From: Desulfosediminicola ganghwensis
Lineage (GTDB): Bacteria; Desulfobacterota; Desulfobulbia; Desulfobulbales; Desulfocapsaceae
DNA: 64,000 nucleotides
Direction: 5' to 3'
Assembly (NCBI RefSeq): GCF_005116675.2
Contig: NZ_CP050699.1
Location: 558,001-622,000 of the forward strand
Part shown: in pieces, positions 1-64,000 of the stretch
Layout: every line of letters starts with the position of its first letter
How positions within the stretch are numbered: the first letter of the stretch is position 1
The notes under the pieces: generated by a model
Seen by the model: only the letters and a program-made list of their open reading frames with translations
The model's database searches: none
Told to the model about the DNA's origin: nothing
Translations under genes and position numbers: made by a program

Positions 1-848
1 TTATTATTTTTCTGATAGACGACGACTTGCAGGGAGCCTTTTTTCATCAAAACAGCGGTTTTTCCAATCTCCCCCAAAGACTCTTTACCTGATTTGGTCA
101 ACTGCGCGCTGAATGGCTCGAAGGTGACTTCAGGGACCATCACTGTGCGAGGGCCAAAATAATAATTTCGATAGGAGAAATCATTGAGCCTGTTGAGATG
201 ATCCACCGCTTTAATCGCAAGCGCTCCGGAAGGAACCACGGCAAGATATTCCTTCCAGGCCAGCCGCTCTTCAGGCGTCCGGCCCAGCCGGGAAAGAACC
301 AGTGCCCTGTTATAGAGTACAGAGGGGCTCTCAGGCCAAATCTGCAGTGCCTGTACATAGAGGTCGAGTGCCTCATTATACCGCTTGGCCTTTAGATGAT
401 GATGCCCTAGATACGTAAGTGAATTTAAGTGCTTGGAATTTAGTACAAGTGCTTTTTCATACTGGTCGCGCTCGGCCTTAAGCCTGTTCTTGGCACCATA
501 GGCAACTCCCATCCAAAAATGATAATCAGCTTTATACGGGTCGAGTCGTATCGACTTTTCAAGATACGGGATAGCCTGATCAATCTTTTCCGATCTGAGC
601 AGCAGCCGACCATAATAATAATTTGTCAGCGGGCTCTCCGGGTTCAATTCTACCTCTTGGCGGAATTTATCTTCACCTTTCCCGGGATCATCAACATCCA
701 GATAGTAATCACCCTTGATCGAGTAACCGACAGTTCGCCCAACTTCCTTGACATTACAACTAGTTATTATCAGTATCGTAACGCATACAAAAAAACACCG
801 GGAGACGTTTACAACCCCCCTCTGCCAATCTCTTCTTTTACGCTGCAT
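1..848 (-). CDS. TPR-repeat lipoprotein, 3' end cut by window edge
   Basis: The frame stays open to the window edge, so the C-terminus is missing; 282 residues are visible. The start at 848 follows an AGGAAGAG ribosome site. Residues 1-31 form a basic N-terminus, a hydrophobic segment and a lipobox-like ITSC with Cys31, so the protein is probably a lipoprotein. Residues of about 55-215 contain TPR-like helices with typical spacing (for example ESPLTNYYYGRLL, DPYKADYHFWMGVAYG and RYNEALDLYVQALQIWP). TPR lipoproteins usually scaffold envelope complexes. No enzymatic motif is seen and the partner is unknown. Confidence 0.72.
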   Translation of the reverse strand, partial: MQRKRRDWQRGVVNVSRCFFVCVTILIITSCNVKEVGRTVGYSIKGDYYLDVDDPGKGEDKFRQEVELNPESPLTNYYYGRLLLRSEKIDQAIPYLEKSIRLDPYKADYHFWMGVAYGAKNRLKAERDQYEKALVLNSKHLNSLTYLGHHHLKAKRYNEALDLYVQALQIWPESPSVLYNRALVLSRLGRTPEERLAWKEYLAVVPSGALAIKAVDHLNRLNDFSYRNYYFGPRTVMVPEVTFEPFSAQLTKSGKESLGEIGKTAVLMKKGSLQVVVYQKNN

Positions 849-1182
849 ATCTCTTCCTCTTGCTTTAGGGGGCTTCGACCCAAAAAGAATATATCCTCCT
901 GCACCAAACAACAGTCTCGGCAATCATCCGTCGTAAAATATCAGAAATATAAAATAAAACCAGCGGTGATCAACTGTCGGCAAATCCGATCATCAATTTT
1001 CAACGAAGGGAACAAAATCTTTATACCTTTCCGCTATACGCAATAATGCCGTCGCCCCTTTCAATGCTGCAAAAGCAGGGTTATACTTAAATTATAACGT
1101 TGGTTGGTTAAGTACTTTGAAAGCCCTCAAGATTAAGGGTGTTCTCTGTTGGTGCACCCGAACCTCAGCAAGGAGGAGAACC
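849..1182. other. Intergenic region, no gene recognised
   Basis: This AT-rich gap separates two divergently transcribed genes and must hold both promoters. No structured RNA, repeat or convincing coding sequence was seen. Confidence 0.5.
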
Positions 1183-1626
1183 ATGCAGGAAATCACTCAA
1201 GTCGTGGTGCCGGTTGACCTCGAAAGGCACTCTCAGAAGCTCATTGATTTTGCGATGTATATTGCGCAAAAAATGGATGCCCATCTCAGCCTGATACATG
1301 TTGTTGAGTTTTACACCTCCGGCGACATGATGCTCGGCAGTCCTTCGCTCGAACTGCTGAACGAGGAACGGATTGATCGCTCCAAAGAAGCACTGGAGAA
1401 TCTGGTAAATGACAATAAGCAAAAATACAGCAAGATTGATGGGGTGGTCTTCAAAGGCGATATTGTCGATACCATCGTCAAATATGCCGATGACAAAAAC
1501 GCCGGCTTGCTGATCATCGGGACTCATGGAGCCAAAGGGCTTGAGAAAATCCTTTTAGGCAGTGTTGCAGAACGCGTACTCAAGCGGGTGCACTGCCCGA
1601 CACTCACCATGAATCCCTACAAATAA
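1183..1626 (+). CDS. Universal stress protein, UspA family
   Basis: This is a single-domain UspA-fold protein of 147 residues, the usual family length. The ATP-binding signature G-x2-G-x9-G-S is present near the C-terminus (GTHGAKGLEKILLGS), which places it among nucleotide-binding Usp proteins. The start at 1183 was chosen because AGGAGGAG lies just upstream; upstream in-frame starts have no such site. Usp proteins are cytoplasmic dimers that accumulate under starvation, redox or respiratory stress. It is monocistronic and followed directly by a hairpin terminator. Confidence 0.9.
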   Translation: MQEITQVVVPVDLERHSQKLIDFAMYIAQKMDAHLSLIHVVEFYTSGDMMLGSPSLELLNEERIDRSKEALENLVNDNKQKYSKIDGVVFKGDIVDTIVKYADDKNAGLLIIGTHGAKGLEKILLGSVAERVLKRVHCPTLTMNPYK

Positions 1627-1631
1627 AAAGC

Positions 1632-1675
1632 GCTGCCGTCGGCTACCGAGAACCGTAGCCGATGGCAGCTGGATT
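1632..1675 (+). terminator. Rho-independent terminator of the usp gene
   Basis: A 15-nt inverted repeat (1632-1646 with 1655-1669, one mismatch) is followed by a short T-run, six bases after the usp stop codon. Confidence 0.75.
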
Positions 1676-1785
1676 TTTGCTGTTCTTCTCAGGCAAACCG
1701 TAGTACCATCCTCTCCGTTTCATGCAGAATTCCGGCTAAGTCGATCTCCCTATACTACATGTAATTGCTCTATATTTTTCAGCCA

Positions 1786-2262
1786 ATGAACGAACATCAC
1801 AGTGAGCCAGGCTACATCTGGCGTTCTTTTGACGAACTGACAACCACCCAGCTCTACAGCCTGCTCAAGCTACGGCAGGAAGTTTTTGTAGTAGAACAGG
1901 ATTGCGCCTATCTTGACGCAGACGGCCTTGATCAGCATTCCATGCATTTGCTTGTCTACGATGAGAACGAAAAAGAGTTGATCGGTTACCTCAGGCTGAT
2001 CGAGCCTGAAATAAAATATGCCGAACCTGCCATCGGCCGGCTTGTAACTGCCGAGAAAATACGGGGTACAGGCATTGCCAGGCAGATGATGCGAGAAGCT
2101 ATCGATCAGGCCCGGGACACATTCCCCGGACGCGTAATTCGCATCTCTGCTCAATTATATCTTGAGAAATTCTACACTAGCCTTGGTTTTACTCTTGCCT
2201 CAGATCCATACGACGAAGATGGTATTCCCCATGTGGAGATGCACCATGGTGGCAAACTATAA
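1786..2262 (+). CDS. GNAT-family N-acetyltransferase, ElaA-like
   Basis: This 158-residue protein has the ElaA pattern: an N-terminal LYSLLKLRQEVFVVEQDCAY segment and the acetyl-CoA-binding stretch IGRLVTAEKIRGTGIARQMM with an R-G-T-G-I-A loop. The C-terminal FYTSLGF motif is the usual GNAT beta-bulge region, and it ends in a glycine- and histidine-rich tail. ATG 1786 is preferred; an in-frame TTG at 1765 would add seven residues but has no better ribosome site. It probably acetylates a small molecule or a protein amine, but the substrate of this subfamily is not known. Confidence 0.82.
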   Translation: MNEHHSEPGYIWRSFDELTTTQLYSLLKLRQEVFVVEQDCAYLDADGLDQHSMHLLVYDENEKELIGYLRLIEPEIKYAEPAIGRLVTAEKIRGTGIARQMMREAIDQARDTFPGRVIRISAQLYLEKFYTSLGFTLASDPYDEDGIPHVEMHHGGKL

Positions 2263-2302
2263 AACGATTATTTTTTATTGAGCCGTTCATGGGAGATCCA
2301 GA

Positions 2303-2869
2303 CTAAAAATTCAACCGCACTTCACCCAGGTGGGCATTCAGGCTGGGGTTTTTGTCGTAGATAGAGCCATTTGACTCATGATAGTATCGATAACCAATAC
2401 TTATCGAACTGCTGAACCAATAACTCAAGCCGACCTGACCCCGAAAAAATATCGGCCCCGCAAAATCTATATCTCCGTAAACTTCCTGCCCCATCCCCCC
2501 GACACCCAGCCCCCCGGTCAGTGAGAATTTTCGCCCAGGTGACCAGAGAAACGCGTCTACTCCCGCCGCGATCCGCCCGCCGCTTTCACCTTTGCCGTCA
2601 AGAAGACCAAGACTCAGATCTAGGGCGGAGCTCAACTGCCAGTCGTCAGCGAAATCAGCCACCCATGGCAGAGGGAGCGCCGCGAAAACCTCATAGAGCG
2701 TCAAACCACTTTTTCCCTCTCGAAATGAGCCTGCTATCCTCGCCCCATAATCGGCCGCCCTAAAACTGAAATCCGGCTTTTCTGCCCCATACGATTTTGC
2801 CTCAACATTCTGTAATGATATAAAGAACACCAGCGCACACAGGATCGCACTCCTTGCTCTATTCATCAT
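2303..2869 (-). CDS. Acyloxyacyl hydrolase, PagL-like lipid A 3-O-deacylase
   Basis: This 188-residue protein has a signal peptide (cleavage probably after VEA-K, residue 25) and alternating beta-strand character, as expected for an eight-stranded outer-membrane barrel. The C-terminus ends in a terminal Phe (EVRLNF), typical of outer-membrane proteins. The HESNG segment matches the conserved H-x-S-N motif that carries the PagL catalytic His and Ser. The third catalytic residue (Glu) is not obvious from the sequence alone. PagL enzymes remove the 3-position acyl chain of lipid A at the cell surface. Two adjacent ATGs (2869 and 2866) follow a GGGGGA site. Confidence 0.72.
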   Translation of the reverse strand: MMNRARSAILCALVFFISLQNVEAKSYGAEKPDFSFRAADYGARIAGSFREGKSGLTLYEVFAALPLPWVADFADDWQLSSALDLSLGLLDGKGESGGRIAAGVDAFLWSPGRKFSLTGGLGVGGMGQEVYGDIDFAGPIFFRGQVGLSYWFSSSISIGYRYYHESNGSIYDKNPSLNAHLGEVRLNF

Positions 2870-3093
2870 TTTCCCCCGCCTTTATTCTGTTTTTAATGGT
2901 TTATGCTTCCTGTGATTTCAGCAATCCCTTACAATTAATTGCACTCACGAACCAGATCCTGCTTGTTTGCCACCCCGGCCGTTGTTAATTTTTGGAATAC
3001 TTTATTATTTGATACTCTCACAACTGATAACCATGATGGCCCGCAATGTTGCCAGAACCAGGTACAACATCAGAACCTGATTAAGGAGAATGT

Positions 3094-4407
3094 ATGTTCC
3101 GGTCATTTCTACTTGCAGTGAGTTTAAGCATGGGCTGGATGCTTTCACCGGATGTCCAGGTACGACTCGGCAACGGCATGGGCCTCAATCGCTCACTTTT
3201 TCTTGCCGCACTCGCCGCTTCGACACTTCTTTCCGCGCTTGTAGTTTCGATTATCAGACACCCTAAGCTCGCTGTCGAAGGAAGGCATACCCAGACAGGC
3301 CTGCTCGTGCAGGGGCTCGGCAAAGTACCTGCTGCCTCACTCATTCTCTGCGCAAGAATAAGTTGTGTTCTTGTTCTCCCCACCGGGCTGCTCGTTGCCG
3401 CCGGCTTTGCCTTCAATGAAATCTTTGTCTACTGGTTCCCGAATTTTGGTTTTGCCTTTTTGCTGCTGGCCCTGATCGTCGCCCTGCAGGTGAGCGGCGA
3501 AAGATTCGCCGGCTATGCTCAGGTGTTTTTTGCTATCGTCATGTTGGGTTCAATGATTCTGCTCTGCCTGGCAGGAATCAGCGGACCTGTCAGCACCAAC
3601 CCTGTTTCTGTCGATATTGGTTTCTCACTTTCCCTGCCGACAATGGTAGGGAGCCTGCTGCTGTTCCTCGGTTATGACTTTGTGCTCCCCCGCAATACAA
3701 TGGCTGACCAAAACAAGGAACTGCTCCCGGCCATGATTCCGGCTACAGGAGCCCTGTTTGGCGCTCTACTGCTCTTTCTCTTCTGGTCCATGTTGATGTT
3801 TCAATATGTAGCCTCAGACCATCTTGCAAACACGACAATTCCCCACCTGATTACCGCCCGGGCAATATGGGGAGATACCGGGCGCTATCTTATTGGTATC
3901 GCCATCATCAGCGGTGTATGCGCTGCAGTAAATGCACTTTTCAGCATGGCATTGAAAAGTTTTTCAGGTCTTGCCAGACGCCACCTGCTTCCCGGCCACC
4001 CACCCGGCAGGCTGAAGAGAAAACGTTTCGTATTCCTCTTTGCACTCATCATCGGTACGATGATGTTGGGTGGCCTTGCCGGATACCAGATCCTTGAAGC
4101 ATATATTCAGACAGCTCTGCTGCTTTGGCTGGCCATGGTTGGAGCAGAGTGCATAGCGGCAGGAATAATGCTGAAAAGGCTCAACAACTACAGATACCGG
4201 CAAGGGTATATTCTCGGTGCGATTTTAATCCTGGCCGCAATGTACCTTATGCTTTCCTACCAATACGCTTTCACTTCCATTCGGGTAACCCTCGTGGCCT
4301 TTATTGTCACTGCAGGTGCTTCCGCTCTCTGGAACATTATAAAACCTGTGGCTGAGGTCACCCCCCCACAAAAAGACAAATCTAACACGACAGGAGGTTC
4401 TCAATGA
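3094..4407 (+). CDS. Amino-acid permease-like transporter (APC superfamily)
   Basis: This 437-residue protein is hydrophobic throughout with about 11-12 predicted membrane helices and short charged loops. The overall pattern resembles APC-superfamily amino-acid permeases, but no substrate-specific motif is recognised. The start at 3094 follows AAGGAGAA. Its stop overlaps the start of the next gene in an ATGA junction, so it is almost certainly co-translated with the secreted rhodanese downstream. That pairing suggests transport of a sulfur- or selenium-containing amino acid or related compound, which is inference only. Confidence 0.65.
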   Translation: MFRSFLLAVSLSMGWMLSPDVQVRLGNGMGLNRSLFLAALAASTLLSALVVSIIRHPKLAVEGRHTQTGLLVQGLGKVPAASLILCARISCVLVLPTGLLVAAGFAFNEIFVYWFPNFGFAFLLLALIVALQVSGERFAGYAQVFFAIVMLGSMILLCLAGISGPVSTNPVSVDIGFSLSLPTMVGSLLLFLGYDFVLPRNTMADQNKELLPAMIPATGALFGALLLFLFWSMLMFQYVASDHLANTTIPHLITARAIWGDTGRYLIGIAIISGVCAAVNALFSMALKSFSGLARRHLLPGHPPGRLKRKRFVFLFALIIGTMMLGGLAGYQILEAYIQTALLLWLAMVGAECIAAGIMLKRLNNYRYRQGYILGAILILAAMYLMLSYQYAFTSIRVTLVAFIVTAGASALWNIIKPVAEVTPPQKDKSNTTGGSQ

Positions 4408-4805
4408 AACGTCTGACAACACTTCTCTTTGCCGCACTGGCGGCCATACTGCTGGCCCTCACCCCGGCTGTAGGTGGAGAGGTCAAGTTTATGGAAATTG
4501 ACGAACTCAAGCAAATGATCGGCTCCGATGACGTAGTCGTTCTCGATGTTCGGGCCGGCAGGGACTGGAGCACCAGTGAATTTAAGATTCAGGGCGCCAT
4601 GCGAGCCGACGGTGCCGATTTTGACAGCTGGGCCAACACCTACCCTAAAGAGAAAAAGCTTGTTCTCTACTGTGCTTGACCCAATGAGGCCACAAGTGCC
4701 AGTTTGGCACAAAAACTGATAGATAACGGTTATACAGAAGTCTATGCCTTAAAGGGCGGATGGAAAAGCTGGTACCGCAGCCAATACCCGGTTGAACCGA
4801 GATAA
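4404..4805 (+). CDS. Secreted rhodanese-domain protein, candidate selenoprotein (in-frame UGA)
   Basis: This is read as one 133-residue gene with UGA at 4677-4679 decoded as selenocysteine (residue 92). Before the UGA are a signal peptide (residues 1-25) and the first half of a rhodanese domain with VVLDVRAGRDW. After it the same frame continues with PNEATSASLAQKLIDNG, then YALKGGW, the typical C-terminal half of a rhodanese domain, and ends at TAA 4803-4805. The UGA falls in the active-site loop (YCA-U-PNEATS), aligned with the catalytic Cys of the CPNEATSA subtype. A hairpin with a G in its loop lies 16 nt downstream. An AGGAGG site precedes the start, which overlaps the permease stop. A plain nonsense mutation is the alternative. 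Confidence 0.82.
4677..4710 (+). promoter_or_regulatory. Candidate bacterial SECIS element
   Basis: The UGA codon at 4677-4679 is followed by a perfect 6-bp stem (GTGCCA 4696-4701, TGGCAC 4705-4710) with loop GTT. The loop begins 22 nt after the UGA, within the distance range for bacterial SelB-binding hairpins, and contains the usual G. The stem is short and the structure was judged by eye. Confidence 0.6.
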
Positions 4806-4824
4806 CTTGAATCCCACCACCCCA

Positions 4825-4873
4825 GGCAGCCGATGCCCGAACTGATGAAAACTTCAAGTGAGTATCGGCTGCC
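4825..4873. terminator. Inverted repeat between convergent genes
   Basis: Ten-base perfect arms (GGCAGCCGAT at 4825-4834 and its complement at 4864-4873) lie between the rhodanese and the convergent transporter gene. The loop is 29 nt and there is no clear T-run, so a bidirectional terminator is likely but not certain. Confidence 0.5.
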
Positions 4874-4898
4874 TGAACCGATGAGAGCCTGCTGCTCG

Positions 4899-6260
4899 TC
4901 AGGTAAAAGCATAATAGCGCAGATAAACATATATCATCGCGATAAAGACGGTCACAATGGTTACAGGAACACCATAGGCCATAAAACGTAGAAAGCTGAT
5001 CTTCTGACCAGCTCTTCCCGCCATCTCCACAATTATCACATTAGCGGATGCACCTATCGGTGAGCCGTTACCGCCCAGACAGGAACCAAGTGCAAGAGAC
5101 CACCAGATCGGCATAAGTTCCGGATGCTGCAGCAGCGCTATTCCGCTTTCCTCAGGCCAGAGTTCTCCTGCCATATCAATCACCAAAGGATTCATGGTCG
5201 CCACATAGGGAATATTATCTATCACTGCCGACGCTATCGCCGAAAACCACATGATCAGCATGGAGGTCGAGAGCAGATCTCCCCTGGTAAGGTCAAGCAT
5301 CTCCGTAGACATCATCTTGATCGCGCCGACTTTCACCAGCCCACCCACCATAATAAACAGGCCGATAAAAAAGAATATCACTTGCCACTCAACTTCTGCA
5401 AGCACCCTTTGTGGTTCTGAAGTACCAGAAAGCAAGAGGAGAACTCCCGCACCAAACAGGGCCACAGTGGCAGGTTCGTAATGAAATACGCCATGCAGCA
5501 TAAATCCCAACAGCACAAACCCCAACACACAGAGTGACTTCTTCAGCATCAGCGGATCCTTGATGGCATCTGCCTCATTCAGATTCATTATGCGTTGCTT
5601 CAATTCCTCCCTGGTTTTCAAACTGTTGGCAAACACAAGCCTGATGATGAACAGGAAACAGACCATGATCACGATGATAATCGGGGCAAGGTGAATGATA
5701 AAATCCATAAAGTTCAACTTAGCCCTCGAAGCAATCATTATGTTAGGCGGATCGCCGATAAGAGTGGCAGTGCCACCAATGTTTGAAGAAAGGGCTTCCA
5801 CAATCAGGAAAGGGATCGCATCCACCTCCAGGGCATCTGCAATCAACAAGGTAACCGGGGCCAGCAACAGGACTGTAGTGACATTGTCGAGCAGGGCGGA
5901 AAAAGCCGCAGTAATAACTGCAAAAATAATCATGATCCTGAGCGGATCTCCCCTGCCCAGTTTTGCACTTCGGATGGCAATGTACTCAAACATTCCTGTG
6001 GGACGCATCAGACTGATGATAATCATCATCCCCACCAGCAGGAAAATCACATTCCAGTCAACACCAAACTCCTCCAGATGAAATGCCTCATGTTGATCGA
6101 GGATTTTTAGAACCAGAATCAGCGCAGCGCCAAATATGGCTACGACAGTTTTATGGATTTTTTCAGAAATTATGACCACCAGAGCAACCGTGAAGACAAT
6201 TATGGCAACCCAAAACGACGCGTCCATCGCAAAGGCTTCCTGTACCGCTCCACTTTCCAT
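4899..6260 (-). CDS. ArsB/NhaD-type ion transporter
   Basis: This is a 453-residue membrane protein with about 11-12 helices in two homologous halves. Motifs typical of the ArsB/NhaD/P-permease superfamily are visible: SALLDNVTTVLLLAPVT in the first half and SAVIDNIPYVATMNPLV in the second, both D-N-hairpin motifs. There are also the glycine-rich re-entrant stretches SSNIGGTATLIGDPPN and SCLGGNGSPIGASANV. Members export arsenite or exchange Na+/H+ or anions; the substrate here is undetermined. The start at 6260 follows AAGGAG. The gene starts two bases after the CBS-domain gene, so the two form an operon in which the CBS protein may sense or gate the carrier. Confidence 0.85.
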   Translation of the reverse strand: MESGAVQEAFAMDASFWVAIIVFTVALVVIISEKIHKTVVAIFGAALILVLKILDQHEAFHLEEFGVDWNVIFLLVGMMIIISLMRPTGMFEYIAIRSAKLGRGDPLRIMIIFAVITAAFSALLDNVTTVLLLAPVTLLIADALEVDAIPFLIVEALSSNIGGTATLIGDPPNIMIASRAKLNFMDFIIHLAPIIIVIMVCFLFIIRLVFANSLKTREELKQRIMNLNEADAIKDPLMLKKSLCVLGFVLLGFMLHGVFHYEPATVALFGAGVLLLLSGTSEPQRVLAEVEWQVIFFFIGLFIMVGGLVKVGAIKMMSTEMLDLTRGDLLSTSMLIMWFSAIASAVIDNIPYVATMNPLVIDMAGELWPEESGIALLQHPELMPIWWSLALGSCLGGNGSPIGASANVIIVEMAGRAGQKISFLRFMAYGVPVTIVTVFIAMIYVYLRYYAFT

Positions 6261-6262
6261 GG

Positions 6263-6733
6263 CTACTCCTTGGCCGAGGACATTAAATCTGAAATTTTCT
6301 CATACAGATCATGAATATAGAGTATGCCGACAACTCTCCCTAAATCATCTACCACCGGGATACGCTGCAGAGAATTGTCGATCATGAGATCCGCACAGCG
6401 GATAAGTGAATCATCCACTTTGACGGTTATCACATTCCGCGACATGATATCCTTCACCTTCACATTTTTCACGCGCTTGACATGGTCCTCGAACATCCCT
6501 TCCCAGGTGAATTCCCGAAGGATGTCCTCCATATATGAAGGGATTATTGCTCGTATGATATCCTTTATGGACAGCACACCAACAAGCTTTGTGCCATTCT
6601 CAAGTACGACCATTCCCTGCACGGTTCTCCCTTTGTGGCTTGCCCTGGAAAGGCGAACCACCGCTTCCTGAAGGGTCATCTCCGGTTCCAGCCAATTATC
6701 CTTGATAGGCTCGACCAGTTTTCGTACATACAT
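6263..6733 (-). CDS. Paired CBS-domain protein
   Basis: This 156-residue protein consists of two CBS motifs: residues of about 10-70 (GVLSIKDIIRAI) and 95-150 (VKDIMSRNVITVKVDDSLIRCADLMIDNSLQRIPVVDD). Such Bateman modules bind adenine nucleotides and signal energy state. The start at 6733 is preferred because GGAGGTG lies six bases upstream; a longer in-frame start at 6763 lacks one. It lies immediately upstream of the ArsB/NhaD-type transporter and is probably translated with it. Confidence 0.85.
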   Translation of the reverse strand: MYVRKLVEPIKDNWLEPEMTLQEAVVRLSRASHKGRTVQGMVVLENGTKLVGVLSIKDIIRAIIPSYMEDILREFTWEGMFEDHVKRVKNVKVKDIMSRNVITVKVDDSLIRCADLMIDNSLQRIPVVDDLGRVVGILYIHDLYEKISDLMSSAKE

Positions 6734-6961
6734 TTTTTCACCTCCGGAAGTACATCTCAGCATCTTTCATTCTATCGAAAAAATGCATTTTCCTGATAAA
6801 ATCCACTCTTCAAGGGTAGGTGAATTACCCTGAAAACTCAAACGCATTTCTACGCTATTTCACCAATAAGAAGCGTGTACCACCTGACGAGAGATGCAGG
6901 CTGCGCCACAATAACACCACCCGCCAGTTGCCTTTGAACTCAAGCATAATATTAAAAAAAA

Positions 6962-6994
6962 AAGGCCGGTCACCTCATGCGAGGGACCGGCCTT
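6962..6994 (-). terminator. Rho-independent terminator of the comEA-like gene
   Basis: A 10-bp perfect stem (AAGGCCGGTC 6962-6971 with 6985-6994) is followed, on the minus strand, by a run of about ten T. Confidence 0.88.
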
Positions 6995-7018
6995 CTGAAG
7001 AAGAAGAAATTGATGGAA

Positions 7019-7330
7019 TTAAATTTCTTCCAGAAAGGGCTCTATTTTTTGAAGCTTCTTGTCACCAATACCTTTCACCAAGGTAAGATCCTGGATGGAT
7101 TTGAACTTGCCATGCTCGCTTCTGAAGCTCACTATGGCCGCTGCTGTCTTCGTGCCGATGCCTGGCAGAGAGATAAGTATTGCCTCATCAGCGGTGTTAA
7201 TATTGACCTTCTCAGACAGTTTGGCAACAGTCTCCGGCTGACCTGAGGTATCATCGGTAGTTGTATTCGCGAAAACGTTTCCAGTGGCCAGGGCGAAAAT
7301 CAGAACGAACAGTAGAAAAATATTTTTCAT
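7019..7330 (-). CDS. ComEA-family helix-hairpin-helix DNA-binding protein
   Basis: This 103-residue protein has a signal peptide (residues 1-21) and a C-terminal double helix-hairpin-helix unit. The signature VNINTADEAILISLPGIGTK is followed by FKSIQDLTLVKGIGDKKL. Periplasmic or membrane-anchored proteins of this family bind double-stranded DNA during natural uptake, but many short stand-alone members sit in species with no shown competence. It is a single gene with its own terminator, and no other competence gene is nearby. Confidence 0.85.
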   Translation of the reverse strand: MKNIFLLFVLIFALATGNVFANTTTDDTSGQPETVAKLSEKVNINTADEAILISLPGIGTKTAAAIVSFRSEHGKFKSIQDLTLVKGIGDKKLQKIEPFLEEI

Positions 7331-7680
7331 TACTCTCTCCTTAGATTGTCTTGATTATTTCTGATAGTAAACAAACAGACTTCTTTTCAGTTACTTACGT
7401 TTACAACTGTTTGAAACTTTCCTCTGGCCAGAGGGAATAAACAAGGGAGCCCAACCCTGATCGAATCTGAAGAACATTGCACAACCCAAGCAATTTCCCC
7501 CAATCTGCAGTTACGACCTTTCATTCCCCCCGGGGAAGGTCGAAGTTGCAATGTCGCCAGAAGCAACCTGAGAGATAACTGGCTGTTCTCCCTTGCTTAT
7601 TGCTGATCACCCTAACAGACAAGGCTTACCTTTTTATGACAAACTCTTTTTTATTTATTTGAAAAAACGGGCAAAAAAAG
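7331..7680. other. Intergenic region with a GC-rich imperfect hairpin
   Basis: This gap lies upstream of the comEA-like gene and downstream of ilvC. It contains an interrupted inverted repeat near 7512-7552 (CGACCTT ... CCCC, then GGGG AAGGTCG), which could be an operator or transcript structure. No gene was recognised. Confidence 0.35.
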
Positions 7681-7713
7681 AAGGCCCCGGCAGAAAGTTC
7701 CCGCCGGGGCCTT
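7681..7713 (-). terminator. Rho-independent terminator of ilvC
   Basis: An 11-bp GC-rich stem (7681-7691 with 7703-7713) is followed on the minus strand by about seven T. It lies about 50 bases past the ilvC stop. Confidence 0.88.
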
Positions 7714-7765
7714 AAAAAGACACACTAAATTTCAGACAATGCAGCTCTGAATTTATTTATAAAAA

Positions 7766-9238
7766 TTAATAAATTGACTTCATTGCGCCCATATAGGATC
7801 TCAGTTCCTCACCAATAACCTCGACACCGGTGTAGCGGATCGCCTCGTTGACTCGAATCAGCTCGATATTATCAACACCACAGTCTTTCAACTCGAGTCC
7901 CTTGCCGACAACATCAAGATCGATTTTCTTCATGAACTCGTCAAGAAGCGGCTTGGCTGCGTTGGCGAACAGGTAGTTTCCGTACTCTGCAGTATCGGAG
8001 ATTACCACGTTCATCTCGTAAAGCTTCTTACGGGCCACGGTGTTGGCAATCAGCGGGGTCTCATGCAGTGACTCGTAGTAGGCGGACTCTTCCTTGATAC
8101 CCGCGGATACCATGGTGTCAAAAGCGAGTTCAACACCAGCCTTAACCATGGCGATCATCAGGATGCCCTTATCAAAATACTCCTGCTCGGTGATTTCCAC
8201 ATCAGTATTCTCGGCCTTTTCGAAGGCAGATTCACGGGACTCCTGACGCCAGCGCAGCAGATCGGTATCGTCATTAGCCCAGTCTTCCATCATGGTCTTT
8301 GAGAAGTGGCCGGACATGATGTCATCCATGTGCTTTTCAAACAGCGGGGTGAGGATTTCCTTCAATTCCTCGGCCAGCTCATTGGCACGTATTTTGGCCG
8401 GATTGGAAAGGCGATCCATCATGTTGGTAATACCGCCATGCTTGAGTGCCTCGGTGGTCACCTCCCAGCCATACTGCACCAGTTTAGACGCATAACCCGG
8501 CTCCATGCCCTTTTCAACCATCTTGTCGAACAGCACCAGAGAACCAACCTGGAGCATACCGCAGAGAATGGTCTGCTCACCCATCAGGTCAGACTTTACC
8601 TCGGCAATGAAAGAAGACTGCAGAACACCTGCGCGATCGCCGCCGGTTCCGCAACAGTATGCTTTGGCAATCTCCCAGCCCTCACCTTTCGGGTCATTTT
8701 CGCCATGAACAGCGATCAGGGTAGGAACACCAAAGCCACGCTTGTACTCTTCACGAACCTCGGTTCCAGGTGATTTAGGAGCAACCATAACTACGGTAAG
8801 GTCATCCCGTACCGTCATGCCTTCTTCAACGATATTGAAACCATGGGAATAGGAGAGGCAGGCACCTTCTTTCATCAGCGGCATTACAGCTGAAACAACG
8901 CTGGTGTGCTGCTTGTCAGGGGTCAGGTTGATAACCAGATCTGCAGTTGGGATTTTCTCTTCGTAGGTGCCAACTTCAAAATCGTTCTCAGCAGCATTCT
9001 TCCAGGACTGGCGCTTCTCACTGATTGCAGACTCACGCAGAGCATAGGCAATATCAAGACCGCTGTCGCGCAGGTTCAGACCCTGGTTCAAGCCCTGGGC
9101 ACCACAGCCGACAATAACGATCTTCTTGCCTTTCAGGGCATCAACTCCGTCAAATTCTGTTGAATCCATAAAACGGCACTGGGAAAGCTCCTCGAGCTGC
9201 CTGCGAAGCGGCAAGGTATTAAAATAATTGTCAGCCAT
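7766..9238 (-). CDS. ilvC: Ketol-acid reductoisomerase, class II
   Basis: This enzyme converts acetolactate and acetohydroxybutyrate to the dihydroxy acids of valine and isoleucine synthesis, using NADPH and Mg2+. At 490 residues it is the long class II (enterobacterial/plant) form with duplicated C-terminal knotted domains. The Rossmann loop [20 protein letters not shown] (about residues 43-62) and the following [14 protein letters not shown] match NADPH-type class II enzymes. Metal-site motifs such as [15 protein letters not shown] are present. It is divergent from ilvY, as in enterobacteria, so IlvY activation by its substrates is expected. Confidence 0.97.
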
Positions 9239-9350
9239 ATCTATCTCCCTAGAGTTGTATTTTTTTTGCTTCGATTAAAATAATCAAATTTGTCATTGTG
9301 ATATATTGATAATCGCCTGTTGCGTCAAGTGATTTGTTCGTGATACAGTA

Positions 9351-9365
9351 TTGCATATTTTGCAA
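9351..9365. promoter_or_regulatory. Probable IlvY operator between ilvC and ilvY
   Basis: A perfect inverted repeat, TTGCA-N5-TGCAA, fits the LysR T-N11-A box and sits in the 206-bp divergent promoter region. The assignment to IlvY is by position and symmetry. Confidence 0.6.
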
Positions 9366-9444
9366 CAAACGATTCTGCCTGGTCACGCAGAACACAATAT
9401 AAAGCCATAGCAAAGTTCTACACGCAAAAAGATGATTGTCCATA

Positions 9445-10350
9445 ATGAATATCCGTGAACTGAAACTTTTCCGCCACCTTGTCGGCAGCCTGCATTTTGC
9501 AAGAACCAGTCAGGCATGCAATATCACCCCCTCCGGCCTCACCCGGGCAATGCAGCGTCTGGAGAGCGAACTTGGCCATCAACTCTTTTACCGGGATAAG
9601 CGCTCGGTCAGCCTGACACCCGCCGGCCTCATCTTCAAAGAATATGCTGAAGAAGCCATCCAGCGCTGGAACGAACTGCAAAGTGCCCTCTCTGGCGACC
9701 AGGCTCTGCGGGGCGAACTTTCACTCTACTGTTCCGTAACCGCTATCCTTTCCATTCTGCCGGATATTTTCAGCCGATTCCGCAGAGCTTTCCCCGAGGT
9801 ATCGCTCCATCTGCAGACCGGTGATGCCGCCAAGGCTCTTTTCAAACTGCAGAACAGAGAGGCGGATATCAGTGTGGCTGCCCTGCCGGATAACCCACCT
9901 GAGGCCATAGACTTTATGAAAATTGTTGAGACACCCCTGATTTTCATCGCACCAGCCGATCACACCGCCACTGTGGCCTACCACGGTACTGAAATAGACT
10001 GGCGACGAACGCCTGTTATAGTCGCAGAGCGTGGCCTGAGCCGTGACCGGATCTTTCGCTGGTTTGCAAATATAGGCGTAGTACCAAATATTTATTCTCA
10101 GGTTGCAGGTAATGAGGCTATAATTGCAATGGTTGGTATGGGTTGCGGAGTCGGCGTTATTCCTGAACTGGTACTTGAACAAAGTGTTTTAAAAGACCAG
10201 GTGCAGACTCTGGAAGTAACACCGCACCTCAAGCCATTTACTGTCGGCTTCTGTACCACCGCCAGGAACAGACGTAACCCTGTTGTTTCAGCATTTCTCG
10301 AAACAGCCAAATCAGAATATTCCTGGCGCACGCCTGTTGAGCATAGATAA
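9445..10350 (+). CDS. ilvY: LysR-family activator of ilvC
   Basis: This 301-residue LysR-type regulator has an N-terminal winged helix-turn-helix (residues 1-60: MNIRELKLFRHLVGSLHFAR through LGHQLFYRDKRSVSLT) and a C-terminal inducer-binding domain. In the IlvY family this domain recognises acetolactate or acetohydroxybutyrate. ATG 9445 is chosen; an in-frame TTG at 9436 would add three residues. The divergent position next to ilvC is the classic arrangement and supports the symbol. Confidence 0.9.
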   Translation: MNIRELKLFRHLVGSLHFARTSQACNITPSGLTRAMQRLESELGHQLFYRDKRSVSLTPAGLIFKEYAEEAIQRWNELQSALSGDQALRGELSLYCSVTAILSILPDIFSRFRRAFPEVSLHLQTGDAAKALFKLQNREADISVAALPDNPPEAIDFMKIVETPLIFIAPADHTATVAYHGTEIDWRRTPVIVAERGLSRDRIFRWFANIGVVPNIYSQVAGNEAIIAMVGMGCGVGVIPELVLEQSVLKDQVQTLEVTPHLKPFTVGFCTTARNRRNPVVSAFLETAKSEYSWRTPVEHR

Positions 10351-10385
10351 AAAAGTAAATAATTTAGATAATTACAGACAATATT

Positions 10386-11129
10386 ATGACGACTATACTC
10401 ATCACCAATGACGATGGCATTCACAGCAATGGGCTCTACGCCCTGCGCGAATCCCTCAATCCGCTTGGGAGGACCATAGTGGTCGCACCGGATCGGGACA
10501 ATTCCGCAGTATCACATTCCCTGACCATGAGCAGGCCGCTCAACCTCCGTGAAATTGCACCCGACACCTATACCGTCGATGGGACACCTACAGACTGTGT
10601 AATTCTTGCACTTGGCAGGATACTGAATGAAAAACCGGACTTACTCGTATCAGGCATCAACCGGGGGGCAAATCTTGGCGATGATATTTCCTACTCTGGC
10701 ACCGTGTCAGCCGCCATGGAGGGAACTATTTACGGTGTAGCCTCCATGGCTCTATCATTGGCAGCAGAGGAACCGAGAGACTATACCTTAGCAGGCAGGA
10801 TGGCCCATGACATTGCGATCAAAATCCTGCAAAACCCACTACCCGCCGGAACACTGGTAAACATTAACGTCCCCGGTGGTGACAGCCATAATGGTATTCG
10901 CATCACCCGGCAAGGGAAGCGGCTTTGGGAAAATGCCATCCAGAAAACCAAGGACCCCTGGGGGCGAACCCGGTACTGGATCGGTGGCGGGACTCCGGTA
11001 AAGGAATCCGGTGAGGACACTGATGTAAAGGCCATTCATGACGGCTATGTATCCATTACGCCCATCCACCTTGACTTAACCCACCACGAGGGAATTCGTC
11101 ATCTGGAATCTCTCTGGTTGAACAGCTGA
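10386..11129 (+). CDS. surE: 5'-nucleotidase / survival protein SurE
   Basis: This 247-residue protein has the SurE fold. The N-terminal metal-binding pair in TNDDG (residues 7-11), the DRDNSAVSHSLT loop and SGINRGANLGDDISYSGTV are all family signatures. SurE dephosphorylates nucleoside 5'- and 3'-monophosphates and short polyphosphate in the cytoplasm. It starts 35 bases after ilvY and may share its transcript. In many proteobacteria surE pairs with pcm, which is absent here. Confidence 0.95.
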   Translation: MTTILITNDDGIHSNGLYALRESLNPLGRTIVVAPDRDNSAVSHSLTMSRPLNLREIAPDTYTVDGTPTDCVILALGRILNEKPDLLVSGINRGANLGDDISYSGTVSAAMEGTIYGVASMALSLAAEEPRDYTLAGRMAHDIAIKILQNPLPAGTLVNINVPGGDSHNGIRITRQGKRLWENAIQKTKDPWGRTRYWIGGGTPVKESGEDTDVKAIHDGYVSITPIHLDLTHHEGIRHLESLWLNS

Positions 11130-11374
11130 TCACCTCCAGAACAAACACTCATTCCCAACGAGCTTCCAAGCAATTCGAAACAACAACGAAGGTCAGCAGT
11201 TACCACACAAACTTGCAGTACGTTGACAAGGATGGTCGAATCAGGTAAACAGAGCAAAAATTCAACATAGAATATTTTGCAATTTGCTTCAGTTATCCCG
11301 CCCTCCTTCAAGGACGCTTGAAGTGGCACAACCTCCCCCGACATGCTCCAGGTGCCAGGGACTAAAAAGCACAT

Positions 11375-12784
11375 ATGTTTGGTAAGAAAAAAACCCCTCC
11401 GTTGAATATCCTTATTCTCGGTCTTGGTGGTGTTGGTTATTATCTCGCCCAGAGACTCGCGCACGAAGAATGTGCCATCACCGTCATCGAGCCCGATTCA
11501 AAAATTCTTTCCCAGGCCAATGGCCAGATAGATGCCAGGCTCATCAAGGGCAGCGCACTTGATATGAGTTGCTGGCAGGAAGCTGATGCCGGTAAGATGC
11601 AATGCCTGATCGCAGCGACCAATAACGATGCGGTCAACATGCTCTCATCCGTTATTGCCGACAAATTCGGTATCGATCGTAAAATTGCCAGGGTGCGAAG
11701 AAGAGATTTCGGTAAAGAAGACTCGATAATTACCTCTGAGGATTTGAAAATAGATCTCCTGATCAACCCGGAAGAACTTGCTGCCCAGGAAGTGGTCAGA
11801 CTTATCAAGTTGAATTCCGGCAACGAGATCATCGATATCGCTGCCGGAGAAATTCAGCTGCTGGCGGCCGAAATCAGCGCGAAGTCACCTTTTGCGCATA
11901 AAAAACTCAAAGATATCGCCAGAGAATTCAATGAATTCCCGTTCCGTGTCGTAGCCATAGCCAGGGATATCCGCACCATAATCCCCAGTGGCGACCAGGA
12001 GCTTTTACCGAATGATCAAGTTTTTATCATGGCTGTAAAACGCGATCTGCCAAAACTGATGAAACTGACAGATGTCCATCTGCATCGTCAGCAGAAAGTG
12101 ATGATTCTCGGCGGCGGCCTGGTTGGTGAGCGAGTTGCCGAACTATTGGAAAAAAATGTAAAAGTCACCTTGATTGAGGCCGATGAGGATCGTGCGGACC
12201 AACTCTCATACAGTCTGGCCCATACCGAAGTTCTCCATGGTGACGGCTCAAACAGCAATGTACTGGTGGCCGCCGGCCTGCTCAATGTCGACACCTTCAT
12301 CGCCACAACCGGTGAGAATGAAACCAACATCATGAGCTGTCTGCTGGCCAAAAACCTGCTCCGACAGAAAAAGGAAGAGAATCCTGACCAGTTTGAAGCC
12401 AGGACAATCTCGCTGGTAACTAAAGAAGACTACCTGGTTCTCGCCCAGACCACAGGCTCTAATATCGCCCTGAACAAGAAGGTGATGGCGGGTAACGAAA
12501 TCCTGAAGTTCATCCGTCGCAGCGAACTGCTCTCCGTGGCCCATCTGCACGGTTTCGACGCCGAGGTGGTCGAATTGATAGCATCCCCCAAGTCACCTAT
12601 TACCAAGAAGCCCCTCTCAAAGCTGGACCCATACTATATGGATAAACTCATTATTGGTGCTGTGTTGGGCGAAGAGGGCTGGAGAGTCGCGGTTGGCCAG
12701 ACCCACATCCAGGAAAATGAACGGGTTATTGTCATTTGCCCTTCGATGTACCTGAAAGACGTGCGTAAGCTGTTTATGGACTGA
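11375..12784 (+). CDS. trkA: Trk system potassium uptake regulatory protein TrkA
   Basis: This 469-residue protein is built of two tandem RCK modules. Each has an NAD-binding Rossmann motif (ILGLGGVGYYLAQRLA near residue 14 and ILGGGLVGERVAEL near residue 247) followed by a TrkA-C domain. It is the peripheral subunit that gates the TrkH/TrkG potassium channel in response to nucleotides. No trkH gene follows; the next element is a terminator and then the island integration site, so the channel gene must lie elsewhere. Confidence 0.93.
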   Translation: MFGKKKTPPLNILILGLGGVGYYLAQRLAHEECAITVIEPDSKILSQANGQIDARLIKGSALDMSCWQEADAGKMQCLIAATNNDAVNMLSSVIADKFGIDRKIARVRRRDFGKEDSIITSEDLKIDLLINPEELAAQEVVRLIKLNSGNEIIDIAAGEIQLLAAEISAKSPFAHKKLKDIAREFNEFPFRVVAIARDIRTIIPSGDQELLPNDQVFIMAVKRDLPKLMKLTDVHLHRQQKVMILGGGLVGERVAELLEKNVKVTLIEADEDRADQLSYSLAHTEVLHGDGSNSNVLVAAGLLNVDTFIATTGENETNIMSCLLAKNLLRQKKEENPDQFEARTISLVTKEDYLVLAQTTGSNIALNKKVMAGNEILKFIRRSELLSVAHLHGFDAEVVELIASPKSPITKKPLSKLDPYYMDKLIIGAVLGEEGWRVAVGQTHIQENERVIVICPSMYLKDVRKLFMD

Positions 12785-12858
12785 CAGAACAGGCTGCTCC
12801 GCACACCTCGCCAATGAGATCAGGCGAAAACTATCCGGGCAGGAAGGGCACCAATAAA

Positions 12859-12893
12859 AAAGGCGGTTAAGTCGAAATGACTTAACCGCCTTT
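12859..12893. terminator. Bidirectional terminator shared by trkA and the original tRNA-Arg 3' end
   Basis: A perfect 15-bp stem (12859-12873 with 12879-12893, loop GAAAT) is flanked by an A-run on the left. That run gives a T-run for transcripts coming from the minus-strand tRNA side. A near-identical hairpin sits at the same place beside the intact tRNA at the other island end (44999-45031). Confidence 0.85.
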
Positions 12894-12949
12894 AATAACT
12901 GGTACACCAGGAGCGATTCGAACGCCCGACCTACGGATTCGTAGTCCGT
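12894..12949. repeat. attL: 56-bp direct repeat, 3' fragment of tRNA-Arg(ACG)
   Basis: This segment is identical to 45033-45088. It contains the 3' end of the tRNA up to the 5' strand of the anticodon stem, where identity stops abruptly. It marks the left boundary of the integrated island. The tRNA fragment itself lacks a 5' half and cannot be functional. Confidence 0.95.
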
Positions 12950-12962
12950 GTTTTGGCCACTC

Positions 12963-12999
12963 GACTCACTTCTCTTGACAATTGACTCACTTGTCTTGA
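12963..12999. promoter_or_regulatory. Tandem repeats beside attL, candidate integrase arm sites
   Basis: Two 16-bp direct repeats (GACTCACTTSTCTTGA, 12963-12978 and 12984-12999, one mismatch) are spaced exactly 21 bp, two helical turns. They lie between attL and the integrase gene. They are probably arm-type integrase or excisionase sites. Confidence 0.5.
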
Positions 13000-13095
13000 A
13001 ATAGACTTTTATTGATTTTACATTGACATAGCAGGCATTAATAAGATAAAGTCATTCCTGACAATAGAGCTTTAGCGACCTGTCTTGAGTATTTT

Positions 13096-13115
13096 CATGT
13101 AACCGGCATGTAACC
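13096..13115. promoter_or_regulatory. CATGTAACC tandem pair, left copy
   Basis: CATGTAACC occurs twice, 11 bp apart (13096-13104 and 13107-13115), just upstream of the integrase start. The same 20-bp arrangement recurs at 44972-44991 near the right end of the island, so it is an element-borne site, most likely bound by the integrase and possibly autoregulatory. Confidence 0.6.
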
Positions 13116-13130
13116 AGTCAAGAGGCTGTC

Positions 13131-14375
13131 ATGGCTACCAACAAATTGCTCTTCACCTACGAACGTCTGCGGAAGTTACAACCCGCCCCGCCCGGCAAAC
13201 GGCTTATCTTATGGGACAAACGTCAACCAGGACTTGCCCTGCAGGTAACTTCAGCTAACACAAAGACTTTCCAATTCCGCCGCTGGGACAAGCAGAGGAG
13301 GGAGCCCAAAATCCTCACCTTGGGCCAATATCCCGCTCTCTCCGTGGAAGAAGCCCGTAAAATTGCCGCCCAGAAACTTTCAGAGATGAATAGCGGCATC
13401 GATATCGTCGAGGCGGCAAACGCTGTCAGAGGTGAATCTAGCCTTGATACCCTCTTCTCTTTATGGCTCGAGCAGCACGCAAAACCTCATAAAAAAAGTT
13501 GGGAAGAAGACGTCAGGCGCTACAACCTTTATATTAAGGGTCCTCTTGGCAGAAAAACGCTGTCATGGTTTTCCACCGATAAAATCAGGTCATGGCACCT
13601 GTCCCTCACGAAGCTGCAAAAACAAAGAGCTCCCAAAGGGGACACTATTTCCCCCTCCACCGCGAACCGCGCTCTCGCACTGCTCAGCACCATTTTCAAT
13701 AAGATGGCTCCCGAAATCCCCAACCCTTGCAAGGGTGTAATCAAATTTAAGGAAACCAGCCGGGAAAGGTTCCTGAAACCAGAGGAGCTGGATAAATTTT
13801 TCAACGCGCTGGACGATCCAGCCACCCCGGCAGATTTACGTGACTATCTGCTGCTCTCACTCTTCACAGGGGCTCGCCGTAATAACGTGCTGTCAATGAA
13901 GTGGGATGACATCGACCTGGATCTGGAGATCTGGACCATTCCCGCGGCGGAATCAAAAAACAATACCTCCATGCCTGTCCCCTTGGTCCCACAAGCCTTG
14001 AATATCCTGACAAGGCGTAAAACGGGGGCAACTTGCATCTTTGTTTTTCCAAGCGAGGAGAGCAAAACTGGCCACTATACAACCCCCACCCAAGCCTGGA
14101 GGAGCCTTTTGAAAAGAGCAGGCCTCAAGGGAGTACGAATCCACGATCTTCGACGAACCCTTGGCAGTTATATGGCAACGATCGGCTGCAACACTGTTGC
14201 CATAGGCAAGGCCCTTGGCCACAAAGATCAAAAAACGACCGAGATTTATGCTCGAATGTCTTTAGATCCTATCCGCAACGGTATGGTCGATGCTGTCAAT
14301 ACGATGATGGCGGCAAAGAAAGCACCGGGGCAAATCAGCAACCAATCAGGAGAAGACGTTAGTAATGACCAATAA
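13131..14375 (+). CDS. P4-type tyrosine site-specific integrase
   Basis: This 414-residue recombinase has the N-terminal DUF4102-type arm-binding domain (residues of about 1-95, with LILWDKRQPGLALQV and LTLGQYPALSVEEAR). A core-binding domain follows, and then the catalytic domain with Arg in TGARRNN (about residue 248), HDLRR (about 338), LGHKDQKTT, and the nucleophile Tyr in EIYARM (about 372). It should catalyse integration and excision at tRNA-Arg. It sits next to attL, distant from the intact tRNA, and overlaps the next gene by 11 bases. Confidence 0.95.
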   Translation: MATNKLLFTYERLRKLQPAPPGKRLILWDKRQPGLALQVTSANTKTFQFRRWDKQRREPKILTLGQYPALSVEEARKIAAQKLSEMNSGIDIVEAANAVRGESSLDTLFSLWLEQHAKPHKKSWEEDVRRYNLYIKGPLGRKTLSWFSTDKIRSWHLSLTKLQKQRAPKGDTISPSTANRALALLSTIFNKMAPEIPNPCKGVIKFKETSRERFLKPEELDKFFNALDDPATPADLRDYLLLSLFTGARRNNVLSMKWDDIDLDLEIWTIPAAESKNNTSMPVPLVPQALNILTRRKTGATCIFVFPSEESKTGHYTTPTQAWRSLLKRAGLKGVRIHDLRRTLGSYMATIGCNTVAIGKALGHKDQKTTEIYARMSLDPIRNGMVDAVNTMMAAKKAPGQISNQSGEDVSNDQ

Positions 14376-15381
14376 CAAGCATGAGGAGTGGTTAGGGAAC
14401 TTTCTTTATGACAAGTGGCAGCGGCTCCGGCGACATCCGGATTATCGGGGCTTCTGTAGGCGTAACGAAAAGCTCTTTGACGATCTCGGGGTGGCAGGCA
14501 ATTACTTTGATGAGGCCAACCCGGATGACGCTAAGGACAACCCTGATGACGCTGCGTTACAACAACTCAGAGAACGTTTCCACATCGCCAAAATTTACCA
14601 CCATGATTTGGATCTAAGACCATCTGATTTACTCCAATTACCCCAGATTTTCACAGGGCAACCCGCGATTTCCCCTGTGTTCGTCGAGGAAGAGGATGAT
14701 TGCGATAAATTCACCGACTTTACTGTGGTCCACAACGACATGCATATTGACTGCAGGATTAACATCTCCACAGATATCACGGACGATGAACTTACCCAGT
14801 CCCTGCTGGAGCTTGTGCGGTGTGCCCGTGAGGAAGCCGGGCTGAAGGACAACCCCAGGCACCATTTCGCCAAAAATCGTGATGCCTACCACATTTACGA
14901 CCTGCGCCTGCAGAGGGTACCGTTTAGCCGGATCGCGAGAGAAACAGGCTTCAGCAAAGATAGTGCTTTTAAGAAATTCTGCAGAGCCTGGGAGCTCATC
15001 CATGGTGAACCCTACGACCTGACGTTGCTTACCCAATATTTTGACCTGAACAGTGCTGAAAGAGGGAAATGGGATCGAGTTGGGGAGGCTAAATCATCTC
15101 GCAAGGAATATCTCGCCCACACCGATGAACATGGTCGCCAAAAAATACTCGATAATTACCAGGGAGAAGGTGTTGACGCAGCCACAGAAAAACGAGACCT
15201 TCGGGAATCACTATCCCATTTGCGTGCCTATTGCCAGAAATGTAAAGATACAACCTGCTCCCATGGCATGACAAAGGCGCTCGACAAAGGCCTCACCCAT
15301 GATGAACTCGATTTTTCAGGATTAACCCCGTGCCCAGAGCTTTATCACATGTTGCGAACCGGCGATTACCCGATTCTTTGA
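14365..15381 (+). CDS. Island protein with a helix-turn-helix-like segment, unknown function
   Basis: This 338-residue protein is not recognised. Its start overlaps the integrase end, implying translational coupling. The N-terminus (EEWLGNFLYDKWQRLRRHPD) resembles short segments found in transcriptional-regulator-like island proteins. A helix-turn-helix-like stretch lies near residues 172-215 (VPFSRIARETGFSKDSAFKK). The C-terminal third has clustered cysteines (YCQKCKDTTCSHG, then TPCPEL) that could bind a metal. A regulatory role in excision or integrase control is plausible from position but unproven. Confidence 0.7.
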   Translation: MTNNKHEEWLGNFLYDKWQRLRRHPDYRGFCRRNEKLFDDLGVAGNYFDEANPDDAKDNPDDAALQQLRERFHIAKIYHHDLDLRPSDLLQLPQIFTGQPAISPVFVEEEDDCDKFTDFTVVHNDMHIDCRINISTDITDDELTQSLLELVRCAREEAGLKDNPRHHFAKNRDAYHIYDLRLQRVPFSRIARETGFSKDSAFKKFCRAWELIHGEPYDLTLLTQYFDLNSAERGKWDRVGEAKSSRKEYLAHTDEHGRQKILDNYQGEGVDAATEKRDLRESLSHLRAYCQKCKDTTCSHGMTKALDKGLTHDELDFSGLTPCPELYHMLRTGDYPIL

Positions 15382-15471
15382 GCCAGTGCGTTTTGCGGAG
15401 GTAGGGGGACTGAAAGCTGGCTTTGACGAACGCACATGCCGCCCCAGGCGACTTCTGGTCCTCATGGCCAT

Positions 15472-15759
15472 TTACTCACCGTATATAGTAATTGTTGACA
15501 CCTCGCCAGTTACCTTGGAAACAGCTATGTAAGTTTCATCCCCGCCAATTTTCATGGCCCGAGGATATTCACAGCCAATTTTAGGGTAAGGTAGGTACCA
15601 GTATTCAGCCTCATCATATCTGATATTGCTGTAGAAACCGCCTTCAGGACGAGTGTCAAAGGGTTCACAGTTCTCGATCTGCCTTTCCACTTCCTTGATG
15701 ATGTTTGCCAAGATACGGTCCAAGGCTAAACTTTTAGCTTTTTCCATTGTGACTTTCAT
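15472..15759 (-). CDS. Small hypothetical protein, immunity-like character
   Basis: This 95-residue protein starts at 15759 after GGAGGGA; a GTG one codon upstream is less likely. The N-terminus MEKAKSLALDRI, together with a beta-rich C-terminal part (YLPYPKIG ... YIAVSKVTGEVSTITIYG), has the look of small immunity or DUF proteins. No catalytic motif or membrane segment is seen. It lies just downstream of the SNase-like gene on the same strand. Confidence 0.6.
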   Translation of the reverse strand: MKVTMEKAKSLALDRILANIIKEVERQIENCEPFDTRPEGGFYSNIRYDEAEYWYLPYPKIGCEYPRAMKIGGDETYIAVSKVTGEVSTITIYGE

Positions 15760-15773
15760 CACTTCCCTCCCCC

Positions 15774-16454
15774 CTAGGGATCACATTGGCCGCAGGAGCG
15801 GTACCCAGCCGCAACGGCCCCGTCACGGGTCTGAAAAGTCTCTGTGCAGTTCTTACAATTGTAGTGCCGACAACTCGGGTCATGAAATACATGGCTCTTC
15901 ACATTGCCGTGATAAGTACCGGGTGCTGAAGCCGTGTAGACGCTGTTTGTCTTCTCACCTGATGATTTGCCACTCCGCTTGCCTTTCCGCCACTCCCACG
16001 GCGGGACAGGATCACCAGAGAAATCCCACAGGCCTCGCATCGACACCCTGGCTTCCCGCTCGAGCTGCAACCAGTCTTTGCAGAATGACTCCTTGCAGTA
16101 TTTCCGGTACTGCCATGCATAACCAGCCTTGATGATCGCTCTGTTGACGTTGATCCCGTCCACCATGACCACCCCTACAGTCCTGCCATACCTGTCGGTG
16201 TCATAGGCGATGACTTTTACTGCCTTCCCTGCTGTCAGGCTTGCCGTGTACTTCTTTGCCGATTGTCCGAATGCCTGCCTCTTTTCAGGAGTATCGATGC
16301 CGTATAGCCGTATTTTGTGCTGCCTGTTGGACTTGTCAAGGACGGTGATTGTGTCCCCATCGGCAACACTGACGACTTTTCCCTGGATGCTGGTCTGGGA
16401 GGAGGCTGGCAAGGCGAAAAGCAGGAGGCAAAAAATAAGGAGGCTGACGCGCAT
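15774..16454 (-). CDS. Secreted thermonuclease (SNase) with Ada-like zinc-binding tail
   Basis: This 226-residue protein starts at 16454, preceded by AAAGGA. A signal peptide (residues 1-20) is followed by a staphylococcal-nuclease domain: VADGDTITV, RLYGIDTPEKRQ and DRYGRTVGVV carry the calcium and catalytic residues. The C-terminal 45 residues (FHDPSCRHYNCKNC ... GYRSCGQC) resemble the Cys-rich metal-binding motif of Ada. The enzyme should cut DNA and RNA outside the cytoplasm. Another SNase with this tail type could be envelope-anchored, but no anchor is seen here. Confidence 0.85.
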   Translation of the reverse strand: MRVSLLIFCLLLFALPASSQTSIQGKVVSVADGDTITVLDKSNRQHKIRLYGIDTPEKRQAFGQSAKKYTASLTAGKAVKVIAYDTDRYGRTVGVVMVDGINVNRAIIKAGYAWQYRKYCKESFCKDWLQLEREARVSMRGLWDFSGDPVPPWEWRKGKRSGKSSGEKTNSVYTASAPGTYHGNVKSHVFHDPSCRHYNCKNCTETFQTRDGAVAAGYRSCGQCDP

Positions 16455-16690
16455 GACGATGTCCTTTGATCTGATATTATTGGCAATGGGCATCAGTATA
16501 CTGTGAGGACCTGGCACTATAAACAAAAAATGCGCACAGGCTATTCAGGGGGAGCCTGTACGCATCTCTTTCGTGCACTACAAGGAGATTTGTAATGTGG
16601 TCTGAAGGTTAACCGGAGGTTATGACATAAAACTTACAGAACCATCGATGGGATTTATGTCATTCGGTCTCCTGAAAAACGAAAATCCAT

Positions 16691-17536
16691 TTATTTCTTA
16701 TATATATGTTTTCGATGGTACCGTATCTGCTCTATAGAGATCTCATGTTCTGGATTCACAGTGAGGTGCCCATCCATGCCCAAAAGGCTAAGATCGTCCT
16801 CTAGAGAAATTGCTCCAAGGTCAAACAGTACGTGCATGTTTGGAGAAAGGCAGAGAACATTATTGGTGATATCAGGACCGTTGTGAGGTTTTCCAACCGG
16901 TTGAATGTGACAAGCTTCAGCATATGGACCTGTTGGTGTATCTAGTTCAATATCCGAAATCTGACATTTGTAACCATAAAGTTTCTTGATATGATTACCG
17001 ACCTCCGAATTCCTGATTACCCTAGTCGTATACACCTGTGACCGTTGTGGGGTTATTGCTCCTTGCGGGGAAATTGACAGATTTTCAACATATACCTGGT
17101 CTGATGATGGTATTTTCACAAAACGGTAGCGCCATATTAGAAACCCATCCGCCCCTGTTTCCTGCCAACAATTATCCACACGATACAGCCCATCATAACG
17201 ATAACCAGTCCTTGGGGCATGAGGACCTGGGGCTTGGTGGCCTCGTGTCACCCTAACAGGGTTCCCCTCTCTATGGTGATGCAGCAGCGCCAAATTGCCT
17301 CGGCTAAGAGTTTGATCACTGACCTGGCGTCCCGTTGAGGCGTCTCTACCACCTTCCCCGGTGTAAATAATTACATCTCCATCGTCATAGTCATCCTTGT
17401 ACCCACCCGAAAGGACGATACTGTGTCCTCCCCTGTCTGCAATGCCTCGCTGAATACCGCAATGAACGCCAGCATCATGGAGTTCTTTACGACTTTTATA
17501 CATGGTTCCGGGTTTGATGTTTTCAATTTCTCCAAT
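16691..17536 (-). CDS. SRA(YDG)-HNH modification-dependent endonuclease
   Basis: This 281-residue protein has an N-terminal SRA/YDG domain (residues of about 1-150). The YDG-type features include GGYKDDYDDGDVIIYTG, RVTRGH and YRYDGLYRV. A C-terminal HNH nuclease follows (YKCQISDI ... EACHIQP ... DITNNVLCLSPNMHVLFD). SRA domains flip out and read modified cytosine, so this is a candidate type IV restriction enzyme against hypermodified or methylated DNA. ATG 17536 overlaps the end of the Nudix gene by 14 bases, so the two are an operon. Confidence 0.9.
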   Translation of the reverse strand: MGEIENIKPGTMYKSRKELHDAGVHCGIQRGIADRGGHSIVLSGGYKDDYDDGDVIIYTGEGGRDASTGRQVSDQTLSRGNLALLHHHREGNPVRVTRGHQAPGPHAPRTGYRYDGLYRVDNCWQETGADGFLIWRYRFVKIPSSDQVYVENLSISPQGAITPQRSQVYTTRVIRNSEVGNHIKKLYGYKCQISDIELDTPTGPYAEACHIQPVGKPHNGPDITNNVLCLSPNMHVLFDLGAISLEDDLSLLGMDGHLTVNPEHEISIEQIRYHRKHIYKK

Positions 17537-17915
17537 CATAATTAATGAGTTCCTTGGCAATGGGGATATCGGCTGGTGCAAGTTTATAATCTAAAAGGCC
17601 CTGGGTTCTAACCCATTCAACTTTATCATGGACATTGAGCCGTATATTACCTGAAATAACTTCTGCAGTAAGGGCGATAAGTTTAATTGCGCCATGCTTG
17701 TAGGTATAAATACTCGAGGTTACAACTTCACCGGCCATAATTTCAACTTCAAGTTCCTCCCGGATCTCACGCTCCAAAGCTTGTTGTAAAGACTCGCCAT
17801 CCTCAACCTTACCTCCAGGAAATTCCCAATACCCGGCGAGCTTTTCCCCAGGCTTGCGCCTGGCAAGAAGGATGCTACCGTTTACCTGTATTATCGCTGC
17901 TGTAACTTTTTTCAC
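17523..17915 (-). CDS. MutT/NudG-like Nudix hydrolase
   Basis: This 130-residue protein has a complete Nudix box, G-x5-E-x7-REIREEL (GKVEDGESLQQALEREIREE), preceded by the MutT-type YWEFPGGK. Family members hydrolyse damaged or modified (d)NTPs such as 8-oxo-dGTP or 5-modified CTP/dCTP. It overlaps the start of the SRA-HNH endonuclease gene. That link suggests a role connected with modified nucleotides, such as keeping modified cytosine out of host DNA, which is inference. Confidence 0.88.
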   Translation of the reverse strand: MKKVTAAIIQVNGSILLARRKPGEKLAGYWEFPGGKVEDGESLQQALEREIREELEVEIMAGEVVTSSIYTYKHGAIKLIALTAEVISGNIRLNVHDKVEWVRTQGLLDYKLAPADIPIAKELINYDWRN

Positions 17916-17983
17916 CGTTATTGCTCTCTTACCCTATAACCGTCTCCCGGGCGCTTAAGAGATCGCTCAGCCCTGTGGCTAAA

Positions 17984-18709
17984 TTAAGGGTGATGTTTTG
18001 CCAATATTTCATTAAGCATGATCCCGATTTCCACTACTGCATGTGAGGCCAATGAGTAACTTGGCTCCAAAACTTCTGAAAATGATAATTCTGGGAATTC
18101 CTTATTGTTGTAACGGAACGCAGGGAAGTGAAATTCATGCAGGGCTGTTCGTTTACCAGTCCAGTCCTCACTCAATTGCGGCCTGACAATACTATGATGC
18201 TTACTTCTATTCGCCAAAGCCGCAACGTACTTATACTGCGCGTCATCGCAAAAATCGGCAAGCTTTTCCGCAATTTTCTGATACATACGATTTTGTTTTA
18301 GCAATCTTGTGACGGAATAAGCATTAATTTTTCGTTCATGGAGGGCCTGACGCTCGTTTTCTGCATGGCTGTAGCCGAGCACGTTATAAATCGCTTGGGC
18401 AAGTATATCGGCAATTGCATGGATAGAGAGAATGCATGCTGTTGCGTGCGCGCCAACTTCAATCATCATTACTTCGAAACCCCAACGACGTGTTTCGTCA
18501 CCGCCATATATCACTACCAAAAGTGGGTCCGTACCAAGATGAGTCTCAGTGAAGGCAGCTTGAATCCTTTCTATCTCTTGATAATGGTATTGGGCATATC
18601 TGAGACGCTGATCTAAAGAATGAAGGCTCGGAGCCGTTAAATCAAGATGCTCTTGGCCGAACTGAAATTCAACATATTTTTTTGTATCAATTACAGACCA
18701 CTGTGTCAT
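17984..18709 (-). CDS. Hypothetical helical protein, possibly HEPN-like
   Basis: This 241-residue, mostly helical protein was not assigned to a family. The segment ALANRSKHHSIV places an Arg shortly before two His, which recalls the R-x(4-6)-H signature of HEPN domains but does not fit exactly. The region IEVGAHATACILSIHAIADILAQ is a long hydrophobic helix but is probably buried and not membrane-spanning. It lies in the left cargo region, transcribed on the same strand as the Nudix/SRA operon. Confidence 0.55.
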   Translation of the reverse strand: MTQWSVIDTKKYVEFQFGQEHLDLTAPSLHSLDQRLRYAQYHYQEIERIQAAFTETHLGTDPLLVVIYGGDETRRWGFEVMMIEVGAHATACILSIHAIADILAQAIYNVLGYSHAENERQALHERKINAYSVTRLLKQNRMYQKIAEKLADFCDDAQYKYVAALANRSKHHSIVRPQLSEDWTGKRTALHEFHFPAFRYNNKEFPELSFSEVLEPSYSLASHAVVEIGIMLNEILAKHHP

Positions 18710-18959
18710 GCGATTACTCCAATTTTATCGTTTTCCTGATTGGCAACTCAAACGGATAACACGCCACAACCAGGTTAGGCAAGTTGAAAAATACTATTAA
18801 CCTGTTCGCATCACCAACCATAATGACCTGTCAGATTAAGCCGGAGACAAGACCTGAGGGTTATTGACTTAACTTAAATCCCTTACAAGCAAAAGGGTCT
18901 GAGCAAAACCCCAGGATGACGTACTGCGAGACCCAAATCCGTGATCGCTGTTAAACAGT

Positions 18960-19545
18960 TTATTCAACCTCTCCGCCTCCCAAACAACCATATGCATGCA
19001 CATTTGCGGTGGATCTCTTCAGGCTAATACCATGGGATGCAAGGGATCTCGAATTCCTCAGGAGTACTCCTATATGACCTTTTGGAGGCCCCCGTTTTTT
19101 CTGAAAGCCCCTGATACACGGTCTCATAACGAGAAATTTTCGGAAGAACAGTCCAGTGATGGTAAGAGGATTACCCGATGCCAATAACGACTCTGCTATG
19201 GGCTAACAATGCCGTGTTAATGCCATTACAGGTGATGTTGGTGAGTTTAGCGCTATTTTAGGCAACGGCAGGTAATTATGACAATTACAGGTAATTTACA
19301 GGCAATGTCACCATGGCCACTGCTATCACAGGCAACAATGATAGTACCATCGACGGATGGAATTTTACCTATGACGAGCCTGGTTGTTTGATGTCATGCC
19401 TGCGGTGGGAATACCGGAATCATTTTTATGCCAAGGATCGTGATCCGCTAGGTAGGTTCGCTTCTGTGACTTGACCACTATTGAAAACTTGAGACTGCGC
19501 GGGTGATGTCTCGTTTCGATGTGAAAGTAATATCAACCATTTTAA
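18960..19545 (+). repeat. Island repeat copy A (core plus type II flank)
   Basis: The palindromic core is at 18988-19079 (92 bp), with arms CCATATGCATGCACATTT and the TACTCCTATATG complement. The 3' flank is the most diverged copy of type II. It still ends in a stretch matching the other copies around ATAACGAGAA and, in the same frame, ITGN ... DEPG. It separates the 17984 and 19616 genes. Confidence 0.75.
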
Positions 19546-19615
19546 GTGCTATTTCCTACTGTAACGCCGCTAATCAGCTGTGCTGTATCTTTTTGCGTCG
19601 GTGAAATTGAGATTG

Positions 19616-20644
19616 TTAGCCGTTACCAACTTCTCCGACTTCTGAGAAACCTGCATCCAATAGAAAATTAATTGCAAATCGAATAACGTCGTCGCTCTCC
19701 TTCTTGGGTTTTACAATGTCTATGTGTCCTGCCCCCAAGATAGGCACGGGATTAGGATCGAGCCCAATAGCATTGTTCGGCGCGACGAGATTGTCCTCAG
19801 TGCCCACAATTGACCTGATTTTGCACTTTGTAGAATTCATACCATTGACCCACTTGTTCCAGTCAGCGTTTAGCGAAAAAAGAAAAAGTGAGTCAGCGGC
19901 AAGATCTCTTAGCTGAGTTTTTCTCAACAAAGGGACATAATTAGCAACATTAGCCAGCACAGATCCATTATGAGGGGAAGCGATGAATGTCAGTTGTCGC
20001 AACGCGGTGTCGATACGATCAGGCCGTTCAAACTGTAGCGTGATGAATTTTCTTACCACGAGACCACCCATGCTGTGGGAAAATATTGCGATATGAGGCT
20101 CCCTGACTTCACTTCTTATCCAGTTATCGAGATTCCTCGAGACATAATCTAACGCTGGCGACCCTTTCCACAAGTTTGTCAGATAAGGGTAGGTATAGGT
20201 TGAACAGTTAACTCGCTTTTCAATATATCGAGGCATCTCACCGAACGAGTCAGGGCTGCCCAACCAGCCGTGAACAAACACCACTGCCCCCTTTCTATCT
20301 TCTCGTTTATTTGGTAGCTCCTGCTTTTGCTCGGATGTGGATATTCTTAAGAGGGAATGGAGGTCTGTTACGGACCACTTTTCGCAGAACTCTTTAATCT
20401 GTTTGCCTTCTGTTGTGAGATCTTTATTTTTAATTTTACTGAAAAATTCGATCAACCGAATGACGGCCTCTATGTCTAAGTCACAATCAAATATTACACA
20501 TCCAGGAGAAAATCGAACTGACTCCATTTCTTCAACAGGGCAACCGGTTATATGGGATAAGTCACTAATAAATTCTGCCTGCAACGTGTCATCGAATGTT
20601 TCGAAGTCATTGTCCATTCTAATTCGCAATGTTTTTTTCAACAC
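19616..20644 (-). CDS. Alpha/beta hydrolase with N-terminal effector-associated-like domain
   Basis: This 342-residue protein begins with GTG at 20644 after GGAGG. The C-terminal two thirds are a serine hydrolase: oxyanion region VFVHGWLGS (about residue 126), nucleophile elbow FSHSMGG (Ser at about 191), acid near GTEDNLV and His in GAGHIDIV. The N-terminal 80 residues (LRIRMDNDFETFDD, then ITGCPVEEMESVRFSPGCVI) resemble the small adaptor-like effector-associated domains found on bacterial conflict proteins. The product may be a lipase- or esterase-type effector recruited by a sensor. No membrane segment is seen. Confidence 0.8.
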   Translation of the reverse strand: MLKKTLRIRMDNDFETFDDTLQAEFISDLSHITGCPVEEMESVRFSPGCVIFDCDLDIEAVIRLIEFFSKIKNKDLTTEGKQIKEFCEKWSVTDLHSLLRISTSEQKQELPNKREDRKGAVVFVHGWLGSPDSFGEMPRYIEKRVNCSTYTYPYLTNLWKGSPALDYVSRNLDNWIRSEVREPHIAIFSHSMGGLVVRKFITLQFERPDRIDTALRQLTFIASPHNGSVLANVANYVPLLRKTQLRDLAADSLFLFSLNADWNKWVNGMNSTKCKIRSIVGTEDNLVAPNNAIGLDPNPVPILGAGHIDIVKPKKESDDVIRFAINFLLDAGFSEVGEVGNG

Positions 20645-20970
20645 GAACCGCCTCCTATATCAACTTTTTTCTGCTAATCTCGGTGGTTGACTAAGACAGC
20701 ACATCTGTTTCTAGCCGACTACGTCGGCTAGAGTAAGTGATTATGTAGAAATTGCTTAATACAGGTTTAAAGAAATTATATGTGAAAAATGTGCACCAGG
20801 CAACGTAACGGATAGCACGACACTATCGGTCCCCTCTCAAAGGAGGTGAGGGAATGTCAGATCAAACACAGCCTTAAAGTTTCTGATTTGCCACAGGACT
20901 TTTTAAGGTCAATTGAACCATCTCTGGCACTGGCTAAGGATGATCTCTAAAATTCCTAATACGGTGTTCG
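20645..20970. other. Intergenic region upstream of the hydrolase, with operator-like palindrome
   Basis: A perfect inverted repeat, TAGCCGA-N5-TCGGCTA (20712-20730), sits about 70 bases upstream of the hydrolase start and may be an operator. Near 20840 a strong GGAGGTGAGGGA ribosome-site-like sequence precedes a 7-codon frame (ATG at 20854), which is probably meaningless or a relic. Confidence 0.4.
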
Positions 20971-21240
20971 AAAAAAACCATATACAGGTACTTTTCAGGA
21001 TCACTTACTCAGTCCTACACTTTGGGACGCAAGGGGGCCTGAAATCCTCAAAAGTGATCCTATATGCCGTTTTCTGGGGTTCCTCGGATTTTTTTTAGGA
21101 CCTTCATCCATAACCACAACCATAAACCACACCTATTCCTCGTTCCCCCCTCCCCCCTCACGGAACATCGATATCTCTGCGTGGGTCCCCTTTTTGACAC
21201 ACTCCTCCCTCCCCGGCAAAGAACAACCAACAACCTGCCT
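20970..21240 (+). repeat. Island repeat copy B1 (core plus type I flank)
   Basis: The core is at 20978-21068 (91 bp). The 3' flank is of type I, with the conserved stretch GGAACATCGATATCTC followed by GTGGGTCCCCTTT. It lies in tandem with copy B2. Confidence 0.75.
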
Positions 21241-21259
21241 GTATGTCGGGGCCTAGGCT

Positions 21260-21760
21260 GAACACTATAAAGTCTTCCATCCTTTGCCCGGAAATGACCA
21301 TATACGAGCACTTTTAAGGGGTATCCCCTCAAGCCCTGCCCCTTGGGGTGCAAGTTGTCCGGGATTCCTCTGAAGCACTCCTATATGACCTTTGGGAGGA
21401 CCCCGTTTTTTTCAGAGCCCTATAACCAGAAGCTTCCGGGAGAACAGTCCAGCCATGCAGGGGATTGTGCTGATCAAATGCCGATTCTGGCAACTCTTGG
21501 CAATTATGCCAATCACTGCCGATTTACAGGCATCATTATCATGATCACCGCGATCACCGGCAACAGCGACATCAACACTAGTAAAAATACCTATTTTGCT
21601 GGTGACTAACTTGGTCTTGGGGTGTCATGGGTGGGGAAGCAGAGGGAGGCTACTGGGTTTTACGGGCTCAGTTTTGGTGTAACCTTTTTTGCAGGGAATA
21701 TCCGCCTGCACTGGTGATGACTCGTATTGGTATGAAAGTACTATCTTGCACAGATAGGTC
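21260..21760 (+). repeat. Island repeat copy B2 (core plus type II flank)
   Basis: The core is at 21298-21390 (93 bp). The 3' flank of type II runs to the conserved GGTATGAAAGTACTATCTT near 21747. It is the best-preserved type II copy together with F at 34200, with long identical stretches around GCCGATTCTGGCAACTCTTGG. Confidence 0.85.
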
Positions 21761-21846
21761 GCTAACCCTTGGTTCACTGGTGAGCCGGGGAGAGTCCGAG
21801 CGGAGCGCTGCGTAACGATGTGGGACAGCTGGTTAACCGTTTTTAT

Positions 21847-22551
21847 TTACTGGCTAAAATTCTTTTTTTCCCAATAGCCACCTTCACTTGGATCAAAAGG
21901 GTTCATTGCTCCTGATATTTCAACAAACTTTACTATAGCTTCCTTAATTGTATCGTGAGCCCAATCGCCAACGTTAATACAAGAAAATATAACGACCCAA
22001 TGAGTATTTTCTTCGCTTTTTGGTTTCGATTTAGAGAATGCTTGTTTTATTCTATCTGGCCACTGTGTATCCTCAATCATTTCAGGACAGAAATGGATTA
22101 GTGAGTTTCTCAGATCATTCAAAGCTATAATGGATTGGTATAGTTCGCTGTCAGTATTTATACCATTTTGATCTTTGTCATAGACTTTGTAAAAACCTTT
22201 AACTTTGTCCTTAAATTTTCTATATGGGGCATGCATTTCCCTAAGTGCATCAATAGTAGGTATTGCACTAGGATTATGGTACTTACCATCACTTTCAGCC
22301 AACCAGCGACTGAATGCTAGATTTTCGTTCATGTATGCTTCGAAAGAAGAAAAGTACATGATTACTGCTGGAAAAACATAATCTGATTTGTCAGGAAAGA
22401 GATTGTTTGGGTTGTTTTCAATTTCATTTTTGGCAAGATCCATTAACTCGTTGCCTTTCTTAAAAAACACAGGCGACAAAGAACAGAGACCAGTTAGACC
22501 TCCTATTGGGGATCGATTTTTTAAGAACTTTGGCGTGAAATATTTATTCAT
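21847..22551 (-). CDS. HEPN-like hypothetical protein
   Basis: This 234-residue helical protein contains LNDLRNSLIHF, an exact R-N-x3-H HEPN signature, in the C-terminal half (about residue 150). HEPN proteins are often RNases in toxin-antitoxin and anti-phage systems. The first half includes an aromatic helix (VIMYFSSFEAYMNENL). No partner antitoxin is adjacent, because repeats flank the gene on both sides. The AT-rich composition differs from the chromosomal arms and supports transfer. Confidence 0.7.
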   Translation of the reverse strand: MNKYFTPKFLKNRSPIGGLTGLCSLSPVFFKKGNELMDLAKNEIENNPNNLFPDKSDYVFPAVIMYFSSFEAYMNENLAFSRWLAESDGKYHNPSAIPTIDALREMHAPYRKFKDKVKGFYKVYDKDQNGINTDSELYQSIIALNDLRNSLIHFCPEMIEDTQWPDRIKQAFSKSKPKSEENTHWVVIFSCINVGDWAHDTIKEAIVKFVEISGAMNPFDPSEGGYWEKKNFSQ

Positions 22552-22860
22552 TGATATATGACAGTTAACAAATAATTATCCATGATCCCGTGAAGAAGTG
22601 CGCCCGATAATATTGCATAAAAACAAATTTTTAACAAAAACCAACATAGAATGTCAACTGCATGTTTGGTTATTTTCCTGAAATTCCATTATAAAAGCCA
22701 GTGAACCCATTGTCTCTAATTGAATGAAGAATTTTGTCGTAAGGGCCGTTGCAAGATTCCACCGACAATATCTGTCTCTGTCAGCTCCCTAGAAGGATGA
22801 CAGGGCCCCGCCTCCAGCCAAACGGGGACGCCTGCGCTTGAGTACCCCAACTTGCCATTC
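22552..22860. other. Intergenic region, no gene recognised
   Basis: This AT-rich stretch contains the promoter of the minus-strand HEPN-like gene and the approach to repeat C. No coding frame or RNA was recognised. Confidence 0.4.
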
Positions 22861-23195
22861 TTAATTCCGAAACAGCCACATAAGAGCACTTTGAGGAGGC
22901 TTCCCTTCAAGCCCATACCTTGGGATGCAAGAGGTATCGAAATCCTTATAAGCACTCCTATATGCCGTTTTCGAGTACCTGTGGATTTTTTCTCATGGCC
23001 CTGATCAACAGCCCAACCCACATGGTACATCTCTCAACACTTACCCCCGGCTCCCTCATGGAACATCGATACCTCAGAATGGGTCCCCTTGGGGGCAGGT
23101 ACCTCTCACCGGTCTCGGTAGACATTCAGCATTGACTGCCGACCTGGGGAGAGACTTTCTCTTGCAGCGTATTCATGACATTGTGGTGAGGTTGA
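22860..23195 (+). repeat. Island repeat copy C (core plus type I flank)
   Basis: The core is at 22876-22966 (91 bp). The type I flank includes GGAACATCGATACCTC and GAATGGGTCCCCTT. It extends to CAGCGTATTCATGA (about 23157-23170), which also ends copy H, so the type I unit is at least 300 bp long. Confidence 0.8.
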
Positions 23196-23425
23196 CGGTG
23201 CGGTGCTGGACAGCCACCTACCTCATTTATCATCTTTGCAGCAGGATGAATTTGCCAACCCTGGTAATGCGTGAGTGCTGACGCTTGCGGAGATAAAACA
23301 TCAGACAAGAAAGGGTTTGATATTCTTGATATTTTTTACAATAATGCGAAAGACTAATAAAACGCTCTTCGTTATTTTTCAATCAGTTTTGAACCTAGTT
23401 GAATTTTCTATTAAAGGAATTCTTT

Positions 23426-24277
23426 ATGCTTAATGGCGATCTGAAAAAGTCTGCTCTGCGATGGTTAGAATATGCTCACTATACTTACCAAGAGAAAATT
23501 GTAACTGTACGTGAAGAGAGTGAAAAACTTCACATGCTACGTCAGACATCAAGCGAGGTGGTAATTGGTTCTGTTGAAGAGTACATAAATACTCTGGCGA
23601 ATACTCCGAAGAAATTTAACCGCACCTTCGAAGAGTTCCGGGCTGAATATAGAACGTTCAGCCAATTAATCAACGAGATCAAAGCAGAGGCTGAAAGCGT
23701 TAATATCAAAGCAGGAGGGTCTGCTGCTGCTGGTGTTGCAACTGGTGCTGGGGTGGCGGCCTTGGCACCTACTGCGGCCCTTGCAATTGCGACAACTTTT
23801 GGAACTGCATCTACCGGAACTGCGATCTCTGCTTTGGCAGGAGGTGCTGCAACTAATGCTGCGCTTGCCTGGTTAGGTGGTGGAGCACTGGCTGCTGGTG
23901 GTGGCGGAATGGTTGCAGGAAAGGCATTGCTTGCACTGGCCGGACCAGTTGGGTGGGCAATTGGCGGAACTTCCCTGGTTGGAGGAGCGTTTTTCGCACG
24001 CTCTAAAAATAAGGCGGTTGCAGAAGAAGCAAATAAAAAGAGGCAGGAGATTGAAGTATATACCAAAGAGCTCGAAACAGCCCACAATGAAATAACCCGC
24101 CTGTATTCTCTGACCACCGAACATGTGGGAGGAATGCAAAAATTGCTATGGCTTCTCAAATCAGGTATCCCTTCTGACTACCTGCAATTTACAGCAACAG
24201 ACAAAGACCGATTGGGTTCGCTCGTCAACCACGTGCATTCACTCTCTATCCTTCTGAATAAAAAGGTTGAAGCATGA
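23426..24277 (+). CDS. Membrane-hairpin protein with Gly/Ala-rich segment, first gene of a two-gene module
   Basis: This 283-residue protein starts at 23426 after AAAGGA. Residues 1-95 are charged and helical, and residues of about 97-190 are an extremely Gly/Ala-rich hydrophobic block (for example TASTGTAISALAGGAATNAA and LAAGGGGMVAGKALLALAG). Residues 195-283 are a charged coiled-coil-like tail. This is the layout of proteins that insert a helical hairpin into membranes. It overlaps the next gene by four bases (ATGA). No family assignment is claimed. A membrane-disrupting or membrane-anchoring part of a defence or toxin module is the favoured inference. Confidence 0.75.
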   Translation: MLNGDLKKSALRWLEYAHYTYQEKIVTVREESEKLHMLRQTSSEVVIGSVEEYINTLANTPKKFNRTFEEFRAEYRTFSQLINEIKAEAESVNIKAGGSAAAGVATGAGVAALAPTAALAIATTFGTASTGTAISALAGGAATNAALAWLGGGALAAGGGGMVAGKALLALAGPVGWAIGGTSLVGGAFFARSKNKAVAEEANKKRQEIEVYTKELETAHNEITRLYSLTTEHVGGMQKLLWLLKSGIPSDYLQFTATDKDRLGSLVNHVHSLSILLNKKVEA

Positions 24278-25716
24278 GTCAATCCCGTGTTCCGCGTGAT
24301 CATTTGATCAGAGATCAGGTTAGTGCGATGGTGGTTGACTCGATCAATGACCACCGAGTACAGAGTAAACTGGCCAGCCAACAGGCTCAAGATGATGCTT
24401 TCCAGGCGGCGCAAGAACAGATTAATATTGTAAGGGATTTTGTCGGTAATCCTGACAAAATCTTGGGAAGTGAGCTAACCAAGCATGGCGAGATTGCCGA
24501 GCAGGTCGAGGTAGGTATTCGCAATGCGCGCTCGGCCCTCCACCAGGAGGAAATGACGGCTACTCATGCGCCTAACCGCACAGCACCCGAAGACTATCTG
24601 ATTGATGGCACGGCGGTGCAGTCGAAGTTTATTAACGGCGCCAGTAAGAATCTTGATCATGTGATGGAGCACATGGACAAATATGCCAATTTTGGCCGTG
24701 ATGGCTCTTACTACCACATTCCCAAAGATCATCATGAAACCATTATGAAGGTCATGAATGGTGAATCAGTGGAAGGGTTATCTCCAAAAAGTATCAACGC
24801 GATACGTGAAAAAGTTCAGGAGATTGAAAGCAGAAGCGGAATTCCTTTTAATGAAGTCGTGAAGCCTGGTGTGTCAGACTACGCAGAGGTGCAACAGGGT
24901 AAGGTGCATGAAACCCTTGATAACCATGAGAAGCAGTTGGATGCAGAAAACAAGGAGATAAAAGATCAGATAGCCCAGGATCATCAGGCAAGTCTAGCAG
25001 AAGCAGCGAAAGCTGCTGCTATTGCCGGGGCTGTTGGAGGGGCTGTTTCTTTTTCCGCCGGCTTGTATTCAAAATACAAGCAAGGAAAAAATCCTTTCAA
25101 GGGTGATCTCACTGCTGAAGATTGGAAAGATCTTGGCGTAAGCACATTGAAAGGTACAGCTGGTGGTGCTGTTGCGGGTGGCTCCATTTATTTACTGACA
25201 AATTATGCGGCGCTACCGGCCCCATTTGCTGGTGCTGTAGTCAGTGCAGCCAAAGGTGTAGGTTCACTCTGGCAGGATTACCATGCCGGGACAATTGATG
25301 CTGAAGAGTTCATGAACCTTGGACTGGTGGTATGCGCTGAGTCGGCTATAGTGGGCCTGGCCACAGCAGCTGGTCAGACATTGATACCCATACCGGTGTT
25401 GGGTGCTGTGATTGGATCGTTGGCAGGCAAGATGCTTGTGGAATTCACTGCTGATAAAGACGGGCAGTTGGTCGAACAAATGAAAGCAGAAATGGATGCC
25501 TTCCTTGCCAAGCTAAATGAGGCACAGCAAAAAGTAGTGGCTGCGATCAATGCGGAGTATGACCGCCTGGGTAAACTGACCGAGGCTGCTTTTGATTTTG
25601 GCCGCAACGAAGCGTTGTTGTTGCAAGCAAGCGCTGATTTGGCCAAAGCTTATGGGGTGGAGGAGAGGCTTGTCATTGCCACCCATTCACAACTTGACGA
25701 TTTCATGCTGTCTTAG
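24274..25716 (+). CDS. Two-part protein: possible PD-(D/E)xK-like domain plus glycine-rich membrane region
   Basis: This 480-residue protein is translationally coupled to the upstream gene. Residues of about 100-170 contain EDYLIDGTAVQSKFINGASK. A strand with Asp followed by a strand carrying Q-x-K matches the restriction-endonuclease-like D ... (E/Q)xK arrangement. Residues of about 210-240 are a charged coil, and 245-400 are Ala/Gly-rich with several hydrophobic segments (AAAIAGAVGGAVSFSAGLY and GTAGGAVAGGSIYLL). The C-terminus is helical. The combination suggests a membrane-linked nuclease effector. No known system name is assigned. Confidence 0.7.
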   Translation: MSQSRVPRDHLIRDQVSAMVVDSINDHRVQSKLASQQAQDDAFQAAQEQINIVRDFVGNPDKILGSELTKHGEIAEQVEVGIRNARSALHQEEMTATHAPNRTAPEDYLIDGTAVQSKFINGASKNLDHVMEHMDKYANFGRDGSYYHIPKDHHETIMKVMNGESVEGLSPKSINAIREKVQEIESRSGIPFNEVVKPGVSDYAEVQQGKVHETLDNHEKQLDAENKEIKDQIAQDHQASLAEAAKAAAIAGAVGGAVSFSAGLYSKYKQGKNPFKGDLTAEDWKDLGVSTLKGTAGGAVAGGSIYLLTNYAALPAPFAGAVVSAAKGVGSLWQDYHAGTIDAEEFMNLGLVVCAESAIVGLATAAGQTLIPIPVLGAVIGSLAGKMLVEFTADKDGQLVEQMKAEMDAFLAKLNEAQQKVVAAINAEYDRLGKLTEAAFDFGRNEALLLQASADLAKAYGVEERLVIATHSQLDDFMLS

Positions 25717-26019
25717 ACATGGTCAGGTATTCGTGCTTGCTGCCAGCCTCTGGATTTGGAAGTGGGCGTTGCCTGTATCCATACGTTTACGGCGGGACAG
25801 GGCGATTCTGGTGAGGCATTAGGTTGCCATCGTTAATCTCAAGGCTTCCAGGTAATTCTCCACTTTTTGTCTCCAATAGTGGTAGCCAGGGTGACTCCAC
25901 CACCAACCTCCAACTCGAGAGTGTTGGGGTACCCCCTGGGTTTTCTCTGCCAACTTACTCGCCTGTGACATTAGCTCCTGGTCAGCCCTCCATCTTGCCA
26001 GTCTTTCAGCAAAAAACGA
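25717..26019. other. Intergenic region leading into repeat E
   Basis: No gene was recognised. The last 70 bases or so (CTGTGACATTAGCTCCTGG, then CCCTCCATCTTGCCAGTC) match the sequence upstream of core G at 35540-35594, so this belongs to the repeat unit. Confidence 0.5.
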
Positions 26020-26350
26020 CCATATTCGTGCACCTTTAGGGGCATCCCTCACAAGCCCATCCTTTGGGTACAAGTCGTCCCGGATTCTTCAGAGATACTC
26101 CTATATGCCCATTTCGAAGAACCACTCCATTTTCTCTCAGGTCCCTTGATCCACATCCCCCTCATCTCCAACGACGAGAATCTTACTGGAGAACAAGCCA
26201 GGCATATATGGGGGATTGTGTTACTTCGATGTCATTTCTGGCAATAATACCATTTTTCCACAATTGTCGGTAACGATGGCATGATCACAGGCAACATCGA
26301 CATCAAAATTAGTAAAAATACCTATTTTGCTGGTGACGGAATTGGTTGTT
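25955..26350 (+). repeat. Island repeat copy E (core plus type II flank)
   Basis: The core is at 26020-26109 (90 bp). The type II flank is somewhat deleted but keeps GAGAACAAGCCAGGCAT and AGTAAAAATACCTATTTTGC. Together with G it forms a subfamily that also shares the 5' approach sequence. Confidence 0.8.
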
Positions 26351-26807
26351 TTTTGCCCTGACTGTGGCTAGGAGAGAAAGATATGCTATTGGGCCGGAAA
26401 ACCCATCAGCCTGCAAAGCTCAGACTTTGAACTGCAACCGCATCTGACGCCCGGTGTCTAAGCCGATTCTAACCAAAAAGTATCTAGTTTGCTTTGCTCA
26501 TATCGGCTCCAGTTTTTGAATAAAAAAATTGCAAAACACACCCTAACAAAGTAGTCTAGACTGGTCAATAAAGGTACATTTTTATTGGCTAAAGTCTCTC
26601 CAGGAAATTCGAAAAAGCTACTTTTTCTCTTCACGGTCAAGAAGCACATTACTAAGGCTATTCATTACAACAACGACTCCAGTTCCGGTGCCATCAAGGA
26701 TACCGAGAAACTTGGCAAGATCCCTCTCCGCCGGATCAACGAAGAGCATTCTAAGATGCCATGTGGATTTCAACCTTGGAGTCTATTCTCTTTAACCTGA
26801 CTTTTTT
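26351..26807. other. Intergenic region upstream of the helicase gene
   Basis: This AT-rich gap of about 450 bases must carry the helicase promoter. Short frames here have no ribosome site or recognisable similarity. No repeat core is present. Confidence 0.4.
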
Positions 26808-29800
26808 ATGGATTTAATGAAGAGTTCAACGCAGGAGACAATTCGGAAAATGGATCATTTATTCCACGCTCACGAATCAGTGGCGAAGCATCTTACCGAC
26901 GTAGCCGGGCATCTGGCTGTTTTTCTTGAGAGAGTGCTGCCCCCCCTGTTTAGTGACTGGTGGAACAAAGCGGTGATCGATGTTTTGTCGTTTCAGCAGA
27001 AGAGGCGATTGGAACAACGTAATATTAAGTCACTGGGTGGCCTTGACCTCGCTGCACTTCTTCGAGTTCTCGACCGAAGCTGGTACCAGATCTCCAACAG
27101 TTTGGATTTCCCCGCTGAAACCCGTCACTTCGTCAAGGAGATGCAAACAGTCCGAAATCGCTGGGCGCACGCTGACACGGAGGGATTCCCAGTTGATAAT
27201 ATATTCAGGGATCTGGACACACTCCAGCGTTTCGCCGCTGTCATTGGGGCGAATGATAGATTAATTAAAAATTTACGTGAGACAAAGGCCTCCCTTCTTG
27301 CAACGGAGTACTCATCAGAATCTGACGGAGGGACTGAGACCCCACCAGCCTCCCCGGAAAAGAAAAAAAATCAGGCTGAATTTGAACCTGGACAACTCGT
27401 ATTCGTCAAATCAAACCCATCGAGCCGTGGCGCTGTGGTTGCGGTGATGCCCAGTAAGCATGAAAACCGATTTTTGGTTTTTATAGGTGGGTCGACCCAT
27501 ACATTTTACGCGTCACAATTGCAGGCCGAAGAACAGCGAGAGGAGCTGGGAATTACCTTACCCTGCAATCATTTCCATGCCTACCTTACCGCACTTCAGA
27601 TTAAGTACCCTGGGTTGACCACCCTCTACTCGCTCAACGCCGCCCGTGTTGACTTCATCCCTTATCAGTTCAGGCCGGTATTGCGATTTATCCGGTCGGA
27701 CCGACCGCGCCTACTCATCGCCGACGGTGTTGGCGTAGGTAAAACCATTGAAGCCGGGCTTATCTTACGGGAGCTTCAGGCCCGTCGCGAGATACGCTCA
27801 GTACTTGTAGTCTGTCCACGCCCCCTGGTTACCGAGAAAAAGTGGCAAAACGAGATGAAACGCTTCGAAGAGCGTTTCACCCATCTGGATGGTGCGACAC
27901 TGAGATATTGCATCAATGAGATGGATCTTGACGGCGTTTGGCCAGCACAACACCAGAAGGTCATCCTCCCGTACTCCCTATTCGATGAATCACTTCTTTA
28001 TGGTTCGGGACCCAAAGGTAAGCGTAAGCGAAAAAAAGGTCTGCTTGATCTCGATCCGCCTCCGCGTTTCGACCTGGTTATCGTCGACGAAGCCCACCAT
28101 GTGCGGAATCAGGACACATTCAGCCACAAGGCCGTCAGATATTTCTGTGATCATGCCGAAGCGGTTGTTTTCCTGACAGCCACTCCGATCCAACTCGGAA
28201 ACAACGACCTCTTTGTTCTCTTAAATGCTCTTCGCCCCGATCTCATCATCGATCAAGAGAGTTTCGCCCACATGGCGGGGCCCAACCCGTTTATCAATCA
28301 GGCGGTGTCGGCCATGCGATCTCAAGAGCCAGAATGGCAAAAGCTGGCTTTGGAAGCACTCGACAAGGCAGTTTCCACACCTTGGGGCCAGGCTATACTT
28401 AGGCGCAGTCCAGATTTTGGTCGGGTTCGCACCGAACTTCTCAAGGATGAGGTTGCACCCGAGGAGCGTGTAAAGATGATCTCTGACACCGAAGGGATGC
28501 ACACCTTCGCTGGGATCATTAACAGAACCCACCGCCGAGACATTGGAAATTTCACGGTTCGAAAGCCGGAGACGGTCCTTGTGCCGTTTACTCCGATGCA
28601 ACAACATTTGCATGACGAACTGCTGAAGATCCAGGCTGAAATATTCAGCCAGATTCACGATGGTGCCAATGTGAAGTTCATGATGACAACCATCAGGCGC
28701 CAGGCGGCCAGTTGTCTCTTTGGCCTAGCGCCCTTCCTCGAAGACATTCTCAACCGCCATTTGGATGAATTGTCCTGGGAAGAAGCAGATGACACCGGCT
28801 TCCCTATGGACGAGGCCATCATTCCCATCCAGACCCAAATTCAGAATCTTCTGAAAGCAACTCATTTTCTTGATCAGGAAGACCCCAAGCTCGAAGCTTT
28901 GCGTAACATCATCCACGACAAACAAAGCCTCCTGAACAACAAGGTTATGCTATTCAGTAGCTTCCGACACACCTTGCGATACCTCTTCGACCATCTCATC
29001 AAGGACGGTTTCCGTGTCGGTTTGGTCCATGGGGAGACAGCTGATGAGGATCGAGTGGCGCTTCGCGCTCGCTTTGAAATGCAAAGGGAAGAAGAGGACT
29101 GCCTGGACCTGCTGCTATTTTCCGAAATCGGCTGCGAAGGTCTCGATTACCAGTTCTGCGACTGCATAGTAAATTACGATCTCCCTTGGAATCCCATGCG
29201 GGTTGAACAACGCATAGGCCGTATCGACAGGAATGGACAAAAGAGCGAGAGCGTTGCCATCGTCAACTTGATTACTCCCGGAACGGTGGATGCGGATATC
29301 TATGAGCGTTGCCTAATGCGCATCGGTGTTTTCAATAACGCCCTAGGCGGAAGCGAGGAAATACTAGGCGAAATAACTCGTGAAATCAGAAACATCACTG
29401 AAAATTACGAATTGAGCGAAGACGAGCGTAAAAGAAAGCTCCAACAGTTGGCCGACAATAAAATCCGGCACATCCAGGAGCAAGAAGATCTGGAACAAAA
29501 ACAAGCGGAGCTGTTTGGCATTCGCCTCCCTCAAGAACAGATGAATCGCGAAATTACCGACGCGGCGAGCTTCTGGCTGTCACCGTTTTCACTCCGCAGA
29601 CTGGTGGCCCTCTACTTGCAGCGCGTTTGCGGAAAAGATCAGGAGGTTATTCTGGGAGAAAAGCCGCTCAAGACACTTCGGCTGGCCCAGGAATCCCGTG
29701 GCAGTCTTTTGAAGGATTTTCAGCAGATCCCCAGGCAAAACACTACTATTTATCGCGAATGGGAAAACTGGCTCAAGGGCGGGAGACAGCATCTGGCCAT

Positions 29801-30434
29801 CACTTTCGAGTCAGATTGTGCCATGCAGCATCCCGAAGCCGCCTTCATCATGCCCCTCCATCCACTAGTGAAGCAGGCGGCTCAGTCTTTTGATACCAAG
29901 CAACGTGTCATCACCAACCTGTCCGTCGTGTCAAATGAGATACCTTCCGGGCACTTTGAATTCGCCATTTACCAGTGGCATTTCCACGGCATCAAAGAGG
30001 ACTTGGTCCTCAAGCCTGTCGCTTCCAACGCCGTGGTAACCGAACACCTGGATCGTCTTCTGGAGAGTGCAGCGGATTGTCCCGACGTGATGCCGAGTGA
30101 TCTTGGCGCTTCAGTTTGGGACAAATTGGATGCTCAGCATTACAGCTTGTGGAACGATGCTAGAACCAGACACAGGCAAAAGACACAGGAACTGGCCGAG
30201 TACCGGCGTGAGAGTCTATCCACCAGTCACCGGGCTCGGATGGCCCTTTTGGAAGAACAGCTCAGTCAAGCGACCAACGAGAAAATACAAAAAATGCGCA
30301 GGTCTCAAATCACCGCCGCAGAGACGGACTATGCAAGGCGAAGCCAGGAATTGGATATCGCCCTTGAGAGAGCGGATATTGTCGCCAGTCCGGTCGCGCA
30401 TGGCGTCATCCATGTTTCTGGGAGGGATGCCTGA
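26808..30434 (+). CDS. Swt1-type HEPN + SNF2/RapA-like helicase
   Basis: This 1208-residue protein starts with a HEPN domain of the Swt1 type (residues of about 10-150) with the signature VRNRWAHA. After a charged linker there is a small beta domain (about 190-245), like the tudor-like part of RapA. The SNF2-type motor follows: Walker A GVGVGKT (about 306), DEAH (about 426), LTATP (about 457) and motif VI RIGRIDRNGQ (about 802). The C-terminal 350 residues are helical and coiled. It is probably a DNA or RNP translocase coupled to RNA cleavage. The ribosome site at 26808 is weak; ATG 26817 is an alternative. Its TGA overlaps the next ATG by one base. Confidence 0.87.
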   Translation: MDLMKSSTQETIRKMDHLFHAHESVAKHLTDVAGHLAVFLERVLPPLFSDWWNKAVIDVLSFQQKRRLEQRNIKSLGGLDLAALLRVLDRSWYQISNSLDFPAETRHFVKEMQTVRNRWAHADTEGFPVDNIFRDLDTLQRFAAVIGANDRLIKNLRETKASLLATEYSSESDGGTETPPASPEKKKNQAEFEPGQLVFVKSNPSSRGAVVAVMPSKHENRFLVFIGGSTHTFYASQLQAEEQREELGITLPCNHFHAYLTALQIKYPGLTTLYSLNAARVDFIPYQFRPVLRFIRSDRPRLLIADGVGVGKTIEAGLILRELQARREIRSVLVVCPRPLVTEKKWQNEMKRFEERFTHLDGATLRYCINEMDLDGVWPAQHQKVILPYSLFDESLLYGSGPKGKRKRKKGLLDLDPPPRFDLVIVDEAHHVRNQDTFSHKAVRYFCDHAEAVVFLTATPIQLGNNDLFVLLNALRPDLIIDQESFAHMAGPNPFINQAVSAMRSQEPEWQKLALEALDKAVSTPWGQAILRRSPDFGRVRTELLKDEVAPEERVKMISDTEGMHTFAGIINRTHRRDIGNFTVRKPETVLVPFTPMQQHLHDELLKIQAEIFSQIHDGANVKFMMTTIRRQAASCLFGLAPFLEDILNRHLDELSWEEADDTGFPMDEAIIPIQTQIQNLLKATHFLDQEDPKLEALRNIIHDKQSLLNNKVMLFSSFRHTLRYLFDHLIKDGFRVGLVHGETADEDRVALRARFEMQREEEDCLDLLLFSEIGCEGLDYQFCDCIVNYDLPWNPMRVEQRIGRIDRNGQKSESVAIVNLITPGTVDADIYERCLMRIGVFNNALGGSEEILGEITREIRNITENYELSEDERKRKLQQLADNKIRHIQEQEDLEQKQAELFGIRLPQEQMNREITDAASFWLSPFSLRRLVALYLQRVCGKDQEVILGEKPLKTLRLAQESRGSLLKDFQQIPRQNTTIYREWENWLKGGRQHLAITFESDCAMQHPEAAFIMPLHPLVKQAAQSFDTKQRVITNLSVVSNEIPSGHFEFAIYQWHFHGIKEDLVLKPVASNAVVTEHLDRLLESAADCPDVMPSDLGASVWDKLDAQHYSLWNDARTRHRQKTQELAEYRRESLSTSHRARMALLEEQLSQATNEKIQKMRRSQITAAETDYARRSQELDIALERADIVASPVAHGVIHVSGRDA

Positions 30435-33400
30435 TGTTGCACACGCTTGAGACTCTCGTACAAAAACGACAGCGGTGGATTGATGTCAACAGAGAGAATA
30501 ACTTTGAAGAAGGGATAAAAAGACTTTTAACTGAACTGTATCCAGATAACGCACATTTTATTTATGAGCTATTACAAAATGCTGAAGATCAGTGTGCCAA
30601 GGTAGTACGTTTTACTTTGTCTGAGGAGGATCTTGAGTTCGAACATAACGGTGAGCGCCTATTTGAATTGGATGATGTAGAGTCGATCACAAGTATTGGT
30701 GCAACTACCAAACGGGGGGATCCGACAAGCATTGGTAAATTCGGTGTTGGGTTTAAGGCAGTCTTCGCCTATACAAGCACCCCAGAAATTCACTCAGGAG
30801 CGTTCCATTTCCGTATTCAAGATCTTGTGGTACCCATAACAAATGGTGTCAAACATTTAGACATGGAAGGCCAAGAAACCCGCTTCATCTTTCCATTTGA
30901 CCATCCAACTAAATCCCCCCGCCAAGCCATTGATGAAATTATACGTGGCCTGAAAGCCTTAAGTGACAACTCACTGTTGTTCCTTAACCACATTCGCCGC
31001 ATCGAATACATGCTTCCTGATGGATCTTTAGGGTTTCTGGAGCGTATTGATCACAAGAATGGGCAGTTAGAAATTCATGCTTTTCACCCAGGAAGCGAAA
31101 AATCCGTTTCCCGCTGGTTACGATATCAAAAAAAGGTCGAGGTAATCGATGAAGATGGTGAGGCTAAGCAATGCCGGATCGCCATAGCCTATAACCTCCA
31201 TCAAGAGGACAAAAAGACGAAAAGTCTCCCTAGATGGAAAGTTATGCCTCTAGATCACGGCCAAGTATCAATCTATTTCCCTGCAGAGAAAGAAACTTCC
31301 AATATGCGTTTCCACATTCATGCACCGTTCGCTTCGACAGTTGCTCGTGACAGCATCCGAGACTGTGACGCTAACCGCCAATTGCGTGATTGCATAGTCG
31401 ATCTCGTGGTGGAGTCGCTCACCGACATTCGCGACCGGGGCATGCTGACCATGGGTTTTCTTACTGTATTGCCTAACGAACTAGACAACCTCTCACCATT
31501 TTATGAGCCGATTCGAGATGCAATCGTGTGTGCATTTAAGGATGAGCCACTCACTCCGACGCGAAGCGGGAGCCACGCTCCGGCCACAGCTCTCTATAGA
31601 GGACCGGTAAAAATCTCCGAAGTCCTGAGCGATAACGACTTATCGCTATTGACAAATTATGAACCACCGCTTTGGGCGGCTAATCCGCCACTGCAAAATC
31701 AGCGGGATGATCGCTTCCTCGATAGCCTCAAAATATATAAGTGGGGATGGTCGAACCTATTTGGCGCCCTAAGTTCTCTTGATGAGGACAAACGCGAATC
31801 TATCGAATCATGGATAGCTCAGAAAGACGATGCTTGGGTCATGCGTTTTTATGCTCTACTGGGTGAAGCATGTCACATTATCTTTAGATATTTAGACTTG
31901 AAGGACTTCCATTTTGTCAGAATCGAAACAGGTCAAGGGGTTGAACATGTATTACCTCGGGAAGCATTTTTCCCACTGGAGCAGGAAACACCTCCCACTA
32001 AAGAGATTCGCTTTGTGAAGCATACTGTCTACAGAGCGGGAGGTTCTGAAGCGCAAAAAAAGTACGCCAGAGCATTTCTTGAACACATAGGTGTTCGGAC
32101 CTTTGACGCAAAAACTGTTGTCGAGTTGAAGTTGAGTAGCTACAGGAAGCCGCCCAGCCAAGTGGGCGATGACCATTATAGAGATCTGAAGCAGTTCATA
32201 GCCTACTGGAAAAAAAACCCTTCTGATGCAAAACTTTTCATAAGGTATAAATTTCTGCTCGGCAAATCACCGGATGGCGCTCTGTATTGGTTCATGCCTT
32301 CTCAGCTTTGTATCGATTCCCCCTATCAAGACACCGGTCTTTCCGAATTGACACACATTCACAAGAAACATGTCTTGTGGACTGGTTATAAGGGAAACTT
32401 GAATAAATCGCAATTCACAGACTTCATTGACTTCGTTCGGGCAGTCGGAGCAATGCACAGACTACAGGTCTCTGAAGCACATCCATCTCTAAATCCGAGA
32501 GCCCAAGACCTGTATGAAGGCCTATATGGTGCTAAAATCACTCATACCAGAATCGATAGTGACTATTCGATCGACTCACTAAGTAGTTACACGAAATTTC
32601 TATCAATCTCAGCAAGTAGATTGGTCTGGCAAGCGTTAATTGGGGCAGATAAGATTACAGCCAAGGCTAAGTACCGACCCAATCAGAAGTATGACACACG
32701 GGAGGTCGACTCACAACTTGTCCAGCATTTGAAGACTTGTGCGTGGGTCCCAGATAAGTCTGGCGCATTCAATAAGCCGAAAAATATGACAAAAGAGAAC
32801 CTACGCAAAGACTTCCCTTTCGACGATCGTAATGGATTATTGACCGCAATTGGCTTCGGTGAACGTTCAAAAAAACTCAATGAAAAATATGTCTCTCGAA
32901 ACCACGAAGCACAAAAAATGGGTTTCGAAACTGTGAGTGAAGCTGAAAAAATGGCTCAACTAGCTAAACTAGTCAGAAAGAGTGGGCAATCCGTTGATAT
33001 GCTTATCGAACAGTTCATACCAACCCCTCGCAAAAGCCAGCCATTATTTCCTTCAAGATCGGTCCCCAATCAGGAACGACGTCGAGAGCGTCTTGACAAT
33101 GAACTATCCGACGCGCCCAATAAGGAGTACAAAAAACGCGAAAGAAGTGTCCGCACCACCAAGGGTACCATTGACCCAACCACATGGCTCCGAAACCAGT
33201 ACACGAATGAGGCCGACCAGATGGTCTGCCAGATCTGCAAAAAGGAGATGCCCTTTCGGAAACGCGACAGAACACACTACTTCGAGAAAAAAGAAGTGCT
33301 CACCCGCAAGTATCTACCGACTGAACATGAAGCCCAGTATCTGGCTCTTTGTCCTCTGTGCGCCGCCAAATACGATGAATTTGTAAGAACTGCCGATGAT

Positions 33401-33601
33401 GTGATGGCCGATTTGCAGGAGGCGATTGTCAGTGCGGAAAATTCTGAGGTCCCAATATCACTCGGCGACGAGAAAACCAGCATCCGTTTCGTAGAGTCCC
33501 ACTACCATGATCTCAGGGTAATCATTGAGGGCGTTGAGAGACAACAGGATGATGATGACCAACCCACAGAACCACATATCTATACAGATTCCGTGGCATG
33601 A
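30434..33601 (+). CDS. Sacsin-type GHKL ATPase with C-terminal zinc-binding domain
   Basis: This 1055-residue protein has an N-terminal Hsp90/sacsin-like ATPase domain: N-box FIYELLQNAEDQ (about residue 40), SITSIGATTKRGD, and the G-box IGKFGVGFKAVFAY (about 101). The middle region is long and lacks recognised motifs. The C-terminus has C-x2-C (MVCQICKKEM) and C-x2-C (LCPLCAAKYDEF) about 40 residues apart with an intervening His, a treble-clef or HNH-like zinc site. It is translationally coupled to the HEPN-SNF2 helicase. The pair is a strong candidate for an anti-phage system in which the ATPase senses and the HEPN-helicase acts. This role is inferred. Confidence 0.85.
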   Translation: MLHTLETLVQKRQRWIDVNRENNFEEGIKRLLTELYPDNAHFIYELLQNAEDQCAKVVRFTLSEEDLEFEHNGERLFELDDVESITSIGATTKRGDPTSIGKFGVGFKAVFAYTSTPEIHSGAFHFRIQDLVVPITNGVKHLDMEGQETRFIFPFDHPTKSPRQAIDEIIRGLKALSDNSLLFLNHIRRIEYMLPDGSLGFLERIDHKNGQLEIHAFHPGSEKSVSRWLRYQKKVEVIDEDGEAKQCRIAIAYNLHQEDKKTKSLPRWKVMPLDHGQVSIYFPAEKETSNMRFHIHAPFASTVARDSIRDCDANRQLRDCIVDLVVESLTDIRDRGMLTMGFLTVLPNELDNLSPFYEPIRDAIVCAFKDEPLTPTRSGSHAPATALYRGPVKISEVLSDNDLSLLTNYEPPLWAANPPLQNQRDDRFLDSLKIYKWGWSNLFGALSSLDEDKRESIESWIAQKDDAWVMRFYALLGEACHIIFRYLDLKDFHFVRIETGQGVEHVLPREAFFPLEQETPPTKEIRFVKHTVYRAGGSEAQKKYARAFLEHIGVRTFDAKTVVELKLSSYRKPPSQVGDDHYRDLKQFIAYWKKNPSDAKLFIRYKFLLGKSPDGALYWFMPSQLCIDSPYQDTGLSELTHIHKKHVLWTGYKGNLNKSQFTDFIDFVRAVGAMHRLQVSEAHPSLNPRAQDLYEGLYGAKITHTRIDSDYSIDSLSSYTKFLSISASRLVWQALIGADKITAKAKYRPNQKYDTREVDSQLVQHLKTCAWVPDKSGAFNKPKNMTKENLRKDFPFDDRNGLLTAIGFGERSKKLNEKYVSRNHEAQKMGFETVSEAEKMAQLAKLVRKSGQSVDMLIEQFIPTPRKSQPLFPSRSVPNQERRRERLDNELSDAPNKEYKKRERSVRTTKGTIDPTTWLRNQYTNEADQMVCQICKKEMPFRKRDRTHYFEKKEVLTRKYLPTEHEAQYLALCPLCAAKYDEFVRTADDVMADLQEAIVSAENSEVPISLGDEKTSIRFVESHYHDLRVIIEGVERQQDDDDQPTEPHIYTDSVA

Positions 33602-33634
33602 CTGTGGCTGGGATGGGATGGGTTACGCCCCCCA

Positions 33635-33835
33635 TCTGAATGCCGTTTTTCCGGGGCCCCGGTGATTTTCTGAAGGGTACCTAATACCGCTCCAACCATG
33701 TGATGCACCTTTGCGGTAGCTTACATTGCCTACCTCATGGTCCATCGCTATACCGGAACGAGTGCCCTTATGGTCATTTGTCCCTTGCCCTCTTCGGAAG
33801 AGGGCAAGGGACAAAACACCTGTATTGGTTTGGCA
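33635..33835 (+). repeat. Island repeat copy D (partial: 3' arm of core plus type I flank)
   Basis: The 5' arm of the core is missing. The sequence resumes at ATGCCGTTTTTC, the 3' end of the core, and continues with a diverged type I flank (CTCATGGTCCATCGCTATAC, then GAGTGCCCTTATGG). The truncation coincides with the end of the ATPase gene. Confidence 0.6.
33777..33815. terminator. Perfect 18-bp hairpin downstream of the ATPase gene
   Basis: The arms at 33777-33794 and 33798-33815 are perfectly complementary with a 3-nt loop (CGG). It is the strongest hairpin seen in the island. No long T-run follows, so it may act as a terminator, an mRNA 3' stabiliser or a recombination-related structure. 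Confidence 0.55.
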
Positions 33836-33925
33836 CCACCTGCACCGCCTGCAGAGACGAAGAAGACCTTAACGCACATGTAAATATCGGTCTTAACAAG
33901 GCAGCAGTTGTTAAGGAGACTAAGC

Positions 33926-34129
33926 ATGACAACCCCCGCGACGCCTAAACATTTTATCGAAATATGTGCTAACTGTAATTGTACTTATGGTAGTCATTAC
34001 GGCGGAAAAGGCTCTTGGCCTAAAAACTATTGTCCTGGCACTGAAGGCCGAATGGACTGGGAGGATGGCCCAGGTACAACATTCAAACCCAGTGGACGCT
34101 ATGCCACAAGACGGAAGCGGCACGGCTGA
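33926..34129 (+). CDS. Small Cys-containing hypothetical protein
   Basis: This 67-residue frame starts with ATG 33926 behind AAGGAG. It has four Cys and a His near the front (ICANCNCTYGSHYGG ... YCPG), suggesting a small zinc-binding fold, and a basic tail (RYATRRKRHG). It lies alone between repeats D and F. The good ribosome site and Cys pattern support reality, but no family is recognised. Confidence 0.5.
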   Translation: MTTPATPKHFIEICANCNCTYGSHYGGKGSWPKNYCPGTEGRMDWEDGPGTTFKPSGRYATRRKRHG

Positions 34130-34189
34130 GGTCTTTTTCAGTTAATTAATGGGACTACATCATTGTCACGCCTACTACCGCCTGCTGAG

Positions 34190-34700
34190 TCGGTTTAGGC
34201 TGGGCACGAACAAATCCTCCATCCCTTGTTCGGAAACGATCGTATACGAGCACTTTAAGGGAACATCTCCTCGTTCCCATGCCTTGGGCTGCCAGAGGTT
34301 TCGAATTCCCCAGAAGTACTCCTGTATGACCTTTGGGAGGCCCGTTTTTTTCAGAGCCCCATAACGAGAAGCTTCGAGGAAAACAGTCCAGGCATGGAGG
34401 TGGATTATGCTGATCAAATGCCGATTCTGGCAACTCTTGGCAATTATGCCAATCACTGCCGATTTACAGGTATCGTTATCATGGTCACCGCGACCACAGG
34501 TGACAATGACATTAAAACTTGTAAAAATAACTATTTTGCTGGTGACGAAACTGATTTTGGGGTGTCATGGGTGTGGTGGAGGATGCAGGGGTAAGTTATT
34601 GGGCATGACGGGCTCAGTTTTGGTGTAGCTTCAAAATGGAGAACCTTCCCCGCACGAATGATGACTCAAATTGATATGAACGTAGTATCAACCACTAGGA
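34190..34700 (+). repeat. Island repeat copy F (core plus type II flank)
   Basis: The core is at 34240-34331 (92 bp). The type II flank matches copy B2 closely (about 34400-34560). The sequence upstream of the core (TTAGGCTGGGCACGAACAAA) also matches B2's upstream sequence, defining the B2/F subfamily. Confidence 0.85.
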
Positions 34701-34801
34701 GGTGGTAAAATGAAGCATCTCTTTCTAACGATCACTCCAACTCCAAGAACCTGCAGAAGAAATTTAAACAACCCATCCAAATTGACAAAAGGAGGTAACA
34801 A

Positions 34802-35392
34802 GTGCCCATATTCAATGCAACTGCTGTTTCTTATGCGAAAGGTGCTGAACGATTACTCGGTGAGGATGCCGACTTTCTCAATGAAAATCCGGACATGGTC
34901 CCTCAATTTGTAAACGCATTATTCCAAGCACTAGAAATTTCGTTAAAAGAAGTTGGAAATAGGTCATGCTTGACCAACCGCAATGAGACAAGAGGTGGTA
35001 GAAGCTGTTTAATTGGAAATGGTCATGATATTGAAAAATTGGGCAACCTTTTAAGATATAGACTCGGTAATGTTTCCACTCGCCGGCTGGCGAGAGTACT
35101 GACTGATGGTATAGAAAATGGTGCATCAGCCATAATCGAGATAATGATTTTTGGGGAGGTTTTCGCACCCACTAGAACCTCATACAAAAAGCGTAAATTA
35201 GTCTATCATGCAGAATTAGAAGAAGGAGATATCCAGATAGTTCAAGGTGTAAAGCCATGGGTGGACGCGGTCAAAGCTGTAGCAGAAAACATAGATAATG
35301 CTGTTGCACTTATTGAACGATGGAAAAATTCTGGTTCAACCATTTCATTCGACGATTGGTACATCCGGGAAAACAGTTTCTTATATGACTGA
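34802..35392 (+). CDS. HEPN-like hypothetical protein
   Basis: This 196-residue protein starts with GTG 34802 directly behind AAAGGAGGTAACAA, a strong site. The N-terminal half looks HEPN-like: VNALFQALEISLKEVG followed by a GHDIEKLG motif of the kind seen in HEPN domains, but the R-x4-H catalytic signature is not seen. A short frame with its own strong ribosome site (AGGAGGTGGTAAA, ATG 34710) lies just upstream. It runs out of frame into this gene and could be a coupling leader. Function unknown. Confidence 0.65.
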   Translation: MPIFNATAVSYAKGAERLLGEDADFLNENPDMVPQFVNALFQALEISLKEVGNRSCLTNRNETRGGRSCLIGNGHDIEKLGNLLRYRLGNVSTRRLARVLTDGIENGASAIIEIMIFGEVFAPTRTSYKKRKLVYHAELEEGDIQIVQGVKPWVDAVKAVAENIDNAVALIERWKNSGSTISFDDWYIRENSFLYD

Positions 35393-35539
35393 AACTAAAT
35401 AATCCAAAGCCCAGAAGCTTGTGCTGTCAGGCACGATGCCCAAGCTCACAACACCATCTTAATGATGACGACGGAAAAGCCCCATCGCCAAGCTCCAACA
35501 CAAGAGCGTCAGGGTTCTCTCAGGATTTTTCCCGCAATA

Positions 35540-36110
35540 TTGTGACATTGTCTCCTGATGAACCCTCCATCTCGCCATTCATTTAGCAAAAATCGCGATA
35601 TACAAGCACGTTTAGGGGGTATCCCTTCTAGCCCTGCCCCTTAGGGTGCATGTAGACCAGGATTCCTCAGAAGTGTTCCTATATGCTGTTTTTCAGGCCG
35701 CTACTGTTTTCTCTCAGGGACCTTGATGCACAACCCACTTATTTCCAACGACGAGAATTTTTTTGGGGGAGAACAAGCCAGGCATGGCTGGGGGATTGTG
35801 TTACTGGTTGGCTGTACTGCTTCGATGCCATTTCTGGCAACAGGGCGATTTTGTCATAATTGCAGGCATCGTTATCATGATCATCACGATCACCGGCGAC
35901 TACGACATCAAAACCAGTAAAAATACCTATTTTGCTTGTGACGAACCTGGTTTTGGGGTGTCATGGGTGTGATGGGGGGGGCAGAGGGAGGCTGCTGGGT
36001 TTTGCGGGTTCAGTTTTGGTGTAACCTTTATTGTCAGGAATCTCGGCCTGCACTGATGATGACTCGTTTTGGTATGAAAGTACTATCTTCCACAGATGGA
36101 TCACTAAAAG
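35540..36110 (+). repeat. Island repeat copy G (core plus type II flank)
   Basis: The core is at 35595-35687 (93 bp). The type II flank is complete, ending in GGTATGAAAGTACTATCTT (about 36070-36089). It is the most complete copy of the E/G subfamily. Confidence 0.85.
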
Positions 36111-36183
36111 GAGTAACGCTACAAGTCAGCCGTGCGTTTTTTGCGTCGGCTGCATTTTCCTTGTTAGGTTGTAATATAAATCT

Positions 36184-36594
36184 TTACTGTGCAGCATGAA
36201 ATTTATCCAAGTTATTTTCATGCATCTCTTGAAGAACTTGTCTGAACCAGATTTCCATGCCAACGGAATTACATCCACCTGTTTGTTTTATTACCGTATT
36301 CACAAGGTTGTGTGCTTCTTGTCGATAATTTCGCCCGGTTCTTTCTTCCTGCTCAGCCATTATTTTTGAATTAGAAATGCCCCATTTTTCTTTCAACAAC
36401 TTATTTATTCCATCAAAATTGTTATCAGTGCGCACACCGCTGGAATAACAAATTTCATAATATGCATCTATAGCCATAGCTCCAAATCCAAGGCTTCCGG
36501 CTAATTGACCCTTTTCATAAGAGGTCAATTGCCCTGAAGATGAAACAAGTGGGAAAAACAATGTCATAAGAATAATCATAAATATTTTTTTCAC
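36184..36594 (-). CDS. Secreted hypothetical protein
   Basis: This 136-residue protein starts with GTG 36594 after GAGAGG. It has a signal peptide (residues 1-20), and the mature part is helical with a Cys pair (EICYSSG and TGGCNSVG) that could form a disulfide. No family is recognised. It is the last of three minus-strand small genes between repeats G and H. The first two of that group encode exported proteins, so periplasmic action, perhaps against incoming DNA or phage, is conceivable but unproven. Confidence 0.6.
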   Translation of the reverse strand: MKKIFMIILMTLFFPLVSSSGQLTSYEKGQLAGSLGFGAMAIDAYYEICYSSGVRTDNNFDGINKLLKEKWGISNSKIMAEQEERTGRNYRQEAHNLVNTVIKQTGGCNSVGMEIWFRQVLQEMHENNLDKFHAAQ

Positions 36595-36729
36595 CTTTTC
36601 CTCTCCCTTGTACTGTTCACATCAATGCAAATTCCCCGCAGGGGATAAGTTGCGAAATGGGTTTGCAAAAAAAACTACCAAGCTTTACCAAACAGACTGT
36701 CGTTGGGTAGTCAGCATGCCCCCACTACA

Positions 36730-36984
36730 TTACTTAGAACCGTCAGCCCACCCCTGTCTGTAACCTATTGTATATCCATGCTCATAGTCGGAGGGAGGAT
36801 CGCCGAACCCTTTTAGTGGTTGAAGCGGACAGAGGGGAGTTAGTGGGGTAAGGCCCGAACCTGAAGCCTGTTTGTACCCTGTGGTATAACCAACTTCAAA
36901 ACCAGCGCAGAATTGGCTGGCATAAGAAGAGACACTAAAAATTAATAGGAAAATTGAAGTAAGTATCAAAATTCTGAATTTCAT
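36730..36984 (-). CDS. Small secreted protein with repeated YTxGYxQ motif
   Basis: This 84-residue protein starts at 36984 after GAGGAGA. The signal peptide ends near SSYA-S. The mature part carries two related segments, VGYTTGYKQA and HGYTIGYRQGW, that flank a Pro-rich linker (GLTPLTPLCPLQP). Two Cys are present. Such glycine-zipper-like repeats occur in small envelope proteins. Function unknown. Confidence 0.6.
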   Translation of the reverse strand: MKFRILILTSIFLLIFSVSSYASQFCAGFEVGYTTGYKQASGSGLTPLTPLCPLQPLKGFGDPPSDYEHGYTIGYRQGWADGSK

Positions 36985-37109
36985 GAGAACGTCTCCTCGT
37001 GTTTAAAATAGGTTATGAAAATGGGGGGGATACGCAAGGCGCTTTTCGCATAAGACCTCTCAATCTCCTTCCCCTGAAAGATGGAGTAAAAATTGTCCTC
37101 AAGCCAATC

Positions 37110-37481
37110 TCAGATTGTCCTCTGAACGTCGTCTACTATTTTAAACAATTCATCGATATTTTTGTCTGTCACTTTTAAGCACATCCCTTCTTTTCCATTG
37201 GTTTTTCTTGTAAAATTTTGCGCATCTGGAAACAACTTTTTGAATTGCTTTTTGGCATTTCGGCATATATCAAAATTTTTCACTTCTGCATTTTCTGTGT
37301 ACTCTAAAGTCAGGCACAAATCGTCACTATGCTCATGAATAAACCAGATCGAGCATCCTCGGCATAACTCCGAAACGACTGCATGTCCCATGCTGTGTTG
37401 CTTGCGGGCCTTCACTTTGCCTGAATCATTTAATTGGCCAAGTTTTTCAGCTACTAATTTCATCTTGTCTTTTGGCAGCAT
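37110..37481 (-). CDS. Small cytoplasmic hypothetical protein
   Basis: This 123-residue soluble protein has a basic N-terminal helix (KDKMKLVAEKLGQL) and a mixed alpha/beta remainder with five Cys (for example ELCRGCSIWF). The C-terminal helix is acidic. The start at 37481 follows AGGAAAGG. No family is recognised. It is the first gene of a minus-strand trio between repeats G and H and may be the cytoplasmic partner of the two exported products. Confidence 0.55.
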   Translation of the reverse strand: MLPKDKMKLVAEKLGQLNDSGKVKARKQHSMGHAVVSELCRGCSIWFIHEHSDDLCLTLEYTENAEVKNFDICRNAKKQFKKLFPDAQNFTRKTNGKEGMCLKVTDKNIDELFKIVDDVQRTI

Positions 37482-37724
37482 CCTTTCCTCCTGAAGTTTG
37501 TGCTTTTAATCCCTATCTCCCCCCCTCAACCAAGGGTTGCATTAACTAGTCAGGCTCAATCATACACGAACACCCAAACCTGACAAACTTTAATATCCGA
37601 CAGGCGCTATCAGTCAGTTCCTAATGACGGCGATGAGGTTTTGACCAGACTACTCCCCCCAGGCAGAAAATCTCAGTGCAACCCAGTGATCCGCTCTGAC
37701 AATTGCTGTAATCTGTCATTCTCC

Positions 37725-38040
37725 CTCCTCAAAACAGCCACATACAAGCACTTTGAAAGGATTCCTGAAGAAACCCATACCCAGGGGGTACAGCTGGGTT
37801 CCAGCCCCCCACAAGTACCTCTATATGCCTCGTTTCGAGAAGACCTCCGTTTTTTCAGGGGCCTCAACACCACAGCCCAAGCCACGAGGTACATCTGTGT
37901 ACTTTGCCCCTCCCCCCTCGTGCACTCTCGCAATCTCAGAATGGATACCCTTGTGGGCATGTGTCCCTCACCGGCCATAAGTAGGTAATCAACATTGGTT
38001 ACCCATCACGAGGACAGACGTTCTCGCCCCAGCGTATTCA
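37725..38040 (+). repeat. Island repeat copy H (core plus type I flank)
   Basis: The core is at 37738-37829 (92 bp). The type I flank shows GAATGGATACCCTTGTGGGC near 37937 and ends in CAGCGTATTCATGA, as copy C does. Confidence 0.78.
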
Positions 38041-38180
38041 TGATTTTCTGAAAGCGGTTGAGGATGCCTTTCAGGTAAGCAATGAAGCTCACCAGGAACA
38101 GATGGTGCAAGTGTTGTCGGCCCCGCTGCGAGCATTTGAATTCGCACTGGTGGTGTTTGACTTGTTACAACGCATGGATT
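38017..38180 (+). pseudogene. Coding relic directly after repeat H
   Basis: A frame from about 38027 to the TAG near 38180 reads RIHDFLKAVEDAFQVSNEAH, then VQVLSAPLRAFEFALVVFDL and QRMD. This protein-like sequence has no start or ribosome site of its own. It looks like the C-terminus of a helical protein cut by the repeat. The parent is not recognised. Confidence 0.35.
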
Positions 38181-38285
38181 AGCGGGAATTTCTGTTACAA
38201 TAATTGAAAGATATGTTTCCTTAGCATCAACATCACATGATGTTCAGGAAGTATTGTTAAGTGCGTTGCCTGTTACCAGCAAATG

Positions 38286-38306
38286 CAACTGCCAAAACTG
38301 CAGTTG
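38286..38306 (-). terminator. Hairpin downstream of the EVE-like gene
   Basis: A 7-bp perfect stem (CAACTGC/GCAGTTG, loop 7 nt) lies 20-40 bases past the minus-strand stop. There is no clear T-run. Confidence 0.4.
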
Positions 38307-38324
38307 TAAGTGTGTTTCCGCTTT

Positions 38325-39269
38325 TTATCTTGAGTTTTCCTCTTCTATCGTAACCGGGGCGTCTCCTTCTCTGTACACCCGCGTGTGGCAATCTGCGCAC
38401 TCCCACTGCGGATCATTGTTGGTAATACAGCAGCCGCCGAGGACCACCTTCCCAAGATCAATGTCGCGTTTGAGTTCAAAGGAAAATGCAGGAAGTCCGT
38501 ATTGGATACTCGCCATCCGTGCTGAACCACACATAGGGCACTTGGAGGGTTTCTGATTAGCTGTGTAAGGTAGGCGTTCTCGTGGTTTTAGCTTTTTCTT
38601 TGAGAGTGAGCTAATAAGACTACCAATACTTCCGTATCGCTTAATAACGTTCTGAACACGTTCTGAACTGACACGTATTATTCCTGGTACTACGTATCCT
38701 TGATCATACCCGAGAGAACTAACCAGTTCATCTTTTGGTACTTTAATGGGAGTAATATTATCCAAAAAACAGATGAGCTCCCATGGTAAGTTGGGGACTA
38801 CCGACCAGAGAGCAGAACCAAGCTCTATACTCCTGATCTTATGAATAACTTGACCATAGTATGAGAAAACGCCCGTTCCTTTTAAAGAGAACAACACATA
38901 GTCTCCTGGTTGCATTGCTTTGAATTTACTGAGACTATTTTTTGTCATTGCCCAGCATCTAAATTTCTCTTCACCTTTTAGAGATTTTTTTAAAGCATTG
39001 TAATCTTGAGTAGAAAGGTTTTCTCTGGCATTTGATAAAGGTACTGGATTGCAAATAGTTGCATCCAGGTTTTCTTCATTTGCCGGAGCTAAGTACAGAC
39101 CACTTCCTGGGCTTATTCCACCCAAAAGACTTTCGCCAACTTGTTGACAATTTTTCTCATAATAATCAAGGATTCTCTCAATAACAGTAGCAGGGGTATC
39201 AACAAGAGGGATGCTATGTGCTTGAAGGCGAGAAAAGATTGAATCTGATATTCGAATAACTCTGCTCAT
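38325..39269 (-). CDS. EVE/PUA-like domain protein with zinc ribbon
   Basis: In this 314-residue protein the first 40 residues resemble a ribbon-helix-helix-type DNA-binding arm. Residues of about 100-190 have the EVE/YTH-like pattern (FRCWAMTKNSLSKFKAMQPGD, then YYGQVIHKI and ALWSVVPNLPWELICFLDN), a fold that reads modified bases. The C-terminus has C-x2-C (SKCPMCGS) and C-x2-C (WECADCHT), a zinc ribbon. It may recognise modified or foreign nucleic acid, as in other EVE-based restriction proteins, but no nuclease motif is seen. It lies between repeats H and I. Confidence 0.7.
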   Translation of the reverse strand: MSRVIRISDSIFSRLQAHSIPLVDTPATVIERILDYYEKNCQQVGESLLGGISPGSGLYLAPANEENLDATICNPVPLSNARENLSTQDYNALKKSLKGEEKFRCWAMTKNSLSKFKAMQPGDYVLFSLKGTGVFSYYGQVIHKIRSIELGSALWSVVPNLPWELICFLDNITPIKVPKDELVSSLGYDQGYVVPGIIRVSSERVQNVIKRYGSIGSLISSLSKKKLKPRERLPYTANQKPSKCPMCGSARMASIQYGLPAFSFELKRDIDLGKVVLGGCCITNNDPQWECADCHTRVYREGDAPVTIEEENSR

Positions 39270-39424
39270 TATATTATCCTCCAGATTATGCCATTAGATG
39301 ATTTTTTGTAACATTGTAACACCTACTGGGGGGTGTAGGTCAAACAGAATATGTTACGTTTTAATGCTGCAAGTCTTTGCCCCAAAACGGGCTAGGCTAG
39401 GCTCTGCAATTTTTTATTACTTGC

Positions 39425-39690
39425 TCAGAATTAACCGCATATCAGCACTTTAAATAATTTCTCCTTCAAGTTCACACTTTGGAGTGCATAGGGTTAGAAA
39501 TCTGCAAAAGTGCCCCTTTATGCTGTTGTCTGGTTCCCTCTAACTTTTTTCGAGGACCTTGATCAACAGCCCACCCAAGATGGTACACCTCTCCACACCT
39601 CCCCCCTACCCCCTCATGGAACATCTCCACCTCGGAATGGGTCCCCCTTTTGGCTTGCCACCCTCACCCCGGCCCTGGCAGAGGAGTAAC
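39425..39690 (+). repeat. Island repeat copy I (core plus type I flank)
   Basis: The core is at 39435-39523 (89 bp). The type I flank retains CCCTCATGGAACATCTCCAC and GAATGGGTCCCCC, then ends at the small terminase gene. It is the last copy before the replication/packaging module. Confidence 0.78.
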
Positions 39691-39695
39691 AGACC

Positions 39696-40196
39696 TCACT
39701 CATCATCACCATCATGGGAAAAACTGCCATCAGGCTCGGCAATCAACTCCAGTACCCCGTCATCCTCAAGCCTCTTGATCCTCTCCCGGATCTCCTCCAT
39801 GGACAGCTGTGCCAGCTCCTCCTGGAGTCCAATGTCTAACTCAAGCTTTGTCATAAAATCACCCTCAGATTTGGCCAGGCACTCAAGGGCCTTTAACCTG
39901 TGGCGCATGGCCACCGGCATCTCCTTCAGCTTTCCTTCCACCATCTTCAGGTCAGGCTCCAGGCCCAGTGCGATACGGGTCCATAACTCTTGCCGCTCCT
40001 GGCGGTTGAGGATGCGCTCCCGGTGTTCACGACTTTCTCTTTCGGTGATCGCGGCCCGGATATTAACATTGGTCAACAGCCGGTTACCCTGCTGGGTCGG
40101 ATGGGCATACCCTGCCCGGCGTGCCGCCTCAGTGGCATTTCCGCAATAAAAGTCCAAAAACATCTGTTGCTTGGGAGTGAATTTCGGCCTTGTCAT
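39696..40196 (-). CDS. Phage terminase small subunit
   Basis: This 166-residue protein starts at 40196 behind AAGGTG. It has the Terminase_2-type N-terminal helix-turn-helix: FTPKQQMFLDFYCGNATEAARRAGYAHP and RLLTNVNIRAAI. An acidic helical C-terminus follows. The small subunit recognises the packaging start site of phage DNA. No large terminase gene is present in the island, so it would act with a helper phage's large subunit, as small terminases of phage satellites do. Confidence 0.85.
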   Translation of the reverse strand: MTRPKFTPKQQMFLDFYCGNATEAARRAGYAHPTQQGNRLLTNVNIRAAITERESREHRERILNRQERQELWTRIALGLEPDLKMVEGKLKEMPVAMRHRLKALECLAKSEGDFMTKLELDIGLQEELAQLSMEEIRERIKRLEDDGVLELIAEPDGSFSHDGDDE

Positions 40197-40345
40197 CTCG
40201 ACACCTTTCCACAATTTTTTTTCTCACGGCCTGCATCCCCCTCTCCCCCCACCAAGGGGATGACATGTGCCCCCAATCCTCTGTTGGCAAGATCAGGGGG
40301 CACATACTTTATGTCGCAGCTTCAGCAAACCGGCTTACATCATAA

Positions 40346-40675
40346 CTATCTTTCAGGGGGATGAAGCGGATCACGCCAGGGGTTAAAATCATTGCGGGTA
40401 GGATGAAGCCGCGACAAGTCAGTAATTTTATGAAGCTCCTGGACTGCCCCCCTAGCACTTCCAGGATACTTTTTATACCACAGCGCAACATAACTCGGTA
40501 TCATCAATGGGCAAGAGGCCAAGAATGTAACTATGACATCTTGGGTTTCATGAGCATCTTGGGATGCGCCAAAAGATTCTGCCTTCATCTCGTTGAGCAA
40601 AGCAACCAACTTATCATGTCGCTCTTTTTGATCCATCAGTATCTCCTCAATCTCGTCAGTACGAAAACAATCCAT
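40346..40675 (-). CDS. Small hypothetical island protein
   Basis: This 109-residue protein starts at 40675 behind AGGAGA. The N-terminal helix is charged (RTDEIEEILMDQKERHDKLV), followed by a hydrophobic stretch (DVIVTFLASCPLMIPSYVAL) and a basic C-terminus ending in HPPER. It lies between the small terminase and primase genes and is read in the same direction. Function unknown. Confidence 0.55.
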   Translation of the reverse strand: MDCFRTDEIEEILMDQKERHDKLVALLNEMKAESFGASQDAHETQDVIVTFLASCPLMIPSYVALWYKKYPGSARGAVQELHKITDLSRLHPTRNDFNPWRDPLHPPER

Positions 40676-40776
40676 ATTCCATTCTCCTAAAAATTGATTT
40701 TTTATTAAGCTGATTCCAATAGATTGTTATGCTTATCCTGTCTACGTCTTCATGTTTTTCTCCTCTTTGTTACTGA

Positions 40777-42147
40777 TCACGGGATACCCGCATCGATTAT
40801 TGGTTTACCTCGGCCTATACTTCCAAATTGATATCGGCTGATCTGTCGCGGTGGATCCACCTGAGAGGCACAATCTCCACAGAGTTCAACACACTGGCTG
40901 CGGTTACACCATTCTGCTGACATCAACATCCCCCTCTGCATTGGACACTTATGGTCTTGAGCATTTTTCAGTATGCAGGACTCCAGATCTTCAGGTAACC
41001 GCTGTCCGCCATCAGTCTCTTTTCCCGATAGAGGAAACCGACAAACCGGGCCTTTCTCATTGGTCACCAAACAGTCACAGGCCTCGCATGGAAACGGGAT
41101 TTTCAGATTATCAGTTGCTTGAGGCAAGACTGTCTCCGCCTGTTGACCTGTTGGCTTACACTCGACTAACCTCCTTGCTGCCCGGAGCCAGATATTCAGA
41201 TCGTGACCCTTAAGGTATGCCTCGGTATGATCCTTCGCCCCCCAAGACCCTGGTAACGGCGCCCTGGCCGCGTTCGGTAGATATGCAATCCACCGTTGCC
41301 ATGACGACTTGGCACCGGCTTCATCGTTATCGAGAGAAACCAGAACAAAGGGGCGCTGAGATAATCTCCGTTTCAATTCGACACTCGGACCGTTGCTGGT
41401 ACTGCCAGCGGCAATTATCATCACAGGGGTGGTAAGTTCTTGTGCCAGAAGCATGCCATCAAGTTCACTCTCCACCACTAAAGCCGGAGCCTCCAGAGCG
41501 GCATCAATGATCAGGGGTTCATTACCCGAGCCGGGCAGGACATAATACTTGCCATACTCTTCTGGGTTATCTCGTCGGATCCTGATCCGGTCGGGGCCAG
41601 GAATTATCAGCCCGGCAGGGAGGAAGTATTTTTTCGTCTTTCCATCCTGCCTCAGTTCTTCAGGTAATCCCCAGGCCACCCTGTCATCAAAGAGGTTCTG
41701 CGGTAACCATCCAAGATCAAAGCGCACTATAGTCTCTCGAGTTAAGCCACGTTCTACTCGCAACCTCTCAACCATCTCCGCATCCTCGAGGAGTATTTGG
41801 TGGGTCACGGCTTGAAACTCTTGGGCCCTCTCAATCCAACCGTCTGGCGGTGTACACCCACCCTTGTCGACAATCAGTTTTTTAAAATCGACTCCACCTT
41901 TATGCTTGGCCGACGGCTGTTTCCCGGTGAGGGCTGCCGCTTGCTCAAAAGTCATTCCTCGGAAACGCCTGAGATAGTCGATCTCATCGCCTGAGATGTC
42001 GCATCCCCTGCAAAAGAATCGCTCTCTGTTGTCAGTCCGGACAATAAACCGGTCCTCACCACCACAGGCCGGGCAGGGGCAACAATACTCATCCCGGCAT
42101 TTTCGCCGTGGTTCAAAACCGTCTTCTGTAAGAAGGTCGAGCAGCAT
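40777..42147 (-). CDS. Primase with zinc finger, Toprim domain and Cys-rich tail
   Basis: This 456-residue protein starts at 42147 near GGGAG; a longer start at 42258 is less likely. The N-terminal zinc-binding domain (YCCPCPACGGEDRF and ERFFCRGCDISGDEIDYLRR) matches phage/plasmid primases. The Toprim-type region follows (LVVESELDGMLLAQEL with the acidic E-x-E/D residues, and FVLVSLDNDEAGAK). The last 100 residues are unusually Cys-rich (for example PCEACDCLV, HKCPMQRG and CVELCGDC), probably an extra metal cluster. It primes replication of the excised island. Confidence 0.87.
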   Translation of the reverse strand: MLLDLLTEDGFEPRRKCRDEYCCPCPACGGEDRFIVRTDNRERFFCRGCDISGDEIDYLRRFRGMTFEQAAALTGKQPSAKHKGGVDFKKLIVDKGGCTPPDGWIERAQEFQAVTHQILLEDAEMVERLRVERGLTRETIVRFDLGWLPQNLFDDRVAWGLPEELRQDGKTKKYFLPAGLIIPGPDRIRIRRDNPEEYGKYYVLPGSGNEPLIIDAALEAPALVVESELDGMLLAQELTTPVMIIAAGSTSNGPSVELKRRLSQRPFVLVSLDNDEAGAKSSWQRWIAYLPNAARAPLPGSWGAKDHTEAYLKGHDLNIWLRAARRLVECKPTGQQAETVLPQATDNLKIPFPCEACDCLVTNEKGPVCRFPLSGKETDGGQRLPEDLESCILKNAQDHKCPMQRGMLMSAEWCNRSQCVELCGDCASQVDPPRQISRYQFGSIGRGKPIIDAGIP

Positions 42148-42367
42148 GTCCCTCTGTCTCCCTGATAGGCCTCCAAAAAAACAGCACCGATTAAATTCAG
42201 TTTGGCAGCAAGGGGTGGGGGGGGTATTTTTTACAAAACTACAAAACTGAATTTGCACCCAGCGGCCTGTATCCCTTATGCCTGTTGTGTTTGGTAGTTT
42301 TGTAGTTTTTTAATATATATAGAATATCAGTATGCCCCCCCGCACCTTGTTGCCAAACAGGATTGCC

Positions 42368-43552
42368 TTATGACTCCTCTGGTAACTCGATTAGATGGGC
42401 GTTTCTCTTGCCGAGAGTATAGACAAACATTTTTCCCGATCTGTGCGTTGCGTCCCGTGGCTCAGCGTTCTGCACGATCAGCTTTCGAACTCGCCCTTTC
42501 CCTGCGCCAGTCAGGTCTGCAACATATTCAACCATTTTTCCCTGCAATACTGGCTTACGTATCAATGAGAGGTATTTTTTTGCAGCTTTCAGGATCTCGT
42601 CATCAGTTGCTTTCGGGGCGGCGGTGGCTTCTCTGTCGATTGTTTCGAGAGGTTTATCGTAAAACGTGACCTCCCTTGCTTCTGAGACATGAAATGACAT
42701 GGGTTTGAACACTCCACGCACTTTGGCACCTTTGTCCGGGTTCACGACGGTAGTCACGTCGATACCACCGTTGGGGTTGGAGGTGCGTTCGAGGTAAATC
42801 AACTCGTCGGAGTCAGCGCGAACATCACCAACACCTTCGAAAACGAGATTGCCATCATTGTCCCGGTGCTTATTGGCGTGCCCAAGCAGGACCACCGTCC
42901 CTCCCAGGTTCGCAATCTTCCTAACCAACACGTAAAATTCCTTCACGCTTGCTTTCGCCATTAGGTTAGTCGCCTTTTTCAGGGTGTCTATAATCAACAC
43001 CCACCCTGCGAGGTTGGCGTGGGAATCAGCTATCACCTTGAGAGTTTCAAGCAACCCCTCCATGGTGGTGCCAGGATTGACATCGGGGTTGAGGAGCATA
43101 AACCCATACTTGTCAGCAACCTCCTTCATTTGTTTGTGGTCACTGGCTGGGGAATCCGCGTCGATATACCAGACCTTGAGTCCCAATTTCGCAAGGTGAG
43201 GTGCGACATGGTAATACAGCAGAGTGGTCTTTCCACCGCCCGGCATTGCTATGATGGTGATAACGTGGCTTTTGATGATGAGGTTCTCAAATAAAAACTC
43301 CTCATTGCCGAGTTTTTGGACATAATCATCGGTCACGAGATACGCCTCCAACAGTGTTTCAGGATTTGTTGTCGTCTGATTCGGGTCAGGCCCTGCCGAT
43401 TTACTCTTTGATGATTGTGCATATTTTTGCTGCTCGGCCTCTCCCTGTTGACGCATCTCTTTGCTGAGGCGGTCAACCCTATCATCATCGAACTTCGACG
43501 GCACATTCGGCCGTTCCATGCCGATGAATTCTGTCAGATCGATCTTCGCCAT
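42368..43552 (-). CDS. RecA-fold RepA-like helicase ATPase
   Basis: This 394-residue protein starts at 43552 after AGGGAG; an upstream GTG at 43636 is less likely. Walker A AMPGGGKTTLLYY (about residue 110) and Walker B GWVLIIDTL (about 185) are followed by VVLLGHANK, the RecA/DnaB-like motif of RepA-type hexameric helicases used by satellite and plasmid replicons. The C-terminal part has a winged-helix-like segment (LQGKMVEYVADLTGAGKGRV). It functions with the primase just downstream in the same operon. Confidence 0.85.
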   Translation of the reverse strand: MAKIDLTEFIGMERPNVPSKFDDDRVDRLSKEMRQQGEAEQQKYAQSSKSKSAGPDPNQTTTNPETLLEAYLVTDDYVQKLGNEEFLFENLIIKSHVITIIAMPGGGKTTLLYYHVAPHLAKLGLKVWYIDADSPASDHKQMKEVADKYGFMLLNPDVNPGTTMEGLLETLKVIADSHANLAGWVLIIDTLKKATNLMAKASVKEFYVLVRKIANLGGTVVLLGHANKHRDNDGNLVFEGVGDVRADSDELIYLERTSNPNGGIDVTTVVNPDKGAKVRGVFKPMSFHVSEAREVTFYDKPLETIDREATAAPKATDDEILKAAKKYLSLIRKPVLQGKMVEYVADLTGAGKGRVRKLIVQNAEPRDATHRSGKMFVYTLGKRNAHLIELPEES

Positions 43553-43638
43553 TTTCAGGCTCCCTGTAATGTCATGACGTGTTTCCTTATCCTGCACGGA
43601 TATTCGGCTGGTCGCACTTGCCACTGTCACCACCAAGT

Positions 43639-43974
43639 TTAGGTGATCGAACTTTTGTCAATTCTGGCTAACCTGAAAGGGTAAAGGGGGCAGCCTAAAT
43701 CTCCACAATTCACGACCTCTGATCGACTTTCACCCATACACTCAAAGCAGTAATCCCTGATCGCCTGCTTTCTCTGTTCTGGATCCTGCTTTCCTTTGCC
43801 TGAGTGAAAGGGGTTCAGTGGACAATTGCCATAATCACAGTTGACCCAGTACCTTCTCCTGCCGGCGCAACAGTCCTCCAGGCATTTTTGCTTTATCGCT
43901 TGACGACGGCTTATGCCGACTCCACGCTGCTTTCCTGACTTTTTGGGATCCTGTTTTTTTTCCTTCATTTGCAT
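43639..43974 (-). CDS. Cys-rich zinc-finger-like protein with two repeats
   Basis: This protein has 111 residues from ATG 43974, or 109 from ATG 43968, which has the better spacing to GAGGGGGG. Two repeats share the pattern C-x2-C ... V-x-C-x4-C-P-L-x-P-F (KCLEDCCAG ... NCDYGNCPLNPF and YCFECMGE ... NCGDLGCPLYPFR). Such small zinc proteins are frequent in phage replication regions. The basic N-terminus favours nucleic-acid binding. Confidence 0.7.
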   Translation of the reverse strand: MQMKEKKQDPKKSGKQRGVGISRRQAIKQKCLEDCCAGRRRYWVNCDYGNCPLNPFHSGKGKQDPEQRKQAIRDYCFECMGESRSEVVNCGDLGCPLYPFRLARIDKSSIT

Positions 43975-44243
43975 CCCCCCTCTCTCTTGAACGTAGGCGT
44001 CCAGTTCAAGACGCTCATAAAAGATAACTGAGGTCCTGTGGTTGCTACCGCCAGGTAAACCACAGGCACCCGCCAAGCCGGATCAAGTTTTTGCTTTTGG
44101 CATTGGCTCCACGACGCCAGCATTGACGCCCTCGGTTTGCCAGGGTGGTCATAGCCATTAATAACAGGTAAGACAGAGGGATTCAGATCCAACTGGACTG
44201 TCACAGGTGCCCTGAACGGAGAATCATTTTGAGTTATTGTCAT
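43975..44243 (-). pseudogene. Frameshifted AlpA-like (HTH_17) gene
   Basis: The gene starts at 44243 behind AAGGAGTT. Up to about 44045 the frame gives PRASMLASWSQCQKQKLDPA and WRVPVVYL, similar to the recognition region of AlpA-type proteins. The matching C-terminal part (FYERLELDAYVQER, compare YERQELDAYKEKQR in the neighbouring intact gene) is then in another frame. A single frameshift would join them, so this looks like a broken duplicate of the 44309 gene. Confidence 0.45.
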
Positions 44244-44308
44244 GTCGAACTCCTTCTTGACCAACAAGGTGCCCACTCAGGGTGAGCCCTTGTTGATTCC
44301 TCTCACTT

Positions 44309-44617
44309 TTAGTAGCTCGTCTTGACCCTCTGCTTTTCCTTATAAGCGTCCAATTCCTGACGCTCATACCTGACATTTGACCCCACCTTCAAATAATTAG
44401 GTCCAACCCCCTGATGCCGCCATGATGCCATGGTTTGTGGCTGAACCCCCAACTGTATGGCAGCCTCTTTCTCCGTGTACGGTTCGTCATTGCGAGCATG
44501 GGCCAATACACGATCATTATTCAATGCATCCAGGACCGCTTCGTAGACAATTTTTTTCAGTACCTCACCCTGCTCTCTCTCGATCTCCACGTGCCAATTG
44601 CTGTTACTCGTGTTCAT
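44309..44617 (-). CDS. AlpA/excisionase-type helix-turn-helix protein
   Basis: This 102-residue protein has a C-terminal HTH_17/AlpA domain: YTEKEAAIQLGVQPQTMASW, then RHQGVGPNYLKVGSNVRYER and QELDAY. Proteins of this type control integrase expression or act directly as recombination directionality factors in P4-like elements. It is the first gene of the minus-strand right-end operon, closest to attR. That is the expected position for an excisionase. Confidence 0.85.
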   Translation of the reverse strand: MNTSNSNWHVEIEREQGEVLKKIVYEAVLDALNNDRVLAHARNDEPYTEKEAAIQLGVQPQTMASWRHQGVGPNYLKVGSNVRYERQELDAYKEKQRVKTSY

Positions 44618-44971
44618 AAAATGCCTCCATAAATTGGAATTGGGGAAAAATGCCCTCTCCCTATAGAGATGTGGAAAATAAGCCGGATCTTATTTTCGTG
44701 GATGGCAGCAAGAGGAGGATCTGTCAGACAAACATCCGATCAGGAAAGCAGAAAAAACCAGGAAACTTGAATATTACGAACTGAGTCGACCAGTGGAGTA
44801 TAGGGCTCGTGCTGTCTTTTATTGTCAGAGAGGTGTTGCAGACTAATCGGGCAACAGAGGAGTAGGGGTGAAACCCAAGTCGGGGTTCAGGAGGTTATGA
44901 TAGCGGAGGGGAGTAGGCAGTCTCAAGAACGCTACCACAATAGCCCTACATGGATAGCTTTTGTGCCGTCC
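44618..44971. other. Intergenic region between alpA-like gene and attR
   Basis: This gap of about 350 bases contains the promoter of the minus-strand operon and a small hairpin (AACCC ... GGGTT near 44874-44894). It probably holds the right-end integrase/excisionase binding region. No gene was seen. Confidence 0.4.
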
Positions 44972-44991
44972 CATGTAACCGGCATGTAACC
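44972..44991. promoter_or_regulatory. CATGTAACC tandem pair, right copy
   Basis: CATGTAACC occurs twice, 11 bp apart, in the same arrangement and spacing as at 13096-13115 near the other end of the island. It is likely an integrase arm-type site. Confidence 0.6.
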
Positions 44992-44998
44992 AATAAAA

Positions 44999-45031
44999 AA
45001 GGCGGTTAGATCATAATGACCTAACCGCCTT
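44999..45031. terminator. tRNA-Arg terminator carried by the island
   Basis: A 14-nt stem with one mismatch (44999-45012 with 45018-45031) is followed on the minus strand by a T-run. It is a diverged copy of the chromosomal hairpin at 12859-12893, so the element brought a replacement terminator together with the tRNA 3' half. Confidence 0.8.
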
Positions 45032-45032
45032 A

Positions 45033-45088
45033 AATAACTGGTACACCAGGAGCGATTCGAACGCCCGACCTACGGATTCGTAGTCCGT
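45033..45088. repeat. attR: 56-bp direct repeat within tRNA-Arg
   Basis: This segment is identical to attL (12894-12949). It covers the anticodon stem, the variable and T arms, the acceptor 3' strand and six bases beyond the CCA end. It restores an intact tRNA after integration. Confidence 0.95.
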
Positions 45089-45115
45089 TGCTCTATCCAG
45101 CTGAGCTACTGGTGC
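45039..45115 (-). tRNA. tRNA-Arg (anticodon ACG), island integration site
   Basis: The 77-nt cloverleaf can be drawn by hand. The acceptor stem GCACCAG/CTGGTGT is followed by A73 and an encoded CCA. The D arm begins GCTC, the anticodon loop is CTACGAA (anticodon at 45079-45081 on the plus strand) and the T arm is GGGCG-TTCGAAT-CGCTC. The ACG anticodon reads CGU and, with A34 deaminated to inosine, CGC and CGA. The 5' half is chromosomal and the 3' half comes from the island. Confidence 0.97.
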
Positions 45116-45282
45116 ATTGCGAGGGATTCATATACTGCAGTTTAGCACATACGGCAAGACTTAGTTGACCTCTTTGAGCGTTTTTTTTCATTTTTTTGAG
45201 CCTGAAACAGGCAATTTCACAGTACAAGCTACACAATCGAATCGAAACAACTTCACATTAACCGGAAGTTATCCCATCCGAA

Positions 45283-45474
45283 CTACTCTTTTTCGATACA
45301 TGCAGCGGGACAGGCAGCAATAGCCGCATCCACGCATTGTGCGTTCGGGTCCGAACCGTCAATCACATATGCCTTTGCCTCATCATCATTGAACTCAAAT
45401 ACCTCGGGGCATTCTTCCACACACGCTTCACATCCAATACATTCATCTTCGTCAATTTTCACAACTGATGCCAT
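45283..45474 (-). CDS. Small ferredoxin, 4Fe-4S type
   Basis: This 63-residue acidic protein starts at 45474 behind GGAGG. The first cluster motif is C-x2-C-x2-C-x3-C-P (ECIGCEACVEECPEVF). The C-terminal part has a degenerate second set (QCVDAAIAACPAACIE), so a single [4Fe-4S] cluster is most likely, as in Desulfovibrio-type ferredoxin I/III. It serves as a low-potential electron carrier. It is monocistronic, next to the tRNA. Confidence 0.92.
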   Translation of the reverse strand: MASVVKIDEDECIGCEACVEECPEVFEFNDDEAKAYVIDGSDPNAQCVDAAIAACPAACIEKE

Positions 45475-45553
45475 GGCGTAACCTCCATCTTTTTATAACA
45501 ACCGGATTCCCGGCCTTTTAACACTTTTCATACCGACAGCGTCCATGTTCTGT

Positions 45554-45874
45554 CTAAATTGGTGGTGCAATGGTTACTACAATGCGCATTCTGGTTTCAG
45601 CACGCACGCCGTGCGGTTCACGTATCTCGGACACCAGAATGTCCCCTGGTGCCGCCGGGATCTCGGTGTCGCCTTCGCCCAGGAAAAAGCCATTACCTTC
45701 GACAACCTGTATTGACAGTTCTCCATCAAGATCGTGGCTATGAACCGGAAATGTAACACCGGCGTCCAGATTGAAGTTAATAATCTTGAAATACTCTGAA
45801 GTTTCTACCAGAAAGAACCGCTTCATTGCTCCCTGTGTAAACTCATTTGTCTCGTCCAGCTTAAAAACTTTCAT
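45554..45874 (-). CDS. Cupin-domain protein
   Basis: This 106-residue protein starts at 45874 behind GGGAGA; a longer frame from 45961 lacks a site. Cupin motif 1 (FPVHSHDLDGELSIQVVEG) supplies two His and a Glu for metal binding, and motif 2 (PAAPGDILVSEIREPHGVR) supplies a His. Small stand-alone cupins bind metals or small ligands; no specific activity can be assigned. Confidence 0.82.
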   Translation of the reverse strand: MKVFKLDETNEFTQGAMKRFFLVETSEYFKIINFNLDAGVTFPVHSHDLDGELSIQVVEGNGFFLGEGDTEIPAAPGDILVSEIREPHGVRAETRMRIVVTIAPPI

Positions 45875-46184
45875 GGATATTCTCCCAGAAGCGCCTGCAT
45901 TACCTGCCGGCACCCAGTCAGTAAAAGAGGTGAATTGCAGGTTCCCAAATGTTGCCATCAAACCACCAATCAGTCCCTTTCAAACACCTCTCAAATTCGA
46001 TTGTAGGTTATAGAGGGCCCATGTTTCCAACTATTCTTCAAGGTAAGCGGATCTTTTTCCGCCAATGTACCCTGGGGCTCAACACCAGGACTGCACCCAC
46101 GACAGTGATTGCCGTATTTTTGGCTTGTATCCTGAAAATATTCTGTCATCATGTTCTGTAATAACATAGTAATGAGGCCACAAA

Positions 46185-47000
46185 ATGAAAGACACCGTTG
46201 AACGATTTTATCAGGAGCCGGGCTTACCCTTTGCCAGGGTACGCTATACCAGGGGCAGCAATTCAGTTTTTAAGCCGCATATGCATACCAGCTTCAGTGT
46301 TGGTGCGGTTGATACAGGCAAAGTACACTACACCGTTGGAACAGAGACAGCGACTCTGGAGCCCGGTTCACTGGCGCTCATCAACCCCGAAATACTTCAT
46401 TCATGTAATCCGCTCACCAAGGAGGGAAGAAGTTATTACATGCTCTACCTTGATGTGGACTGGTGTTTACGACTGCAGCAGTCGTTATGGCAGACCGCAG
46501 AATTCTGCACAGTCAGTCTGATATTGATTAGGGATCAGGACCTTTATGTCAGATACTGCCGCAGTATGCAGCAGCTGTTGTCCACCTCCATTCACCGGGA
46601 ACAAAAGGAGCAGGTGCTTGTCGATCTTGCCTCGGAGATATTCATCAGCGCCTGCCACCCGCGGGCTGACCGCCCCATGTCGACAGAAAATATTGAACTA
46701 TTGAAAACTCTGCTCAAATCGGATCTTGGCAAGGACTACACCCTCGACTCACTCGCCGATCAGCTTGCAACCAACCCTTATACCCTGCTCAGAAAATTTA
46801 AAACCGAAACAGGTCTTACTCCACATGCTTATCGCATGAATTGCCGGATAGAACACGCAAAACGCCTTCTCCAGCAAGGTTGGAATATCGTGGATACCGC
46901 TATTGAGTGTGGTTTTTTTGATCAAAGCCATCTTCACCGGCAGTTCAAAGCCATGACCACCGTCACTCCCCAGGAGTACAAAGTCAATTTCGTACAATAA
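46185..47000 (+). CDS. AraC-family transcriptional regulator
   Basis: This 271-residue protein has an N-terminal cupin-like ligand-binding domain (HTSFSVGAVDTGKVHYTVG and LEPGSLALINPEILHSC) and a C-terminal AraC domain with two helix-turn-helices (YTLDSLADQLATNPYTLLRK and NIVDTAIECGFFDQSHLHRQ, ending in TPQEYK). It is followed after 75 bases by a LysE exporter on the same strand. AraC/LysE pairs are common, with the regulator inducing the exporter in response to the amino acid or another small molecule. Confidence 0.92.
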   Translation: MKDTVERFYQEPGLPFARVRYTRGSNSVFKPHMHTSFSVGAVDTGKVHYTVGTETATLEPGSLALINPEILHSCNPLTKEGRSYYMLYLDVDWCLRLQQSLWQTAEFCTVSLILIRDQDLYVRYCRSMQQLLSTSIHREQKEQVLVDLASEIFISACHPRADRPMSTENIELLKTLLKSDLGKDYTLDSLADQLATNPYTLLRKFKTETGLTPHAYRMNCRIEHAKRLLQQGWNIVDTAIECGFFDQSHLHRQFKAMTTVTPQEYKVNFVQ

Positions 47001-47075
47001 GGTTTTGTAAGAACATTCTATCCTTACTCCATACCCAAGACGGAAATATCCGATATCTTAATAATGGAGTAACAA

Positions 47076-47687
47076 ATGGAATTTCTCATTATCGCAACTG
47101 CCCACTTTCTCGCCCTGTTAAGCCCTGGTCCGGACTTCTTTCTGGTCATGCAGGTTTCAATTCGTATGCCTATTCGCTACGGTTTCGCCCTCTCATTCGG
47201 CATTGGAGCGGCAAACGGGGTCTACCTCATTGTCGCCATCCTTGGTCTTCAAATTATTCGGGATTTCAGCTGGCTGATGACAGTGCTCCAGTACCTGGGT
47301 GCTGCCTATCTCATTTTCATTGGTGTTATGCTGCTTAAATCCCCAGGAACCGATCTTGATACGTCTGAAAAAAACAATAGTTTTCTTCTTGAGCAACATC
47401 TCGGTCGCCAGTTTCTGGTTGGCTTTATGTCCGGTATCCTCAACCCTAAGAACTGCATCTTCTATCTCTCTCTTTTTACGGTTATGGTCTCTGAATCAAC
47501 TGGCTTTTCTACCAGGTTGCTCTACGGGCTATGGATGACCACGGTCGTCACAATATGGGATTGTGCCCTGGTTTCAGTTCTTGGCAAAAACTCCACCAAA
47601 GAACGACTTGGCCGGGGAATATTCTACCTGGAAAAAGTTTCCGGAATCATGTTGCTCTTCTTCGGCCTGCTGTTGCCTCTGACCTGA
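47076..47687 (+). CDS. LysE/RhtB-family exporter
   Basis: This 203-residue protein has six predicted membrane helices and the family signature LLSPGPDFFLVMQVSI near the N-terminus, plus GILNPKNCIFYLSLF in the middle. The family exports amino acids such as lysine, threonine, homoserine or cysteine pathway compounds. The start at 47076 has a weak site (ATGGAGTAAC). It is probably controlled by the upstream AraC-family regulator. Confidence 0.92.
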   Translation: MEFLIIATAHFLALLSPGPDFFLVMQVSIRMPIRYGFALSFGIGAANGVYLIVAILGLQIIRDFSWLMTVLQYLGAAYLIFIGVMLLKSPGTDLDTSEKNNSFLLEQHLGRQFLVGFMSGILNPKNCIFYLSLFTVMVSESTGFSTRLLYGLWMTTVVTIWDCALVSVLGKNSTKERLGRGIFYLEKVSGIMLLFFGLLLPLT

Positions 47688-48173
47688 TTTCCGGCAGATC
47701 AATACTGCATGACATTAATGGCTTTTAACAATTTTCGTGCCAAGTACAAACCAGGCCCTCCCCTTGCGCACACTCAGTCACGCCAATACGCCTAACAAAT
47801 CCAAAGACCATTTGCAATAGTTAAACATTTCAGATAGTCACAGCACCAATAATAGTTGCACAACACATCATCTATATGGTAGGTTGACATCATTGCCTAA
47901 CATGTTTTTTACAAAAATGAATTATAGGATGTTTGATACGTACAACAAAAAACACAAACAGTGTCAATTCACAATCGGTTGCAAATACAGCATTACTCAA
48001 CGACTAGCAGTTTTTAGTATTTTAATGGCAGCTCAACCCCTTACCAGTTGACTTGCTCCAATTGGAATTAATTATTTTGCCGCCGTAAACTCCTAAATAG
48101 CGCTGTCAGAGATAGTGCTCAGAGTATACGAAACCAGCCAATTATGTTGTAATGAAATTTCCCTGGAGGTTCT
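47688..48173. other. Intergenic region, no gene recognised
   Basis: This is an AT-rich 486-base gap. It includes the promoter of the receiver-domain gene. No structured RNA or repeat was noticed. Confidence 0.4.
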
Positions 48174-48671
48174 ATGGACGACGTTTGCCACCACTTAAGC
48201 GCTTCAACCATTCCCGCCTTCCGTTACTCTCACGGAAAATCTTCTACCAAATCCGTATCCGCAGATCCCAATGAAAGCAGACCAGTATCGTTGAAAATTC
48301 TGATTGCAGAAGATGACAACATCAGCAGACTATTCATCTCCAGAGTTCTCGAAAAAGCCGGTCATATCGTTTTCCTGGCAAAAGATGGTAAAGAGGGATT
48401 GAACATACTTAAGGACGAACGCTCCTTTGACGTTATTCTCACGGACATCCAGATGCCTGAACTCGACGGAGTGGAACTGACCAAGATCCTCCGTTCAGAT
48501 CAGTTGTATCGGAACCACGCCCATCTACCGGTGATAGCCATGACAGCCTATGGCATGAAGGATGACAGGGAACGGTATCTTGCAGCGGGCATAGATGAAT
48601 ATCTCCCGAAACCGATCAACCCGAAACTCCTGACAATTATGCTCAATGAGCTGACCGACAAGATTCAGTAG
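48174..48671 (+). CDS. Stand-alone response-regulator receiver protein
   Basis: This 165-residue protein starts at 48174 behind TGGAGG. After a 40-residue N-terminal extension without features comes a full CheY-like receiver: acidic pocket IAEDD (about residue 47), phospho-acceptor Asp in LTDIQMPELDG (about 91), Thr in MTAYG and Lys in PKPI. There is no output domain, so it probably acts by protein contact or in a phosphorelay with an unlinked hybrid kinase, as the receiver parts of ATPase/hybrid systems do. Confidence 0.9.
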   Translation: MDDVCHHLSASTIPAFRYSHGKSSTKSVSADPNESRPVSLKILIAEDDNISRLFISRVLEKAGHIVFLAKDGKEGLNILKDERSFDVILTDIQMPELDGVELTKILRSDQLYRNHAHLPVIAMTAYGMKDDRERYLAAGIDEYLPKPINPKLLTIMLNELTDKIQ

Positions 48672-48683
48672 GTCTACAGCTTT

Positions 48684-48716
48684 CCCGATAGCTGTGCCAC
48701 AACAACAGCTATCGGG
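48684..48716 (+). terminator. Hairpin after the receiver gene
   Basis: A 12-bp perfect stem (48684-48695 with 48705-48716) starts 12 bases past the stop. There is no T-run, so its efficiency is uncertain. Confidence 0.6.
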
Positions 48717-48967
48717 GAGTGAAGGATTTCTATTCCAATGTGACAAATTTCACTCTGTCCTTATTAAACCATAAGCTTTTCCCAACACTACTTTTTCCAT
48801 CAGGTTTTCAACACGAGTCGTGTTCATCACCACTCGACTCGCTTGCACTATTGGCTATTTAAGAGTAAAATCCCGATTTCAACCACTTGGTAATGGTTAT
48901 CATGTGGGAGTGTTAACCAGATACTGGCCAGGCTAATAACTCTTTAATAGCAGTAGCGGTGCATACA

Positions 48968-49792
48968 ATGTCCGTCTCACATTTCACACGCCCTGAAGGG
49001 AGTTCTCTCAACCCTATTCGCTGCCTTATTGTTGATGATGAGCAGCCAGCCCGCGATGAACTCCGATACCTTCTGTCCCAGCATAAAGATATAGAAATAG
49101 TTGCAGAAGCTGATTCGGCCGGTAAAGCAGTAGAGGCCGTCTGCAATTACAAGCCGGATCTGGTTTTTCTGGACATTCAATTGCCAGGGCGTGATGGTTT
49201 TGAAGTGATACGTGAGCTTGCCGGCTTTACCGATATGCCGCTTTTTGTTTTTGCCACAGCCTATGACAGCTATGCTGTGAAAGCATTTGAAGAGAGCGCG
49301 GTGGATTATATCATGAAACCACTCTCTGAAAAACGACTCGCCCTCACCCTGGTGCGGATACGAAAAATGCTGGCGGATTCTGCCGGTGGCAAAGGGGCTA
49401 TAGAGAATACCCTGCAGGCCTTACTCAACCAGATCGAATCCCCCCCCAGAGAGCGAGTTAAGGTTTCCGTAGAAAAAAACGGCCGGATAAAACTGCTCAC
49501 TCCAGAAGAAATTGTCTACTGTTCATATGAATCGAATGCCATCATTGTGCATACCGGCAGTGACTCCTTACCAATTTACGGCGTGACTACCATGGACAAG
49601 TTAGAGGAACACCTCTCTTGCTCCTCATTTTTCCGCGCGCACCGCTCTGTCCTGATCAACCTCGATCATATCAAAGAGTTCAGCCCATGGTTCAATGGCA
49701 AATACAACCTGACCATGGACAACGTGCACCTCTCCGAGGTCACCGTCAGCCGGGCCCGGGCCAAAGCTTTCAGGCAGCGATTAGGTATTTAA
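48968..49792 (+). CDS. LytTR-type response regulator (BtsR/LytR-like)
   Basis: This 274-residue protein has an N-terminal receiver (LIVDDEQPARDELRYLL with the Asp pair; phospho-acceptor in LVFLDIQLPGRDG) and a C-terminal LytTR DNA-binding domain (residues of about 170-270, with FFRAHRSVLINLDHIKEF). ATG 48968 is chosen; a GTG at 48959 is possible and both have weak ribosome sites. It lies five bases before the LytS-type kinase and upstream of a CstA carrier, which mirrors BtsR control of the pyruvate carrier BtsT. Confidence 0.87.
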   Translation: MSVSHFTRPEGSSLNPIRCLIVDDEQPARDELRYLLSQHKDIEIVAEADSAGKAVEAVCNYKPDLVFLDIQLPGRDGFEVIRELAGFTDMPLFVFATAYDSYAVKAFEESAVDYIMKPLSEKRLALTLVRIRKMLADSAGGKGAIENTLQALLNQIESPPRERVKVSVEKNGRIKLLTPEEIVYCSYESNAIIVHTGSDSLPIYGVTTMDKLEEHLSCSSFFRAHRSVLINLDHIKEFSPWFNGKYNLTMDNVHLSEVTVSRARAKAFRQRLGI

Positions 49793-49796
49793 CTCC

Positions 49797-51539
49797 ATGT
49801 CAATATCAATACTGATTACTTTTCTGCTTAAGCACGTAGGGCTGCTCATTGCCGGAGCCTTTGTACTACTGAATATCTCACCGGTGCAAGAGCTGAACTA
49901 CAAGCGTGACTCTGTCTACCACAAGTTGTTCCTGATCTTTTTTTTCGGGTTGTTCGGTATTCTCGGCACATACAGCGGTAACAACATTTTCAGTTCCTAT
50001 GCCAACCTGAGGGCCATGGCGGTGATCCCTGCCGGCCTGTTCGGTGGGCCAGTGGTTGGCCTCGGAGCCGGTCTCATCGCCGGAGGTCACCGTTTTCTTA
50101 TCGACCCCTGGGGATTCAGTGCTTTTCCCTGTGCCACCGCCACCGTACTTGAAGGTTTGATCGCAGGCTTTATTCACCTGCGCTATATCGACAGGAATAT
50201 GAATTGGAACCTGGCCATGCTGATTGCCTTCGTCGGTGAATCGGTACACATGTTAATGGTTCTGCTGTTGTCTAAGCCCTATGAGCAGGCACTTGAACTT
50301 GTACAGCTGATAGCCCTGCCAATGATCATCGGTAACGCCCTCGGTGCCGGGCTCTTTATCCATGTGATTAAAACTCTTTATGAGCACAGGGAAAAGAAAG
50401 ACTCAACCCAGGCCCAGAGAATCTTCGATATCGCCAACAACACCGTTCGCCACCTGCGTGACGGGTTAAACAGCGCAAGCGCAGAGGCCACTGCAAGAAT
50501 TATCCATCGCAGGCTGCGCGTTCCTGCTGTGGCTATTACAGATCATTCACATGTACTGGTGCATGTCGGGCTCGGCAACGACCACCACCTCGCCGGAGAA
50601 CCCATTCTCACCAGCTCCACCAAAAAGGTGATAATGACTGGAAATCCGATCTTTTTACGAAAGAAAGATGCCATCGGCTGTGATCATCAGGGCTGCCCCT
50701 TTCACTCCGCAATCATCGTCCCCTTAAAGAAGGGTGGCAGGATTGTCGGCACCCTCAAATTTTACGGCTCGCGGACAGCAGAGTTGAATCGTATCCATTT
50801 CGAGGTCGCCCGCGGCCTGACCGACCTGCTCTCCATCCAGCTTGAGCTTGAGGATATCCAGGTTAAGGACAGGCTCCTGGCCCATGCCGAGATCAGGCAC
50901 CTCCAGGCCCAGATCAACCCGCACTTTCTTTTCAACTCGCTGAACACCATCGCCTCCTTCTGCAGAACATCCCCTGCAAAAGCCCGCGACCTGATTCTTG
51001 ATCTCTCGTTGTATATGCGCAAGAATCTCGACTCAAGCCGGGGCTTCATCAAGCTTGCAGATGAGCTTGAACAAATCAACTCTTACGTCGCAATTGAAAC
51101 AGCTCGCTTTGGTGAGAAGGTGAAGGTCAACCTCAAGGTTGAGCCGGGCTGCGAGGAATGGCCAATTCCTCCCCTGATCATTCAACCATTGGTGGAAAAC
51201 GCTATCAAGCACGGTATTGTCACCCAGGAAACCGGAGGCACCGTTTCGCTTACTATCTTTCAAAATCTCGATATGCTCGAGGTGACAGTGGAAGACGATG
51301 GTTCCGGCATTCCAGACGAGATCCTGGCTACCCTGCTCGATCACAAAGACCTCGAATCCCACGCTGAAGGTATAGGCCTCAGAAACAGCAACAAACGACT
51401 TATGCAAATCTATGGTCCGGAATACGCAATGGAAATCAGCAGCTCCACCGGAGAGGGAACGTCCATCTCCTTTCACATCCCCAACGCTGCCAACTACCGC
51501 CTCACCCGGGAAAATCATATTGTCGCCGAACTGAACTGA
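49797..51539 (+). CDS. LytS-type sensor histidine kinase
   Basis: In this 580-residue protein, residues 1-200 are a 5TM-5TMR_LYT membrane sensor. About 215-355 is a GAF-like domain with CDHQGCPF, and 375-455 is the LytS-type His_kinase with HLQAQINPHFLFNSLNTI carrying the phospho-acceptor His. About 460-565 is the HATPase domain (LVENAIKHG and VEDDGSGIP). Homologues sense peptide or extracellular pyruvate (BtsS/YpdA) or cell-wall state. It follows the LytTR regulator closely, and the pair likely controls the CstA gene downstream. Confidence 0.9.
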   Translation: MSISILITFLLKHVGLLIAGAFVLLNISPVQELNYKRDSVYHKLFLIFFFGLFGILGTYSGNNIFSSYANLRAMAVIPAGLFGGPVVGLGAGLIAGGHRFLIDPWGFSAFPCATATVLEGLIAGFIHLRYIDRNMNWNLAMLIAFVGESVHMLMVLLLSKPYEQALELVQLIALPMIIGNALGAGLFIHVIKTLYEHREKKDSTQAQRIFDIANNTVRHLRDGLNSASAEATARIIHRRLRVPAVAITDHSHVLVHVGLGNDHHLAGEPILTSSTKKVIMTGNPIFLRKKDAIGCDHQGCPFHSAIIVPLKKGGRIVGTLKFYGSRTAELNRIHFEVARGLTDLLSIQLELEDIQVKDRLLAHAEIRHLQAQINPHFLFNSLNTIASFCRTSPAKARDLILDLSLYMRKNLDSSRGFIKLADELEQINSYVAIETARFGEKVKVNLKVEPGCEEWPIPPLIIQPLVENAIKHGIVTQETGGTVSLTIFQNLDMLEVTVEDDGSGIPDEILATLLDHKDLESHAEGIGLRNSNKRLMQIYGPEYAMEISSSTGEGTSISFHIPNAANYRLTRENHIVAELN

Positions 51540-51856
51540 TCTGCCGGCCACCCGTTCATCATGACACCTCGTTGGCAGAGAATGGCTATATCGACCTATT
51601 TCTCCATTGTTTTAGACTACTCTATACTTTTCTTTATCCCTGCCATTTCAACACGCCTCTATGCACTTCAGCCTGCCTTCCCGACACTCCAACCCCTCTA
51701 AACAACGTTTCAACGTCAAATTATCGGCAAAATCCTCATACCCATTTACTATTCCGCTCATGATTTACTGATCTGTTTTGAGGGGCGTGACCGATTGTGA
51801 CCTGCAATGGCCCAGTTGTTCACGTGGGAAGTATTTTCTTCTGGAGGAATTTTATA
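51540..51856. other. Promoter region of the CstA gene
   Basis: This 317-base gap between the kinase gene and the carrier gene should contain the LytTR-regulator sites. No direct repeat of the expected type could be fixed by eye. Confidence 0.35.
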
Positions 51857-53293
51857 ATGGTTTTTTTTCTTACCTGTGTGGGGTTGCTCATTCTTGGCTA
51901 CTTCACCTACGGCGTTTTTGTTGAAAAAGTGTTTGGGATTGACGCCAAGCGTCTAACCCCCTGTATGACCAAAGAAGACGGTGTGGATTACATGTCTATG
52001 CCGACCTGGAAGGTCTTTTTTATTCAACTTCTGGACATCGCCGGCCTCGGCCCGATCTTCGGTCCGATTCTTGGAGCACTGTACGGACCTTCAGCACTAA
52101 TCTGGATTGTGGTAGGTTGTATCTTTGCAGGAGCGGTACACGACTACTTTAGTGGCATGCTTTCTGTTCGCAGCGGCGGCAAGTCCATCCCTGAGGTTGT
52201 CGGAGATATCATGGGAATGCCGGCTCGCCAGACTCTGCGTGTCTTCTCTGTTGTTCTGCTTCTACTGGTTGGCGTTGTCTTCATCCTCGGACCTGCAAAA
52301 CTGCTCAGCAGCCTGACCGGATTCAATGTTCAGCTGCTTATCGGCTGCATCTTCCTCTACTATTTCATTGCCACCGTACTGCCGATCGACAAAATCATCG
52401 GTCGCCTCTACCCGCTCTTTGGAGCGCTGCTGCTCTTCATGACCATCGGTATCATGTTCGGTTTGGTCTATCATGGATATGAAATTCTGCCGAACCTGGA
52501 TTTCAGCACCAATTCCCACCCAGGTGAAAAGGCGATCTGGCCACTGCTCTTCATTACCCTCAGCTGCGGTGCTATCAGCGGTTTCCATTCCACCCAGTCA
52601 CCACTTATGGCCCGCTGTATCAGAAATGAAAATCTCGGCCGCAAGGTCTTCTATGGCTCAATGATCATCGAAGGTATCATCGCTTTGATCTGGGCTACCG
52701 TCGGTATGTCTTTTTACAGCGGCCCGGAAGCGATGAATGCCGTAATCGCATCCGGTTCACCTGCCGCAGTGGTCAACGAGGCCTGCACCACCCTGCTCGG
52801 TCCAATTGGTGGCTTTCTGGCAATCATTGGTGTTGTCATTCTGCCGATTTCCAGTGGTGATACCGCTTTCAGATCTACCCGCCTGATCATTGCCGAGACT
52901 TTCAAGGTCAACCAATCAGCGACTGCAAAACGTCTGATGATTGCAATTCCGCTCTTCATGATAGCCTTTTTGATTACCCAGCTTGATTTCAATATTATCT
53001 GGCGCTACTTTGGCTGGTCGAACCAGATGCTTTCCATGCTGGTTCTCTGGAGCGCGGCGATCTATCTTGCCAGGAAAGGTAAATTCCACTGGATCTGCAC
53101 AATCCCTGCGACATTTATGACCGCAGTCGACGCAGCTTTTATCCTGCAGGCGCAAATAGGCTTCAACCTGCCGGCAACACCATCAAACATTGCCAGCGTA
53201 GTCATCGCCATAGTCGTTTTCGCCATATTTATGATCTACGTAAAACCTGCGGACGAACCCAGTTGCCAGGGTGAGCCTGAAATCCTGTCGTAA
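51857..53293 (+). CDS. CstA-family carbon-starvation/pyruvate carrier
   Basis: This 478-residue protein starts at 51857 behind GGAGGAAT. It has many membrane helices and CstA signatures: VDYMSMPTWKVFFIQLLDIA GLGPIFGPILGA in the first third and GAVHDYFSGMLSVRSGGKSI. The enterobacterial CstA/BtsT proteins have about 700 residues; this belongs to the short form. Members import pyruvate or peptides. The adjoining LytS/LytTR pair supports a pyruvate-responsive carrier. Confidence 0.9.
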   Translation: MVFFLTCVGLLILGYFTYGVFVEKVFGIDAKRLTPCMTKEDGVDYMSMPTWKVFFIQLLDIAGLGPIFGPILGALYGPSALIWIVVGCIFAGAVHDYFSGMLSVRSGGKSIPEVVGDIMGMPARQTLRVFSVVLLLLVGVVFILGPAKLLSSLTGFNVQLLIGCIFLYYFIATVLPIDKIIGRLYPLFGALLLFMTIGIMFGLVYHGYEILPNLDFSTNSHPGEKAIWPLLFITLSCGAISGFHSTQSPLMARCIRNENLGRKVFYGSMIIEGIIALIWATVGMSFYSGPEAMNAVIASGSPAAVVNEACTTLLGPIGGFLAIIGVVILPISSGDTAFRSTRLIIAETFKVNQSATAKRLMIAIPLFMIAFLITQLDFNIIWRYFGWSNQMLSMLVLWSAAIYLARKGKFHWICTIPATFMTAVDAAFILQAQIGFNLPATPSNIASVVIAIVVFAIFMIYVKPADEPSCQGEPEILS

Positions 53294-53334
53294 CGGTAAC
53301 TACCAAACATCCAGACTATAAGTAGTTGCTCCTT

Positions 53335-53365
53335 CAGGGACACTGCAATACATGCAGTGTCCCTG
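53335..53365 (+). terminator. Hairpin downstream of the CstA gene
   Basis: A perfect 13-bp stem (CAGGGACACTGCA 53335-53347 with 53353-53365, loop 5 nt) lies about 40 bases past the stop. No T-run follows. Confidence 0.65.
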
Positions 53366-53810
53366 ATCACGTCTGCTCAGGTCTGATTTCATATCTGTTT
53401 CAGTGCTGATCTTGTACCATTTCATTCCTTGACCTGGTTGCTAACTTGAAAGGTTTTAATCTGCGTTTGCCACGTCATTAATCATCCGCCCGAACGATCA
53501 CCGACTGTGCATTCTGCAACAGCAATTGACAAGTACTCAGGTATCGATCGTTTTTCACATTTGCTTGACTTCGTGGTGCTCAATACAGGTTCCGAACCTC
53601 GAATTGTCCACAAGTTCCCATCTCCTCGGATACAGAGAAACAATTTCCAGGCTCAATGCTTTTCAGCATGGCTCATGCTGGCCGCATCTCCAGCAACATT
53701 CATGCTTCGGCCGGCCAACTACTCGGCCTCGCTTCGATAGATATGGAATTTTTCTTCTTAAAAAGATACTGTAACTCCCAATGTTACTTTAACTTCACCT
53801 TTATTGAGCC
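53366..53810. other. Intergenic region upstream of the sigma-54 activator
   Basis: Short frames here lack ribosome sites and similarity. No gene, repeat or RNA was recognised. Confidence 0.4.
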
Positions 53811-55712
53811 ATGGAACAACCTATAGTCAACGGTACAATACTGACCAGGGAGCAGTTACGCGGAGTCATTGAAGAGTCCCACAAACGCTCAGAGTCTTAC
53901 GGTGTAAACAGAGACGAAAGAGATCTCAATCAGCACAGGTTATCGGAAGATGAACTGGAAGCCAAAAAATTGGCAAACGCAGATATCCTCAGCCAGGTGA
54001 AGGCAACCATCAAGGAATTCTACGAGCTCATGTCGCCTGAGGATTTCAGTGTCGGCTTCGCGGATAAGGATGGATATATTCTCTTATATGATGGCGGTGA
54101 AGCAGCACGCCAAAATTCGAGAAATAGAAAATTTTCTCCGGGTTACAGATGGACAGAACGTGATGTCGGCACATCTGCAACGAGCCTTTGCCTGAAATTA
54201 CAAGTCCCTATCCAGCTCAATGACACGGACCATTATTGCCGCAGGGCCCATGGGTTTATAAGCTCTGCAGCACCCATCTTCGGCCATAAAAAAACGTTGC
54301 TGGGTGTGCTTTGCGTGTTCGGTGATTCGAGCCTGGTACATCCACACACCCTGATCATGATAACTTCCGCCGCCCGTTCAATTGAACGCAACATGAGGCT
54401 ACTGAGGCGCAATAAAGACATGTCGATGTACATCGGGTTTCTGGACAGTGTCATTGAGGCGTCAGGTACCGGAATGATAACCTTGGACAAGAATTTACGG
54501 ATCAGAAAAATCAACCGCCAGGGCAAAAAAATATTCCGGTCGGTCAACCTTGAAGGGAAACCCATATCAGCTCTGGCCGATTTTGACCTGGACCTGCAAT
54601 CAATTTACAAGCACCCCGCCCATTGGAAACACAAAGAGTGTATCATCAAGTCAGGGAGAAAAGATCTCCACATCATCTATTCAGCTCAACCAGTTGTATC
54701 AGCAGAGAAAAAGCTTCTCGGCGCGGTTATAGATTTTGCCGAGTTCAGCAATATCCAGAAACTGGTAGATAAGATATCCGGAACAAAACCGTTCTTTACC
54801 TTCGACTCCATTATAGGTTCTTCACCTCCGTTCCTCGCGGCCATAGAACTTGCCCGACGAGCCTCAAATTCCCGATCAACCATCTTGCTCCTCGGTGAAA
54901 CCGGGACCGGAAAAGAGCTTTTCGCCCAGGCGATTCACAACGGATCCGAGCCCAATGGCAGGCCCTTTGTCCCCATAAATTGCGGAGCCATCCCAGGCGA
55001 GCTTCTGGAGAGCGAACTGTTTGGCTATATGGAAGGATCGTTTACCGGTGCCATGAAGGGAGGCCGCCCGGGGAAGTTCGCCCTCGCGAAAGGCGGGACA
55101 ATTCTCCTGGATGAGATCGGCGACATGCCCCACGATATGCAGGTCAAGTTGCTCCGTGTCCTGCAGACCGGCGAGATTCAACCTATTGGCGCCAATCATG
55201 TCATTAAGGTTGACGCCAGGATTATCGCCTCCACCCACGTAAACCTTTCCGAGGCCGTACAGACCAACAGGTTCAGGCAGGATCTCTACTATCGCCTGAA
55301 TATTCTCCAGATAAAAATCCCTCCCTTAAGGGAAAGGGGAGCAAGAGATATCCACACACTTGCCAACCATTTCCTGCAAAAAGCTGGACATAAACAACAA
55401 CTTACTGGAGATGCATTAAAAGCTCTTGCCACCTATCACTGGCCGGGCAATATCCGGGAGTTGGAAAATACAATCCAGAGAGCACTCCATGTCTGCGACG
55501 CCAGGCGCATAACAGCCGAGGACCTTGCCCTGGGGATCAATCATGGTAACAGGAACGTACCGGGCGGCACCTTGGCTGAGATGGAGAGAAATATGATTTC
55601 CGCCTCACTGAAGAGTACCGATGCGAACATGGCCGAATCGGCCCGGCGGCTCGGAATCTCCCGGGCAACTCTCTACAGAAAGGTCAAACTGTATCAGATA
55701 GAAACAGTCTAA
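53811..55712 (+). CDS. AcoR-like sigma-54-dependent transcriptional activator
   Basis: In this 633-residue protein, residues of about 50-210 are a GAF-type sensor as in AcoR, 220-320 is PAS-like, and about 330-560 is the AAA+ domain. The AAA+ domain shows Walker A GETGTGKE, the loop ESELFGYMEGSFTGA and Walker B GGTILLDEIGDM. The C-terminus has a Fis-type helix-turn-helix (AESARRLGISRATLYRKV). The sigma-54-contacting GAFTGA motif reads GSFTGA. It lies upstream of the oxidoreductase/TRAP operon on the same strand, and inverted repeats between them fit its binding sites. Confidence 0.92.
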   Translation: MEQPIVNGTILTREQLRGVIEESHKRSESYGVNRDERDLNQHRLSEDELEAKKLANADILSQVKATIKEFYELMSPEDFSVGFADKDGYILLYDGGEAARQNSRNRKFSPGYRWTERDVGTSATSLCLKLQVPIQLNDTDHYCRRAHGFISSAAPIFGHKKTLLGVLCVFGDSSLVHPHTLIMITSAARSIERNMRLLRRNKDMSMYIGFLDSVIEASGTGMITLDKNLRIRKINRQGKKIFRSVNLEGKPISALADFDLDLQSIYKHPAHWKHKECIIKSGRKDLHIIYSAQPVVSAEKKLLGAVIDFAEFSNIQKLVDKISGTKPFFTFDSIIGSSPPFLAAIELARRASNSRSTILLLGETGTGKELFAQAIHNGSEPNGRPFVPINCGAIPGELLESELFGYMEGSFTGAMKGGRPGKFALAKGGTILLDEIGDMPHDMQVKLLRVLQTGEIQPIGANHVIKVDARIIASTHVNLSEAVQTNRFRQDLYYRLNILQIKIPPLRERGARDIHTLANHFLQKAGHKQQLTGDALKALATYHWPGNIRELENTIQRALHVCDARRITAEDLALGINHGNRNVPGGTLAEMERNMISASLKSTDANMAESARRLGISRATLYRKVKLYQIETV

Positions 55713-56056
55713 AATTGGTCGTTGATACCCGCCACGCCAACACTCCTCGTCCTTTCATACCACCCGGTTCCATCGAACTGGCGAGATTGCCCCTATTTCC
55801 CGATTCCTGCTGATCATGGATATCCGATCACGATTGCAACAATATTGCCTTGAGCCCCTTTCTAAGCTCAATAATTCTGCTACATAAGCCCTTCAAAACT
55901 CCAACTCATCACCAACAACAAATGGTAACGGGCCGGAATCAAAGGCCCGGGAAAACCAAGATCAGATCCGCCGCGAATTCTCTTACAGTTACGTAAAAAT
56001 GCCTGCCCCACCCAACGCCGGCCCGACCTCCCGTTTTGCTTATTCATTACATCGCA
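55713..56056. other. Intergenic region before the operon's regulatory sites
   Basis: No coding region or terminator of convincing strength was seen. The activator gene's terminator was not identified. Confidence 0.35.
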
Positions 56057-56166
56057 CGAGATATTCTCACTTTGCGACATGTCTCAAAGTGAGAATATCT
56101 CGTCAATCCCAATAGTAATTGGCATGAAAGATCGTCCGGCAGAAAATGTGTCTCATTTTGACACAT
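56057..56166. promoter_or_regulatory. Inverted-repeat upstream activating sequences of the amine-oxidation operon
   Basis: A perfect 18-bp inverted repeat (56057-56074 with 56085-56102) contains TGTCTCAAAGTGAGA. It is followed by a second palindrome, ATGTGTC-N7-GACACAT (56146-56166), containing TGTCTCATTTTGACA. The shared TGTCTCAwwkTGA element is spaced about 69 bp. The sites lie 150-280 bases upstream of the operon, as enhancer sites of sigma-54 activators do. Confidence 0.65.
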
Positions 56167-56315
56167 GCCTCATGACGAGTATCTAGGTATATGCGCGTGA
56201 GTTTCCACTGTTGCACACCCGTAATCAAACAATCAATTTAATATAATGTTTTCAAACTATTGGATCTTTCTTCCTCTGTAATCGTCACTGTAAGTACCAC
56301 ATTTAACCATACAAG

Positions 56316-57539
56316 ATGCCGGGTGGCATGAATATGGCTAGTGAGAACGTAAATCACAATTTATTGACTGAACATCTCTCATACAGGGACCTGTTCGAGA
56401 CTGATGGGGACAATCAAGTGGAAAAAATTGATATTATCGTTATCGGTGGAGGAATCGCCGGCGCTGCAACAGCCCTGGGCATGGTTCGCCGGGGTGGTGG
56501 CAAAGTGGTCATGTTTGATGAACAACTTCCAAGCCAGAGACTTTCGAGAGGTAACTTCGGTCTGACATGGTTCATGCCCAAAGGAGCAAACAACCCGACA
56601 TACGCCCTGTGGAGCAGGATGGCAACCATGCATTGGCCCGAGTTTGCTGCCAAGCTTGAGGAAGAAAGTGGCTATGACGTTGAGCTGGAGTGGAACGGCG
56701 GGGCCATGCACGCCATAGGCGAGGAACAGTTTAATGCCTATGGGGAATCTGTGAAGAAAATGACAGACGTCTGTAGGGAAGTAGGACTTGACTACCCCGT
56801 CAGGATGCTCGACAGAGACGAGTTCGCAGCCATGGTTCCGGGCATGCGACTCGGCGACGAAGTTTCGGGAGCAATGTATTCAGCCGAGCAGGGGCATGTA
56901 AATCCCCTATGCCTCCTTGGCGCAATGCGTTACGCCTTCCAGAAAAGGGGCGGCGTCTACCATGGGGGGACCTCCGTTTCAGCGATAACCCCGAAAGGAA
57001 ACGGTACCATTGAGCTCACTACCTCCAAAGGAAAGTTCGTAGCTGAAAAACTGGTCGTTGCGGCAGGCCATGGTTCAACCCGCCTGCTGGCCGAACTCGG
57101 AGAACAACTACATATCTACCCCCAGCGTGGCCAATTGATAGTCACCGAGCGAGTAAAGAAGGTACTCAATTTCCCTATTCTTGCCGTACGTCAGACCATG
57201 GATGGAACGTTCATGATCGGGCTTTCCACGGAAGACACCGCCCATGATGTCCAGGTAACAGTTGAAGCCATGAACAGCCAGGCCAAAGGAGCAATACGGT
57301 TGTTTCCGGAACTCGCTGACCTGAACTGGGTACGGGGCTGGGGTGCCATCCGAGTCATGACCCCTGACGGCTCCCCCATCTATGAGCAACTATCGGAGCA
57401 TCCGAACATCTATGTTCTGGCCGGACATTCAGCGGTTTCCCTGGCACCGGTTATGGAAAAGCAGATCAGTGACTGGATACTCGACAGGGACATAGCGCCC
57501 CAAATTTCTCAATTTAGCAACGGAAGGTTCAATGTTTAA
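56316..57539 (+). CDS. FAD-dependent amine/D-amino-acid oxidoreductase (DAO family)
   Basis: The protein has 407 residues from 56316, or 401 from ATG 56334, which has the better-spaced GGGTGG. The N-terminal FAD motif IIVIGGGIAGAATALGM and acidic strand end FDEQ are of the DAO type. The C-terminal VLAGHSAVSLAPVMEKQISD closes the FAD site. Its downstream partners are a 2Fe-2S protein and a second flavoprotein, the three-subunit arrangement of hydrogen-cyanide synthase, opine oxidase and D-hydroxyproline dehydrogenase. It is the catalytic subunit and oxidises a secondary or D-amine to an imine, with the exact substrate unknown. Confidence 0.88.
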   Translation: MPGGMNMASENVNHNLLTEHLSYRDLFETDGDNQVEKIDIIVIGGGIAGAATALGMVRRGGGKVVMFDEQLPSQRLSRGNFGLTWFMPKGANNPTYALWSRMATMHWPEFAAKLEEESGYDVELEWNGGAMHAIGEEQFNAYGESVKKMTDVCREVGLDYPVRMLDRDEFAAMVPGMRLGDEVSGAMYSAEQGHVNPLCLLGAMRYAFQKRGGVYHGGTSVSAITPKGNGTIELTTSKGKFVAEKLVVAAGHGSTRLLAELGEQLHIYPQRGQLIVTERVKKVLNFPILAVRQTMDGTFMIGLSTEDTAHDVQVTVEAMNSQAKGAIRLFPELADLNWVRGWGAIRVMTPDGSPIYEQLSEHPNIYVLAGHSAVSLAPVMEKQISDWILDRDIAPQISQFSNGRFNV

Positions 57540-57822
57540 TCAAGAATCGACAGTAACTGCCAAATTCGAAATAGTTCTTGACGGTGAGACCATCGCAGTG
57601 CCGGGTGACATGAGTGTCGCAGCCGCTCTCCTGGCAATAGGGAAAATCACCACGAGAACCTCACCTACTGCGAAAGAACCCCGTTCGCCGCACTGTCTGA
57701 TGGGAATCTGCTTTGAGTGCTTGATGGAAATAGACGGGGTTCAGCGACAAGCGTGCATGACTGAAGTCCATGAAGGTATGGTCATTAATCGTGGGATCAA
57801 AGAAGGTGAGGGAGGGAAGTGA
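57532..57822 (+). CDS. 2Fe-2S small subunit of the amine dehydrogenase
   Basis: This 96-residue ferredoxin-like protein has four cysteines in the pattern C-x4-C-x2-C ... C (PHCLMGICFECLMEIDG, then QACMTEV), matching HcnA/OoxA-type small subunits. It overlaps the end of the upstream gene by eight bases and the start of the next by one, so the three genes are translationally coupled. It passes electrons from the flavin toward an acceptor. Confidence 0.9.
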   Translation: MFNQESTVTAKFEIVLDGETIAVPGDMSVAAALLAIGKITTRTSPTAKEPRSPHCLMGICFECLMEIDGVQRQACMTEVHEGMVINRGIKEGEGGK

Positions 57823-59249
57823 TGAGTGATCATTATGATGCTATCGTGATTGGGGCAGGTCCTGCAGGTCTCACAGCAAGCTCCCGCCTGGCTGAAATGG
57901 GACTGAAGGTGCTGACCCTCGATGAACAGATCAGGCCAGGAGGGCAGATCTACCGCAACGTGGATAATGCCTCCCCCACAAATCTGGAAAAAATGGGCGA
58001 GGAGTACCGAAAAGGTCTCACCCTCACGGAGAGATTCCGAAAAAGCGGTGCTATCTACCTCAATAACAGTTCAGTATGGAACGTGGAACCTCAGGGCAGA
58101 GTCTGCTATTCCAGGGATGGTGTATCTGAACGAATCACAGCTAATTACATCATCATCGCAACCGGCGCCATGGAACGGCCGGTGCCGATCCCGGGATGGA
58201 CACTTCCCGGTGTAATGGGGGCTGGAGCCGTCAACGGTCTTGCCAAGGAAGCTGAGCTATCCCCAGCAGGCAAGGTGGTTCTGGCAGGCAGCGGCCCATT
58301 GCTGTTGCTGGAAGCGTCTCTGCTCTTGGAAAAAGGTATTGAGGTCGAAGCAATCCTTGAAACAACGCCCCAAATTCCGACACCGGCAATTTTGAGCGAT
58401 GTTCCCAAGGCCCTGCTCGGAACAGGTTTTCTGTTCAAGGGATTGAAAATGCTGAGGGATATCAAGAAAACAGGTGTCCCTCATTATAAAGGTATAAAAA
58501 AACTGAGAGCCATCGGCAACGAGACTCTTGAAACGGTTGAGGCGGAATGCGGCTCTGAAAAAATATCTTTCCAGGCTGACATGCTCCTGCTTCACTTTGG
58601 TGTAATTCCCGAGACACATATTTACAGAATGCTCAAATGCCATATGCAATGGCATGAAAAATACCGGTACTGGCAGCCTGTAACCGACAGCTGGGGACGG
58701 ACCAACTACGAAAAAATCTTTGCCTCCGGCGATGGTACCGGCGTCGGGGGTGCCCTTGCGGCCGAAATCAAAGGTGAGTTATCTGCCCTTGAAGTAGCTC
58801 ATTGCCTGGGAATAATTCCGACTTACGAGCGGGACAGCCTGGCTGCATCACACCGGGAATCGCTGTTAAAAGACAGCTATCCCAGACCGCTTATTGACGC
58901 ATTCTTTGCGTTTAATCCGGCGAACTTCACTTTCGATGATGATACCGTTCTCTGCCGATGCGAAAACGTAACCGTCGGAGATATCAGGACCATCATATCC
59001 CAGGGGGTGACCGAACTCAATGAAGTGAAAGCGATCACCAGATGCGGCATGGGGCCCTGCCAGGGACGCATGTGCGGGCCGGTGCTCGGTGAGATCGTGG
59101 CCGCCGAACTTGACGCCCGGGTTCCCGAAGCGGGGCTTCTTACCATACGGCCACCGCTCAAGCAGATTCCCCTGGGGGAACTGGCAGCAATGGACATAGT
59201 CGCCGATGGAGTTGACCCTGCAAACCTGTTTAAGAACCAGAGTAAATAA
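57822..59249 (+). CDS. FAD/NAD(P)-binding subunit with BFD-like 2Fe-2S domain
   Basis: This 475-residue protein starts with ATG 57822 behind GGAGGGA, in a TGATG overlap with the previous gene. It has two Rossmann motifs ([20 protein letters not shown] and [18 protein letters not shown]). The C-terminus carries a BFD-type cluster-binding domain ([11 protein letters not shown] ... [15 protein letters not shown]). It matches HcnB/OoxA-large-type subunits and shuttles electrons from the DAO subunit. Confidence 0.9.
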
Positions 59250-59271
59250 TTATCAAAGTCAGGAGAATGGA

Positions 59272-59634
59272 ATGAGTGCTATAAAGCGGATCGAGACTTC
59301 CGAACGAATGAGCAAAATTGTTATTCATAACCGAACTGTATACCTTTGCGGCCAGGTTGGTCACAGTTCTGACGACCCTGTTTCAATAGGTTGCCAGACC
59401 GAAAACATGCTCGCCAGAGTGGACGCCCTGCTAGCGGAAGCCGGCAGCAGCAGGAACTCTATTTTATCAGCTACGATCTACCTCCGCGACATGAAGGATT
59501 TTGCCGAGATGAACAAGGTATGGGACCGCTGGACCCCCGAGGGCCATGCCCCGGCAAGGGCCTGTGTCGAGGCCAGAATGGCACGACCCGATCTGTTGGT
59601 TGAGATATCCGTTATTGCCGCTCTTGAGGAGTAA
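59272..59634 (+). CDS. RidA-family imine/enamine deaminase
   Basis: This 120-residue protein starts at 59272 behind AGGAGAA. It has the YjgF/RidA pattern: [25 protein letters not shown] and [19 protein letters not shown], where the conserved Arg of the active site sits. RidA proteins hydrolyse reactive imines made by PLP or flavin enzymes. The position after the flavin oxidoreductase subunits suggests that it hydrolyses their imine product. Confidence 0.92.
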
Positions 59635-59773
59635 TCATTCACATTCATACAGGTACTGACAGGTACAGGCATACGTTTCATACAACTAAAAATCAGAACA
59701 AAGGGATCAGCAGTATTGTAATATCTGACAATTAACCTTTAAAGCGGAATCGTCGAAGTCGGAGGAGAAGTGT

Positions 59774-60256
59774 ATGGAGAGGTTTTTTAAGTACATTCTG
59801 CCACTGCTTATCAGTATCGTCGCGGCAGTGGAATTTTACCAGGTTCTGATGAGATACGTGTTCGAGCTCCCGGTCATGGGGCTTGATGAACTACTCATCT
59901 ATCCGACCCTGTGGCTGTATCTGCTTGGTAGCGTCAATGCCGCTCGGGAGGACACACAGATTAAGGCCAACGTCCTCGACGTATTTCTGAAAACCGATAA
60001 GTCGAAACTTGCGGTCCGGGTCGTGGCCGACATCATGTCGGTTGTCGTCTCCATCTGGCTCACATACTGGGCATGGGATTATTTCGTCTACGCTAAAACA
60101 GTGTGGAAAGAGAGCCCGACCCTTTATATCCCCACCTTCTGGGCGGAGTGCTCCCTGTTTATCGGGCTGGTCCTGATGACGTTCTACAGCGGCTGGTACA
60201 TGCTGACAAACATGCGCAGGCTCGCAACCTTTCCTGCACCGGTAAAGGAGTCTTAA
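59774..60256 (+). CDS. TRAP transporter small permease, DctQ type
   Basis: This 160-residue protein with four membrane helices starts at 59774 behind GGAGGAG. The conserved LDELLIYPTLWLYLLGSVNA segment and the R-x-D-T-Q-I pattern (AREDTQIKAN) are typical of DctQ subunits. It is required for stability and function of the DctM carrier encoded next. The product is part of a membrane complex for sodium-driven uptake of an organic acid or amino-acid-like substrate. Confidence 0.92.
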   Translation: MERFFKYILPLLISIVAAVEFYQVLMRYVFELPVMGLDELLIYPTLWLYLLGSVNAAREDTQIKANVLDVFLKTDKSKLAVRVVADIMSVVVSIWLTYWAWDYFVYAKTVWKESPTLYIPTFWAECSLFIGLVLMTFYSGWYMLTNMRRLATFPAPVKES

Positions 60257-60257
60257 G

Positions 60258-61562
60258 ATGGAAATTGTAACTGCTTCTCTCATCGCCTTGGGCGTTCTGG
60301 TCCTGATGCTGACATTTGGCGTAGCGCTGCCGTTTTGTTTCGGTGGTGCGCTGATGACCATGTACTACCTTGCAGATGCCACCATGGAAGGGACCATGGT
60401 CTGGGGATACTCTCAGCTTGCAAATCCGGTTCTTCTTTGCATCCCGCTCTTTGTCTTTGCCGGCACGATCATGAGTGAAAGCGGCATTGCCGCCAGCCTA
60501 CTTAATTTTGTCAATGTGTTTGTCGGCCGCATACGGGGCGGGCTTGGTGTGGTTGCCTCCGTGAGCTGTGCCATCATCGGCGCCATCTCAGGAAGCGGTC
60601 TCACCGGTGTTGCCGCCACCGGCCCATTGCTGATTCCAGAAATGGCCGAAAAGGGCTATCCCCGTGGGTACGCAACCGCCCTGGTGGCCAACTCCTCAGT
60701 ACTCGGTCTCCTCATCCCTCCAAGCGTCACCATGATTATCTACGGCTGGGTGACAGATACTTCCATTCTCGCCTGCTTCCTTGCGACACTTGGCCCCGGT
60801 TTGCTGATAACTTTTCTCTTCTCTGTGGTCAACCTTGTCATGGCCCGCAAGTTTCCTCTCCAACTCGATCCCCCCTTATCTAAAAAAGAGATGGTGAAGG
60901 AAGCTGTCAGCTGCTCCTCACGGGCAGTTCCGGCCCTTGTTATGCCGCTTATCATCCTGGGTGGAATATATGGCGGCATCATGACCCCCACCGAGGCCGC
61001 CGCCGTGGCGGTAATCTATGCAGTCCCGGTTGGGTTTCTGATCTATAAGGGCTTGACATGGCCTACGTTCCTCAAAGCCGCCAAAAGCTCCGCAACTGCG
61101 GTGGGTGCCATCATGGTCATGATTATTTTCAGCCTGATGCTCAGTCAGATATTTGTGATGGAGGATGTTCCCCAGGCTCTGGTTGAAGGAATATTCACGG
61201 TCACAGAGAACAAAGTGCTGCTACTTATCCTGATAAATTTTCTACTGTTTTTTGTTGGCATGATTGTCAACGACATCACCGCGATAATCCTGATTGCGCC
61301 ACTTCTCCTTCCTCTCATGGAGGCAATTGGGGTCTCTCCGATCCAGTTTGCGGCGATAATGGGTGTGAATACCGCCATGGGGGGAGTGACTCCACCTTAT
61401 GCCTCCATCCTATACCTGGGTATCCGTATCGGTAAAGTAGAATTCTCAGAAGTTATTAAGCCAGCGATGCTACTGATTCTCTGCGGTTATGTCCCTGTCG
61501 TTTTTCTTACCTCGCTTTGGCCAAACCTGTCTCTCTTTTTCCCGAGAATTTTTGGCTATTAA
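60258..61562 (+). CDS. TRAP transporter large permease, DctM type
   Basis: This 434-residue protein has about 12-14 helices and DctM signatures: AIIGAISGSGLTGVAATGPL LIPEMAEKGYPR, SSVLGLLIPPSVTMIIYGWV and GGIMTPTEAAAVAVIYA. The start at 60258 is one base after the DctQ stop, with AAGGAG just upstream. It is the ion-coupled carrier subunit. Confidence 0.95.
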   Translation: MEIVTASLIALGVLVLMLTFGVALPFCFGGALMTMYYLADATMEGTMVWGYSQLANPVLLCIPLFVFAGTIMSESGIAASLLNFVNVFVGRIRGGLGVVASVSCAIIGAISGSGLTGVAATGPLLIPEMAEKGYPRGYATALVANSSVLGLLIPPSVTMIIYGWVTDTSILACFLATLGPGLLITFLFSVVNLVMARKFPLQLDPPLSKKEMVKEAVSCSSRAVPALVMPLIILGGIYGGIMTPTEAAAVAVIYAVPVGFLIYKGLTWPTFLKAAKSSATAVGAIMVMIIFSLMLSQIFVMEDVPQALVEGIFTVTENKVLLLILINFLLFFVGMIVNDITAIILIAPLLLPLMEAIGVSPIQFAAIMGVNTAMGGVTPPYASILYLGIRIGKVEFSEVIKPAMLLILCGYVPVVFLTSLWPNLSLFFPRIFGY

Positions 61563-61588
61563 TCATCAACCCCAATTAGGAGTTCGAA

Positions 61589-62587
61589 ATGAAGAAGCGT
61601 TCAATTGTTGGTTCATTAATTGTTGCAGCGAGTATGTTACTGGTGACTGGTACCCTTCAGGCCAAAACCTATAAGATCTCACACGTCAGACCCCAGGGGG
61701 CAGCAATAGATACTGATTTACGTTGGTTTGCCGACTCCATAGCAGAAGCCTCTGACGGGAAGATAAAAGCCAAGGTTTATCCTGCAAGTGCCCTTGGGGA
61801 TTATACCATCGTCCAAGAGCGAGTAGGTCTTGGTGCTGTAGACATGGCCTGCCAACCACCCTCCTCAGCAGCTGACAAAAGATTCCAGCTGGTCTATTTC
61901 CCATATATGATGAAAAACTGGGAGCAGGCGCGTAAGAACTACTCAGCCGATGCGCCTCTGAGAAAGGTTGTCGCTGAACTCTATGAAAAACAAAACATCC
62001 AGCTTCTCGCCGCATGGCCGGTGTACTTTGGCGGCATTGCATTTAATACAGACGTGAAAGACTATGGGAACCCCGAAGCAGCCAAGGGCATCAAACTGCG
62101 CGTTCCCCCTATGAAGACATTCCAGCTTCTTGCCGATACAACAGGATACCTCGGCACCCCGATTCCATTTTCCGATGCTTTTACTGCTGTCCAGACCGGT
62201 GTGGTTGACGGTGTGATCGGCTCCGGTGCAGAAGGTTATTATTCCTCCTTCAGAGATGTTACCAAAAATTACCTGCCGGCAAACACCCATTTTGAGGTGT
62301 GGTACCTGATCATGAGTAAAAAGAAGTACGACAAGCTTTCCCCGGAAGGACAAGAGCAGATCCAGGATATCGCCAATCAGTTTGAGGATCGTCGTTGGGA
62401 AGTAGCGGCAAAAGATCAAGAGGCAAATGAGCAGCGTCTTGCTGATTATGGCGCGACAATTCTCCCTATTAGTGAAGAGGAAATTGACGCAATAGCACAA
62501 AAAGTCAGAACTGTTGTTTGGCCGCAGATCCAGGAAGATGTCGGCGCAGAGTGGGCTCAGACCGTTCTGAACAGCATAGTTGAATAA
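61589..62587 (+). CDS. TRAP transporter solute-binding protein, DctP type
   Basis: This 332-residue periplasmic protein has a signal peptide (residues 1-25, ending LQA-K) and the DctP pattern (YKISHVRPQGAAIDTDLRWF, with the conserved Arg in GIKLRVPPMKTF). The start follows AGGAG. It delivers substrate to the DctQM permease. Its specificity should match the neighbouring amine dehydrogenase but cannot be read from the sequence. Confidence 0.93.
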   Translation: MKKRSIVGSLIVAASMLLVTGTLQAKTYKISHVRPQGAAIDTDLRWFADSIAEASDGKIKAKVYPASALGDYTIVQERVGLGAVDMACQPPSSAADKRFQLVYFPYMMKNWEQARKNYSADAPLRKVVAELYEKQNIQLLAAWPVYFGGIAFNTDVKDYGNPEAAKGIKLRVPPMKTFQLLADTTGYLGTPIPFSDAFTAVQTGVVDGVIGSGAEGYYSSFRDVTKNYLPANTHFEVWYLIMSKKKYDKLSPEGQEQIQDIANQFEDRRWEVAAKDQEANEQRLADYGATILPISEEEIDAIAQKVRTVVWPQIQEDVGAEWAQTVLNSIVE

Positions 62588-62601
62588 CTGACCGCCAGGA
62601 C

Positions 62602-62634
62602 ATCGGTCCGCAATAATTCAAGTTGCGGGCCGAT
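62602..62634 (+). terminator. Terminator of the oxidoreductase/TRAP operon
   Basis: A 12-bp stem with one wobble pair (62602-62613 with 62623-62634) lies 15 bases past the dctP stop, followed by a short T-run. Confidence 0.75.
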
Positions 62635-63023
62635 CCGTTTCACGCTTGAGGTTGGCTGAAATCGATTGTTTTCCTGATCCCTGTTCTGACTATTCGGTTG
62701 AAAGACTGCCGCTCAATAAAGAACTCAATCTCATCATTACTGGTGATTGACTTTTGAACAGATCAAATCCAACGGTTATTTAATACCCTGATATATTTTT
62801 TGATCGAGGCAGGTTGATCAAGAAATATTTTCTGGCAGTGGATGCCATTCCCCCACTATTCACATCTGCTTTACCAGCTAACTCACCCCACCTTGAGAAG
62901 ACCCCTAAACTGAAACCACTCTGGTCTTTCTGGCTCTTTTTCTCGCTTATCTGAATTAGTAAGGGCTTTTTCGGCAGCCTCAATGAGAAAATCTGCAAAG
63001 AAAAATTCGATCGGTACTCTCTG
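62635..63023. other. Intergenic region, no gene recognised
   Basis: A minus-strand frame near 62780-62998 has no ribosome site and unlikely composition. Nothing else was recognised. Confidence 0.4.
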
Positions 63024-63070
63024 CACTTGACTTATTCGGTCAAGTGACCTAATATCTCAGTCAAGTGACC
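63024..63070. promoter_or_regulatory. Operator-like repeats upstream of the TetR gene
   Basis: CACTTGAC-N7-GTCAAGTG (63024-63046) is a perfect palindrome. Its right arm, extended to GTCAAGTGACC, recurs as a direct repeat at 63060-63070, 21 bp further on. They are candidate sites for the TetR regulator encoded at 63315. Confidence 0.55.
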
Positions 63071-63193
63071 TTCGACATTCATTTTCGTCAATGTTCACCC
63101 TGTCTCCTGGTGTGGTAGCAGCGCTTAGGTACTGACAGACTGTATTTTCCGGATCGCTTATCTCCCTACTCTCTCTCTCTTCAAGCGGTTCGC

Positions 63194-63237
63194 AGTCGAG
63201 GGGGGAAGGCTTCTGGTCTTCCTCCCTCGACTTTTTT
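63194..63237 (+). terminator. Strong orphan terminator upstream of the TetR gene
   Basis: A 15-bp stem with one G-T pair (63194-63208 with 63218-63232) is followed by six T. No plus-strand gene ends just before it. It may end a small RNA or form an attenuator in the TetR leader. Confidence 0.85.
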
Positions 63238-63314
63238 CAGGTAACGACAGACACACTGTTCTTCTAAAGAAGATATAAACATTCCAGTATTTTTTCACCT
63301 ATTCCGGTCGAACT

Positions 63315-63965
63315 ATGAAAAAAACTGAGAGTACCAAGGAACAACTCATCACCAGTGCCGGCGAGCTCTTTGCAGACAATGGGTTTGGCGCCGTAAGCAC
63401 CAGAATGATCGCTGACAGGGCCGGAGTCAAACTAAGCGGAATTCATTATCATTTTGGCAGCAAGGAAAAGCTCTATATAGAGGCCTGTCTTACTGCCCAC
63501 CGCCGTTGTCAACTCACGACTTTTGCCGATATTCTTGAAGAAAACCCAGCTCTCGCCTCAACACCGGAAGGCCAGGCAGAAATAGTCAGAAACGCTGTTT
63601 TTCGCTGTTTTCACGATCACTTCTATTCCAAGCGCCCCGAATGGGAAGTTAATCTTCTCCTGCGGGAAATGATCACCCCCACCAACGCCATGACCACTCT
63701 GGTCGATTTGATTTTCAGACCGGAAGCGGAGAGCGCCGCACTTTTTTACCAGCAGGTAAAGCCAACAGCCAGTTATGAGGAAGCGGCCGCCTGGTTTGAT
63801 CTCATGTATGGTGAAATATTCTTCTATACCGTTGCCCGAAAAACCATCCAGATGGTTCGCGGTGTCGAAACTCTCAGTACCGAGTTTTACCAGATGGCTG
63901 CAGCAAAACTTGCACGAGCCATGATTCTGGAAGCAGATCTCCCGCTTCCGGCAGATTTGACATAG
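63315..63965 (+). CDS. TetR-family regulator with CerR-type C-terminal domain
   Basis: This 216-residue protein has an N-terminal TetR helix-turn-helix (AGELFADNGFGAVSTRMIAD, then RAGVKLSGIHYHFGSKEKLY). The C-terminal part resembles the CerR/DUF1956 group (AEIVRNAVFRCFHDHFYS, then EVNLLLREMITPTNAMTTLV). Such regulators often control efflux pumps encoded downstream. The window ends 35 bases after the stop, so the target is not visible. It is likely autoregulated through the upstream palindrome. Confidence 0.88.
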   Translation: MKKTESTKEQLITSAGELFADNGFGAVSTRMIADRAGVKLSGIHYHFGSKEKLYIEACLTAHRRCQLTTFADILEENPALASTPEGQAEIVRNAVFRCFHDHFYSKRPEWEVNLLLREMITPTNAMTTLVDLIFRPEAESAALFYQQVKPTASYEEAAAWFDLMYGEIFFYTVARKTIQMVRGVETLSTEFYQMAAAKLARAMILEADLPLPADLT

Positions 63966-64000
63966 CTATTGCATCGGGTCACTTACTGAAAACACGCTTT

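Follow-up and report, generated by a model that had tools for sequence, protein, structure and literature searches.

Selenocysteine in rhodanese-like proteins

Rhodaneses that carry selenocysteine (Sec) have been predicted from genome sequences before. In the part of PMC13188914 available, the table of selenoproteins lists rhodanese-like forms 1 and 2, with the motifs UxxS and UxxG, and a "rhodanese-like form 3", with the motif CxU; the last is the same as the "COG0607 form 2", also CxU, in the available part of PMC9312934, and both reviews credit the CxU rhodanese to the SECIS-search paper of Zhang and Gladyshev (2005). The CxU family is thus already predicted and catalogued, and it is not new. 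The literature passages available contain no experimental work on this family, and neither UxU rhodaneses nor a pairing with a permease appears in the passages available from the open-licence literature (PMC13188914, PMC9312934, PMC1088965, PMC2398784, PMC1794560, PMC8318568).

The gene described here lies in a window of 64,000 nt, the whole stretch of Desulfosediminicola ganghwensis DNA that was analysed. Its product scores 185.1 bits against the NCBIfam family NF041203 (rhodanese_LYCAU, "rhodanese-related (seleno)protein"), 70 bits over the curated cut-off of 115, and it is very probably a Sec-containing member of this LYCAU, or CxU, family. Given this match and the listing in the two reviews, the gene adds a member to a known predicted family: it shares with NF041203 and with the CxU rhodanese of the reviews the CxU motif and a single Sec, and nothing essential differs. 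What it contributes to the knowledge of the family is a permease partner, evidence on the role of Cys90, and relatives that have either a UxU motif or have lost Sec.

Other described rhodaneses are more distant. Forms 1 and 2 also combine a rhodanese domain with Sec, whereas in the CxU motif of the window protein a Cys precedes the Sec by two residues, a comparison made from the motifs in the table. Fusions of a VTT domain with a rhodanese, mostly from Burkholderiales according to their record titles, have the motif CxC within the same YCACPNE loop and Cys at the Sec column in 80/80 loci, but the 80 are those retained from 134 relatives by a pattern that contained YCACPNEA, so that the motif was selected for. 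The fusions differ from the window protein in being joined to a membrane domain (VTT plus Rhodanese domains in the three full frames scanned, out of three) and in having Cys instead of Sec; the contig scan that yielded them used the protein read with Cys, and it served solely for them and for locus L113, described below. Finally, GlpE and other single-domain rhodaneses have the fold in common with the window protein, whereas the GlpE type is devoid of Sec, and its alignment to the window protein requires a two-residue gap in the loop.

The rhodanese gene and its product

The features of the locus are collected in Table 1. The frame runs from the ATG at 4404 to the TAA at 4803-4805 with a sole interruption, the in-frame TGA; with TGA translated as U, the region reads ...LVLYCAUPNEATSASLAQKL..., in which YCAU corresponds to residues 89-92. 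The Pfam Rhodanese profile PF00581 crosses the TGA, covering residues 32-125 with 53.8 bits against a cut-off of 22.2, and the AlphaFold model, computed from the window protein with C replacing U and from 39 relatives, has a rhodanese fold with a mean pLDDT of 91.2 (Foldseek, VIA-align); superposition on GlpE gave Z 16.0 and rmsd 2.2 over 106 aligned residues. A preliminary description of this DNA had reported a frame that stays open across the TGA and a rhodanese domain completed beyond it; the coordinates, the length of the product and the hairpin sequence that it gave are those found here, and profile and predicted fold agree on the domain.

Table 1. Features of the rhodanese locus (window coordinates) and the UxU relatives
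Feature	Position	Strand	Remarks
Divergent APC-superfamily transporter (permease) gene, 437 aa	3094..4407	+	overlaps rhodanese start; profile relation to AdiC
Shine-Dalgarno-like AGGAGGT	4392..4398	+	by eye; ahead of rhodanese start, within 3' end of permease gene
ATGA overlap, permease stop / rhodanese start	4404..4407	+	sequence
Rhodanese selenoprotein gene	4404..4805	+	133 aa + TAA; NCBIfam NF041203; read-through translation
Signal-peptide-like N-terminus, about residues 1-24	4404..4475	+	by eye: basic start, hydrophobic run; relatives
Cys90 codon TGT	4671..4673	+	putative canonical rhodanese nucleophile (probable)
UGA = Sec92, second residue of CxU motif	4677..4679	+	U in 104/126 copies
bSECIS hairpin GTGCCA-GTT-TGGCAC	4696..4710	+	apical loop 22 nt past UGA; conserved stem
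UxU copies	L110, L201, L205, L207, L208, L211, L223-L229		rhodanese motif

The product appears to be a small single-domain protein, probably periplasmic; indeed, since a signal peptide is recognisable by eye, the Sec would act in the periplasm. A scan of positions 2870-4950 for promoters and terminators gave results near chance (3 vs 1.8; 1 vs 2.0). Downstream, on the minus strand, lie a convergent gene for a CitMHS/ArsB-type transporter (4899-6260) and a CBS-domain gene (6263-6763); among 101 short loci the CitMHS/ArsB-type transporter matched in the window's own locus alone, and no link to the rhodanese was seen.

Decoding of the UGA codon

The published model of the bacterial SECIS element (bSECIS; PMC13188914) allows a loop of 3-9 nt and a stem of 4-16 bp, with a G as the first or second base of the loop, a distance of 16-37 nt from the UGA and an MFE <= -7.5. 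The hairpin behind the TGA stays within all these limits, having a 6-bp stem, a GUU loop, a distance of 22 nt and an energy of -8.7 (centroid) to -9.2 (MFE) kcal/mol. Its single-sequence folding energy is ordinary (z -0.76, with 45 of 200 shuffles folding at least as well), and folding energy alone, not being significant, was rejected as proof of a SECIS.

Homologues were collected at two levels. Among the genomes of the order, 66/242 gave matches at E <= 1e-10, in 82 places, 76 of which were read; in the phylum, a divergent UxU query found 74/395 genomes at E <= 1e-12, in 106 places, of which the 50 that were read had partly been picked for two TGA codons or for none. The resulting 126 copies include damaged-looking ones, which were kept in the counts: L240 and L241 contain a TAA, and in L075 and L076 the N-terminal part of the Sec copy is missing. 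The Sec92 column has TGA in 104 copies (65 order-level, the window's own included, and 39 phylum-level), Cys in 14, Ser in 6 and Ala in 2. All five stem pairs are kept, at the same distance, in 103/104 Sec copies versus 1/22 non-Sec copies, and the apical-loop G is found in every Sec copy (104/104). The covariation score of the stem was matched in none of 500 shuffles, a control that ignores relatedness, and three pairs are altered on both sides. The stem is maintained through the choice of codons: its Ala codon is GCC in 61 of the 65 order-level Sec copies, and 64 of the 65 encode its Ser by AGT or AGC.

Past the TGA, the mean numbers of differences at codon positions 1, 2 and 3 are 9.4, 7.7 and 20.7 in 42 pairs, and dN/dS has a median of 0.17 in the 21 of these pairs in which it is definable; the pairs are those stop-free and >= 60% identical, from the 64 Sec copies besides the window's own, 22 of which were filtered out. 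By these sequence comparisons, the stretch beyond the UGA is under purifying selection. Within simple length limits the window holds 59 read-through candidates, and a SECIS-like hairpin of >= 5 pairs follows in four, the rhodanese included; the other three were judged by eye to be noise, and nothing else in the 64,000 nt was convincing, again by eye, as a further Sec gene.

Selenocysteine machinery of the genome

The genome encodes SelB, over its cut-off, the tRNA-Sec (SelC), over its gathering score, and two SelD proteins, both over cut-off. Each of the two SelD genes (L009 and L010) has one TGA within its frame; in the translated stretches it falls on residue 17 or 18, a site which we take to be the SelD active site.

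SelA gave no match in the genome search, and the sequence searched has a gap between a conserved gene and a 5S rRNA. SelA is over cut-off in 45/60 family genomes (this one being among the 60), including two of three same-genus relatives, often near contig starts; in the three relatives examined, selA has rRNA genes on one side, separated from it by a sequence gap in one relative, and a conserved gene on the other. In the present genome, that conserved gene and the 5S rRNA border the unsearched gap. The missing SelA was rejected as a refutation of the Sec reading because the place that selA occupies in the three relatives is the unsearched gap here, and the simplest explanation of its absence is that gap. 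The same situation was found for G245 and G049 among the four genomes checked, but not for G041 (locus L031), which is listed as 100% complete and has a TGA rhodanese, yet gave no match to SelA, with weak matches alone for the neighbour gene.

The UGA is almost certainly read as selenocysteine. If it were instead a true stop, whether in a pseudogene, through a sequencing error or at the end of a functional 91-residue product, the failure to see SelA directly in the genome would be accounted for, but the same codon is TGA in 65 copies of the order and 39 of the phylum, with a conserved hairpin and selection on what lies beyond it, and this explanation is highly improbable. Even less credible is a genome-wide reassignment of UGA to another amino acid: nothing beyond the open frame speaks for it, whereas tRNA-Sec and SelB are present, the hairpin is tied to the TGA, and Cys is the commonest residue in the copies that have another codon (14/22). 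The preliminary description had called the gene a probable selenoprotein with a hairpin at a spacing suitable for a SECIS, a view that conservation and covariation of the hairpin, the presence of SelB, SelC and SelD and the NCBIfam family now bear out; it had also proposed an alignment of homologues, which gave the Sec, Cys, Ser and Ala counts reported above, and folding of the hairpin, which turned out favourable for the bSECIS limits and unexceptional against shuffles. Regarding the sel genes, it had named the absence of selB or selC as evidence to the contrary, and both were found, as was selD; selA, also on its list, gave no match, its expected place being unsearched.

Variants of the motif

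In 13 copies from 12 genomes the codon of residue 90 is also TGA, and the motif is UxU; the two TGA codons are six bases apart and a single conserved hairpin stands behind them; counted from the first base of each codon, it starts 25 bases past the first UGA and 19 past the second. All 12 phylum-level rows with two TGA are UxU, and the thirteenth copy is from an order-level genome (G034); as the query was itself UxU and two-TGA rows were chosen, the sample is enriched and the 13 copies give no frequency. In a tree built by a quick method on 125 columns and 125 rows (the short Sec fragments L075 and L076 left out, L113 added), 57 of the 122 inner branches are open, and the minimum imposed by the starred branches alone was used; these force at least 4 changes for the UxU state, so that several gains or losses of it are probable. 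DUF547 genes, instead of a permease gene, stand directly beside the UxU rhodaneses at L205:1911-2636, L208:680-1405 and L211:1876-2613, according to a scan of three proteins picked by eye, and they may point to a second functional association of these rhodaneses.

Other copies are without Sec. At six loci of one genus (L075, L076, L077, L078, L079 and L081), CxU and CxC copies occur side by side, and the CxC ones are without a fully paired hairpin. The Ser codon is TCA in five of the six CxS copies; since this codon is one base off TGA, they look like Sec losses in which C90 was kept. One of the TCA copies, L232, is the single non-Sec copy with all five stem pairs, and in a Desulfatitalea MAG (L113:181-564, outside the 126) the Sec codon is TGT with the hairpin intact, as expected after a change from Sec to Cys; both are probable fossils of Sec use. 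In L111 the motif is YGSUPDES: Gly occupies the canonical Cys position and Sec is retained; inspection by eye shows no signal peptide in this copy.

The overlapping permease gene

A homologue of the permease accompanies the rhodanese in 42/101 loci, the window's own included. By motif, these are 42/88 CxU loci, 0/6 UxU, 0/11 CxC and 0/1 GxU; the remaining 46/88 CxU loci are without a permease in locus DNA that is short and, in some cases, cut at contig ends. In 20 of the 34 permease-rhodanese pairs that were measured, again with the window's own, the genes overlap by four bases (-4). The rhodanese gene had earlier been described as coupled to an amino-acid permease, and the ATGA overlap and the recurrent pairing make this association stronger than had been claimed.

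The window permease itself gave no Pfam or NCBIfam match. A profile of 24 homologues matches AdiC structures at 5e-7, AA_permease_2 is detected in 2/24 members, and the family is strongly conserved around G104-F120, near the motif GFxFNExFxYWFPNFGF; from its profile relations, the family is a divergent branch of the APC superfamily.

Active-site residues and proposed mechanism

According to the preliminary description, the UGA replaces the catalytic Cys of rhodaneses; this is probably wrong. Across the 126 copies, position 90 is C in 112, U in 13 and G in 1, so that it is C or U in 125/126, whereas 8/126 have Ser or Ala at position 92. In rhodaneses the catalytic Cys sits right after a strand, and in the AlphaFold model C90 directly follows strand 85-89. 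We consider it probable that C90 is the rhodanese nucleophile and that Sec92, two positions on, is a second, resolving residue.

Alignments divide on this point. Of five phmmer domain alignments, those to 6mxv domain 2, 2hhg and 6pfz match C90 with the canonical Cys (3/5), and those to 6mxv domain 1 and GlpE match U92 with it (2/5); one more, whose partner is a dynein-associated chain, was left out of the five. In profile alignments, whose columns were read by eye, 1yt8 gives both answers, U92 matching the Cys of its domain 2 and C90 that of its domain 4; U92 is also placed on the Cys in each of the two 6mxv domains, and C90 on the Cys of the last domain in the EanB chains. Sequence alignment was thus rejected as proof of the catalytic residue, since phmmer and profile alignments split.

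A nucleophilic Sec92 that replaces the catalytic Cys, with Cys90 as an accessory, would agree with the phmmer alignments to GlpE and 6mxv domain 1, with the profile alignments to both 6mxv domains and with L111, in which Gly is found at 90 and U92 is kept; the near invariance of position 90 compared with 92, the three phmmer alignments that favour C90 and the place of C90 immediately after the strand count against it, and we regard it as rather unlikely. The chemistry itself could also be other than sulfur transfer, the protein being a thiol-disulfide or peroxide oxidoreductase built on the rhodanese fold. CxU resembles redox motifs. Moreover, the available part of PMC9312934 holds that a redox role is probable for most selenoproteins that are still uncharacterised; however, C90 stands alone in the CxS and CxA relatives, an arrangement better suited to sulfur transfer than to disulfide exchange, and an oxidoreductase is a rather unlikely reading.

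SelB, bound to the hairpin, very probably brings the Sec-tRNA to the UGA. With Cys90 as the probable nucleophile and Sec92 as the resolving residue, a mechanism may tentatively be outlined, which in this form is less likely than not. In the exported protein, Cys90, at the end of a central strand, would accept from a small substrate in the periplasm either a sulfane sulfur or a thiol bound in a disulfide; Sec92, in the same loop, would attack the persulfide or mixed disulfide, freeing the product as sulfide or free thiol; an internal S-Se bond would remain, which a reductant would reopen. The APC-type permease would then import the released amino-acid-like molecule or its precursor, the putative substrate and the possible link to transport being suggested by the gene order.

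Implications

With the series CxU, UxU, CxC, CxS and CxA, one can ask what advantage selenium brings at each of two neighbouring positions of one enzyme, and the UxU relatives raise the question whether one SECIS can serve two UGAs. The recurrent pair of permease and selenoprotein is, in turn, a functional lead. Taken to its furthest extent, the locus would represent a two-chalcogen rhodanese active site, CxU here and UxU in relatives, whose CxU form passes sulfur, or an amino acid that carries a thiol, to a dedicated new branch of APC-type permeases; it is unlikely that all of this holds together. If it did, one bSECIS would decode two UGAs, in a state that has changed several times, and the CxU form would be a selenium-dependent periplasmic uptake module in the phylum.
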